Below, one piece after another: positions 1 to 39,910 of a stretch of 39,910 nt of DNA (positions are counted from its first letter, which is position 1; each line of letters opens with the position of its first letter). Below the pieces are notes generated by a model. It had not been told where the DNA came from. It ran no database searches and was given only the letters and a program-made list of their open reading frames with translations. The DNA lies in IMG/VR virus record IMGVR_UViG_3300048822_000012, positions 1 to 39,910 of that record. The stretch is one strand, 5' to 3'. A program made the translations under genes and the position numbers. The DNA is from a virus.

Positions 1-1035
1 GATGGCAAAACGCCAGCCAGTCGGCGTATACAGGAGATTTACGACGAAGCGTCCGCCGATGGCGGAACCATTGTGGGGACGGGTCCGTATTACATGGATG
101 CGCCGATTGACTGCACTAGCTACGACGGTAGCAATAAAGGGGTAGTATGGCAAACACTCAATCCCTGTTTAAACGCGGCATCCGGCTTTGTGCTGCATCA
201 CGATAGCCATGGGTTTGATTGCACTGGCAACTGGGGAATACAGTTTGTGGACGTGACCATTAGCACGCCAGACGATCCGAGTGTGATACCGGAAACTGCA
301 ATCCTGTTTGCCAAGAATCACAGCAACGGTGGGTTATCACGGCTCATTAGGCCAAGGATACTCGGAGCATTCAGCGCGGCAGCGATCTACAATTATGCCG
401 TTGAACAGATGTATATCGAGGCGGGATATGTGTGCAATACGGTATCCAGCGCAGCGCGCTGCATCGTGCTCACTGCCAGTAATGTCCTAGGCATACAGTC
501 GATTGTGCCTAACCTTATCGGTAAGGTAACACACAGTCTCACGGTAACGGACATGATCGCGTGTAACTGGAGCCTGCCGAACGCTGACGCGGAAAGCGAT
601 GCAATATACCTTGAAACGGTTTCCGGTCTTAATGTATTTGGCGGATGGATAGGCGCGAAAGGCGCGCGATCCGGTATTTACATAGATAACTCGGGCGAAC
701 CGTGCAGTAACGTGAGTGTTGACGGCCTACGCTTTGAACAGATAGCTCCCGCCCCGACCTACGGAATCTTGCTAGGCGCAGCCAGTCGCCCGCAAACGCA
801 CGTAGGCGTGTCCGTAACGAATACTAAGTTCGTAACGGGCAAGCATGCCATCGCCGCGCATGACGCGCATACGACGCTTAACGGCCTAACACTGCGTGGT
901 AACACAGAATCCACAAGCAATGGAGTAGCCATACCGGGTAGCATTGACGGCTATAGCAGGCTGGAACTTGGCCCGATGCCCATGTCGGCAGGACACTTGT
1001 CGAGTGACAGTTATATATGGCAGGGAGGCAAGTAA
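1..1035 (+). CDS. Tailspike / pectate-lyase-like beta-helix protein (5' end cut by window edge)
   Basis: The reading frame is open from base 1, so the N-terminal part lies outside the window; 344 residues are visible. The visible start (TPASRRIQEIYDEASADGGTIV) resembles the 'IQ.aid.A...GGg.v..p.G.Y' opening of pectate-lyase-superfamily beta-helices found in phage tailspikes. It is followed by many short beta-like turns with N/G/D residues. Such proteins bind and often cut surface polysaccharide of the host. No catalytic residues can be assigned by eye. It is the only probable virion gene on the plus strand; the others lie on the opposite strand from 16 kb onward. It ends in TAA, directly followed by the next ATG. 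The GGAGG at 1023-1027 inside its 3' end serves that next gene. Confidence 0.65.
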   Translation, partial: DGKTPASRRIQEIYDEASADGGTIVGTGPYYMDAPIDCTSYDGSNKGVVWQTLNPCLNAASGFVLHHDSHGFDCTGNWGIQFVDVTISTPDDPSVIPETAILFAKNHSNGGLSRLIRPRILGAFSAAAIYNYAVEQMYIEAGYVCNTVSSAARCIVLTASNVLGIQSIVPNLIGKVTHSLTVTDMIACNWSLPNADAESDAIYLETVSGLNVFGGWIGAKGARSGIYIDNSGEPCSNVSVDGLRFEQIAPAPTYGILLGAASRPQTHVGVSVTNTKFVTGKHAIAAHDAHTTLNGLTLRGNTESTSNGVAIPGSIDGYSRLELGPMPMSAGHLSSDSYIWQGGK

Positions 1036-1278
1036 ATGAATCTTGTACGGATGCCAAGTCTTGTTAGAATGCTAGCCGTTGCTAACGAGGTCGAGCTAGG
1101 CGGCAGACCCTATGCAGCGAACGAGATACGCAAGTGTGCGCTGCACCGTGAGAAAATGCTTGACACAATCGATGCTATACTGTATCTTACTTGTGACGAG
1201 AGGATAACGCAGCTTTGTGAAGATGCGATGAGTACGACGATGACTGACGATTGTTTAAACAACCAACTCGGAGATTAA
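1036..1278 (+). CDS. Hypothetical protein, 80 aa
   Basis: I do not recognise this protein. The ATG follows the tailspike stop with no gap, and GGAGG lies 8 nt upstream, so the start is well supported. The sequence is mostly helical in appearance (MPSLVRMLAVANEVELGG, EKMLDTIDAILYLTCDERITQLCEDAM), with two cysteines and no signal peptide or membrane segment. Its coding sequence contains one of the GTTTAAAC palindromes (1253-1260). Tight packing with the tailspike implies co-transcription, but says nothing firm about function. Confidence 0.7.
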   Translation: MNLVRMPSLVRMLAVANEVELGGRPYAANEIRKCALHREKMLDTIDAILYLTCDERITQLCEDAMSTTMTDDCLNNQLGD

Positions 1279-1283
1279 TCGAT

Positions 1284-1505
1284 ATGGCAACTGCAAAGAC
1301 GACTGTCGGCACGCGGACGGGCAAAACGTTCATCGTGCTGACCATGGGACCGAAAGAGGCGGGCAGTTTGCGAGCCGTGCTCGCGGCTGCGTCAATTGGC
1401 AATAAATTGACGGACAACGTAGTGGACGCGCTGGCTGATGTGGCAGGCTCCACGGCAGACTATTACATCACCCCGCCCGCGTTGACTGAGGCGGATGCCG
1501 CCTAA
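1284..1505 (+). CDS. Small hypothetical protein, paralogue of the 8454-8663 product
   Basis: 73 residues starting at ATG 1284, with CGGAG (1269-1273) as Shine-Dalgarno sequence; an upstream in-frame TTG is less likely. The middle (KTFIVLTMGPKEAGSLRAVL ... NVVDALADV) aligns with the product at 8454-8663 (KEYVKLSLGPTEASKLYGVL ... RIMDALADA). Two copies of the same small alpha/beta-like domain are therefore encoded about 7 kb apart. Neither resembles a family I know. The gene is followed by two strong hairpins that probably end this small operon. Confidence 0.75.
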   Translation: MATAKTTVGTRTGKTFIVLTMGPKEAGSLRAVLAAASIGNKLTDNVVDALADVAGSTADYYITPPALTEADAA

Positions 1506-1550
1506 ACTAGCTGTCTAGTTTATGGGATAGGGACCACTAACCTATCCCAT
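1504..1550 (+). terminator. Two tandem hairpins, probable transcription terminator or RNA processing element
   Basis: The first hairpin is AAACTAG/CTAGTTT (1504-1510 with 1515-1521, loop ctgt). It is followed at once by a perfect 10-bp stem ATGGGATAGG/CCTATCCCAT (1522-1531 with 1541-1550, 9-nt loop). A strong U run is missing, so termination may be partial. The position, between the tail-end genes and the amidoligase operon, fits a boundary element. Confidence 0.55.
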
Positions 1551-1580
1551 TTGCGAGACAACTAACGGAGAGTACAACTC

Positions 1581-2744
1581 ATGCCAGCCCCATTTCCCGC
1601 GTCTTTAATGCCCACTAGGCCGAATGCCATCGTTCGGGATTCTCGCGCATATTGCTATCAGTGTCACGTTAGACCGGACGGAGACGATAATACGTTAATG
1701 TCAGTCTACCATGATGACTCGCTATTGCTAGTTTGTGGCGACTGTCGCGATAATAATTACACTTATTGCGAGCCGGAAGACTGCTACGCGTCGCCCGCGC
1801 GTCCGGTAATAGACGCGTTAGGCATGTCGAGTGAAGACTATTATAGCCTGGGATGGCTACGCAGTAATTGTGTATATGATTCAGCGGTAGATGAATGGTT
1901 CGTTAATGAGGAAGCGAGGAACGCATACTTCGGGCGACAGCGCGGGACAGTGTACAGGTATCATGAGACTAATCCGATATCTGCGCATGGTTGGCCAAGC
2001 GTGACGCAACAGCATGAACTATGCTTTGGCGTCGAACTTGAGATGGAACATAAACGTAATGTTGATAGCACGGGCCAACAGGAGTTGGCTATGGCGCTTG
2101 GCGGCAGGATGGGCGGACTGCCTGATGTAGCAGGCAATTACATTCTCGCGGCAGACGGATCGCTGAATGCGTCTGGCGTCGAGTTGATTACTTGCCCATA
2201 CACGCTCGACTATCATCAAAAGCAGTTTGGATGGGATACGCTGTTAGCCAAGGTCGCCACCATCGGCAGATCGGGCAAGAATACGCAAGCGTGCGGAATG
2301 CACGTTCACTGCAATCGAGCGGCCATTAGTGCGCTGACACTCGGCAAAATGCTCGTGTTTGCGAATACTCCCGACAATAAACTTTTGCTGACGCATGTTG
2401 CGCAGCGACCCGATAACCGCTATACGCAACGCGCGCCTAAGCGTTTTGTCGATGGCAAGGTATCGACGACGCAGAAGTATGACGCGCTGCACGTCACACA
2501 AAGCACAATCGAATTTCGTATCTTTCGCGGCAATCTGCGTCCTGAGCGTGTACTCAAGAATATAGAATTCTGTCACGCACTGATAACGTATTGCCAACAG
2601 GCAGGCATTAAAGCCTGTTTAAACCATGCCGATTTCGCAGTGTGGCTAGGAAAGAACCGAGGCAATTACAAGCATCTCGTGGCTTTCCTAGCTCCCTTAT
2701 TTGGCTATAAACTGACACGTAACGACGTCACCGAGGATCAATAG
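1581..2744 (+). CDS. Amidoligase-like protein (glutamine-synthetase-like COOH-NH2 ligase) with N-terminal Cys-rich domain
   Basis: 387 aa. Residues of the GS-like amidoligase fold are visible in order: FGVELEMEH (Glu-x-Glu, metal/ATP site) near residue 150, GMHVHC (His-x-His) near 235, and TIEFRIFRGNLR near 315. This is the pattern of the phage/bacterial putative amidoligase family (Pfam Amidoligase_2 type). These enzymes are predicted to join an amino group to a carboxylate using ATP. The first 75 residues hold two CxxC pairs (CYQC, CGDC) and further cysteines, suggesting a zinc-binding domain. SD-like GGAG lies at 1569. It is followed 2 nt later by a class II glutamine amidotransferase, the usual ammonia supplier, so the two probably act together. 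The substrate is unknown. Confidence 0.75.
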   Translation: MPAPFPASLMPTRPNAIVRDSRAYCYQCHVRPDGDDNTLMSVYHDDSLLLVCGDCRDNNYTYCEPEDCYASPARPVIDALGMSSEDYYSLGWLRSNCVYDSAVDEWFVNEEARNAYFGRQRGTVYRYHETNPISAHGWPSVTQQHELCFGVELEMEHKRNVDSTGQQELAMALGGRMGGLPDVAGNYILAADGSLNASGVELITCPYTLDYHQKQFGWDTLLAKVATIGRSGKNTQACGMHVHCNRAAISALTLGKMLVFANTPDNKLLLTHVAQRPDNRYTQRAPKRFVDGKVSTTQKYDALHVTQSTIEFRIFRGNLRPERVLKNIEFCHALITYCQQAGIKACLNHADFAVWLGKNRGNYKHLVAFLAPLFGYKLTRNDVTEDQ

Positions 2745-2746
2745 AC

Positions 2747-3790
2747 ATGTGCCTGATTGCATACGTACCGGAAGGTAAGCGACTTCCGCCCGAAAACTTT
2801 TTAGCCGCGCATGAGCGCAATCCTGACGGCATTGGAATAATGTCCGTCGATGGAGTGCAAAAGTTCCTAGGACGCAAGGCAGCAAAGCGGGCGAAAAAGT
2901 ACATCGACCAATTGCAGGACGATAACGTCGCCTATGCCATTCACTTCCGCTATGCGACGCATGGAGACATTACGCTGCGTAACTGCCATCCGTTCGAGTT
3001 ACCTAATGGTAACGGATGGCTAATGCACAATGGCGTGCTCCGTGACTATACCGACTTGGCTACGCGGCTAGACAGTGACACGGCAATCTTTGCGCGGGAG
3101 CACGTTGATGCAGCCGCATCCGGCACCGATACCTGGAAAGATTATTGGTCCGCCATAGGCCAGAAGATTGACCGGAATAAGCTAGTCATCATGCTACCGT
3201 CCGGCTTCTTCATTATCGTGAATGGCAGCTATGGCACATATCGCGATGATATCTGGTATAGCCAGACGTATAGCCTACCCTGGCCAAGGTCAGATTTTGA
3301 GTATGGCGGAGCGAATCGTCCGTACAACGGTTCCTATAATTGGCTTCGCCAGTATGATGCGAGACGCGAAGAAAAGCCTTCGTTGCCTATACCGTGGGAT
3401 GCGCCTACTGCGCCATACAGGACGCTAACGGAAAGTCTTGAGCGGCACTATCCCATGGAGCGCAGTGAGCCGCTCGAAGCGGATAAGTTGCTAGACAAGG
3501 AATTGCTGGAAGCCTTCAAGGGGACCAATTGCATTAGCTGCTATCGTGCCGATATCCCCATCGATAAAGATGGCATCTGCGCCGATTGTCTGTATACGGA
3601 CGCTAAACAGGAAGATAGCGGACTGTTGCCTGGTTGGTCGGCTGTTACGGAACCGGGTGAGAAGGCAGCGATTGCCAAGCATAAGGATCGCTGCGTCGAT
3701 TGCGAGGCAAGCGTAGAGGCGGGCGAATGGTATTGCGGACACGCCTACTGCGTCGGCAAAGGCTACGAGATGGCGGGAGAAGGCAAATGA
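2747..3790 (+). CDS. Class II glutamine amidotransferase (Ntn-hydrolase) with C-terminal zinc ribbons
   Basis: 347 aa. It begins MCLIAYV, so removal of Met exposes the N-terminal nucleophilic Cys of class II GATases. Further family marks are RNPDGIGI, HFRYATHGD, NCHPF, LMHNGVL and SDTAIF, all within the first 120 residues. The C-terminal third adds CISCYR...CADC and CVDCEA...CGHAYC, two apparent zinc ribbons not usual for the family. The enzyme should release ammonia from glutamine. The amidoligase encoded immediately upstream is the likely acceptor partner. The stop TGA overlaps the next gene's ATG (ATGATGA), so translation is coupled. Confidence 0.85.
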   Translation: MCLIAYVPEGKRLPPENFLAAHERNPDGIGIMSVDGVQKFLGRKAAKRAKKYIDQLQDDNVAYAIHFRYATHGDITLRNCHPFELPNGNGWLMHNGVLRDYTDLATRLDSDTAIFAREHVDAAASGTDTWKDYWSAIGQKIDRNKLVIMLPSGFFIIVNGSYGTYRDDIWYSQTYSLPWPRSDFEYGGANRPYNGSYNWLRQYDARREEKPSLPIPWDAPTAPYRTLTESLERHYPMERSEPLEADKLLDKELLEAFKGTNCISCYRADIPIDKDGICADCLYTDAKQEDSGLLPGWSAVTEPGEKAAIAKHKDRCVDCEASVEAGEWYCGHAYCVGKGYEMAGEGK

Positions 3791-4068
3791 TGACGCTAGA
3801 CCAATGCAGGTTAGGGCAGCGAGTACGCGTAGAGCGTTACGGAACCGGCACCATAACCAGTTTGACGGACACGTTAAACATTACTAATAGCGGTATTATC
3901 GAGGTTATGCTAGATAGCGGTCATCGCGGAACGGGATCTAGGTACGCATGGCGCACGTTGCCCTCTCACTGTACGTTGCTTGCCGAGCAATCTGCCAACG
4001 CGACGCAGATATATCATCCGCCCCGCCGATATGGTCCGTATCGACCTATTGCTAAGGCATTGCCATGA
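3787..4068 (+). CDS. Small SH3-like protein with C-terminal RRYGPYRPIAKALP motif
   Basis: 93 residues, starting at ATG 3787 (or 3790), overlapping the amidotransferase stop. The body (LGQRVRVERYGTGTITSLTD ... GIIEVMLDSGHRG) looks like a small SH3/KOW-type beta barrel. The last 14 residues, RRYGPYRPIAKALP, recur almost unchanged at the C termini of the products at 4193-4444 and 4620-4892. Because the tail is more conserved than the bodies, it may be a recognition or attachment tag. Its adjacency to amidoligase and amidotransferase makes it a candidate substrate; that is inference. Confidence 0.75.
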   Translation: MMTLDQCRLGQRVRVERYGTGTITSLTDTLNITNSGIIEVMLDSGHRGTGSRYAWRTLPSHCTLLAEQSANATQIYHPPRRYGPYRPIAKALP

Positions 4069-4196
4069 AATTACTTGTCCACATCGCGCTAGACTTAGCG
4101 ATAGGCTTTGCGTGCGGGTTTGTGTGCGTGCTGTTCGCAATAATCATTGCGGCAATCATCGATTGCCGATCATGCTTAGGAGGGAAGGGGCCATGA
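4065..4196 (+). CDS. Small single-span membrane protein, 43 aa
   Basis: ATG 4065 overlaps the upstream stop (ATGA) and its own stop overlaps the next start at 4193. It is thus placed in the coupled operon exactly as its neighbours are. The product has one strong hydrophobic segment (LAIGFACGFVCVLFAIIIAAII) followed by CRSCLGGKG. The RBS AGGAGGGA of the next gene lies inside its 3' end. Function is unknown; a membrane anchor or small inner-membrane regulator is possible. Confidence 0.65.
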   Translation: MKLLVHIALDLAIGFACGFVCVLFAIIIAAIIDCRSCLGGKGP

Positions 4197-4444
4197 ATTT
4201 TGTCCCACTACAGCTATATATTCGCAATGAATACGATCTACAGATTATACGTGAATACACGCGACTGCGCCCAGTAATCGGCGAATCCGCAATCGTTACA
4301 AGCGAAGACTATACCGCTGCAGGCACCATGAAAGAAACGTTTTGGCTTTGGATGACGACAAATGCCGGAGGTGTTCCCGCCGTGCCTGGCGAGATTCGTA
4401 GATATGGCCCGTTTAAACCCATCCCTAGGAGACTGCCAGCATGA
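4193..4444 (+). CDS. Small hypothetical protein with C-terminal RRYGPFKPIPRRLPA motif
   Basis: 83 residues from ATG 4193, preceded by a strong AGGAGGGA. The body (NFVPLQLYIRNEYDLQIIREYTRLRP) is not similar to the flanking SH3-like proteins, yet the C terminus RRYGPFKPIPRRLPA matches the tail of the products of 3787-4068 and 4620-4892. One of the GTTTAAAC sites (4411-4418) encodes the FK of the tail. The stop overlaps the next ATG. A tail shared across different bodies argues for a role of the tail itself. Confidence 0.75.
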   Translation: MNFVPLQLYIRNEYDLQIIREYTRLRPVIGESAIVTSEDYTAAGTMKETFWLWMTTNAGGVPAVPGEIRRYGPFKPIPRRLPA

Positions 4445-4623
4445 GCGGCAAGAGACCGGCAAGAAAAGTGATAGCGGAAGCGATTAAAGCGCTTAAGAAG
4501 GATTCTGTGCGGGTATCTCCCGAAACACATACCTACCTAGCGGGGAAGCTAGCAGCGGCGCTTAAATCCGCTTACCCTTCGTCGTTTGACGTAGAAGCAT
4601 TCTTACGGGAGTGTGGCGTATGA
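4441..4623 (+). CDS. Small basic hypothetical protein, 60 aa
   Basis: This is a lysine/arginine-rich N terminus (KRPARKVIAEAIKALKKDSV) followed by a helix-like segment (VSPETHTYLAGKLAAALKSAYP). It overlaps both neighbours by ATGA junctions, so it belongs to the same translationally coupled string. The basic helical look would allow nucleic acid binding, but no known motif is present. It lacks the RRYGP tail carried by the products on either side. Confidence 0.7.
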   Translation: MSGKRPARKVIAEAIKALKKDSVRVSPETHTYLAGKLAAALKSAYPSSFDVEAFLRECGV

Positions 4624-4892
4624 CGATACAGATAGGCGACGTAGTAAACACAAATTACGACTGGGGATGTGGTGATTCCGGGATAGGAACTGTGATAGGT
4701 ATCGAAAGCACATTACGATTAGTCTATGTCCGCATGGACAGCGGACGCTGTGATCGGATATATATGGGGATTAGCGTCGGCGCTTTTCACGCTGCGAACA
4801 TGACGCTACTCCAGCGGGGCGGGAGCGCGACGTTTGTGCGACCGATACGCCGATACGGACCATATAAACCGATAGCCAAGGCATTACCCTAA
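4620..4892 (+). CDS. Small SH3-like protein with C-terminal RRYGPYKPIAKALP motif
   Basis: 90 residues. It begins MTIQIGDVVNTNYDWG and has GIGTVIGIEST...VYVRMDSG, a small SH3/KOW-like barrel resembling the product at 3787-4068. Its last 14 residues RRYGPYKPIAKALP are nearly identical to that protein's tail. The start overlaps the upstream stop (ATGA), and the TAA overlaps the next ATG (TAATG). The two SH3-like copies may be an old duplication, but the intervening 4193-4444 product shares only the tail. Confidence 0.75.
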   Translation: MTIQIGDVVNTNYDWGCGDSGIGTVIGIESTLRLVYVRMDSGRCDRIYMGISVGAFHAANMTLLQRGGSATFVRPIRRYGPYKPIAKALP

Positions 4893-5443
4893 TGAATACG
4901 TTTAAACAGTTTGCGGAAGGCACGATAAAGGCATCTCCCATTCTAACGGAGGCGGAGATTGAAGCGTTCATAGCATCTGGGGATACTGATCCGTTATACC
5001 GCTACGCCTATCGGATAGCGGGTTTTGTCTGTATCTATTGCAGGACACGCGCGCCTATTGGCGTAGACGATACGGACTGGCAAGACGCTGTGCAGGAATG
5101 TATGACTCGGTTCCCTTCGATACTCAAGACGTACAAAAAGTCTGAAGCGCCATTCTTGCGGTACATGACGCGAGCATTCCAGTCGATCATCATCAAGTAC
5201 CTTTGGTCAGTGGTTAAGGGCGGGACTGGTTCAGGGGAAACTGAGGCGCAAGCATCTGGCTATCTTGACCGGTCATACGGTGACTGGGGACTGCTAGACA
5301 ATGACGGTTTCCTGATAGCGCGGCAATCGACGGCATTCGGGACACGAGACCCCATCATAGAATTGATGGCAGAAGAAGCCGTTATTGCTGCGCTGCGCTA
5401 CGCCGAGGAACATCCGAAACGCGGACCAAAGAGGGAATGGTAA
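4892..5443 (+). CDS. Sigma-factor region 2-like protein (putative)
   Basis: 183 aa. The segment DPLYRYAYRIAGFVCIYCRT, then DDTDWQDAVQECMTRFPSIL...SEAPFLRYMTRAFQSIIIKYLW, follows the layout of sigma-70 region 2: paired helices, an acidic 'D..Q.....' helix, then an aromatic/basic helix. The C terminus (PIIELMAEEAVIAALRYAEEHPKRGPKREW) is too short for a standard region 4. The phage encodes no RNA polymerase in this window, so a sigma-like protein that redirects host polymerase is plausible. It is the last strongly coupled gene of the amidoligase operon (TAATG junction). Similarity is by eye and weak; another helical DNA-binding role is possible. Confidence 0.45.
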   Translation: MNTFKQFAEGTIKASPILTEAEIEAFIASGDTDPLYRYAYRIAGFVCIYCRTRAPIGVDDTDWQDAVQECMTRFPSILKTYKKSEAPFLRYMTRAFQSIIIKYLWSVVKGGTGSGETEAQASGYLDRSYGDWGLLDNDGFLIARQSTAFGTRDPIIELMAEEAVIAALRYAEEHPKRGPKREW

Positions 5444-5444
5444 A

Positions 5445-5777
5445 ATGGACGTTAATCATGGAAATATGGAGTTAATGACTCCTCGCCAGATGCGTGAGCG
5501 CATCCGCGAGCTTGAAGATCAAATCGTGCGCCTTCAGCATTCCATCATGAATTTGAATCACAAGTTGACAGTTTCCGAGCGGCGCGTGAAAGCGTTACAG
5601 AACATGCGCTCACCGGCGAAAGGCCGACTGGTTCACGGCGGCGAGATAAAATTTAAGGACCGTCCGGCCCACCTTTTCGTGGTGAACGATTCGCTATGCA
5701 AACTCTGTGGTCTGCCAATCGATCATCCGACGCATGGGGACATGGAGCAGGCTCGCAGGGCCTTTGGCGAGCTATAA
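5445..5777 (+). CDS. Hypothetical coiled-coil protein with C-terminal CxxC motif, 110 aa
   Basis: Start ATG 5445 lies one base after the upstream TAA, with GAGGGA at 5431-5436. Residues 10-55 (RQMRERIRELEDQIVRLQHSIMNLNHKLTV and on) form a clear coiled coil. The C-terminal half has LCKLCGLPIDHPTH, a Cys/His cluster that could bind zinc. It closes the operon before the 294-base non-coding leader. No family recognised. Confidence 0.7.
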   Translation: MDVNHGNMELMTPRQMRERIRELEDQIVRLQHSIMNLNHKLTVSERRVKALQNMRSPAKGRLVHGGEIKFKDRPAHLFVVNDSLCKLCGLPIDHPTHGDMEQARRAFGEL

Positions 5778-5804
5778 CATAACTCTCGGTGCCAGCCACA
5801 TAGT

Positions 5805-5837
5805 GTACTGGTAAAGCCTTTACGGGCTTTACCGTAC
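5805..5837 (+). terminator. Long hairpin downstream of the amidoligase operon
   Basis: GTAC-T-GGTAAAGCC pairs with GGCTTTACC-GTAC: a 9-bp stem extended by 4 bp across one bulged T, with a 6-nt loop (5819-5824). No U tract follows, so it may be a processing or stalling structure rather than an intrinsic terminator. It lies 28 bases after the last gene of the operon. Confidence 0.5.
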
Positions 5838-5932
5838 TCCGCACGTAGCATATGGGACGCTAGCTGGTCGTTGCCCGGAAGAAAAGTCAGCTATCCAGGC
5901 TCTCGGTTTTGCCCCAATTTTCCCGAACCTGG

Positions 5933-6007
5933 CTCCGTCAACCGGAGGTTACGCGCGTAGGCGCGTCAAGACTTAGCTTCCTGTCAACCATTGAGTGGTT
6001 GACGGAG
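5933..6007 (+). promoter_or_regulatory. Structured leader with mutually exclusive stems upstream of primase
   Basis: CTCCGTCAACC (5933-5943) can pair with GGTTGACGGAG (5997-6007). GTCAACCA (5983-5990) can instead pair with TGGTTGAC (5996-6003), using the same 3' strand. Between them is a GC hairpin ACGCGC-gtag-GCGCGT (5951-5966). CTCC at 5933 can also fold locally with GGAG at 5944-5947. This is the architecture of an attenuator or switch. The remainder of 5778-6071 shows no gene I can support. Confidence 0.45.
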
Positions 6008-6071
6008 ATAAGAAAAGGGGACTGCGGGCGACATAAAAATAAACATCGAAACTATCCCCTACCCACACACA

Positions 6072-6968
6072 ATGGTAAAGGTAATGACCAAGAAAACCAG
6101 TCTATCGCGAGATGAAGGCATTGTCAACAGCGACCTACGGGAGGCTGTTGTCGATCTAGCTAAGCGCCTAGGTGTAGGCCAGTTTGCCGCGCAGCTATGC
6201 CCAGATTGCCAAGGTGGACCGTCGAAAGAGCGCTCCCTGTCGATCGAGGTCGGCCAGAACGGCATTATCCGGTTCTATTGCCACCGCGGCACGTGTGGCT
6301 TTAACGGCAACGCATATCTGTCGCCAGCGGCGCACAATCTAGGGGTTATACAGAATAGCCCTGTTGTTGTGTCGAAACAACGTCCGTTGACGGATTCGCT
6401 CCATCCGCTCTCCGAGCGGGAAGTAGCCTTCTTCCTGGGCCGATACGGTATCCCCGAGCGTACCCTAAAAGATCGCGTATATCGAACGGAGACGCGATAT
6501 GCGCTGTCTATCCTGAGACCCAATGGTACGAGGCGGGGGTTCATCACTCGCCGCCCATATGAGGGCTCCCCGGCTGACACAGCCGCTAATCGAAACGATC
6601 CGCAATGGTCCACTAAGGCGCTCACATATCTCGAAGGGGACGACGAGCCCTGCCTATCGTGGTACGGTTCCCCTGACTTGACTGTCGTCCTAGTCGAGGA
6701 TCAATTGTCCGCCATGCGGCTCAGCAGTTTCTACGAGCATCTATCGGTCTGCGCCCTGTTGGGAACTAGTTTAAACGCAGCCAAGGTCAGAGAGATAGCA
6801 GCGCAACGTCCTACTCGCGTATGGATCGCGCTAGACGCCGATGCGACTGGGCAGGCTTTTGCCATGGCTCGTAAATGGAACCCTGGCTTTGATTCTTTGC
6901 GCGTATGCGTATTGTCGAAAGACATTAAAGACATGTCAGACGACGAGATCAATAGGCTACCGATATGA
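6072..6968 (+). CDS. DNA primase (zinc-binding plus TOPRIM domain)
   Basis: 298 aa, matching the primase half of T7 gp4-type proteins. A zinc-binding domain is formed by Cys43-x2-Cys46 and Cys70-x4-Cys75. The TOPRIM core is visible as VVLVEDQLSAMRLSS (acidic motif, near 205), WIALDADATGQA (DxD, near 247) and KDIKDM. It synthesises RNA primers for lagging-strand replication. The helicase is a separate gene downstream, unlike T7 where the two are fused. Start choice is between ATG 6072 and ATG 6084; neither has a strong SD, and AAAGG at 6077-6081 favours 6084 weakly. The gene contains a GTTTAAAC (6769-6776). Confidence 0.88.
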   Translation: MVKVMTKKTSLSRDEGIVNSDLREAVVDLAKRLGVGQFAAQLCPDCQGGPSKERSLSIEVGQNGIIRFYCHRGTCGFNGNAYLSPAAHNLGVIQNSPVVVSKQRPLTDSLHPLSEREVAFFLGRYGIPERTLKDRVYRTETRYALSILRPNGTRRGFITRRPYEGSPADTAANRNDPQWSTKALTYLEGDDEPCLSWYGSPDLTVVLVEDQLSAMRLSSFYEHLSVCALLGTSLNAAKVREIAAQRPTRVWIALDADATGQAFAMARKWNPGFDSLRVCVLSKDIKDMSDDEINRLPI

Positions 6969-6986
6969 TTAACCGGGAAGGTGAGC

Positions 6987-7244
6987 ATGGATAGGACCGC
7001 GCGGCTAATCGACGGCATGAGGTTATGCGCCATGAACGAATTGCAAGCGCGACTGCATTCGCTCTACAACGGGCGCACGCCACTACGCGAGGTAGGGCCG
7101 CAGACGGCTGGATTAGAGCGCTATCGTTTGATTGCGACTGGTGAACAGCTTTACACGTTGCTTGAGGCTGCTGACCGGATAGGCGAGCTTGAGGCAGCGC
7201 TTCGGGACGCCGTCTTAGCAGGCTCAATGGAGAAACATGCTTGA
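6987..7244 (+). CDS. Hypothetical protein, 85 aa
   Basis: Start ATG 6987 with GGGAAGGTGAG upstream; GTG 6981 is an alternative in frame. The product is helical (TARLIDGMRLCAMNELQARLHSL, LLEAADRIGELEAALRDAVL), with no membrane segment or known motif. It overlaps the helicase start by 8 nt and sits between primase and helicase. A small replication accessory factor is possible but unproven. Confidence 0.7.
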   Translation: MDRTARLIDGMRLCAMNELQARLHSLYNGRTPLREVGPQTAGLERYRLIATGEQLYTLLEAADRIGELEAALRDAVLAGSMEKHA

Positions 7245-8454
7245 CTCTCAAATCCTATCCGCATGTATCGAAGACCGAGCAACGTATGATCGAATACGCG
7301 AATTCGCTCAGGCAAGCGACTTTAGCCCACCAGTCAAGTTCTGGTATGAACAACTGTGCGCCTACTATGAACGGGATCGAACTGCAAAACGCTGCAATCT
7401 CGAACTATTGCGGGATATCGGACGCCAAGGGATTACGAATCCCAAGCAGTCCGAGGGACTATTGGGAGTACTTGCAGGACTACCAGCCGACGTCAGTTCG
7501 GCGAATGTTGCATCTCTTGTACTGGATATACGGAGACGTAACCTTATACTTGAACTTGCAGCGCAAGATGATCTTAAGAAGGCTGACAAGCTATTTTCAC
7601 AATTGGTCGAAGTCTGGGACAAAAAAGAGCTAAAGGTTAACAGTGAAGTTGAATACGCAAAAGATTGGAGTGATCTTGACTCGGTTGTCGGTAGGGATCG
7701 TCGTATCTCTCTTGGCATTCCTAGCGTGGATTCTCGCATCGGTGGTGGTGTACTTCCTGGTCATCATATCCTGATATTTGGTCGAACGGAGATAGGCAAA
7801 TCATGTCTGACAATAGCCCTAGCAGCAAACCTTTTGCGCTCGAAACAGAGTGTCCTATATGTCGGGAACGAGGACTCGATAAATGTGCTAAAGGCGAGGA
7901 TGCGGCTATCACTACTGCAATGGTCGCAGCAGCAACTGGACAAGCTGCCGAACAAGGCACTACGAATATTGACGGAGATGACGGCAGATCGTTTGACTAT
8001 GGTTTCAATGACCCCTGGTTCGATTTCCGAATTAGAGGATCTAACGGAGAAACACAAGCCATCCGTCTTAGTGGTAGACCAGATACGGAATCTCGTTGGT
8101 CCCGAAGATGGTATGACGCAGCGTATGGAACAAAATGCTATAAGATTTCGATCATTGTTGAATCGCAAACAACTGATAGGGATTTCAGTAGCTCAGGCGG
8201 GGAACCGCAGCCAGGGCCACAACCAGGATGGGCCGTTGTACTTGGACGCAGGGGACGTGGACTCGTCGCGGGTGGGCTTACCGGGCACGGCGGATTTACA
8301 GATCGGGATTGGCAGCAATCAGGAAATGATGGCTCGCGGTTTACGAATGCTGAATTTCTGTAAAAACAAACTGTCTTCTGAACCGGGTTCTCGGGAACCA
8401 TTAATTGTACGTTTCGACACTGCCCGCAGCATAGTGCTCGATGGAGATAAGTAA
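7237..8454 (+). CDS. Replicative DNA helicase, DnaB-like (SF4/RecA fold)
   Basis: 405 aa. An N-terminal helical domain (LDSQILSACIEDRATYDRI...) precedes a RecA-like core with SLGIPSVDSRIGGGVLPGH, Walker A GRTEIGKS (residues 182-189), Walker B SVLVVDQI (near 282), and a GISVAQAGNRS segment (sensor-like). This is the standard order in DnaB/T7 gp4 hexameric helicases that unwind the fork. It partners with the primase encoded just upstream. Two long alternative-frame ORFs lie inside the gene (see 7286 and 7803). The stop overlaps the next ATG (taATGg). Confidence 0.88.
   Translation: MLDSQILSACIEDRATYDRIREFAQASDFSPPVKFWYEQLCAYYERDRTAKRCNLELLRDIGRQGITNPKQSEGLLGVLAGLPADVSSANVASLVLDIRRRNLILELAAQDDLKKADKLFSQLVEVWDKKELKVNSEVEYAKDWSDLDSVVGRDRRISLGIPSVDSRIGGGVLPGHHILIFGRTEIGKSCLTIALAANLLRSKQSVLYVGNEDSINVLKARMRLSLLQWSQQQLDKLPNKALRILTEMTADRLTMVSMTPGSISELEDLTEKHKPSVLVVDQIRNLVGPEDGMTQRMEQNAIRFRSLLNRKQLIGISVAQAGNRSQGHNQDGPLYLDAGDVDSSRVGLPGTADLQIGIGSNQEMMARGLRMLNFCKNKLSSEPGSREPLIVRFDTARSIVLDGDK
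7286..7633 (+). CDS. Candidate nested ORF in +1 frame of the helicase gene, 115 aa
   Basis: This reading frame is open from a TTG at 7241 and has ATG at 7286. The product (MIEYANSLRQATLAHQSSSG ... SVRRMLHLLYWIYGDVTLYL) has a protein-like composition with a hydrophobic/aromatic stretch. The helicase frame is clearly genuine here, so this would be an overprinted gene. No strong SD precedes 7286. It may be an incidental open frame; listed because a similar, better supported set of nested ORFs lies in the polymerase gene. Confidence 0.3.
   Translation: MIEYANSLRQATLAHQSSSGMNNCAPTMNGIELQNAAISNYCGISDAKGLRIPSSPRDYWEYLQDYQPTSVRRMLHLLYWIYGDVTLYLNLQRKMILRRLTSYFHNWSKSGTKKS
7803..8363 (+). CDS. Candidate nested ORF in -1 frame of the helicase gene, 186 aa, CxxC motif
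   Basis: ATG 7803 is preceded by GGAGATAGG with 6-nt spacing. The first 50 residues (SDNSPSSKPFALETECPICR...ERGLDKCAKGEDAAITTAMV) look like a true small protein, with a CPIC...C cluster. The later part is rich in G, R and W and looks more like a shadow of the helicase frame. The ORF covers the helicase Walker A to near the C terminus. Real translation of at least a short product is possible, but not shown. Confidence 0.35.
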   Translation: MSDNSPSSKPFALETECPICRERGLDKCAKGEDAAITTAMVAAATGQAAEQGTTNIDGDDGRSFDYGFNDPWFDFRIRGSNGETQAIRLSGRPDTESRWSRRWYDAAYGTKCYKISIIVESQTTDRDFSSSGGEPQPGPQPGWAVVLGRRGRGLVAGGLTGHGGFTDRDWQQSGNDGSRFTNAEFL

Positions 8455-8663
8455 TGGCTATTGGTAATCAGTTTATTGGCGTGCCGTCTGGCAAGGAATA
8501 CGTTAAGTTGAGCCTGGGGCCGACCGAGGCAAGCAAGCTGTATGGCGTGCTGATCGCGTGGCCAGGCGCAGATAAGCACATTGATCGAATTATGGACGCC
8601 TTGGCGGACGCGCAAGTGACTCCCAAGTGGACAGCGACCACGATTAAGTTCGAAGGCACCTAA
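8454..8663 (+). CDS. Small hypothetical protein, paralogue of the 1284-1505 product
   Basis: 69 aa, overlapping the helicase stop by one base. KEYVKLSLGPTEASKLYGVL and RIMDALADA match the corresponding segments of the 1284-1505 product, including the LGP-EA core. It lies between helicase and polymerase, whereas the other copy lies next to the tailspike. The two may therefore have diverged in timing or partner. No known family. Confidence 0.75.
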   Translation: MAIGNQFIGVPSGKEYVKLSLGPTEASKLYGVLIAWPGADKHIDRIMDALADAQVTPKWTATTIKFEGT

Positions 8664-8914
8664 TGGCAAAGCAAACCCTTGGACAAGCAATCGTCATTGC
8701 GGAGAATTGCGCGCGAGCATTCCGACTTGTCGGGCACCTTGCTGACGTCCCCTATAGCCAGGCGCAACTTTGTGAAGTTATCGCTACGCTGTACGGACAC
8801 ATCGACGCATGTTACGCAGAGACGACGCTCGCAAATAGACGATTCGCCGCCGCGAATGCCCGATATTCGAAGCTAGCGAAGGCTACGGGTAAATCGGTCC
8901 CAGAGGAGGAGTAG
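8663..8914 (+). CDS. Hypothetical protein, 83 aa
   Basis: The ATG overlaps the upstream TAA (TAATG). The product is alpha-helical (LGQAIVIAENCARAFRLVGHL ... AETTLANRRFAAANARYSKLAK) and ends in PEEE. The final codons form GAGGAGGAG, which is the ribosome binding site for the polymerase and for the GTG-initiated nested ORF at 8914. Function unknown. Confidence 0.7.
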   Translation: MAKQTLGQAIVIAENCARAFRLVGHLADVPYSQAQLCEVIATLYGHIDACYAETTLANRRFAAANARYSKLAKATGKSVPEEE

Positions 8915-9006
8915 TGAGTTGTCCATCCCCCAGTTTATTTCCGATCCTGATCCCGATTGTTATCTTGGCGATAACTATCTGGTACTTGATTTCGAAGTCT
9001 CGGTAA
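8914..9006 (+). CDS. Nested membrane peptide, 30 aa, GTG start, +1 frame of polymerase
   Basis: GTG 8914 overlaps the upstream TAG by one base and lies 3 nt after GGAGGAG (8904-8910). The product (SCPSPSLFPILIPIVILAIT continuing to IWYLISKSR) is a single transmembrane helix followed by a positively charged end, a typical small membrane peptide. It is the first of six consecutive ORFs in this frame. It competes with the polymerase TTG for the same SD. The hydrophobic character could partly reflect T-rich third positions in the polymerase codons. Confidence 0.5.
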   Translation: MSCPSPSLFPILIPIVILAITIWYLISKSR

Positions 9007-10820
9007 GGGATGGACGTTATGGAAGCGCCGTTGATGCACGAAATTCTCTGGCTCTGGCTTGCTGGAGCCATGGGAGCGGCGCTATTCATAGTAATTGGGG
9101 CTCTGAGTTTGCTCAATCTCGTCTTGCGGAAGCGCTACAAGGAATAGACTTCATTGTGGGGCACAATCTCAAGTTCGAGTATGGCTGGCTGGCTCGCTGT
9201 GGCATCGATACTAGCCGCTTACTGGGCTTCGACACGCAAATCGCGGAGTACGTTTTACTTGGTAACAATCCCAATCATGCTAGCCTTGCTCTGGATGCTT
9301 GCTGCACTAGACGTGGTTGGCGTCCTAAAGACCCGATTGTTGACATATGGATGAAACATGGAATACCCGTTGAACGTATGCCCCCATTGTGGGTCTCTTC
9401 TCGATGCCGACAAGACGTCCGATCCACCAGGCAGCTATTCCTCGAACAGAGGGATGAACTTAAGCGAAGTAATCGCCTGGGCTGTCTGCTTACTCGGTGC
9501 ATACTTACTCCTGTTTTAGCCAGCATCGAAGCGGAGAAGATTCATCTTGACAAAGATAGAGTTCGTGAGGAATTCGATGGAGCTACTGAAAGGCTTGGCT
9601 CGGTTGAACGCGAAATTTCTGAATTCGCCGGAGGAATCAACTGGCGCAGCCCAAAGCAAACAGCCGCGTATCTCTATGACACGCTCGGATTTCGAGAACT
9701 TAGTGGGAGAGATGGTAAGCCTAAGAGGACAGCTAATGGAGGCCGTCTTACAGACGCCAAATCCTTACTTAGACTCAAAGTTGAAACGGACGCTCAGCGC
9801 CGCTTTCTCGACCTCAAAAAAGCTGCTGGACAAGTTGGATTCGCTCTCAGTAAAAACTTGAATTACTTTAAGGAAATATGCGATGACCCAGGAACCGGAG
9901 ACTGCTTCACTGCTGAGTTTAACCAAAGCGTTACAGCAACACATCGATTATCATGCAGCGGAGTCCGCACGGTTTCTGGAAACTCCGTACAACTCCAGAA
10001 CGTACCGAGAGATTTCAAAAGGCTTTTCAACGCTAAGCGAGACGGTTGGCTTATTGGCGAAGCTGATGGAGCGCAGCTTGAGTTTCGTGTCGCAGCATTC
10101 CTTGGAAACGATAGCCAAGCAAAGCGAGACATTAGCGACCCAGAATGGGACGCCCATTGCGTAACGGCCGCGGCCATGACGCAGAAGCCTTATGAGCAAG
10201 TCTACACAGCGTACAAGAACGTAGAAGCCTGGGCTAAGAGGGCTCGCCAGGATGCCAAGTCTGAGACCTTTAAGCCGCTGTATGGCGGCTCTAAGGGGAC
10301 AAAGGCGCAGGAACGATGGTACGAAGAGTTTAAACGCAGGTATCCTGACTTGGCGCGCGTTCAACAGGATTGGGTCTATGAGGTTCTTCACAGCAAGTCG
10401 CTCAAAACTCCGTGGGGGCTCCGGTATTATTTTCCGAATGCCAGGGTCTCGGCTACAGGATACTGTAATGTTACTAGTTCTGTTTACAACTACCCTATAC
10501 AGGCTCTTGCTACAGCGGAAATCATACCCATCGCAGTCACACACTTTTGGCATACAGTCCGGGCCGAGTCGCTGGACAATCACATTATCCCGGTAAATAC
10601 AGTACATGACAGCCTCGTTTGTGAAATACATCCAGATCATCAAGACGACTTTATCCGAATATCACGAGATTCTTTCGGCCCTGCTATACATCAATATCTT
10701 TCTAGGGTGTATGGTCTTGATTTTGATGTCCCTCTAGGCGTGGGGATTCATATAGGAACGCACTGGGGCACGGGCGAAGAATTGAAGTTTGAATATCTTA
10801 AACATGAGGAGAGCAAATGA
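8919..10820 (+). CDS. Family A DNA polymerase (T7/Pol I type) with 3'-5' exonuclease domain
   Basis: 633 aa. The exonuclease domain shows LVLDFE (Exo I, near residue 22), DFIVGHNLKFE (Exo II) and SRCRQDVRSTRQLF (Exo III-like). The polymerase domain shows motif A GEADGAQLEFRVAA (near 385), motif B RQDAKSETFKPLYGG (near 440) and motif C NTVHDSLVCE (near 565). This is the replicative polymerase. No in-frame ATG precedes the Exo I motif, so the start is TTG 8919, with GGAGGAG at 8904-8910 as SD. A GTG in another frame 5 nt upstream uses the same SD. The +1 frame is occupied by a run of short ORFs from 8914 to 10164. A GTTTAAAC lies at 10328. Confidence 0.92.
   Translation: MSIPQFISDPDPDCYLGDNYLVLDFEVSVRDGRYGSAVDARNSLALACWSHGSGAIHSNWGSEFAQSRLAEALQGIDFIVGHNLKFEYGWLARCGIDTSRLLGFDTQIAEYVLLGNNPNHASLALDACCTRRGWRPKDPIVDIWMKHGIPVERMPPLWVSSRCRQDVRSTRQLFLEQRDELKRSNRLGCLLTRCILTPVLASIEAEKIHLDKDRVREEFDGATERLGSVEREISEFAGGINWRSPKQTAAYLYDTLGFRELSGRDGKPKRTANGGRLTDAKSLLRLKVETDAQRRFLDLKKAAGQVGFALSKNLNYFKEICDDPGTGDCFTAEFNQSVTATHRLSCSGVRTVSGNSVQLQNVPRDFKRLFNAKRDGWLIGEADGAQLEFRVAAFLGNDSQAKRDISDPEWDAHCVTAAAMTQKPYEQVYTAYKNVEAWAKRARQDAKSETFKPLYGGSKGTKAQERWYEEFKRRYPDLARVQQDWVYEVLHSKSLKTPWGLRYYFPNARVSATGYCNVTSSVYNYPIQALATAEIIPIAVTHFWHTVRAESLDNHIIPVNTVHDSLVCEIHPDHQDDFIRISRDSFGPAIHQYLSRVYGLDFDVPLGVGIHIGTHWGTGEELKFEYLKHEESK
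9019..9147 (+). CDS. Nested membrane peptide, 42-45 aa, +1 frame of polymerase
   Basis: In-frame ATGs are at 9010 and 9019. AAGGG (9005-9009) sits 9 nt before 9019, so 9019 is preferred. The product (MEAPLMHEILWLWLAGAMGA, then ALFIVIGALSLLNLVL and RKRYKE) has one long hydrophobic helix ended by a basic tail, as in inner-membrane peptides. The preceding nested ORF stops at 9006, so the two are adjacent like operon genes. Confidence 0.5.
   Translation: MEAPLMHEILWLWLAGAMGAALFIVIGALSLLNLVLRKRYKE
9181..9354 (+). CDS. Nested membrane protein, 57 aa, two predicted spans, +1 frame of polymerase
   Basis: ATG 9181, or TTG 9154 which has AAGGA at 9139-9143 upstream. The product (MAGWLAVASILAAYWA, STRKSR loop, FYLVTIPIMLALLWMLAALDVV) has two hydrophobic segments around a basic loop. 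It follows the 9147 stop in the same +1 frame. It is a plausible small membrane protein, with the same caveat about compositional shadowing. Confidence 0.45.
   Translation: MAGWLAVASILAAYWASTRKSRSTFYLVTIPIMLALLWMLAALDVVGVLKTRLLTYG
9358..9519 (+). CDS. Nested small protein, 53 aa, CPHC motif plus C-terminal membrane span, +1 frame of polymerase
   Basis: ATG 9358 follows the upstream nested stop by 3 nt, with GGATGAA just before it. The product starts MEYPLNVCPHCGSLLDADKT (a CxxC knuckle) and ends with LSEVIAWAVCLLGAYLLLF, a C-terminal transmembrane helix. A zinc-knuckle-plus-anchor layout is common for real small phage proteins and is hard to dismiss as chance. Confidence 0.45.
   Translation: MEYPLNVCPHCGSLLDADKTSDPPGSYSSNRGMNLSEVIAWAVCLLGAYLLLF
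9577..9861 (+). CDS. Nested helical protein, 94 aa, +1 frame of polymerase
   Basis: ATG 9577 has GAGG at 9566-9569 with 7-nt spacing; an upstream TTG at 9547 is possible. The product (MELLKGLARLNAKFLNSPEE, ... FENLVGEMVSLRGQLMEAVL, ... KLLDKLDSL) is amphipathic and soluble, unlike the four membrane peptides before it. It resembles the next nested ORF in its pattern of helical repeats. It stops just before the SD of that ORF. Confidence 0.45.
   Translation: MELLKGLARLNAKFLNSPEESTGAAQSKQPRISMTRSDFENLVGEMVSLRGQLMEAVLQTPNPYLDSKLKRTLSAAFSTSKKLLDKLDSLSVKT
9883..10164 (+). CDS. Nested helical protein, 93 aa, +1 frame of polymerase
   Basis: ATG 9883 is preceded by AAGGA (9870-9874) at 8-nt spacing, the best SD of the nested set. 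The product (MTQEPETASLLSLTKALQQH ... REISKGFSTLSETVGLLAKL) is helical and of ordinary composition, ending LATQNGTPIA. It is the last of the chain. After 10164 the +1 frame has no further such ORF, although the polymerase gene continues for another 656 bases. Confidence 0.5.
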   Translation: MTQEPETASLLSLTKALQQHIDYHAAESARFLETPYNSRTYREISKGFSTLSETVGLLAKLMERSLSFVSQHSLETIAKQSETLATQNGTPIA

Positions 10821-11422
10821 CTACCTATCAAGGGTTCGTAAGCAAGATTATCACCAAAGAGGGTACATCCTCGCGAGGCCGTAGATGGCAGAGTTGGGCC
10901 GCACGGCTAGAGAAAGAGGATGGTACCGAATATCCTGAGTGGATCAGCTTTGGGTTCGAGAAACCTTCGGTCAAAGAGGGCGATTACGTCAAAATCGAGA
11001 CAGCGAAAGATGACAAGGGCTACCAGAAAGTCGTCAGTGCGACGACGCTCAAGAATCCTCCGGCTAAGGCCGCGAATCAGCCGCAGAGCGCTGGAGCGGT
11101 TCCGCCGAGCCCTGGAATCCCCAATACTTATGTGAGCACCCGCGACACCAGCATTCAATACCAGTCGTCCCGTAAGGATGCTATCGCGGTTCTGGAGTTG
11201 CTTATCTCCAAGGATGCGCTGCCGCTGACTGGAGCCAAGACGAAGGCGGGGGAGCAGGCCCGGTATGAGGAAATCTCCGCGCTTGTCGATAAGCTGACCG
11301 TGCGCTTTTACAACGATGTGGCCACCATGCGCGTGCTGGACAAGGTAGAAGACGAAGGCGCAGAAACCGAGGAGACTGCTAATGCTGCTGTGGAAACGGA
11401 AGAGCAAGACGACCCCGCCTAA
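10817..11422 (+). CDS. Probable single-stranded DNA-binding protein
   Basis: 201 aa, overlapping the polymerase stop (ATGA). The first 80 residues (YQGFVSKIITKEG...WQSWAARLEKEDGTEYPEWI...VKEGDYVKIETAKD) read like an OB fold. A linker and a helical part follow. The C terminus is strongly acidic (EDEGAETEETANAAVETEEQ, then DDPA), typical of SSB tails that contact replication partners. Position directly after the polymerase supports this. No specific SSB family signature is certain. Confidence 0.55.
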   Translation: MTTYQGFVSKIITKEGTSSRGRRWQSWAARLEKEDGTEYPEWISFGFEKPSVKEGDYVKIETAKDDKGYQKVVSATTLKNPPAKAANQPQSAGAVPPSPGIPNTYVSTRDTSIQYQSSRKDAIAVLELLISKDALPLTGAKTKAGEQARYEEISALVDKLTVRFYNDVATMRVLDKVEDEGAETEETANAAVETEEQDDPA

Positions 11423-11684
11423 GATGCCGATGTACGGATTCGATTCGGCGCTGCTGCCGTTCACCGAATCCAAGGATTTCCAGATAGTCAGTATTGCGGT
11501 GGCGGATCAGCGGATATACGGTGTGCTGAACAAGATTACGGGGCATGTCGAGATGATGTTTGGGCAGTTATCGCAAGCAGTCATCCAAATGCAGACGGCT
11601 CAGCAAACGTTTGACCGTGTTAAGACGGGGGAAGCGAACGGTTATAGCGATTATGGTACAAACATCCACACTTCTCAGGGCTGA
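11382..11684 (+). CDS. Hypothetical protein, 100 aa
   Basis: The start ATG 11382 has GAGGAG at 11369-11374 with 7-nt spacing, so a 41-base overlap with the SSB-like gene is likely. ATG 11424 is a later option. The product (FTESKDFQIVSIAVADQRIY GVLN then EMMFGQLSQAVIQMQTAQQ) has a beta-rich first half and a helical second half. No family recognised. Confidence 0.6.
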   Translation: MLLWKRKSKTTPPKMPMYGFDSALLPFTESKDFQIVSIAVADQRIYGVLNKITGHVEMMFGQLSQAVIQMQTAQQTFDRVKTGEANGYSDYGTNIHTSQG

Positions 11685-11690
11685 ATCGTC

Positions 11691-12626
11691 GTGCATCTAA
11701 TCATAGACGCCGATCCGATCTGCTATCGCGCGGGTTTTGCCGCAGAAAGCGCATCCTATCACCTGGTCATGGAAGACCCTGTGAGCGGGATATACGAAGT
11801 ACTGTTTGAGCCGTATGATGGCAAGACAGCGGGCGCTAGGATGCAGAAATGGATTTCTGACCATCCAGACGATGTTGTGCTTGATAAAACAAAGCAGGTA
11901 ACGGCAGAGCCCGAGGAAAACGCGCTGGAAGCAACGCGAACGCAAGTCTATTCAATCGAGAAAGAGTGCGCGGAGCACTTCGGATTGCACGAGTTTTCGC
12001 AAATAACGATCATTCTTAGCGGACCAGGTAACTATCGTGAAAAGCTGGCGACCATCTTTCCGTACAAGGGGAACCGCGATCCGGCGCACAAGCCCGTATG
12101 GTACCAAAGCATACGCAATTATCTGACGAGTCAGTGGGGAGCCGCGGTCGTACATGGGCGGGAAGCAGACGACGAATGCAGCATACTTGCCCATGCCTCA
12201 GAGCCCGGATCATATATAATTGCGACGATAGACAAGGACTTGGATCAGATTCCTGGTCATCATTTTAACTACATGAAGAGTGTATTCCATGCCCAATCCG
12301 AACAGTCTGCTTATAACTTCTTTGTTCGACAGGCGTTATCAGGGGATGCCACTGACGGCATACCGGGATGCTATAAACTGGGCGCAATCCGCGCAGCCCG
12401 TATTGCCGATGACCTCGCGGGATTATCTAGGGCAGATACCTGGACCGGAATTGTCGCTGCTTACGAGGAGAGCAAGCGTCGCGCCAACTGTCCGTACATG
12501 GACCGTGAAGCCGAAGCCGTTGCCTTAGAGACAGCCCGCTTAGTGTATTTGCAGCAGAAGGAAGGGGAGTTGTGGATACCCACTGGACCGCCTCACGACT
12601 TGTTACCGGAGTACCGCGATGAATGA
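11691..12626 (+). CDS. 5'-3' exonuclease (FEN/T7 gp6-like)
   Basis: 311 aa, GTG start. Acidic metal-binding motifs of the FEN superfamily are present in order: IIDADPICYR near the N terminus, GREADDECSILA near residue 155, TIDKDLDQIPG near 177, and GDATDGIPG near 218 (the helix-hairpin-type turn). The enzyme removes RNA primers and degrades host DNA in T7-like systems. Its place within the replication module fits. Confidence 0.85.
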   Translation: MHLIIDADPICYRAGFAAESASYHLVMEDPVSGIYEVLFEPYDGKTAGARMQKWISDHPDDVVLDKTKQVTAEPEENALEATRTQVYSIEKECAEHFGLHEFSQITIILSGPGNYREKLATIFPYKGNRDPAHKPVWYQSIRNYLTSQWGAAVVHGREADDECSILAHASEPGSYIIATIDKDLDQIPGHHFNYMKSVFHAQSEQSAYNFFVRQALSGDATDGIPGCYKLGAIRAARIADDLAGLSRADTWTGIVAAYEESKRRANCPYMDREAEAVALETARLVYLQQKEGELWIPTGPPHDLLPEYRDE

Positions 12627-12831
12627 TGACGAAAACGACTTCTTGCCCGATCCAGATGACGAACTGGACCCGATTGATCCGCATGTCATTGAATTTGACA
12701 AGCTATTGTCCGAGTACGAGCTAGCGCCCATTGACTCGTGGGCAGCGGCGGATCTTGTCAGGCTGGTAGAGCTAATCGACACGGAGCTACAGTTGCGCGC
12801 CCCACCGGAAAGGGATACGTATGGGAACTAG
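12619..12831 (+). CDS. Acidic hypothetical protein, 70 aa
   Basis: It overlaps the exonuclease stop by 8 nt. The N-terminal half is extremely acidic (MNDDENDFLPDPDDELDPID). The second half is helical (AAADLVRLVELIDTELQLRA). An acidic DNA-mimic-like or partner-binding role would be a guess. It overlaps the next start by 11 nt. Confidence 0.65.
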   Translation: MNDDENDFLPDPDDELDPIDPHVIEFDKLLSEYELAPIDSWAAADLVRLVELIDTELQLRAPPERDTYGN

Positions 12832-13237
12832 GGTCTATTTGGCCGGTCCAATGACAGGGATACCCTACTTTAACATCCCCGCATTCGAGGCGGCTACAGC
12901 CGTCCTGCGCAATGCCGGATTTGAAGTGGTCAGCCCTGCGGAAGAGGATAGTGAAGCCGTAAAGGCAGAAGCCCGTACCAGTACGACCGGAGAACTAGTT
13001 GATGGCAAGGTGGGCGGAGAGACGTGGGGGGATATACTAGCCAGGGACGTTAAACTTCTGGCTGACGGGGGAATTCATGGCATTGTTTTCCTGCCAGACT
13101 GGATCAAGAGCAAGGGGGCAAAGCTGGAGGCAACTGTCGGTCTACTGGCTGGATTTACCTTCTGGGAATACAAAGACGGTACACCGCTGCCGAGGGACAG
13201 GGAATGGGTAAAGCACCAGCTAAACGTGGCTCTTTAG
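12821..13237 (+). CDS. DUF4406 / nucleoside 2-deoxyribosyltransferase-like protein
   Basis: 138 aa. VYLAGPMTGIPYFNIPAFEA ... LRNAGFEVVSPAEED and, later, RDVKLLADGGIHGIVFLPDW IKSKGAKLEA are the standard marks of the DUF4406 Rossmann-like family. This family is related to nucleoside 2-deoxyribosyltransferases and is common in phages. A role in nucleotide salvage or modification is inferred from the fold. It overlaps the endonuclease start by 34 nt. Confidence 0.8.
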   Translation: MGTRVYLAGPMTGIPYFNIPAFEAATAVLRNAGFEVVSPAEEDSEAVKAEARTSTTGELVDGKVGGETWGDILARDVKLLADGGIHGIVFLPDWIKSKGAKLEATVGLLAGFTFWEYKDGTPLPRDREWVKHQLNVAL

Positions 13238-13836
13238 GCAAACGCGCCGGAACGAAGCGCAAGGATTACCATTGGATATCACCGGACGGATCAACATGGG
13301 ACAGTCGCTTTGAATACATCTTCTACAGTGCCGCCAGGGCGGCGGATCTCAACATTGTCCGCTGTGAGAAAAGTGATACCATTCCCTTTACTCTTAACAT
13401 ACGGAAAGGTATCTGCGCAGCTTGCGGATCAGCTAAAGTCGGTCAACAGCGGTCGTATACACCGGATTTTCGTGTTATTGCCAATCGTGCCGAACCTGAA
13501 GCCAAGCACTATTATATCGAATGCAAGGGCTTCCTTAGACCTAAAGAACGTGCGCTTTGGCGCAGTTTCTACAAGGCGCACCCGGATGCTCCTATCCGCG
13601 TCGTATTCCAGCGCGCCTACCCCGTCGGAGCCAGACGATCCGACGGAACTAAAGGTAGCATAGTAGAATGGTTCAACAAATTCATGCCAAACATACAGGT
13701 AGCTGTCTGGACCGGGAGTTTCCCTCTTGAATTCAAAAGCGGTCAAGGCCCTAAGAAAGGCAATAAGAGAGCTAGCGCAAAGCCAGCAATCAGTTCACGC
13801 AAGCGCAGAGTATCAACAAAGAAACTACACGGCTGA
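13204..13836 (+). CDS. Endonuclease I / Holliday junction resolvase (T7 gp3-like)
   Basis: 210 aa. DSRFEYIFYSAARAADL, YTPDFRV and YYIECKGFLRPKERALWRSF give the E...D...ExK arrangement of the PD-(D/E)XK endonuclease I family. This family resolves branched DNA and breaks down host DNA. A CAACGSAKVG insertion with CxxC precedes YTPDF. The C-terminal extension is very basic (KGNKRASAKPAISSRKRRVS). Another ORF (13727) overlaps this basic tail. Confidence 0.8.
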   Translation: MGKAPAKRGSLGKRAGTKRKDYHWISPDGSTWDSRFEYIFYSAARAADLNIVRCEKSDTIPFTLNIRKGICAACGSAKVGQQRSYTPDFRVIANRAEPEAKHYYIECKGFLRPKERALWRSFYKAHPDAPIRVVFQRAYPVGARRSDGTKGSIVEWFNKFMPNIQVAVWTGSFPLEFKSGQGPKKGNKRASAKPAISSRKRRVSTKKLHG

Positions 13837-14065
13837 TATAACGGACGAGGACGGCAATGCAAAACGAGTCACCTACGCGCGGACCATCTTTTTATCTCCA
13901 ACATGCCCTAAAGGACTCTATCGGCGGGCGAAAGCCAACGCAATTGGAGATCCCAAGTTTGGACGTGCCATCTCAGGAAACTATCGGCAGCGGCTCCGTG
14001 CCCGCATCCTCGGATTCCTCGGAAACGGACCCTCGGGGGATACCCGCCCAAGCACCGGGGTCTAA
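13727..14065 (+). CDS. Candidate overlapping ORF, up to 112 aa
   Basis: It starts at TTG 13727 within the end of the endonuclease gene and runs through the 20-base gap into the start of the next gene. The first 70 residues (NSKAVKALRKAIRELAQSQQ ... DEDGNAKRVTYARTIFLSPT CPKGLYRRAKANAIGD) look like a genuine small phage protein. The remainder is probably constrained by the overlapping frame. The start is uncertain and no strong SD is seen. Confidence 0.4.
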   Translation: MNSKAVKALRKAIRELAQSQQSVHASAEYQQRNYTADITDEDGNAKRVTYARTIFLSPTCPKGLYRRAKANAIGDPKFGRAISGNYRQRLRARILGFLGNGPSGDTRPSTGV

Positions 14066-14378
14066 GCTGGATAATGGCAAAGTGGACGTGTTGCGCGGTG
14101 CCTACCGCTACTTTCCGAAGGCGTTGGAGGCTGTTGCGGACGTTTCTCAACGAGGGGCGGCAAAATACTCCTGGGATGGCTGGCGTTCTGTGCCGGATGG
14201 CATCAATCGGTATGGTGCTGCTCTTGCTCGGCATCTGGCGTGCCCTACTTATGCTAGAGATACTGGAGTTGGCGGTCTCGGACCGGACGTACTACATGCT
14301 GCACAAGTCGCGTGGAACGCGCTTGCCCGACTGGAACTGATCCTTATTGAACTTGAAGAAGAAAAAGATGACTGCTAG
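13857..14378 (+). CDS. dATP/dGTP diphosphohydrolase-like (MazG-related) protein
   Basis: 173 aa. The region GSKLDNGKVDVLRGAYRYFP KALEAVADVSQRGAAKYSWD GW...GINRYGAALARHL...DV LHAAQVAWNALARLEL follows the phage 'dATP/dGTP diphosphohydrolase N-terminal' (DUF5664) pattern, an all-alpha MazG-like domain that hydrolyses dNTPs. The N-terminal 70 residues are low in complexity. It may tune dNTP pools alongside the DUF4406 protein. An adjacent overlapping ORF (13727) shares its first 200 bases. Confidence 0.65.
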   Translation: MQNESPTRGPSFYLQHALKDSIGGRKPTQLEIPSLDVPSQETIGSGSVPASSDSSETDPRGIPAQAPGSKLDNGKVDVLRGAYRYFPKALEAVADVSQRGAAKYSWDGWRSVPDGINRYGAALARHLACPTYARDTGVGGLGPDVLHAAQVAWNALARLELILIELEEEKDDC

Positions 14379-15144
14379 GATTGGGGTCTTTGATATTGAG
14401 ACCGCGCCATTTCAGGCGTATGTGTGGAGTCTATGGGACCAGAACATATCATTGAATCAGATAGCAAAGGAAACAAATATCCTAAGCTTTGCGTGGAAAT
14501 GGCTGGATTCCCCAAAACTCGTATATATGGATACGTCTGGGAAAGGGGCAAAACGGACAGGGGACGACTCGCGGCTTGTCGCCGCGCTGTGGAAGCTTTT
14601 GGACGAGGCGGATATTGTAGTTGCACAGAATGGTGCAAGCTTCGACGTGAAGCGAGTAAACGCCCGGATGGTTGTGCAGGGTCTGCCGCCCTACTCCCCG
14701 ATCCGAGTGATAGATACGAAGCTGGTAGCCAAGAAACATTTTGCGTTCTCCAGTAACCGGCAGGAGTGGCTTGCACGCTATCTGGCAGACAGTAACAAGT
14801 ACAAGTACGGCAAAATGGAAATGGAGGACTGGATTGGCTGCATGGCGGACAATCCCAAATCATGGGCAAAGATGAAGAAATACAATATAAACGACGTGCT
14901 GGACTGCGAAAAGATATACAAGAAGATGCGTCCGTGGATGGATCAACATCCAAATCTCGGCACATATACCTCAGTACAGGAGCCCGTGTGTCCGAAGTGT
15001 GGCAGCCAGAACCTGGAAGCGCGTGGTACGCGCGCACTACAGCAGGGGTTGTATCAGAGATTCTGGTGCCAGGATTGCCGTGGCTGGTCGCGCGGTAAGA
15101 CGATCCTATTGCCTACCACTAAACGTAAGGCGCTATTAGCATGA
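14368..15144 (+). CDS. DEDD (DnaQ-like) 3'-5' exonuclease with C-terminal zinc ribbon
   Basis: 258 aa from ATG 14368, which follows AGAAGA; an upstream TTG at 14347 is less likely. RIGVFDIETAPF gives the D-x-E of motif I. IVVAQNGASFDVKRVNARM is motif II, and MKKYNINDVLDCEKIYKKM is motif III. The C-terminal 50 residues carry CPKCGSQN...FWCQDCRG, a zinc ribbon. Because the polymerase has its own exonuclease domain, this is an additional nuclease for repair, recombination or host nucleic acid degradation. Confidence 0.8.
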   Translation: MTARIGVFDIETAPFQAYVWSLWDQNISLNQIAKETNILSFAWKWLDSPKLVYMDTSGKGAKRTGDDSRLVAALWKLLDEADIVVAQNGASFDVKRVNARMVVQGLPPYSPIRVIDTKLVAKKHFAFSSNRQEWLARYLADSNKYKYGKMEMEDWIGCMADNPKSWAKMKKYNINDVLDCEKIYKKMRPWMDQHPNLGTYTSVQEPVCPKCGSQNLEARGTRALQQGLYQRFWCQDCRGWSRGKTILLPTTKRKALLA

Positions 15145-15977
15145 GCAAAATGTCCAGTATTGGAGCCCTTGACGATGGCATGGATACATCGGTACAGGGC
15201 ATAGAAATGTCAGATATCAATGATGGGGATATCCTGGCGCGAACGCGGGAGAATGTCAACCCCAATGGTTTGTTCCAATTCGTGTATATACCAGAAGATG
15301 GTAGCGAACAGGTCACAAGCGACTGGGTAGACCAGGAGCACAAGAAGAAGCTGACGCGCGTCTGGGTGGATGGTGTCAAGTCAGCCATTATTGGGCGAGC
15401 CCAGGCGAAGATCATGGCTGCTAAAGAGGCGGCGGAGGAAGCGCGTGCAAAAGCAATCAGAGACGAGCAGTTTGCTGACCCGCCTAGTGATGCAGGAATG
15501 GGTACACAGATTGTTGTGGAAAGCAGAAAACAGCCCGCTGCTGTACCCGGAAAAGTTCAAGTGGGCGGAGCCAGCGATCCGAGTGAATACGTCGAAGACC
15601 AGTTGGAAATCGCGCGTGAGCGCCTGCGTGCCGCAGAACAGGCACAGCAAGATATTACGCGGGAAGTATTAACCGCGCGGAGAGACTATGAGAAGTGGAA
15701 GACTTTGGCTGGTGCTTTGTCTGGTGTTGGCGGGGATAGCGGGGTGTCAGTCGCTCAAGCCGATCAGCCCGGCAGCGTTCGTAGCGATAACCCAATGCAA
15801 CAGATTGCGCGCCACGGTAACGGTGGACAGCAATTACGTAACACACGGGGCCAACATGACGGAGGCGGAAGCAATAGCGTTCCTGGCGGCAAACCCGCAG
15901 ATCAAGTCTGGGGTCGGCGGCAACCAGATAATGGTCACAATACCCTGTGGACCCCCGGAACCGGATACGCACCTTAA
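15141..15977 (+). CDS. Hypothetical protein, 278 aa, helical with low-complexity C terminus
   Basis: It overlaps the exonuclease stop (ATGA). Residues 85-110 (RAQAKIMAAKEAAEEARAKA) and 155-190 (YVEDQLEIARERLRAAEQAQ QDITREVLTARRDYEKW) are helical or coiled coil. From about residue 195 the sequence becomes rich in G, N, Q, S and P; in this part a second frame encodes a lipoprotein (15688). The C-terminal part may therefore be shaped by the overlap. No family recognised. Confidence 0.65.
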   Translation: MSKMSSIGALDDGMDTSVQGIEMSDINDGDILARTRENVNPNGLFQFVYIPEDGSEQVTSDWVDQEHKKKLTRVWVDGVKSAIIGRAQAKIMAAKEAAEEARAKAIRDEQFADPPSDAGMGTQIVVESRKQPAAVPGKVQVGGASDPSEYVEDQLEIARERLRAAEQAQQDITREVLTARRDYEKWKTLAGALSGVGGDSGVSVAQADQPGSVRSDNPMQQIARHGNGGQQLRNTRGQHDGGGSNSVPGGKPADQVWGRRQPDNGHNTLWTPGTGYAP

Positions 15978-16014
15978 CACCGGGACGGCTGACCAGCCGA
16001 CGACGATTCTGTAG
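15688..16014 (+). CDS. Lipoprotein nested in the +1 frame of the preceding gene, 108 aa
   Basis: The N terminus MRSGRLWLVLCLVLAGIAGC is a textbook lipoprotein signal: basic start, hydrophobic core, lipobox IAGC with Cys20. The mature part contains two more cysteines. It lies at the end of the rightward arm just before the terminator and extends 37 bases beyond the overlapped gene. An o-spanin-like role is possible because those are often nested lipoproteins. The overlapped gene, however, has no N-terminal membrane segment, so a classic Rz/Rz1 pair is not shown. Confidence 0.75.
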   Translation: MRSGRLWLVLCLVLAGIAGCQSLKPISPAAFVAITQCNRLRATVTVDSNYVTHGANMTEAEAIAFLAANPQIKSGVGGNQIMVTIPCGPPEPDTHLNTGTADQPTTIL

Positions 16015-16057
16015 ACAACAAAAAGCCCGCGTTAAGCGGGCTAATTTTTATTGTTGT
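16015..16057. terminator. Bidirectional intrinsic terminator between the two arms
   Basis: The stem AGCCCGC/GCGGGCT (16024-16030 with 16036-16042, loop gttaa) is flanked by an A run on the left and AATTTTTATT on the right. The flanks themselves are complementary (ACAACAAAAA with TTTTTATTGTTGT). It can stop transcription from the rightward replication arm and the leftward structural arm, which converge here. Confidence 0.9.
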
Positions 16058-16071
16058 CCCCTGCGTTCTTG

Positions 16072-16365
16072 TTATTTTAGTTCAGGCGGCAGGTGCCTTA
16101 TTGTCCGCGCTATGTTCTGGCTCAACGTCTCCACAAAGGGTTCGTTGCTCGCCAGTTCAGGTGATCCCAATTCACTCAGTGCCGCATGAGTCCATTCATG
16201 CCAGAACGTTGTGAACTGTATATCCGGCGGACTAGTTGAATCGACCTCAATCTTCTTCTTATCAAAATGACAGACGCCCTCCACTCGTTGCTTATCCGCC
16301 ATTACCTTCTTTTTGAAGGTAATCTTATAGTCGGCTAGTCCGATCAACAACTTAAAGGATTTCAT
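16072..16365 (-). CDS. Small zincin-like metallopeptidase
   Basis: 97 aa. WHEWTHAALSELG gives HExxH with a downstream ENEPFVETLS-type glutamate (here NEPFVETLSQNI), the layout of small phage zincins. The N-terminal half is basic and beta-rich (FKLLIGLADYKITFKKKVMA). It overlaps the holin gene by 4 nt and is the last gene of the structural arm, so it may act at lysis or in virion maturation. Substrate unknown. Confidence 0.6.
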   Translation of the reverse strand: MKSFKLLIGLADYKITFKKKVMADKQRVEGVCHFDKKKIEVDSTSPPDIQFTTFWHEWTHAALSELGSPELASNEPFVETLSQNIARTIRHLPPELK

Positions 16366-16769
16366 TTAGATGACAGAGCCTTTGCAATCGCCGGTACAAT
16401 CTTCTCCGCCGAGCGACCTACAGTATACCCTCCAATCCCTACTTGCAACAGCGTCCAAGCTTGCGGAGCTAGTGGGGAATGTAACCATCCAAATGAGTCG
16501 CACACCACCAACGCCAGAAACGTTAGCATCGTTACGGGTCGCCACGAGCTTGCTAACCAGTTCCCTGACGCTGCTTCAGCCGCAATCACCTTCTGCTGAC
16601 CGTCCAGAAGCGCCTGTTCGTAAGTTTGTACAGCCGTCTGGGCGGCCATACCCGCCTGTAGCGTCGCAAGCTGAAGCTGCGCTTTCTGATCTCCAGATAC
16701 GGTAACGTGATCTATCACGTCACTGATGGGCTTTAGAATCCCACCAACAATATCAGATATAAGAGCCAT
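16362..16769 (-). CDS. Holin, three-span (3TM holin family)
   Basis: 135 aa. The segment NWLASSWRPVTMLTFLALVV CDSFGW...AWTLLQVGIGGYTV GRSAEKIV matches the common 3TM holin pattern, with the WRP(V/L)TML signature before the first span. The N-terminal part is amphipathic (DIVGGILKPISDVIDHV). It should form inner-membrane lesions to time lysis. A GAGAGG SD precedes the start. Neighbours are a zincin and, further upstream in the operon, a transglycosylase. Confidence 0.75.
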   Translation of the reverse strand: MALISDIVGGILKPISDVIDHVTVSGDQKAQLQLATLQAGMAAQTAVQTYEQALLDGQQKVIAAEAASGNWLASSWRPVTMLTFLALVVCDSFGWLHSPLAPQAWTLLQVGIGGYTVGRSAEKIVPAIAKALSSK

Positions 16770-16791
16770 GACTTGATCCTCTCCAAGAAAC

Positions 16792-16812
16792 GCCTAGCCG
16801 CATTGACTAGGC
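16792..16812 (-). terminator. Hairpin overlapping a TAG stop (CTAGGC type)
   Basis: GCCTAG (16807-16812 on the minus strand) pairs with CTAGGC (16792-16797), 9-nt loop, followed on the minus strand by GTTTCTT. The TAG stop of the 16807 gene is inside the stem. It could reduce read-through into the holin gene. A similar stop-embedded stem exists at 22594-22619. Confidence 0.4.
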
Positions 16813-17127
16813 TACGATAAAACCCGTGGGCGGATTCGGAACAACGGTATACGTGAATACAACGATGTTACCATCACCGGACGTGCCACTCGCATCCGTT
16901 GCCGTAGCCGTTGCATAATAGGTCGTCCCATTAACAGGGGCGAATCCAATCTGGCTGAACGTTGCCGTTACGACGCCGCCTACCGGCACATCGGTAGCAG
17001 GCACAGGGTAGCCCTTTACCGGGGGGTTGACCGTATCAATCAATGCCGTGTAACTCAGCGCCTCTGTAATGGCGGAGCCGTCTGTGTTCGTAGTCGGCAC
17101 AGTAAACGAAATCTTGCTGTAACTCAT
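16807..17127 (-). CDS. Ig/fibronectin III-like virion protein, 106 aa
   Basis: This is a beta-rich single domain: SYSKISFTVPTTNTDGSAIT ... GVVTATFSQIGF...TTYYATATATDASGTSG ... FTYTVVPNPPTG. The pattern of alternating beta strands with TYYATATATD is that of FN3/Ig-like domains often displayed on phage particles. It overlaps the transglycosylase stop by 4 nt. Confidence 0.6.
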   Translation of the reverse strand: MSYSKISFTVPTTNTDGSAITEALSYTALIDTVNPPVKGYPVPATDVPVGGVVTATFSQIGFAPVNGTTYYATATATDASGTSGDGNIVVFTYTVVPNPPTGFIVA

Positions 17128-17600
17128 GCTGCTATCTCTCCTAAAACGTAGGTTTTGTATTTGAACTTGAAAATGGATTCTACGGCTTGTCCGTCTGGCG
17201 TATTGTAGTATTGCTTGTAGTATCGCCAGATCGCATCGAGATCAGTTGCCGGAGGCAGTACGCCAGGGCAACGCTCGTAGTGAATCCGAGCCATAGCAAT
17301 ACTATAGCGATCATTATTGATAAGATCGTCGCTAGTACCGATTGTATCATAATTTAGACTCTTGACTAGATTTCCGAGCATTACGTGATACGAAAGGTAA
17401 TTGTTCCAGATATCATTAAAGTCGCTCGTTTCAATCTGGAATATCCCCTTGCCAGGGCCACCCTTGGCCTGCACCCTGTACCTGCCAAGATTACTCTCGT
17501 TGGCACAGGTAGCCATAAGCAACTCTTCCGCATCCACACTGTACAGGTTAATCACACCTAGTACATCTTGGATAAGTGATCGCAGTGCAGCCGGTTCCAT
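17124..17600 (-). CDS. Lytic transglycosylase-like (lysozyme fold) protein
   Basis: 158 aa. LLMATCANESNLGRYRVQAK GGPGKGIFQIET is the E-S-x-x-G ... G(I/L)xQ(I/L) signature of SLT/goose-lysozyme-like enzymes, with Glu34 in NESNLG as the likely catalytic acid. It could be the endolysin, or a virion-associated muramidase that opens the wall during DNA entry. Its place next to internal virion genes favours the latter, and proximity to the holin the former. No signal peptide seen. Confidence 0.65.
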   Translation of the reverse strand: MEPAALRSLIQDVLGVINLYSVDAEELLMATCANESNLGRYRVQAKGGPGKGIFQIETSDFNDIWNNYLSYHVMLGNLVKSLNYDTIGTSDDLINNDRYSIAMARIHYERCPGVLPPATDLDAIWRYYKQYYNTPDGQAVESIFKFKYKTYVLGEIAA

Positions 17601-18550
17601 TACGGTATCGGCGTGCTGCGTCTGCCGAGCATCCCATTAACAATCTTGCCGATGGCCGTCCATTTGATAGACTGATTAAGGATGTTAGCGGCTGCCGGAT
17701 GTGCCTCCATGAATTTAAACGTACCGACAGCAGCCGAATACAGCCCAGACGCGGCTGCCCTGCCTGCGGCTACCCCTCCTAGCCCGACTAGGGCAATCTC
17801 CGCATTGGCCTTGTCATTAAGCTGCTTACCCATTGTATACGTAGCCGGAGGGTTATAATTCCCATTACCGTCTATGTATTGACCCTTGTCTATGATCCGC
17901 GCCTGGATGTTGGCATTGAAATACTGATCCGCTTTCTTCTGTTCCGCAAACTGCGGATTAGTGGATGCCAGATAATCATCTACGCTATCCTGCGTACCCC
18001 GCCCCAGACCGCCTGTGCCTGCGTATATGCCGTTCATGAAGTGGCCTATGCCCGATGCCTTGTACCACGCCTGGACCGCTCCTAAGCCCTTAGGATCGGT
18101 TACATCGTCATAGTGCTTGGACATGCCCTCCCAGTAGCTATCTGGCAGCTTGGATACGTCTATTCCGCCAGCAGTAGCCGCCTCTTTAAGCGTCTCCGGG
18201 TCATGATCCGCCAGGAAGAACTCGTGCGGATCTAGGTAGGCTGCGGGCTTCTTGTCCTGGCTATCCTGGGTGGGGGGCGTCTGGGCCGGAGGCGACGAAA
18301 CATTGGAGAAATCCGGCTCGGGCAGTCCCCTGCGACGTCTTGACGCCGCTCCTGGGTCATCCGCCTGGGTGTCCAGCGCTACCGTATCGTAATACTTGCC
18401 GTCTGGCCCCATGCCACCCATCTGTTGCCACAGACGCGCATCCGTAGCGTTTAGCTCCGGTACCTGTTGGATATCTCTAGCGCCCTTCGGAACGCCCGCT
18501 GCGATCATGTCCGGGGTTCGGTTATCCGGTGCGTCGTCATCATTGGCCAT
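17600..18550 (-). CDS. Internal virion / ejection protein (putative), 316 aa
   Basis: The start ATG 18550 (MANDDDAPDNRTPDM) overlaps the upstream stop by 11 nt; a longer frame upstream is a shadow. The N-terminal half is polar and Pro/Asp-rich. The C-terminal third has an Ala/Gly-rich hydrophobic stretch (IALVGLGGVAAGRAAASGLY SAAVG). It lies between a long helical protein and a transglycosylase, the usual neighbourhood of DNA-ejection proteins. No specific family recognised. Confidence 0.5.
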   Translation of the reverse strand: MANDDDAPDNRTPDMIAAGVPKGARDIQQVPELNATDARLWQQMGGMGPDGKYYDTVALDTQADDPGAASRRRRGLPEPDFSNVSSPPAQTPPTQDSQDKKPAAYLDPHEFFLADHDPETLKEAATAGGIDVSKLPDSYWEGMSKHYDDVTDPKGLGAVQAWYKASGIGHFMNGIYAGTGGLGRGTQDSVDDYLASTNPQFAEQKKADQYFNANIQARIIDKGQYIDGNGNYNPPATYTMGKQLNDKANAEIALVGLGGVAAGRAAASGLYSAAVGTFKFMEAHPAAANILNQSIKWTAIGKIVNGMLGRRSTPIP

Positions 18551-20222
18551 ACAGTGCCCGTTGCAGTTTCTGGTGAGCCGCGTCCATATCCGCGTTATAA
18601 TCTGCTGGAGGGGGCGGAGCGCCATAAAGCGCCCGCTGTAGTTTATCGTGCGCTGCGTCCATATCCTGGTTCCACTGCACATTAGGGGTTAAAGTGGACC
18701 CTGGATCAGCGTGCGCTCCGTTGTCTGATAACCGCCTGCCGCCGCCAAACACGGCACGGGCGGGTACGCCGTTCTTGTCCTTGACCAGCGGCGGTGATTG
18801 CAGGTTGCCTAATGCTTGCGCCCGTCCATCACTGCCCGCCGACGCAACATTATATTTCTGGGCGTATTGTTTAAACGTAAGATTAGGATTGCTTTCCGTT
18901 TGGCGCGCAAATGAGATGACGGCCTGCGGAGTCCACGGCACAGCCTCACGCATGGCTTGCAACTTGGCGTTGATAGCCTCTGCCTTGCCTGGGTCAATAG
19001 CCTTGGACTTCAGGTAAACGTCACTGCCCGTCTCAAATATCTGCCGGGCCTCTGCTAGTTTGCTGAGCATGGTCAGATACGTATCAGTCGGCTGCATCGT
19101 CAGCGTATCTTTAAGGTTGCTCATCAACGCGCCGCTTGCCCCTTGCAGTCCTCCGCCCGATTCAATCGTGGCGAGCGTGCGGAACAGCGGCTGCGTCATT
19201 GTCCGGTATAGCTGTACATCCTGGGGCTGTAAACTGTTATACAGTTGCTCTTTGGTCATCTCTGTCAGCGTAGCTGCCGGTTTGGTTGCCATACCGAAAA
19301 AGCCTTTTGAGCTACCCATAGGCAGACTAGCCACATTCGCTAGACTTGTAGAACCAATGTCCGTAGCAGTCAGGATGCGATCAGTAAAGCGATCACCGGC
19401 CACATTACCTCCTTTAGCCGCCGCTTCTGCGGCTGCCTGTTCACGTGCTGCCGCTGCATTCTCTGATGCCTTGATACGCGCATTAGCCTGGGCAATTGCA
19501 GACGCCAGCTTGCTGTTATTAAGCTGATCGGCATTGACCACTTGAAGCTGCTTGCCGTTCTGTGCGCCTTCGGCCATGTCCGCATGTATCTGCGCAGGTG
19601 TACTCGGATCAGTCAGGTCATACGCTTTGACCTGTCGTAGCCCCATAGGAATCTGGTTTTCATCTTTCCCCTGGTCTTCCGCCAGGAAGACTTGCCGTGG
19701 AGTGTTCTGATCCAGGGTATCCTTGAACTGGGATTCTTTAAGGTTCTCGGCCTCCTGCTGCAATCGCTGATTGCCCAGATCCAGTGCCTGTTGCCGGGCA
19801 GCCAACTCTAACGGTTGACTCTGTTGCAGGAATGCCTGCTGCTTCTGCGCTTGGGCTAGCCGTACCGCTTGATCTTGCGCGCGAAGCGCTATCTGCGGGG
19901 CAACCCCAATCATTCCTTGACTAATGGCCTTGGCTGTCCGTAGCTGCTTAGCCAAAGGGTCTTCGTCTGGATCGGCATTATCGTTGACGCTTGACAGGAT
20001 GCTTTGCATCTGTTGTTGCACACGTTTGGCCTGCTGGACTTGTGGTGAGCCGCCAAACAGGTTCTGCGTACTGTACAGGCCAGCCGAGATAACGCGATTA
20101 GTGGCGCTAGGATTCTGCTGCGAGCGGGCGTAAGCCGCCGCTTCCTGCCCTTGCAGGTCACTAGGGTCTTCGATACCGTAGGTATCGTCGCCCTCTAGGT
20201 ACGATTGTGATTGATTAGGCAT
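18540..20222 (-). CDS. Internal virion protein (putative), 560 aa, with C-terminal tandem repeat
   Basis: A long helical, Gln/Ala-rich protein (for example VRLAQAQKQQAFLQQSQPLE LAARQQALDLGNQRLQQEAE). Its central part is coiled-coil-like, and the N-terminal region is disordered. The C terminus carries two copies of a short unit, MDAAHDKLQRALYG and MDAAHQKLQRALYG, separated by a Pro-rich linker. It starts one base from the 778-aa gene. Such proteins in podoviruses form the ejection core. Assignment is from context. Confidence 0.5.
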   Translation of the reverse strand: MPNQSQSYLEGDDTYGIEDPSDLQGQEAAAYARSQQNPSATNRVISAGLYSTQNLFGGSPQVQQAKRVQQQMQSILSSVNDNADPDEDPLAKQLRTAKAISQGMIGVAPQIALRAQDQAVRLAQAQKQQAFLQQSQPLELAARQQALDLGNQRLQQEAENLKESQFKDTLDQNTPRQVFLAEDQGKDENQIPMGLRQVKAYDLTDPSTPAQIHADMAEGAQNGKQLQVVNADQLNNSKLASAIAQANARIKASENAAAAREQAAAEAAAKGGNVAGDRFTDRILTATDIGSTSLANVASLPMGSSKGFFGMATKPAATLTEMTKEQLYNSLQPQDVQLYRTMTQPLFRTLATIESGGGLQGASGALMSNLKDTLTMQPTDTYLTMLSKLAEARQIFETGSDVYLKSKAIDPGKAEAINAKLQAMREAVPWTPQAVISFARQTESNPNLTFKQYAQKYNVASAGSDGRAQALGNLQSPPLVKDKNGVPARAVFGGGRRLSDNGAHADPGSTLTPNVQWNQDMDAAHDKLQRALYGAPPPPADYNADMDAAHQKLQRALYGQ

Positions 20223-22558
20223 TAGCCGAAGAAACTCCCCAGGTCAAGATCGCCTGCATCCCCCGCCCCAAAATCGAGGCCCCCGCCGAAATCCGTTACG
20301 CCTGTGTTGCCTAGACCCATACCAGAATTGCTGATATCAAAGCCGCTCGTATCTATGCCATTACCGTAATTGGATTGGTTAACCGCACCAGACATGTTGG
20401 ATTGCGTTCCCGCATTAAGGCCACCATTCTGCGAATTGTATTGGTTGTAATTGCCGTTGCCTAACGACGTGCCGCTAAACGGATTGGAGTTGGCACCAGC
20501 GCCCAATAGACTGCTTAGGCCCCCATTCCCACTTAGACCGCCGAGCAGACTGGACAAGTATCCAGTTGTCCCGCCGCCATACGTGTTGGCGATAGCGCCT
20601 TGCGTCTTGGCCGCAGCATTCATCTGGTTGCCGATATTGGTCACACCAGTCTGTGCGCCCGCTGCCGTCTGCAACGCCTGCGTATTGATGTTACCCACAC
20701 CAGCAACGGCATTGTTGGCGTTCTGCTGATACGCTCCGGTAAGCGCCGGGCTATACATCCCCAAGTTCATCCCGGCTTGAAAGTTCTGGCCACCCAGATT
20801 GGCATTCTGGCTATTGAAGTTACCAAGCTGGTTAGCGCCCTGCGCATAGGCATTGGTACCGAGACTGCCGAACAAGCTGGTAACGTTGTTACCCTGCCCG
20901 GACTGCTGAGCCCCCAGATTGCTCTGCGTGTTGATAGCGCCGAGTCCCTGGTTATAGGCGGACAACCCCAGGTTGCCGCTCGTGTTCATTGCCGCCAGCC
21001 CCTGCGATACTGCATTCTGCTGTACCTGTAGGTCTGCCGTGTTAAAGCTGTTCTGTAGGGCCTGTGCGTTGAGCGCCCCGCCACTGGTCCCCGCCTGCCC
21101 CCGTTCAAAGTTGCTATTAAGCAAGGCATTGGATTGCTGCTGGATAGCGGGGTTGAGCGCCTTGAGCCCCGCGTTTAAACTGGTATTGTACGCCTGGTTG
21201 TAATTGCTTCCTGCCTGGTTAAATAGTTGCGCCCCGGCAGACATAAGCGGCTGCCCCGCAGCATTGGCTCCCAGTAACGTATTCTGGCCAGCATTGCGAA
21301 GCGTATTGCCTGCTCCCTGCGCCTGTCCAAACAGATTCGCTCCGGCATTCTGCATCCCTAGACCGGCATTGATGCCCTGTGTGGCATTCCCCTGCCCGGC
21401 TTGAAGACTGTTGATGTAATTGTTGTAGCCCGATGATACCTGGCCAGGAACAGCCCCGCCCGCATACATACCGGCTGCATTAAGGCTCTGCCCACCCACT
21501 CCGGCATATTGCCCGGCCATGCCCCCCAGGATACCACCAGACAAGTTAAGCTGGCCGTTATTGAACGTGCCGCCTTGTCCCCCTATCCCCGTAGCGCCCC
21601 ATGTATTCCCTGAGTTTGCGGCATTACCGGCAGTCGTGTATGCATTTTGCTGCATACTGCCAATCTTGCTGCTTGTCATGCCGCCAAGGATAGTAGAGCC
21701 GATACCGGCTCCTGCGCCAAGCAAATTGCCAAGCGTAGTGCCGCTACCGCTGCTGTTTCCAGACCCGAACAGGTTGCCGAGACTTGACGTAAGGCCCTGC
21801 CCGGCATTAGATGTAGTTCCTGCCGGGCTGGCCCCCATGAAGGCTCCAGGGCTGGTCAACCCCATCCCCGTTCCCCCGTTACTATAGCTGTCTACTGGCA
21901 CAGTTCCGCCTTGTGTTGGGGAGCCATTCAAGGCCCCCCCTATTAGATTAGTTCCGATCTTAGATCCGGCATTTGCCACGCCTTGGCTGGCCCCTAGCCC
22001 CTGTGGCCCTAGACCATAGCTTATACCGCCCGCAGCGCCTCCCAGAAGGGCTCCCTCGCCTACCCCCTTGGCTGTGACGTCCCCTTGCAGTGCGCCGCTT
22101 GCAAGCCCTCCTACGGCCCCTGCGCCTGCTCCCTGCGCTACCGCTCCAACCGCGCCCATATCCGCCGCGCTTATCCCTGCATCGGCCAGTGCGCCCCCTG
22201 CTGCACCCCCGAGCGCCCCTACTACCAGTCCCAGGGCTATCTTGTCCCCTAGGTTATTTTGATCTTGTTCGAACTGGTAGCCGTTGTAGGCGGACACAAG
22301 ATTGGTCCCTGCCAAGGCCCCTGCGTTGCCCCCACCTGCCATGGCGGCTAGGTCATTAGCATTGCCCCCAGACTGGGTAAATGCTTGGCTACCATAGAAG
22401 CCGTTTGGTACGTACCAGGGATTAGCTCCATTCTGGTCGTTGACCATGTTCTGGCCAAGCTGCCCACCAACAGATCTCGTATCATCCCCGCCGTCGCGGG
22501 CAAGCTGCTGGTTTATGGCCGCTTGTGTGTCATTCGGATCTTGAACAGTTACAGCCAT
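20222..22558 (-). CDS. Gly/Asn/Ala-rich internal virion protein (putative), 778 aa
   Basis: Residues about 105-210 are a long Gly/Ala-rich hydrophobic tract (ALGLVVGALGGAAGGALADA and following) resembling membrane-active segments of ejection proteins. The rest is a repetitive sequence of N, Q, G and A (NAGAGL, GNNYNQAYNTSLNAGL-like units). It contains one GTTTAAAC (21173-21180). The gene sits before two other putative internal proteins. A role in forming a DNA conduit through the envelope is inferred. Confidence 0.5.
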   Translation of the reverse strand: MAVTVQDPNDTQAAINQQLARDGGDDTRSVGGQLGQNMVNDQNGANPWYVPNGFYGSQAFTQSGGNANDLAAMAGGGNAGALAGTNLVSAYNGYQFEQDQNNLGDKIALGLVVGALGGAAGGALADAGISAADMGAVGAVAQGAGAGAVGGLASGALQGDVTAKGVGEGALLGGAAGGISYGLGPQGLGASQGVANAGSKIGTNLIGGALNGSPTQGGTVPVDSYSNGGTGMGLTSPGAFMGASPAGTTSNAGQGLTSSLGNLFGSGNSSGSGTTLGNLLGAGAGIGSTILGGMTSSKIGSMQQNAYTTAGNAANSGNTWGATGIGGQGGTFNNGQLNLSGGILGGMAGQYAGVGGQSLNAAGMYAGGAVPGQVSSGYNNYINSLQAGQGNATQGINAGLGMQNAGANLFGQAQGAGNTLRNAGQNTLLGANAAGQPLMSAGAQLFNQAGSNYNQAYNTSLNAGLKALNPAIQQQSNALLNSNFERGQAGTSGGALNAQALQNSFNTADLQVQQNAVSQGLAAMNTSGNLGLSAYNQGLGAINTQSNLGAQQSGQGNNVTSLFGSLGTNAYAQGANQLGNFNSQNANLGGQNFQAGMNLGMYSPALTGAYQQNANNAVAGVGNINTQALQTAAGAQTGVTNIGNQMNAAAKTQGAIANTYGGGTTGYLSSLLGGLSGNGGLSSLLGAGANSNPFSGTSLGNGNYNQYNSQNGGLNAGTQSNMSGAVNQSNYGNGIDTSGFDISNSGMGLGNTGVTDFGGGLDFGAGDAGDLDLGSFFG

Positions 22559-22593
22559 AACGATAGGGGGCCTTAGACGGGGGAGAGGGACCG

Positions 22594-22619
22594 GCTAGGC
22601 CCCTACCGGACAGCCTAGC
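22594..22619 (-). terminator. Hairpin overlapping a TAG stop (GCTAGGC/GCCTAGC)
   Basis: GCTAGGC and GCCTAGC (minus strand, 22613-22619 and 22594-22600) form a 7-bp stem with a 12-nt loop, overlapping the TAG of the 22615 gene. A pyrimidine-rich stretch follows. It uses the same hexamer as the stem at 16792-16812. Confidence 0.4.
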
Positions 22620-22806
22620 TGTCAGACTTTGAACTCTTCTTCTTAAACATGAAATAGATGGATACACCAGCGCCGACTGCCGTCAGAAGGCTGGCCAATC
22701 CATGCAGGAATGCATCATACGTGGCAATCTCGCTGATTATATATGTTACCACTGTACCCAATATCCCCGCCGCGCCTACGCGCTGGTTGTGTGCTGCCGT
22801 TATCAT
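22615..22806 (-). CDS. Small two-span membrane protein, possible second holin, 63 aa
   Basis: It has two hydrophobic segments (AAGILGTVVTYIISEIA and LASLLTAVGAGVSIYFMF) and a basic tail KKKSSKSD, typical of small class II holins. The start overlaps the upstream stop (ATGA). A 3TM holin is encoded at 16362, so this may be an antiholin, a second holin or a virion membrane protein. Confidence 0.55.
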   Translation of the reverse strand: MITAAHNQRVGAAGILGTVVTYIISEIATYDAFLHGLASLLTAVGAGVSIYFMFKKKSSKSDS

Positions 22807-23678
22807 GCAATGCGCTCAACTGTGAATGTGCTGCCCGCCAATAATTGACTGGCCGTTGCGTTAGAGGTAAACTGCGCCCAGGCAATGGCCACCGTACCCG
22901 TACCGGATGCGACAAGGACGGCATCTATGGTCACGCCAACGTTCGATATTGCGCCAGAAATACCCAAGCCAGAGGAGTTGACGGTGGCATTGACAGCCTG
23001 GCCTAAGCCAGATGCGCCGCCGCCAACATACGTCGCCATGCTATTCGTCTGCGTACCGGAATAGTTGACGTTGATATTGATTCCACCGGCACCTGTGGTA
23101 ATACCGAGCACAGCCTTGAGCCGGTACGTTCCCGCCGACGGAACTGCATATTGCATGGTCGCATCGTTGGTCAGCGTCGTCGTGCTCGTCCGTGTACTGG
23201 CACTTGTCAGGTTCTTGACAATCACCGAACCAAAGCCAGAGGCGACACCATTGACTTGATATGTGCCGGAGATGTTTATATTGCCAATGCCGGGGTCTCC
23301 GCCCGTAGGCGTACCGAGTGTAACTCCGCCATCCCCGTAAACCTCAAGGTAAGGCGTTACCCCCCCGCTGGCACGGATCAATAGGGCGCGATCCGTGTTA
23401 TTGGTACCTGCCGTAACGATCAGACCGTAAGAGCCGCCTGTTGCGCTGTTACCGACGATAGCCAGGGCATTGCTGCCGTTACCGCCATTGACGGTCAGGG
23501 TAGTGCCCGTGCCGTAGGTCATCGTAAACGGCCCGGCGTATCCCCCTGCCAGGTTATCGAACTTGCTGGCTATGGCCGTGGCTATAGCCCCGTATTCCAG
23601 ATCGTATGCTGCGCCGTTGATAACGGCGTTAACAGCGGTCAAAGCGGTGAAGTTGGTACTTTTGGTATAATTCGACAT
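22803..23678 (-). CDS. Tail fibre-like / virion surface protein, 291 aa
   Basis: It begins with an N-terminal segment typical of phage fibre proteins (YTKSTNFTALTAVNAVINGA AYDLEYGAIATAIASKFDN). Beta-rich repeats (GTGTTLTVNGGNGSNALAIV) and a C-terminal beta domain ending STFTVERIA follow. It probably forms a trimeric appendage. It is separated by 2 nt from the stabilisation-type protein upstream in the operon. Confidence 0.55.
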   Translation of the reverse strand: MSNYTKSTNFTALTAVNAVINGAAYDLEYGAIATAIASKFDNLAGGYAGPFTMTYGTGTTLTVNGGNGSNALAIVGNSATGGSYGLIVTAGTNNTDRALLIRASGGVTPYLEVYGDGGVTLGTPTGGDPGIGNINISGTYQVNGVASGFGSVIVKNLTSASTRTSTTTLTNDATMQYAVPSAGTYRLKAVLGITTGAGGININVNYSGTQTNSMATYVGGGASGLGQAVNATVNSSGLGISGAISNVGVTIDAVLVASGTGTVAIAWAQFTSNATASQLLAGSTFTVERIA

Positions 23679-23680
23679 TG

Positions 23681-25282
23681 TTATGCTACTCGGCCAATTT
23701 TCGCCGCAAATTGGGCCTGCTGGAGGGCAAATATCCCAGATACGGCATTGCTAACGGTTAGCTGGAAGTACTGGCCTTTCATGTGCGCCGGATATTTGTA
23801 TAGGTATATATTAGCGTTCAAAGCGACCCCATACTCGGCTATGCCGTATAATCCGATACCGTACTGGCCGGGCTGCGTGAATGTCGGTGTAAGCTGAACT
23901 GTCTGGTTCGCTTGCGAACCGAAGTCCACACCCCATCCCATTGTGAACGTATTGGCACCAGAGCAGGATAGAATCAACTCAAGTCGCTTAAGCAGCTTGT
24001 AATGCTGCGCCACTTGCTGGCCTAGCGTCATCCAGGGGGATATGTACGTAAAGGTATATACCGTGCCCTCGTCCGTAAATCCAGCCGCCGTATAGTTGCA
24101 AAGGGTTCCCTGGTTAGCCCGCGCAATGTACAGGTTCTGTGCTTGCTGTTTGCTTGAATATGCCGCCGTGACCGCTATCGTCCACGTCGTCATGATACTG
24201 CACTGGGCCTGGACGTCATCCAGATACAGCCTGCGCATATCCATGCACCAGACTGTGTTATTGACCGGCAGACACAGGATATAGAATCCTGTCAGGTTGT
24301 TGTAGACGCCAGTAATGTTAGCCAGCGTCTCCGTCGTTATCTGCGTGAGCAGCGTATCCCGATTGTATTTTGATAGCGTTTCAACTGGGTTATTCCGGCT
24401 GGTCGTCAATCGTTGAAGCGATTGGACGCCTTGCGGCCCCAAGAATACTACGTCAGTTTCTCCGATGAAATCGACTGTCCATTGGCTGATGCAGCCGGTA
24501 CCCAGGATTTCATCAAATACGTAAGCCTGAGTAGGGTCCAGCCCAAGCATCGAGCCACGACCATCTGTGAAGAATACGATGTGCTTAGTACCGCACACAA
24601 CGAGGCTAGCGTTCCACGCGAATATCGCGGTAACTTGGTCAGTTCCGTTTGACCAAATAGTATGCATGTCAATAATGCCAGCGTTGCCGTCAGTCGTAGA
24701 CCAATCTGTTTCATCTAACAATCCGCTGTACTGAATGGTCTGAAGATCGGTCTGAACCGCCCAAACTCGTCCAAAAGCTGCACAACCTATGCCCCCAGAT
24801 GGGGCCGTACCAGCGCTTTCAACAACTGTTGCAAAGGTACCTGTACCTGTGTACACAATGGGCTTCTTGCCAGTCTGGAAACCAATGCACTTGTTGTTAA
24901 AGTTCTGAAAGTACCAACGGCCATTGGTTACGTTAACCGCCCCGCCCAGGTTGTTTGTGGGGGCAGAAACTACATTACCGATGCCGCCGTTCCAGGCAAG
25001 GATTGTCTGAAAGCCGGTCGTGGCCCCCCCGTTGTACTCAAAAGCACTAAGTATACTGGGGGTGCCTGAGATGGGCGTAGTGGTGACAGAGGTTGCCCCG
25101 TAGCGAGCGGCCAATCTGCCGGATATGTCAATGACTGCATTATTCGCCTCAAAGCAGTAACTAGGGTCCATCAGCGTCCCAGACAGAACCGTGTTGACGC
25201 CACGAAAGCCCGGAGAGACGAAATCCAGCGGCTGAATGTCCTGTTGCGAAGACGGGATTGTAGCCAGCCGCTTGAATGTCAT
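23681..25282 (-). CDS. Tail stabilisation / tail-tubular B-like protein, 533 aa
   Basis: The opening DFVSPGFRGVNTVLSGTLMD PSYCFEANNAVIDISGRLAA RYGA is characteristic of podoviral tail nozzle/stabilisation proteins (P22 gp10-like): a statement that the surface is assembled from 'N..v.....G.L..R.G'. Later beta-propeller-like segments follow (RVWAVQTDLQTIQYS, LVVCGTKHIVFFTDGRG). It follows the adaptor gene by one base. It should sit below the portal at the tail. Confidence 0.65.
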   Translation of the reverse strand: MTFKRLATIPSSQQDIQPLDFVSPGFRGVNTVLSGTLMDPSYCFEANNAVIDISGRLAARYGATSVTTTPISGTPSILSAFEYNGGATTGFQTILAWNGGIGNVVSAPTNNLGGAVNVTNGRWYFQNFNNKCIGFQTGKKPIVYTGTGTFATVVESAGTAPSGGIGCAAFGRVWAVQTDLQTIQYSGLLDETDWSTTDGNAGIIDMHTIWSNGTDQVTAIFAWNASLVVCGTKHIVFFTDGRGSMLGLDPTQAYVFDEILGTGCISQWTVDFIGETDVVFLGPQGVQSLQRLTTSRNNPVETLSKYNRDTLLTQITTETLANITGVYNNLTGFYILCLPVNNTVWCMDMRRLYLDDVQAQCSIMTTWTIAVTAAYSSKQQAQNLYIARANQGTLCNYTAAGFTDEGTVYTFTYISPWMTLGQQVAQHYKLLKRLELILSCSGANTFTMGWGVDFGSQANQTVQLTPTFTQPGQYGIGLYGIAEYGVALNANIYLYKYPAHMKGQYFQLTVSNAVSGIFALQQAQFAAKIGRVA

Positions 25283-25283
25283 A

Positions 25284-26345
25284 TTACGCTGCGATCATTA
25301 CAAGATCGCCCTGCAATGCAATATCTTTGGATATCAGATCATCCAGCGCGCTGCGATACTTATCCTCGGAAAACATGTCGTTTACGCCGAGGCTTTCTCC
25401 GCGCTCTGATAGCGCGTACCAGGCAGCGCCAAGTTCGATAGGCCGCGAATCCATCAGGATCGGACTATCTGCCCCCATGCCCCCGGACAGAAAGCCCTGG
25501 ACAACGACAATAGCTGAAAAGCTTGTGTTATTTATCGCCGCGCTGAATGCCGTCACCGCTGTTGACCCGTTGGTAAACGTTGCCGTGATCGTCTGGTTTA
25601 CTACGCCAGTCCCTAGGGTAACTGGGTTCGGCCCAGTGAATATTACCGTGTACGTCCCTGAAGGGTATTGCCACGGGATGTTTAGTGTGCCACTGGTTGC
25701 GCCAATTGTCGGGGGCGCATTGAAGCTTATATTCGTGACTCCAGTATTCCATATATCCGTCTGGTTGCCAACTCCGTTGGTCGGGTCAATGTACTGCTGT
25801 GGGTTATACAGGGTAATCTGGATGTTCCGCGTCGTATTAGCGCCCGGATACATCAATAGCTCAACGTCGTCGTTGCCCCTGTCCTGAACGACGAAGTTGG
25901 TGCTGTAGGCCACTGGCGTCTGATTAAGCACCGTATTGTAATACAGCAAATCGGCAAACGGCATTTCATCTAGGACAAAGGGAATACCGAATGTAGTGAT
26001 ATCAAAGCACAGCGCAACTTCTCGCCCCATCTTTGGATTGTGCTGCCGTACCACCTGGCATCCGCTATAGGGAAAAGCCCCTGCGGGTAGGAAGTAGCCG
26101 CCAATATCATAGATTTGCTGGAAATTGTTTCCAGATATGTAACCCATCGTGAAGGTTTGCCATCGTCTGGACCATTGGTGTTCTTGTTCACACTCTTCCT
26201 TGACGTGGTTGATGAAATTACATAGCTGTAGCTGGTAGCCGTCCGTAATGGGATTGCCCACGGCAGGAACCTGCGCAGCAAGCAGCGGCTCGCCTATATT
26301 CGTCAGCGTCCGCACAAGCATCTGGCGCAGGGTCAGCGTAGCCAT
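25284..26345 (-). CDS. Head-tail adaptor / tail-tubular A-like protein, with inserted beta domain, 353 aa
   Basis: The N-terminal 80 residues (LTLRQMLVRTLTNIGE ... QLCNFINHVKEECEQEHQWS RRW) and the C-terminal helices (PIELGAAWYALSERGESLGV NDMFSEDKYRSALDDLISKD) match the podoviral adaptor fold. Between them, around residues 190-275, is a Thr/Asn-rich beta region (NISFNAPPTIGATSGTLNIP ... TITATFTNGSTAVTAF) that looks like an added Ig-like domain. It connects portal and tail nozzle. Confidence 0.6.
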   Translation of the reverse strand: MATLTLRQMLVRTLTNIGEPLLAAQVPAVGNPITDGYQLQLCNFINHVKEECEQEHQWSRRWQTFTMGYISGNNFQQIYDIGGYFLPAGAFPYSGCQVVRQHNPKMGREVALCFDITTFGIPFVLDEMPFADLLYYNTVLNQTPVAYSTNFVVQDRGNDDVELLMYPGANTTRNIQITLYNPQQYIDPTNGVGNQTDIWNTGVTNISFNAPPTIGATSGTLNIPWQYPSGTYTVIFTGPNPVTLGTGVVNQTITATFTNGSTAVTAFSAAINNTSFSAIVVVQGFLSGGMGADSPILMDSRPIELGAAWYALSERGESLGVNDMFSEDKYRSALDDLISKDIALQGDLVMIAA

Positions 26346-26503
26346 TAGGCTGCCTTTTTAGCCTTGGCAACGATCTCTTCTGCCTTCTTCTCGACAGCAG
26401 CGACGATCTTGACTTTGACAAAGCTGTAGACTTTCTGCGAGACAACGGCAGCAACCGCTCCCCCTACTGCCCCAACTGCCCCGGAAATTACATCAAATAC
26501 CAT
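26345..26503 (-). CDS. Small Ala/Val/Lys-rich protein, 52 aa
   Basis: Start ATG 26503, with GGAGAA just upstream. The N-terminal half is hydrophobic (FDVISGAVGAVGGAVAAVVS), followed by a basic helix (VKVKIVAAVEKKAEEIVAKA KKAA). The stop overlaps the adaptor start. It could be a membrane-active or DNA-associated internal peptide. Function unknown. Confidence 0.6.
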   Translation of the reverse strand: MVFDVISGAVGAVGGAVAAVVSQKVYSFVKVKIVAAVEKKAEEIVAKAKKAA

Positions 26504-26513
26504 TAGCGTTCTC

Positions 26514-27296
26514 CTATTGTAACGAATACACCGCGAAGGCCGGATTAAGAAACCCTTTCGTACCAGCCGCTGTCCAAGACGCACTTCCCTCCGAAGCGCC
26601 ATTAAAGAACGTCATCGTTCCGCCGTTTATCGTCCAGTCGCATGTCACATACGCAGTGTTGTTCTGGACTACGTTGCCTGCTAGGTTTCCCATCGTATTA
26701 GCCGTAGCTGGCTGTATAGCCGCCGGGATACCCGTCATTGTAAACGAGGTGGCATTACTGGTGCCGCTTGCCGCTGGAATGGTCATTATGACCATCTTGC
26801 CTATTGCTACCCAGTTGACCGTTCCGGTTACAGTGGCCGTAAACCCCGTAAACGTTCCGGTGAACGACCCCGTTGTCTGGGTGGGGATTGTATTACCCCC
26901 TATCGTCCCTGTCCCTGTGATGGTCACGCCGTCGGGAAATGTGTTCCCGCCGATCATGTCCCAAAAGCCATTCTCTATACACTCAAGTTCGATTAGCTGC
27001 CCAACTGCGGTCAACGTAAGGCTGGCACTTGCGGCCAGCCCCCGGATTGTATCTCCCGTCTTGGGAGTAATCACCACAGACTGCGCCGTGGCTACCAGGA
27101 ATTGAAAAGCTAATCCAGAAACGACAGTGGTCAATCCGACCGCTGCTTTTGGCAAGGTGAACGTGATCGGACCTGTACTGTTCAGGTTCGTCCACGCCGT
27201 GCCGGAATCAGTGCCAGTCAAAGTACGGCTCATGGTGCTGTTCTTAGGCCACCAGAACGCCTGCTTTAGTCTCGGACTGTTTTCACTAATTCCCAT
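26514..27296 (-). CDS. Beta-rich virion protein (fibre or decoration), 260 aa
   Basis: Thr/Gly/Asn-rich with repeated strand-turn units (TGTGTIGGNTIPTQTTGSFT GTFTGFTATVTGTVNWVAIG) and a C-terminal module (GTMTFFNGASEGSASWTAAG) typical of phage fibre tips. No SD is clear before ATG 27296; the internal ATG in NSTMSRTLTG, about 22 codons later, is an alternative start. It follows the capsid gene after a 100-base gap that holds a tRNA-like fold. Confidence 0.5.
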   Translation of the reverse strand: MGISENSPRLKQAFWWPKNSTMSRTLTGTDSGTAWTNLNSTGPITFTLPKAAVGLTTVVSGLAFQFLVATAQSVVITPKTGDTIRGLAASASLTLTAVGQLIELECIENGFWDMIGGNTFPDGVTITGTGTIGGNTIPTQTTGSFTGTFTGFTATVTGTVNWVAIGKMVIMTIPAASGTSNATSFTMTGIPAAIQPATANTMGNLAGNVVQNNTAYVTCDWTINGGTMTFFNGASEGSASWTAAGTKGFLNPAFAVYSLQ

Positions 27297-27305
27297 AATT
27301 CAGAT

Positions 27306-27370
27306 GGGTCCGTGTGGGAGCACACCACATCCCCCGCGTTAACGGGATTCTGCACTTGAACTAACGGACC
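27306..27370 (-). ncRNA. tRNA-like cloverleaf remnant
   Basis: On the minus strand, GGTCCGT pairs with ACGGACC (7-bp acceptor-like stem). TA follows, then a D-arm-like GTTC-AAGTGCA-GAAT. Next comes a short hairpin CCCG-TTAACG-CGGG and a 4-nt variable region. A T-arm-like GTGG-TGTGCTC-CCAC with a 7-nt loop then abuts the acceptor. Spacings are those of a tRNA, but the anticodon arm is too short (4 bp, 6-nt loop) and the T-loop TTC and D-loop GG are missing. Probably a decayed tRNA or tRNA mimic rather than a working tRNA. Confidence 0.45.
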
Positions 27371-27396
27371 ACTACCTATAAAGCTAGGTTAGACTA

Positions 27397-28330
27397 TTAG
27401 GCGTCGAGGAGGTTATTGGTCACAAACGGGACAGCAGAGCCGCCACGCAGCATACCAGTACCGTAGATCATATCAGCAGTGAAGAGGTCCGCAAGGAACT
27501 CTTGTTTGTACTGCTGCTGAGTACGGATACCCATCTGTTCAACAAGAACAGTCGCATCGCGCTGGATCAGCCACGCAATCGAACCAGACACCGCTCCGCT
27601 ATTGGAGAAGATGTTAGGCAGGTTGTTGGACACGTACACTTCAACAGCGTACACATTACCAACAAGACCGTTGCGAATGCTGTTGCCAGGACCGGCTTCG
27701 CCAGTGAACGCTTGCTGCGTGAAACGCGCAACGCCCAAGAGCAACGCCTTGGCAACCGGGGGCAGCACGAGATAACGAGCCGCCATCGGCGCGTCAACCT
27801 GATCTAGCTTAAGGATGCCACGACGGATGCCAAGATCCGTCAAGTCCGTAGCATTACCGGCACCGGCATTAGCCGCAGGATTCCAGAGAGTCTGCCCGTC
27901 ACCGACGTAGAGGCTGGCCGTTGAAGCCGCCTGCACGTTACCAGTCGCCGGATCTTCAATGAACGTACCCGCAGCACCTGCCACAGTCGTTCCAGAACCC
28001 AACTGGAAGAAGATATCCCGGTCAACGCGCTTGGCAATTGCGTAGCCCGAATCGTCGGTATAGAACCGGCGAAGGCTAGGAAGCGCCTGCACGTCAACGA
28101 TATCTTCGATAAGACGAGAATACTCTTTGTGCTTGTTAATCGTGATGGTGATACCACCAACGCCCGATTGATCGACAAACGGCTGCAAAGTCACAACCGA
28201 TTGAGCGACCTTATTCACAGCCGTACCGCGAGCGGGAGTCGGGATATGGATAGTGTCGCCTTTCTTACCGCGATGATTTAGCTTACGAATCAGGTTCGCG
28301 AGGACCAGATTCGACTTGTATACTGCAACA
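27397..28330 (-). CDS. Major capsid protein, exon 2
   Basis: 310 codons after splicing. The first in-frame residues VAVYKSNLVLANLIRKLNHR GKKGDTIHIPTPARG, followed by INKHKEYSRLIEDIVDVQAL PSLRRFYTDDSGYAIAKRVD RD, are typical of a phage major capsid protein family (HK97-type fold expected). It is joined to exon 1 at GAG-GT|T-GTT, giving WSDEVVAVYKSN. The first base, 28330, follows the intron's terminal G (28331). It ends TAA at 27397. Unspliced mRNA would give only a truncated product from an internal GTG. Confidence 0.88.
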
Positions 28331-28975
28331 CAAGTGGTCCGACGCTTTCGCTACTCGGCTTGGACTATATCTTCAACAAAAGGAACTTTTGAACTTCTGT
28401 TGTTTCGCGTGTAGTCTCTGAGGTTTCGTGAGACGAAGCCTTTAACATTTAAATCCGCGACAATTTGATAGATTTCAAGTTGTCGTGGTGTAAATGGTGC
28501 TGCGTGCCAATCGGATAATCGGGATTCTACAAATTCCTGAACTAGTAACGCCTTTGTTCGCTTCTCTTTGCATAGCAAATTCGCTATCGTCGGAAGCAGT
28601 TTTATTGTGCGTTTAAGGCCAGATGTGGCCACTTGCCAGGATTCGTTGCGCCTGCCTTTAGCTTCATAATGCGATATCCAATAAGGTACCGCAAGTTTGT
28701 CTAAAATTAGTACGTAACGATCAATAAAATCTTTATCACAATTGGCTATTTGAATATGCGGCTTAAGTCCGAAGGACTTGCCGTGAGATTGTTGTCGTCG
28801 GCTTATGCCTACACAACCTTCTCCGTCTATGGCTCCTACGAGCCATCCTAATTCAAATCCAGTTACCTGCTGATTGTCCATTGTTCATTCCTTTTGCTGT
28901 TCCGTAATAAGGGAAAAGGACTTTAGGATATTCCAGCATATAGCGAAATTTCGAGGCTGTTGCTTTAAAGTTTCA
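28331..28975 (-). ncRNA. Group I self-splicing intron in the major capsid gene
   Basis: Core elements read on the minus strand: P at about 28930-28939 (ATGCTGGAAT), Q AATCAGCAG (28867-28875, pairing through CAGCA), R CTCAGAGACTACACG (28408-28422) and S AAGATATAGTCC (28362-28373). R and S pair through ACTA/TAGT (P7). The 5' site follows U in GAGGU; GAGGUUG pairs with CAGCCUC and places a U-G wobble at the splice site (P1). The intron ends in G 28331. The 3' exon UGUUGC pairs with GCAACA of the guide (P10, 6 bp). The length is 645 nt and includes a homing endonuclease ORF. Confidence 0.93.
28351..28881 (-). CDS. LAGLIDADG homing endonuclease encoded in the intron
   Basis: 176 aa. LGWLVGAIDGEGCVGI is the LAGLIDADG helix (first acidic Asp in AIDGEG). 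Only one such motif is evident, so the enzyme probably works as a homodimer. FIDRYVLILDKL, VPYWI and VATSGLKRTIKLLPTIANLL fit the alpha-beta-beta fold. It should cut intronless capsid alleles near GAGGT|TGTTGC and drive intron homing. The ORF runs through the ribozyme core: codons 2-5 cover Q, and the last 25 codons cover R and S. The start ATG 28881 has AAAGGAATG upstream. Confidence 0.9.
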   Translation of the reverse strand: MDNQQVTGFELGWLVGAIDGEGCVGISRRQQSHGKSFGLKPHIQIANCDKDFIDRYVLILDKLAVPYWISHYEAKGRRNESWQVATSGLKRTIKLLPTIANLLCKEKRTKALLVQEFVESRLSDWHAAPFTPRQLEIYQIVADLNVKGFVSRNLRDYTRNNRSSKVPFVEDIVQAE

Positions 28976-29131
28976 ACCTCGTCGCTCCACAAAGCGGGCT
29001 GTTTACTGTGGAGCGATTATACTTCATCCCCGCATAGTAACGAAGTTAGCGGCATGGACGTCGTTCGGACTACCAGGACCACCAGTGAGGCTTGTTGCAA
29101 TATCATTGCTAAGAACGAGTGCTGTAGCCAT
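28976..29131 (-). CDS. Major capsid protein, exon 1 (reading frame interrupted)
   Basis: ATG 29131, with AGGAAT 12-17 nt upstream, opens MATALVLSNDIATSLTGGPG SPNDVHAANFVTMRG and then meets TGA at 29024-29026. The conserved PALWSDEV just before the intron is in a different frame (codons from 28998). Exon 1 is 156 nt, whereas the join to exon 2 needs length 2 mod 3, so 10 to about 37 nt are in excess. The extra segment includes the left arm of a 9-bp inverted repeat, CGCTCCACA/TGTGGAGCG (29007-29015 with 28983-28991). Bypassing, mutation or assembly error are all possible. Confidence 0.6.
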
Positions 29132-29166
29132 GTTATTGTTTAATTCCTATTGGGATTGTTCTTCTA

Positions 29167-30021
29167 TTAACCGTCTACGACACGCCCTTCTCGATACGCT
29201 TTGACAATCTCTTTCTGGTAGGCATCCGACTCGTAAAGATCGGGATTCGTCTGTCTAAGACGGATTAGATCGTTACGTTTAAACACCCGAGCAGACCGAT
29301 TAGGTCCGCTACCAGATTCACTACCCGTACTACCAGATTCCAGACTTACCCGTTGAGCAAGTTTCTGGGCACTGTTAGTTTGCGTAGTAACCTGAGACGT
29401 TGGCTTGGAAGTCTCCCATTCTGTCAACAAAGCTTCCGCTGCATAAGGGTTATTAACCGCATCAGCCAGCAATTTCTGCCTAAGCGGCGTTTGCTGTGCC
29501 CATGCCTGGAAAGCGGGGTCAACCGCTTCCGTCTGTGCATTTGGATGCCTTGTCATCAGTTGGGTCTGCCCAAGTTGGGCCTCAAGCTGATTCAAGCGCT
29601 GTTGAAGACTAGATAACTCCGGTCGTTGAGACAGGCGATTCTCTAGTAGGCGATCAATAGCTTCGGTGGGGTTTACCATCAGATCCGTGGGTTGAATCTT
29701 CACAGGTTCAACATTTCCCCCGTTCTGACGGATATCAGTGGTTCTCTTCTCCAGTATGATCTGGTTTAGCGCCTGTTTGGTTTCCCCAAGCTGGCTAGCT
29801 AGTCTGCCCGAGTGGCTTTCAAGATTGCGATACATATTCACGATTTCTTCGGTTGACTTCCCCGCAAAGCGTGGGTCATCGATTCGTCGCTGAACTGACC
29901 GTGTATCCTGCTCCGCTGGAGCACTCTGCCGCGATTGCTGTGATTCTTGCACCGAGGCATTCAGATCATTGATGGCTCTATTCGAGTCACCGTCTAGAGG
30001 AATTTCACTGAACTTAACCAT
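29167..30021 (-). CDS. Capsid scaffold protein (putative), 284 aa
   Basis: It is highly charged and helical (STEEIVNMYRNLESHSGRLA SQLGETKQALNQIILEKR; LSSLQQRLNQLEAQLGQTQL), with a disordered linker (SGSTGSESGSGPNRSARV) and a basic C-terminal segment (FKRNDLIRLR...YQKEIVKAYREG). That order, coil then basic C-terminal capsid-binding helix, and the position directly upstream of the capsid gene are standard for scaffolds. It contains a GTTTAAAC site (29277-29284). Confidence 0.7.
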   Translation of the reverse strand: MVKFSEIPLDGDSNRAINDLNASVQESQQSRQSAPAEQDTRSVQRRIDDPRFAGKSTEEIVNMYRNLESHSGRLASQLGETKQALNQIILEKRTTDIRQNGGNVEPVKIQPTDLMVNPTEAIDRLLENRLSQRPELSSLQQRLNQLEAQLGQTQLMTRHPNAQTEAVDPAFQAWAQQTPLRQKLLADAVNNPYAAEALLTEWETSKPTSQVTTQTNSAQKLAQRVSLESGSTGSESGSGPNRSARVFKRNDLIRLRQTNPDLYESDAYQKEIVKAYREGRVVDG

Positions 30022-30074
30022 TTGGTATCTCCGTGGCGTCGCATACGCGATTTAGCCCGTAGTGTGTCGGATCG

Positions 30075-30359
30075 CTAGTCTGCACCCGCGGGTGTGCCAT
30101 AATCTCCATGGTCCCGCAAGCTGCGCTCTTCGATTACCCGACGTTGCTTATGAATCCGGTCAAAGTGGTCAATACTGGTTGGGGTGGCTCCATCTTGGAC
30201 TGCCATCAACGTCCTATTGATTCTAACCGGCATTATTTCACGTTGTGCGTTCGCTCCGCATTCAGGGCACTTACTCCAGTATTCGGCTGGTTTGGTAAGT
30301 TCCTCGAATGAATTGCCGCACTTCGTGCAGGCAAACTGGAACAGGAGTAACTTGCTCAC
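30075..30359 (-). CDS. FmdB-like zinc ribbon protein, 94 aa
   Basis: FACTKCGNSFEELTKPAEYW SKCPECGANAQRE is a CxxC...CxxC zinc ribbon of the FmdB/regulatory type often found in phage structural operons. The C-terminal half is charged and unfamiliar. It overlaps the upstream stop by 4 nt. Its role is not known. The 53 bases after it hold nothing I can recognise. Confidence 0.65.
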   Translation of the reverse strand: MSKLLLFQFACTKCGNSFEELTKPAEYWSKCPECGANAQREIMPVRINRTLMAVQDGATPTSIDHFDRIHKQRRVIEERSLRDHGDYGTPAGAD

Positions 30360-30661
30360 TCGTCTGTTCCCGCTTCCTCAGGGTCGACTTTGTTTGCAAG
30401 CGCTTCATCAGCAAGCGATGTAAACTCGTTCTCAACCTGTGTCTCTAGGTTAACAAGGTCTGTAAAGGCCAGACGCGCGCCCCGATTAATCAGGACGTGT
30501 TCCCAAGTCGTGGCGTTTAGCTCCCGACCCTGCGCCTCATTAACACTAGATACTGCCCAGTCCATCAAAAATTTATAGCTTGGGTGCTCAAACAGCTTCC
30601 CCAGAGCCATGTAGCGTGCCTTCTGGGCATCGGTCAACGCCTGTAACTGCTGTAGATCCAT
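30356..30661 (-). CDS. Hypothetical protein, 101 aa
   Basis: A helical soluble protein (LQALTDAQKARYMALGKLFE HPSYKFLMDWAVSSVNEAQG). The acidic C terminus is DPEEAGTDE. GAGGAGAGG lies just before ATG 30661, inside the end of the upstream ORF. It sits between portal and scaffold genes and may be a minor virion or assembly protein. Confidence 0.65.
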   Translation of the reverse strand: MDLQQLQALTDAQKARYMALGKLFEHPSYKFLMDWAVSSVNEAQGRELNATTWEHVLINRGARLAFTDLVNLETQVENEFTSLADEALANKVDPEEAGTDE

Positions 30662-30779
30662 TTACCTCTCCTCGTTCCTCAATACACTTCAAATCAATCG
30701 CTGCGTCCCACACAGCGTGCCAATCCCGTAACTCCACCTTCTGCTTAAGGTAGGTTATCATTAGTTCATAATGTCTCAT
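30588..30779 (-). CDS. Small hypothetical protein after portal, 63 aa
   Basis: The start overlaps the portal stop (ATGA). The first 38 residues (RHYELMITYLKQKVELRDWH AVWDAAIDLKCIEE) form an amphipathic helix pair seen in small phage proteins next to portals. The last 25 residues overlap the next gene by 74 bases and look unconstrained. Function unknown. Confidence 0.55.
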   Translation of the reverse strand: MRHYELMITYLKQKVELRDWHAVWDAAIDLKCIEERGEVNGSTAVTGVDRCPEGTLHGSGEAV

Positions 30780-32977
30780 TTACTGGCACTGGCTCGTGGC
30801 GGCGGGTTATGTGCTGCATGATGCTGCGCTTTGGCGGATACCATGCTGGCCATGGACTTGACGTGATCCGCCACTGCTGAATGGCCGACTGCATGGGCTT
30901 GCGCCTTGGCCTGAATCATCTTGGCCTGCGCGGAGATCCAGTCAATCTGGTTCTTCTGTCGTTCAATAGGTAATCGAGCCAGAGCTATCTGATTCTGGAC
31001 GGCAAACTGCTGTTGCTCGCCCGCTTCCTGTTTAACACGCTGCGCGTCCAATAACTGCTCCCCTTTCTTGAGATCCAGGCCCACAATTCGCTCATGTGCC
31101 TGGGCACCGATGTTTTGTATCTCCGCTTGGATCTTGGCAGTCTCTGCTTGCAGATTTTTGACTTGCTCTTGTAGCCCCTGCATCTGGAGCATCTGCATCT
31201 GCTGTTGCATCTGCTGTTGTTGTGCGACAGTTTTCGGATCAGGATTAAGCACTTTGTCAATCGCCTGTAGCAAGACTGCTTTGTTGGAGAGTGCGGTGTG
31301 CTCAATTACACCCTGCGCAAGAAGCAACTGCACTTGATGGTACTCTTCCGGCATCATTCCCATCAACTGGGTCATCTGACCGGCTTCTACTTCGCGGGCG
31401 ACAATTCCAAGCGTTGGCTTGAGTTTAATGTTGAAATCTTGTGGATATCTGACCGGATCGAATTGCATATAGCGCCAGATGACTTTCTGGAGCAATACGC
31501 CAATAAAGTTCCGAGAGATGTTGGCAATGCTACGCTTACTTCGCTTAACAAACGCGCCCATAAGCATTGAATTGCTTGACATGCTGTTAGAACCGGATTG
31601 CGATTGATTCTTGATAGCTGAGGCTACATCAAGCGCTCCCGTGCCCATCTGAACCATACGCTCCATCTCTTGCGTCTGTTCAAATGTCATGGTGTTCATG
31701 TTCAAAGCGGGGAAGGGGTTAAGAACCTCGCGCGGATCGCCCTGAGTTGGCCAGACTTTACCGGGTTTGACTTCTAGTTTGAATCCCCGAGGGATACGGC
31801 CCGAGTCGATGCCAAGCATCGGGGCACTAATGTATCCAAGAGCGTCCATGCGGCTGCGCAATTCAGCATCCAACGCCTTCTGAGGGTTGTATCCCTTCTC
31901 AGCGACGCCCCTTCCCCAAAACCGTCCAGGCACCTTCTCAAACTGTGCCGCTACGATAGATCGATCCCCAAGAGTATAAGGATTAGGAATAGCGCGAAGC
32001 AATACCCCTTGATTAGCAATGGTGACGATGGCTTCAATGAGCGGGCCGTCGCCTGATATGCGACTAAGATCCTCCAAATCCAGATTAAGCAACTCGTCAG
32101 CGACACTGCGCGCTTCCTGTATCTGCATAAGAAAACGAGCAGGCACCTTACCGTGGTATTCGATAAGATCGATCTGCTCGCTTTCGTAGGTCGTATTTAT
32201 GGACATGGGATCTTCATGATCCACATCCGAATTCTTAAGTCGGCGCGTGGGAAAGATATTCTTGATAGCTTCCTGGTCGTAAACACCCTCTGCGCAGCGT
32301 TCTTGGATATAGTGCAGGGGCTTCTGCACGCGATGGGCAACGCCTAGCATTTGGTCAATGCTCTTGCCCACCGGATCAGGTACGAGTTCGTCAGGGCGGA
32401 TAGACTCAATGGCTACCGTCACCATCTTCTTCGTACTGGCCTTTAGCTCATACGTAACAGGATCTCGCTTGGGTCTCTGCTCGACATGTAGCCCGGTATT
32501 TACCTTAGCAACCATCGTGCCAAATATGGCACCATTGAGGATGGCTTCCATAATTTGATCGGCGGCGTTGACTTTATCCAGGTCGCTGAGCAATTGGTCC
32601 CGACTAGCCAACTGTGCCATGTCTTTTGCAGTTTCCACAGCAACGTCAAACCATTCCTCTTTGGAGAATATGGCTTCTTCAATCTCGGAAACAGTTTGCT
32701 CAATTGCTTGCGCAAGCGCAGGAGCGATAAGCTTAGACCGCTCGGATAGGCGATTAATCTCTTGGACGGACCACTTGCCCCGCCACATCCGCCAGTATTC
32801 GCCCCATAGCTGCTGATATCCACGGTTGCGCACATCCTCCCAGATATTTACCTTTGTCCATACCCAAGAACACAAGGCGGAGCCCGTGTTATAGGAACTT
32901 AGACGATCCACGTCAGCCTGTAGAGATTCGCTGGTCTCTACAATGATTTGCTGTCCGCGCGTTGGCATCAGAGCCAT
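30776..32977 (-). CDS. Portal protein (podoviral), 733 aa
   Basis: The length and layout fit large podoviral portals: a helical clip/stem region after WRMWRGKWSVQEINRLSERS KLIAPALAQAIEQTVSEIEE, a wing domain, and a C-terminal barrel with long coiled coil (QQQQMQQQMQMLQMQGLQEQ and following). The segment EKVPGRFWGRGVAEKGYNPQ KALDAELRSRMDALGYISAP is a conserved portal feature. It forms the dodecameric DNA gateway. It lies between TerL and scaffold, the usual order. Confidence 0.85.
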   Translation of the reverse strand: MALMPTRGQQIIVETSESLQADVDRLSSYNTGSALCSWVWTKVNIWEDVRNRGYQQLWGEYWRMWRGKWSVQEINRLSERSKLIAPALAQAIEQTVSEIEEAIFSKEEWFDVAVETAKDMAQLASRDQLLSDLDKVNAADQIMEAILNGAIFGTMVAKVNTGLHVEQRPKRDPVTYELKASTKKMVTVAIESIRPDELVPDPVGKSIDQMLGVAHRVQKPLHYIQERCAEGVYDQEAIKNIFPTRRLKNSDVDHEDPMSINTTYESEQIDLIEYHGKVPARFLMQIQEARSVADELLNLDLEDLSRISGDGPLIEAIVTIANQGVLLRAIPNPYTLGDRSIVAAQFEKVPGRFWGRGVAEKGYNPQKALDAELRSRMDALGYISAPMLGIDSGRIPRGFKLEVKPGKVWPTQGDPREVLNPFPALNMNTMTFEQTQEMERMVQMGTGALDVASAIKNQSQSGSNSMSSNSMLMGAFVKRSKRSIANISRNFIGVLLQKVIWRYMQFDPVRYPQDFNIKLKPTLGIVAREVEAGQMTQLMGMMPEEYHQVQLLLAQGVIEHTALSNKAVLLQAIDKVLNPDPKTVAQQQQMQQQMQMLQMQGLQEQVKNLQAETAKIQAEIQNIGAQAHERIVGLDLKKGEQLLDAQRVKQEAGEQQQFAVQNQIALARLPIERQKNQIDWISAQAKMIQAKAQAHAVGHSAVADHVKSMASMVSAKAQHHAAHNPPPRASASK

Positions 32978-32986
32978 AATGTGTCT

Positions 32987-34342
32987 CTAGTATCCTGCGA
33001 GCGCGTCTACGGGTGCCCAGTCAACTGCGTCAACTTCATCCCAGTAGGAAGCGGTGGAAAGTTGGTCAACGTAGGCAACCGCATCAAGTCCGTCGTCGTG
33101 GGCAAGAGGGTCGGGAAAGTCGGCAACTTGATCGAGGAACCAATCATTCCACTTTTGGACGCGCCCCTCGTCTTCTCCCCCCGGCGAATCCGTGAGGAGT
33201 GCAATGAGTCCGCGTTCGCTACGTCCCGAGAGTGCCCAATCGATTCGATCTTGTTTGCGCGCATTATGGTGCTTCAGTTCCTCAACATGCACGAATCGAT
33301 TGAATTCGCGCATATAGTCTTCCAGGTAGGGCCGCAGGGCGGCGTTTAACATACCCTGCTCGATGCCAAGGCGGCTGCCAGGAAAGTCTTTGCTGGCCTT
33401 TACGATGCGGTATGCAGTCTCTCTAGGGTCCCAATGTCCGTGCTGTATTCGCAGCACTGTCCACATTTCTTTGTCTACGGCTGTGACGGCTATAACAGAT
33501 TCGTCAGACTTGCGGATTCGATTGCCGACGTCTTTCTCATAACCTGCCGGATCGACCGTTATGAAGAAGTTAGAATCTCTCGAATTAAAGTACGGTACGA
33601 TTGGAAAGTTGCTTGGAACGAGGATCTTAGACCCACCAGAGACGAAATCGGCTTCAATCTCTTGTCTAGCAACATCCCGGGGGGAGAGTCCATCACTGCT
33701 CTGCGTGCGGCTGACAATTCGCGCGAGTTCGCGTTCAAGCAAGAAAGGATTGTCGTTACTCTTGAAGTGGAAGGCTTCCCAATCACTCCAATAGGGTTCA
33801 GGCTTTGTAAGGGCATTGATGAACAGCTTGTAAAAGTGATTCTTGCCCTTGGGTGTGCCGATGAACAGGGCATCGCCCTCTACATCCATCAGTGTCGGTT
33901 CAAGAATCTCGGTCCAGACGTGAGCGGGCATACCCGCGTATTCGTCCATGACCACTATTCGATTACCCTCGCCGCGAAGCGCCTCGTCGTTCTCCGCGCC
34001 TTTGATGTATATCTTGACGCCGTTTACAAGTTCCATCCAACCGGCATTTTGATTCTCGCCTGCGATAAAGCCCCCCTGATTCTCCCACCCTAAGAGGGAG
34101 ATCAATTTAGGGCGCATCAATCGCAGTGCCTGGTCGAATGTGGGCGCTACGTAGTAGCAGGGGTTTGTTGGGCCTAGCTTATGCCCCCGCTTATTCGTAT
34201 CGCTAAGGGCGGCAACGCCAAGAGCGGTAGCCGCCAAATACGTCTTACCGAAACGGCGTCCCGCCGCCACGACGCGAAACCGCGCGTTGGAATTCCAAAT
34301 TGCAGCCTGGGCAGGATGCAACTTGAGCCGTAGCTCTCGCAC
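32987..34342 (-). CDS. terL: Terminase large subunit
   Basis: 451 aa. The ATPase domain has Walker A GRRFGKT (residues 28-34), Walker B IVVMDE (129-134) and the coupling motif FIGTPKG (about 160). The nuclease domain has FFITVDPAG (first Asp, about 263) and HDDGLDAVAY near the C terminus. It cuts and translocates DNA into the prohead through the portal encoded next to it. It is slightly short for the family but all motifs are present. Confidence 0.93.
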   Translation of the reverse strand: MRELRLKLHPAQAAIWNSNARFRVVAAGRRFGKTYLAATALGVAALSDTNKRGHKLGPTNPCYYVAPTFDQALRLMRPKLISLLGWENQGGFIAGENQNAGWMELVNGVKIYIKGAENDEALRGEGNRIVVMDEYAGMPAHVWTEILEPTLMDVEGDALFIGTPKGKNHFYKLFINALTKPEPYWSDWEAFHFKSNDNPFLLERELARIVSRTQSSDGLSPRDVARQEIEADFVSGGSKILVPSNFPIVPYFNSRDSNFFITVDPAGYEKDVGNRIRKSDESVIAVTAVDKEMWTVLRIQHGHWDPRETAYRIVKASKDFPGSRLGIEQGMLNAALRPYLEDYMREFNRFVHVEELKHHNARKQDRIDWALSGRSERGLIALLTDSPGGEDEGRVQKWNDWFLDQVADFPDPLAHDDGLDAVAYVDQLSTASYWDEVDAVDWAPVDALAGY

Positions 34343-34344
34343 GG

Positions 34345-34569
34345 CTAATACTGGTTCGAGGCATCCGTGCTTTGCGCGCCCCGTCCCGCGCTAGGCATAT
34401 TGGTATCCTGGTCCTCGATAGTGTCCGCAATCTCAGCAGGCGTTTTATAACCACTGGGCGTGCTCGTCTTGGCTACGCCACCTGTCGGCTGCTTGTAAAT
34501 CTTCTGGCCAGCCCGAGGCCCCGTTTGCGGGGTAATAGAGCCGAGGCCCTGATCCGTATTGTCGCCCAT
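34345..34569 (-). CDS. Small polar hypothetical protein, 74 aa
   Basis: Disordered composition (GSITPQTGPRAGQKIYKQPT GGVAKTSTPSGYKTPAEIAD), without recognisable domain. It is separated from TerL by 2 nt. It may be a small virion or packaging accessory protein. Function unknown. Confidence 0.6.
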   Translation of the reverse strand: MGDNTDQGLGSITPQTGPRAGQKIYKQPTGGVAKTSTPSGYKTPAEIADTIEDQDTNMPSAGRGAQSTDASNQY

Positions 34570-34581
34570 GAATCTCTCCGT

Positions 34582-34935
34582 TTAGAACGCTGTCGGTAAT
34601 GCGCGATTAGCTATGATGATGTAATTGGCAGATGTTGGCGTAATTGTGCTGCCCGAGCAGTTGGCAAACGATATGATACAGGTACCGGCTGTAGACGTCG
34701 GCTGAGCCGACACAAGGCAACCTGCTATCGGTGCGGCCCCCACTGGTACAATGACCTTGAGCAAGTCCCCAATGACGAAGGCGGCCTTGTTAGCGCTATA
34801 TACGCTACCGATAACGCAGGCGACTGTGACCGAGGCAACGCTGCCCGTGGTTATTGCGCCGGGGGATACAGAGGGGGCAAAGCTGACTTCGTAATATTCA
34901 TCCACGCCGCCGCTAAATTGTCTTGTTTGAAACAT
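34582..34935 (-). CDS. Tandem paralogue 3 of an MFQ-type beta protein, 117 aa
   Basis: It starts MFQTRQF and carries VSPGAITTGSVASVTVACVI ... FVIGDLLKVIVPVGAAPIAG CLVSAQPTSTAGTCIISFAN CSGSTITPTSANYIIIANR. The order 'GD.l.vi...g...g.iv.A.P...g...i...N..g..itP....y.i...R' recurs in the products at 34943 and 35301. The three are likely capsid decoration or small virion surface proteins made by duplication. Confidence 0.7.
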   Translation of the reverse strand: MFQTRQFSGGVDEYYEVSFAPSVSPGAITTGSVASVTVACVIGSVYSANKAAFVIGDLLKVIVPVGAAPIAGCLVSAQPTSTAGTCIISFANCSGSTITPTSANYIIIANRALPTAF

Positions 34936-34942
34936 GGTGATC

Positions 34943-35299
34943 CTAGGTGACGTTAGCCGCTATGCGCGAGGCAACTAGCGTCCACAGACCGGCTGAAGGC
35001 GTGACTGGCGTGCCGGTATTGCAATTCTTGACCGCAATCGTACATAGACCCGGCGTCCCCGGAACAGGAATAGCCTGCACAATTACTCCGCCGAGACTGC
35101 CTACGGCAGCGGACGGGAATAGTTCAAGGTAGTCCCCCGGAACGAATGATGCCGGGCCATTACCGCCCGCAGGGGAGCCCTGAAGGAACTGGACGTTTTG
35201 CGTAGCAATAGCCAGACCAGACGTAGAGCTAAGCGTAAACGTTGCATAACTCACTTCGACTAGCGTGAATATTTCATTTCGCATTCTAATTTGAAACAT
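34943..35299 (-). CDS. Tandem paralogue 2 of an MFQ-type beta protein, 118 aa
   Basis: ATG 35299 (MFQIRMRNEIFTLVEVSYAT) is chosen because it aligns with the starts of the two neighbours; the longer open frame upstream is a shadow. It shares FVPGDYLELF...GGVIVQAIPVPGTPG LCTIAVKNCNTGTPVTPSAG LWTLVASR with them. Only one base separates it from the preceding gene's stop. Confidence 0.7.
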   Translation of the reverse strand: MFQIRMRNEIFTLVEVSYATFTLSSTSGLAIATQNVQFLQGSPAGGNGPASFVPGDYLELFPSAAVGSLGGVIVQAIPVPGTPGLCTIAVKNCNTGTPVTPSAGLWTLVASRIAANVT

Positions 35300-35300
35300 A

Positions 35301-35651
35301 TCACAGCACCGTCGGCGTAAGCCGTTTGGACAAAATGATATAGGATACAATGCCGGGCACGATGGGACTGCCCGTAGTGTTATAGAACATGATTTCCACA
35401 CTGCCCGCCGCTACGGGTGTTGCCTGGACGATCAGGCCAGCAACCGATGCAGTGCCAAGCGTTGCAATGATATCGACCTGATCCCCCAACGTAACCTGAG
35501 CCGGGTCTGCCGTATCCGCATTTGCCCCGGTATACACGCTTAACGTAAGGTGCTGCACGTTGCCCGCGCTAACCGTTCCCGGGTTGCCGCTACTTGTAAA
35601 GCCCGTCTCTACAAGCTGGTATACGTCATTTAGCTGACGTTGCTGAAACAT
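35301..35651 (-). CDS. Tandem paralogue 1 of an MFQ-type beta protein, 116 aa
   Basis: ATG 35651 (MFQQRQLNDVYQLVETGFTS) aligns with both paralogues. The core VTLGDQVDIIATLGTASVAG LIVQATPVAAGSVEIMFYNT TGSPIVPGIVSYIILSKR has the same GD...A.P...N..G..P motif order. The three copies differ enough to have been retained for a long time, perhaps forming a heteromeric layer or trimers. Confidence 0.7.
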   Translation of the reverse strand: MFQQRQLNDVYQLVETGFTSSGNPGTVSAGNVQHLTLSVYTGANADTADPAQVTLGDQVDIIATLGTASVAGLIVQATPVAAGSVEIMFYNTTGSPIVPGIVSYIILSKRLTPTVL

Positions 35652-35653
35652 GA

Positions 35654-36025
35654 CTACACGCTTCCAATTGGGCGCATCGTACTTTGGTTTGCGCCTTGGC
35701 CAGATGCCCCCTGAAAGTCCGGTACCATGTAGATATCCGCTTCTACTTCGTTTTCGGGCCAGGCAATATTCTCGCCGCCAAAGTACCCTGGACCGCCATG
35801 GTCGGCCCACTGCCGATCCCTGATGTTGCTCGGATCGCCCAACCAGGTATAATCATCATACCCGCCAGTCCAATGCTTTCCGCCCGACGGGGCCGGTCCA
35901 ACCCGCTCCATCTCGGGATGACTGATGCCCTGACTCGATGCCGCTTCGCTAGCGCCCGCGCCAATGTCGCCGCTCGGCGTAGTCATGGCGCTACCATTCA
36001 ATTCTTTAGCCGGTGACGACTTCAT
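35654..36025 (-). CDS. Hypothetical protein, 123 aa
   Basis: Start ATG 36025 (MKSSPAKELNGSAM), overlapping the small terminase gene by 20 nt; the upstream open frame is not coding. It is Gly/Asp/Trp-rich (TGGYDDYTWLGDPSNIRDRQ WADHGGPGYFGGENIAWPEN EVEAD), unusual in composition and probably structural. No family recognised. Confidence 0.6.
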   Translation of the reverse strand: MKSSPAKELNGSAMTTPSGDIGAGASEAASSQGISHPEMERVGPAPSGGKHWTGGYDDYTWLGDPSNIRDRQWADHGGPGYFGGENIAWPENEVEADIYMVPDFQGASGQGANQSTMRPIGSV

Positions 36026-36434
36026 ATTTTGCCTCAATTGTCTTGTCTTCTGATTGTTTTGCCAATGTGGCGTTTTCAATGATGATGTTGATCGGAGCGC
36101 GTTGAGCAACCGCTTCCTGCACATGTGCTTTGGATACGGACATATCAAGAATCATTTTAGCAGCAGCTAAAACATTCTTGCTCTGTTCGTTCGGGTCCAG
36201 GGCCATTTTCATGACCCTGTTCACGATTTGCGTAACCCGCGTCGGAGTCAGTTGGTCTCTGACCGCTAACTCAAGATCGTTCTTGAGCGTTACGATATCC
36301 CTGGGCCTATCCGCGTCGCGCGGCCTGCCCTTAGGATTTCCCGACTTACCCTTGACCCATTTACCCGGAGTGGTGTCCACCGTGGTAATGGGCTTGTCCA
36401 GGGCCTGCGTGCTTTGCTCTTGCGATGGCTCCAA
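36006..36434 (-). CDS. Terminase small subunit-like (DUF5681 type)
   Basis: 142 aa. KWVKGKSGNPKGRPRDADRP is the KGxSGNPKGRP signature of DUF5681-type proteins, which often act as small terminases. A helical domain follows (TRVTQIVNRVMKMALDPNEQ SKNVLAAAKMILDM). It would recognise phage DNA for packaging. TerL lies five genes downstream, an unusual separation with the three beta paralogues in between. A His-rich small ORF overlaps its start. Confidence 0.65.
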   Translation of the reverse strand: MEPSQEQSTQALDKPITTVDTTPGKWVKGKSGNPKGRPRDADRPRDIVTLKNDLELAVRDQLTPTRVTQIVNRVMKMALDPNEQSKNVLAAAKMILDMSVSKAHVQEAVAQRAPINIIIENATLAKQSEDKTIEAKYEVVTG

Positions 36435-36540
36435 TTACCCCTCCCGGCACTCCCGCTGCTTTCAATTGGGCGGCTCTGCCCCCGTGACCGAGGGCATTGC
36501 TCTTACCTTGAAAACTACCCGTCTTTTTTGTGTCCGCCAT
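36361..36540 (-). CDS. His/Gly-rich small protein, 59 aa
   Basis: ATG 36540 to TAA 36361, overlapping the small terminase gene by 74 bases in another frame. The sequence (ADTKKTGSFQGKSNALGHGG RAAQLKAAGVPGGVIGAIAR AKHAGPGQAHYHGGHHSG) is basic, Gly/Ala-rich and ends in a His cluster. Similar His/Gly-rich small proteins lie nearby (37853, 38222). It is plausible as a small virion or nucleic-acid-binding protein. Confidence 0.5.
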   Translation of the reverse strand: MADTKKTGSFQGKSNALGHGGRAAQLKAAGVPGGVIGAIARAKHAGPGQAHYHGGHHSG

Positions 36541-36544
36541 ATTA

Positions 36545-37402
36545 CTAGATCAACTGGTAAGTGACGTCAACGGCGAAGCTGAAGCCCTTGGCGACAGCAG
36601 TCGTAAACGCAGCGGTATACCCCGTAGCAACCACACTGTATTGATAGAACGTAATCGTTCCCGTGCTGGTGGGCGTAGCGCCCGGAGCGACAAAGGCCAG
36701 ACCAGGAACCATGATGGCACCAGAGGCCGAGCCGAGTACGGCGCAGGGAGCGCCGGCCGACGTGGCATTGCTAAGGTAGGACGGCAGGCCAGTGATCGAC
36801 ATGCTCGTACCGGCAGCAGTCACACTGGCCACCGGAATCTGAAGGGACACAACACCGTTGCTGGTAACTTTGTACTTGACCGTAATCGCAGTGGTTCCCG
36901 TGCCATCCGTCAGCGTACCCGCGAAGGTACCGGACATAATGTCTTCAGTAAAGCCGCCATCCTGGGCCGAGCTAGACGAGTTACCCGTAAAGTTGGGAAA
37001 CCGTTGCTGGTAGGGGGTAATCTGCGACAGCAAGCTTGGATTGCTGTACACGTTTGCCGTTCCAGCAGCCAGCGAGATAAAGCTTCCCGTAGCCGTGGAT
37101 AGCAGCGCCGGGACATACGGGGCAACCGTATTAGCCGTACCGGCGAAGACTACGAAATCGCGCGTCAGGTTGGTCGCACTGGTCAGCGTGCCGTAGCCCG
37201 CCTCAATGTTACCAGACGCATCGATGATCGTATAGAAAAGGTTGGGGACCGGATAAACGCCAGTCGGCGCGAACGCCGCTGCGAAAGTGGTCGTATTGGC
37301 GACAGCACCAGCCGGAACAGCATTGCTAATCGTCAGCGCGCCCGTTCCAGTGGTAGTCGTGGTAGTCTGTGCCTGTGCGGCAACGAGAGGGCCTGCGGCC
37401 AT
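36545..37402 (-). CDS. Thr/Ala/Gly-rich virion surface protein, 285 aa
   Basis: A beta-rich protein with N-terminal TTTTTTGTGALTISNAVPAG and long stretches of alternating hydrophobic and Thr/Ser residues (TGTFAGTLTDGTGTTAITVK-like). The repeated N...T pattern suggests Ig-like or decoration domains. It is probably a capsid or tail surface component. The upstream 69-base gap (37403-37471) holds only a GTTTAAAC at 37434-37441. Confidence 0.5.
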   Translation of the reverse strand: MAAGPLVAAQAQTTTTTTGTGALTISNAVPAGAVANTTTFAAAFAPTGVYPVPNLFYTIIDASGNIEAGYGTLTSATNLTRDFVVFAGTANTVAPYVPALLSTATGSFISLAAGTANVYSNPSLLSQITPYQQRFPNFTGNSSSSAQDGGFTEDIMSGTFAGTLTDGTGTTAITVKYKVTSNGVVSLQIPVASVTAAGTSMSITGLPSYLSNATSAGAPCAVLGSASGAIMVPGLAFVAPGATPTSTGTITFYQYSVVATGYTAAFTTAVAKGFSFAVDVTYQLI

Positions 37403-37471
37403 GAATTCACCTATTGTTGTTATGTGAGCGTGTGTTTAAACGGTTAGTTGCTCGTTGCTAGCCGTCGAGAA

Positions 37472-37849
37472 TCAGTATACCCCAATGACACAGAGGCTAC
37501 CCGTAGTAACCCCTGTTTCGTAAATCGCGGAAATGTTTGTTGCGCCGACCGGGACACGAACGAACAGACCGGCACCATTAGCCGCCTGTAGCCAGCAATT
37601 GGCTCCGCCTACGGTTGCCGCTCCCGTACCGTTGGTAAAGCAGAACCAGATAGCCCCCGTGGCAATCAAGATATAGGCCGGGTAGGTGTTGCCGTTGGCA
37701 TCCACCGGGAGGGCTATCGAAGAACCTGCTGTAAGCCCCGCAGAGGCGATATAACCGGACTGGCCGTAGAAGATAGGGGCACGACCGTCCGTCGCTCCAT
37801 TGATCTGATAGGTCGGCAGGCCGCGCGGCGCTGCGGTAATAATCGCCAT
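37472..37849 (-). CDS. Small beta-rich virion protein, 125 aa
   Basis: An evenly hydrophobic/Gly-rich beta protein (FYGQSGYIASAGLTAGSSIA LPVDANGNTYPAYILIATGA) with YETGVTTGSLCVIGVY at the end. It resembles small capsid-decoration proteins in composition. Separated by 3 nt from the preceding gene. Not assignable to a family by eye. Confidence 0.55.
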   Translation of the reverse strand: MAIITAAPRGLPTYQINGATDGRAPIFYGQSGYIASAGLTAGSSIALPVDANGNTYPAYILIATGAIWFCFTNGTGAATVGGANCWLQAANGAGLFVRVPVGATNISAIYETGVTTGSLCVIGVY

Positions 37850-37852
37850 GGG

Positions 37853-38149
37853 TTAGGCCCCCGGCTTCATGACGATATGCGGGATACCGTTAGCGGAATT
37901 CCGTACTTCATTGTTCTGGACGTGAACGCCGTTGCTGCCTGCCCCTGTAAGGGACGCCCCATGCGTAGGCGTATTAAAGGCGTGCGTGGCATTGTTCACA
38001 TGGGGATTACCTGATGGGCTTGGCCCGCCATGGTACGTGGTCAGCGGCGTGCTGCCCATAAGTGCCGAGTTTTTCAAGGACGATACCTGTGGTACTTTGA
38101 CTGCTGAACTGGTTGAGCCGGAAGCCTGCTCTGGTGTATATGCCTTCAT
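37853..38149 (-). CDS. Ser/Asn/His-rich hypothetical protein, 98 aa
   Basis: Low-complexity polar sequence (TTYHGGPSPSGNPHVNNATH AFNTPTHGASLTGAGSNGVH) with several histidines and no hydrophobic core. Likely disordered. It belongs to the first cluster of the structural operon, together with two other His-rich small genes. Confidence 0.5.
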   Translation of the reverse strand: MKAYTPEQASGSTSSAVKVPQVSSLKNSALMGSTPLTTYHGGPSPSGNPHVNNATHAFNTPTHGASLTGAGSNGVHVQNNEVRNSANGIPHIVMKPGA

Positions 38150-38221
38150 GGCGAGGATTTCCTAATCACGGGTTAGCTTCTCTATCTCTGGCGACATCCT
38201 AGCCATCAGAGAAGACCCCCC

Positions 38222-38557
38222 TCATTTTTTTGAATGATCGACTGCCGAGGGCTCCCAAAGGCCCAGAGGCGGGTGATGTTCCGCCCCCTTATCCCGCTTG
38301 CCATGGGCGATATGCACGGCCTCAAACCCATGGTTCTCGTATACCGTGCCCATGGTCGCATCCTCATAGCCGACGCTATGCGCCTGGTGAGGATGGGCGT
38401 TGCGCAGCGTTACCTTGTCCGCTGTGTGGTGCCCTACCATGCCCTCATCGCCCATATCCAGGCCATGTGTGGCCGGTTCCGTATGGGACGGGGAACCGGA
38501 CGGGCTAATCCAGTCATGTATGGCGTAGCGCCCTGATTTACTATTGCGACCGGCCAT
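38222..38557 (-). CDS. His-rich hypothetical protein, 111 aa
   Basis: About 15% His, in pairs such as GHHTAD, HPHQAH and EHHPPLG, with Gly/Asp between. Acidic and basic residues are balanced. Metal binding is possible, as is a structural role. Its ATG shares a base with the stop of the gene before it. It ends with AAAAAAATGA; the following 72 bases to 38150 hold no clear gene. Confidence 0.55.
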   Translation of the reverse strand: MAGRNSKSGRYAIHDWISPSGSPSHTEPATHGLDMGDEGMVGHHTADKVTLRNAHPHQAHSVGYEDATMGTVYENHGFEAVHIAHGKRDKGAEHHPPLGLWEPSAVDHSKK

Positions 38558-38994
38558 TAGATGCGCCTCACGATAACTGGGCCAAGCGAGTAAGAATCTT
38601 GTTTGTATTCCGAACCGACACCATCAGCAGCAGGACCGTGAAGACCCCGGCTGTGACCGATAGCAGTGGGGTATCCGCCGTTATCGTCATAGTCCCCGTC
38701 ATGGCTATCAGTGACCAGCATACCGTCACAGCCAATGCTGTTCTCAAAGTACTCCCGGTAGTCATCATTTTCCTTCCAGCCGTCTATCTTCCCGGCAAGC
38801 CAGGTATAGCAATCCTCCGTGGGGGACGTGCCCGAGATATTCGGATCTTGTGGCGGGGGGACATTCTGGAGTTCATCGTCGCTCTGGGCGTTAGCCGCAG
38901 AGGCGACGGATCGCTCACCGGATGAATGGTTAGCCTCTACGCCCGTCTGTGGACGGGCAAAGACTGGATTACGTCTGTCATATTCCTTAGCCAT
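38557..38994 (-). CDS. Hypothetical protein, first gene of the structural operon, 145 aa
   Basis: It has a disordered N-terminal third (SSGERSVASAANAQSDDELQ NVPPPQDPN) and a folded-looking core with CYTWLAGKIDGWKENDDYRE YFENSIGC and an acidic loop DSHDGDYDDNGG. Its upstream region is the long hairpin-rich leader. No recognised family. Confidence 0.55.
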   Translation of the reverse strand: MAKEYDRRNPVFARPQTGVEANHSSGERSVASAANAQSDDELQNVPPPQDPNISGTSPTEDCYTWLAGKIDGWKENDDYREYFENSIGCDGMLVTDSHDGDYDDNGGYPTAIGHSRGLHGPAADGVGSEYKQDSYSLGPVIVRRI

Positions 38995-39070
38995 CTAGGG
39001 TATGTCTCTTTGCTGTTCCGCGCAAGCAGGAGCCGATCAGGCGACTGCGAAGCGTCGTGTAGCGTTCTAA

Positions 39071-39370
39071 GCCGCGCTAAGCGGCGTTGCGTTACTCGGC
39101 TTTTCTGGTAGCGACCGCCCCATAGGCGGGAGCGAACAACCAGATAAGTTATTGATGTTCTAAGAGAAGAGAAAGATAGGCACTTGTGCCTATCGGTTTC
39201 CCTGTAGCGACTGTCGTAACAGTCGCGGAGGGAAATTCTCTTCTCGCTTCTCGTCTTCTTCTTCTTGGGGATGCCTTAGGGGCATCCCCTTTATCTTCTC
39301 TTCTCCGCGATGCCTATTGTTTAGGCATCGCTGTTATTCCGTCCGCTGCCTACGCCCACCGGCAGCGGAC
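39071..39370 (-). promoter_or_regulatory. Array of seven hairpins, leader of the structural operon
   Basis: Stems: GCCGC/GCGGC (39071-39085), CCGCC/GGCGG (39115-39129) and GATAGGCAC/GTGCCTATC (39175-39194). Next is GCGACTG/CAGTCGC (39207-39226), extended by TTTCCCT/AGGGAAA. Then GGGGATGCC/GGCATCCCC (39267-39289), GCGATGCCTA/TAGGCATCGC (39307-39331) and GTCCGCTGCC/GGCAGCGGAC (39341-39370). Purine and pyrimidine tracts (AGAGAAGAGAAAG and CTTCTCTTCTC) between them could pair as well. On the minus strand this would be a long structured 5' UTR. Confidence 0.6.
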
Positions 39371-39586
39371 TATATAGGAGAGGGATCTTACAAAGACACT
39401 GTGTGTCTGGACTAGTCGTATTTCGAAGCAGATTTGTGTTAAGAAGTGTCAAGATTGTTAAAACTGTGAACTACGTCACACTTTCTTAGCTATTCTGGCC
39501 CCTAAGGGGGCCATTAGTGCGATGCAATGTTAACCTAATGGCGCTAGCAGGGCTGCGCAAGCAGCGTTATGGTCTTGTCATTTCGG

Positions 39587-39592
39587 TATAAT
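39587..39592 (+). promoter_or_regulatory. Perfect -10 box TATAAT (rightward)
   Basis: TATAAT on the plus strand in the control region. No good TTGACA lies 16-18 bases upstream (GCGTTA at the expected place), so a promoter here would need an activator or an alternative sigma factor. It would direct transcription toward the right edge. Confidence 0.3.
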
Positions 39593-39826
39593 CCGGCATC
39601 GATTCCGGTGTGTCCTGTGTATCTGGCGTAAACAGAGGCGCTGCGCGCCAGCGTCGCGCCGTTGCGCTCGGCAGGATATCAGGGGGTATTTATCAGGGCA
39701 TTGTGCACTGCATCAATTCTGCCATTATTTCCTTTTTTATGAAAGAGATAGGGTCGCTTCGCTCGGCCCGCAAGAATTCTTTGTTACCCGGGTACCCTGG
39801 TACCAGATATATTGTTAAATGGAAAA

Positions 39827-39853
39827 TCGCTAAATTCGCTAAATTCGTAGGAT
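39827..39853. repeat. 9-bp tandem repeat TCGCTAAAT
   Basis: Two exact copies (39827-39835, 39836-39844) and a degenerate third (TCGTAGGAT). It lies 13 bases before the 15-bp repeats at the window edge. It could be a protein-binding array or part of an origin or terminal region. Confidence 0.6.
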
Positions 39854-39865
39854 CATGTTATGTTA

Positions 39866-39910
39866 ATAACAGTTGATATGATAACAGTTGATATGATATC
39901 AGATGATATG
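39866..39910. repeat. 15-bp tandem repeats ATAACAGTTGATATG, cut by the window edge
   Basis: Two exact copies (39866-39880, 39881-39895) and a third with two mismatches (ATATCAGATGATATG, 39896-39910), which runs to the last base. More copies may lie outside. AT-rich direct repeats of this kind serve as iterons, operator arrays or terminal-repeat flanks. Confidence 0.75.

Follow-up and report, generated by a model that had tools for sequence, protein, structure and literature searches.

Three small proteins encoded near the left end of a podovirus-like genome end in a common C-terminal tail, which is constrained at the protein level, is carried by two kinds of body and is absent from relatives that encode the neighbouring enzymes as well. 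We propose that this tail is a lineage-specific C-terminal short linear motif which would dock the three proteins onto one common predicted partner, a reading to which we give a probability of about one half. Flexibility, docking and a single partner are the parts of it that we infer.

Gene chain and C-terminal tails

The window, i.e., the whole stretch of DNA analysed, is the 39,910-base virus record IMGVR_UViG_3300048822_000012, with a podovirus-like gene order (Table 1). The amidoligase and the glutamine amidotransferase (GATase) sit near the start of the early arm, and a chain of overlapping small genes follows directly, in which tail proteins 1, 2 and 3 alternate with a membrane peptide and a basic protein before the gene at 4892. 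The three tail proteins are presumably early. The original prediction had the tail genes translationally coupled downstream of the two enzymes; the chain of overlapping starts and stops agrees with this, whereas the tail genes are not direct neighbours, two small genes lying between them (4065-4196 and 4441-4623). Tail gene 1 was missed by a simple gene caller, and we argue from the overlapping start/stop chain and from its paralogy to gene 3 that it is probably genuine. No homologue of the 60-aa protein was found. In the late arm, six large proteins of up to 778 aa (17600-26345, strand -) were without a PHROG match at E 0.001.

Table 1. Position of the features discussed in the window.
Feature	Position	Strand	Remarks
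GS-like amidoligase (Amidoligase_2)	1581..2744	+	PF12224 match, motifs in 8-sequence alignment
Probable class II glutamine amidotransferase	2747..3790	+	N-terminal MCLI (Cys2), Cys pairs in C-terminal part; PF13522 25.1 bits, cut-off 27; homologues adjoin amidoligase
Tail protein 1	3787..4068	+	93 aa, SH3-like body plausible
Tail 1 RRYGPYRPIAKALP	4024..4065	+	AAGG precedes start of next gene (4065)
Hydrophobic (membrane) peptide	4065..4196	+	43 aa, without tail
Tail protein 2	4193..4444	+	83 aa, body without detectable kinship to proteins 1 and 3
Tail 2 RRYGPFKPIPRRLPA	4397..4441	+	AGGAG precedes start of next gene (4441)
Basic protein	4441..4623	+	60 aa, probably helical, without tail
Tail protein 3	4620..4892	+	90 aa, paralogue of protein 1
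Tail 3 RRYGPYKPIAKALP	4848..4889	+	AAGG precedes start of next gene (4892)
Conserved downstream gene	4892..5443	+	without family match; also in close relatives without tail genes
Primase	6072	+	early arm
DnaB-like helicase	7237	+	early arm
DNA polymerase	8919	+	early arm
Exonuclease	11691	+	early arm
Endonuclease	13204	+	early arm
Major head protein	27397	-	late arm
Portal	30776	-	late arm
Terminase	32987	-	late arm

All three predicted tails were confirmed at the C termini of the products of 3787-4068, 4193-4444 and 4620-4892. The core RRYGP[YF][RK]PI is followed by x[KR]xLP, and the last residues of tails 1, 2 and 3 are Pro, Ala and Pro, respectively. A tail profile run over all six frames of the window gave scores of 70, 69 and 66 at the three tails and 24 at the next-best place, with no fourth copy. 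Among 28,830 pairs of C termini encoded on the same strand of the window, the tail pairs scored 81, 67 and 57; the other pair in this range (63) came from a late-arm paralogue set, and the top remaining unrelated score was 42. In the late arm, three genes in tandem (34582-34935, 34943-35284 and 35301-35651, strand -), each encoding about 115 aa, look paralogous and have similar C termini, for example GSxIxPxxxxYIIxxxR, with a like set near 11401-12114 in another genome (G017).

Over 14 codons, tails 1 and 3 showed five identical codons, eight synonymous differences and one nonsynonymous difference, with 13 of 14 residues kept. This corresponded to a dN of 0.05 and a dS of 3.2 (NG86; 14 codons only, near saturation), compared with a dN of 0.90 and a dS of 1.41 over the 63 aligned codons of the bodies. 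The tail appeared more constrained at the protein level than its surroundings, an estimate which covers 14 codons of one good paralogue pair, among three copies in one genome. The presence of synonymous changes in the tail together with widely diverged bodies indicates that the peptide itself is under selection, and rules out DNA repetition or recent gene conversion.

Part of the conservation has another possible source in the DNA. Codons 11-12 read AAG GCA in tails 1 and 3 (identical) and AGG AGA in tail 2, and thereby provide AAGG or AGGAG, suitably spaced ahead of the start codon that follows. This Shine-Dalgarno-like sequence of the next gene may explain part of the conservation of the second half of the tail, but not that of RRYGP[YF][RK]PI. 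Where tail gene 1 ends (4045-4105, strand +), the RNA can form a 12-bp stem, CCUAUUGCUAAG with CUUAGCGAUAGG, which covers the Shine-Dalgarno-like sequence of the next gene; none was seen at tail 3.

Proteins 1 and 3 are paralogous, aligning at 35% over 82 aa with the tail counted in (E=3e-10). Protein 2 matches them through the tail only, and the predicted difference of the middle body stood up, with no detectable relation to bodies 1 and 3 outside the tail. The model of protein 3 showed five strands at low confidence (pLDDT 50), and its best Foldseek matches were the Tudor, NusG and Spt5 KOW barrels, with E-values of about 0.1-0.7. It is plausible from this model that bodies 1 and 3 are SH3-like barrels. 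The tail of protein 3 had a pLDDT of 34-44, in the low-confidence part of a model that is poor as a whole; a flexible peptide would be expected to score in this way.

The enzyme pair and the tail in other genomes

The assignment of the gene at 1581 to the GS-like amidoligases was borne out by a PF12224 score of 33.1 bits (cut-off 22). Residues E152, E154, D192, E201, H241, H243 and R313 were invariant in an alignment of eight sequences, as were the motifs ExE, DGS, CG-HVH and R-F. The GATase, just below the PF13522 cut-off, possesses Cys2 (MC N terminus) and HNG and matches PHROG amidotransferase families. The two genes stood side by side in nine of nine first-found relatives, none of which matched a profile of proteins 1 and 3. 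Among 80 related IMG/VR loci collected with the amidoligase profile, in which some of these nine recur, the GATase lay directly downstream of the amidoligase in at least 69, and several of the remaining 11 end before the GATase position. A tail or a homologue of a tail protein was present in none of the 80. The co-occurrence of tail and amidoligase that the original prediction proposed to check therefore came out negative, the enzyme pair being widespread and the tail absent beside it in these loci.

The gene at 4892 was present, downstream of the GATase, in 5 of the 80 loci (L037, L038 and L052, weakly in L041 and L048). In L004 and L052 a short hydrophobic peptide stands between the GATase and the 4892 homologue, and no tail gene is interposed. 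The tail genes of the window are inserted into this order of GATase, membrane peptide and conserved gene. The short hydrophobic peptide after the GATase was seen in L005 as well; no sequence homology was detected between the peptides of these three loci and the 43-aa peptide of the window.

An amidoligase/GATase pair belongs to a cassette of podoviruses such as RIO-1, LUZ24, PaP3, tf and phiEco32 (PMC5498523, PMC3890496, PMC10580990). It was proposed to modify peptidoglycan and to prevent superinfection (PMC5498523), and the peptidoglycan suggestion was repeated by other authors (PMC10580990). As in this cassette, an Amidoligase_2 protein and a probable class II GATase are encoded close together in the early arm of the window, with replication genes, their adjacency there being a feature of the cassette; unlike in the cassette, they are accompanied by tail proteins, which are not among its known members. 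Further members (COOH-NH2 ligase, ATP-grasp, gamma-glutamyl cyclotransferase) were not found among the early genes scanned, which included part of the small genes.

The tail is present in one genome only among the collections searched. Two tail pattern scans of IMG/VR gave zero matches. The single match of another pattern was rejected as an antisense chance match in a microvirus, and none of the five matches of a looser one was a tail at a gene end. In GTDB, five matches were obtained, none of the five at a C terminus. By tblastn against phages (E<=10) nothing was found for proteins 1 and 2, and three matches only for protein 3, all with E >=3; on reading, the best of them, in Rhizobium phage RHph_TM16, proved to be without such a tail. 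The degenerate patterns cover part of the possible tail variation only, and the collections may be without very near relatives of this virus, so that absence from them is not proof. A literature search on common C-terminal tails of small phage proteins found nothing.

A second tail family was observed in the 41,999-base genome IMGVR_UViG_3300021420_000010 (G008). Two small paralogues, L040:4658-4870 and L040:9285-9515, flank the amidoligase/GATase pair, one lying upstream of the amidoligase and the other downstream of the GATase; their C-terminal tails are ERWWTVDEAPLP and KRWWTVDEANLPG. This tail (RWWTVDEAxLP) differs in sequence from that of the window, and its two copies are separated by six synonymous and two amino-acid changes over 12 codons. 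The two proteins are related along their whole length and conserved at both ends. In IMG/VR this tail, too, turned up in that genome alone, one of the two copies by its codons. The second family suggests a recurrence of such tails, differing in sequence from case to case.

A tail pair in G017 (score 73) was rejected as a further example, one partner being an out-of-frame ORF inside the exonuclease gene. This ORF is also present in the window within the exonuclease gene (12280-12528, strand +) and ends in TRRASVAPTVRTWTVKPKPLP. Its G017 counterpart is similar to the C terminus of a different small gene in G017 at 39 of 72 nucleotides, the maximum over 2000 random stretches being 30 of 72. Nor did we keep the idea that a C-terminal LP is general in the group: a stricter motif matched only the three genes of the window and the G017 case, and LP ends occur here and there in other genes.

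Proposed docking motif and alternative explanations

Where different bodies carry the same constrained peptide at the C terminus, this usually marks a docking or addressing motif, and protein 2 resembles proteins 1 and 3 in the tail only. Short constrained C-terminal docking peptides on more than one protein are known from SSB tails and encapsulin cargo peptides; here too such a peptide is found on several proteins, the tails of the window being, to our knowledge, unlike either in their basic and aromatic character. In the model that we propose, an SH3-like tail gene would have been duplicated, and the tail would also have come onto an unrelated body. Selection would hold the tail while the bodies diverge. 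The flexible basic, aromatic and proline-containing tail would dock all three proteins on one partner, of the phage or of the host, and different bodies would thereby be delivered to the same place. A docking peptide for a common partner had been the alternative within the original prediction, and it best fits the constraint, the two kinds of body and the absence of the tail beside the enzymes in relatives.

Its preferred idea, that the two enzymes amidate or ligate the C-terminal carboxylate, with the tail as recognition or attachment site and an amidated or conjugated C terminus as product, found no support and appears very improbable. Peptide tagging of the Pup type uses a GS-like ligase, and such a ligase is encoded near the tails of the window; in the relatives, however, it comes without a free conserved tag, and the tail here is the end of several proteins. 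The physical neighbourhood, the overlapping genes and the intact motif residues of the enzyme speak for a substrate, but the pair is kept across loci without the tail, the relatives having no tail genes at the corresponding place, and therefore the tail cannot be a general substrate of the enzyme family; it may be one private to this phage. The tails end in Pro or Ala, so that they would not offer a constant carboxylate for modification. The G008 tail is different although the amidoligase of that genome is homologous to that of the window (39% identity), and for the cassette that includes the pair a role in peptidoglycan has been proposed (PMC5498523). It is a more serious possibility, if still an unlikely one, that the tail is the slow-evolving end of a duplicated family, aiding folding or stability without any common partner, and that protein 2 is a highly diverged or recombined member. 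The clear paralogy of proteins 1 and 3 agrees with this, as does the G008 pair, kin along its whole length with both ends conserved; against it, body 2 shows no detectable kinship with bodies 1 and 3, and a stretch of 14 residues that hardly changed while the bodies changed throughout would be unusual for a mere structural element.

The tail could also act as a nascent peptide, slowing the ribosome at the stop codon and thereby adjusting how the overlapping next gene is translated. From CutF (PMC9973294) it is known that a proline-rich C terminus can control a downstream gene; there, similarly, a small upstream protein has a Pro-containing C terminus, and at or close to the end of that protein lie the signals of the following gene. 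Pro-stop occurs in two of the three tails, which abut the stop, hold the next Shine-Dalgarno-like sequence and overlap the next start. We nevertheless find such a role improbable: the last residue of tail 2 is Ala, the RNA around the three tails does not fold consistently (z of -1.1, -3.1 and +1.3), in G008 one of the tail genes is without an overlapping next gene, and window genes without a tail have start/stop overlaps as well. The three tails thus show neither the fixed C-terminal residue nor the consistent downstream RNA structure of arrest peptides, and differ from the CutF type in the lack of a consistent stem-loop and in that no sign of a signal peptide was seen by eye. A degron or a C-terminal protection from proteases, giving the three proteins an equal lifetime, would suit the extreme C-terminal position and the LP near the end of the window and G008 tails; it is hardly probable, the constrained RRYGP part lying 10-14 residues from the end.

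The analysis sets the tail apart from the widespread amidoligase/GATase pair. A tail common to proteins of otherwise different sequence would give direct access to the partner that they have in common, and can be used as bait. More doubtfully, address tags at the C terminus, each specific to one genome (RRYGP[YF][RK]PI...LP here, RWWTVDEAxLP in G008) and borne by several small early proteins, might evolve again and again in phages of this group, and a set of different effectors would then be collected by a single receptor specific to the phage or the host. If the partner is a host protein, the tail would represent a phage-specific means of bringing several small effectors together at a single target.
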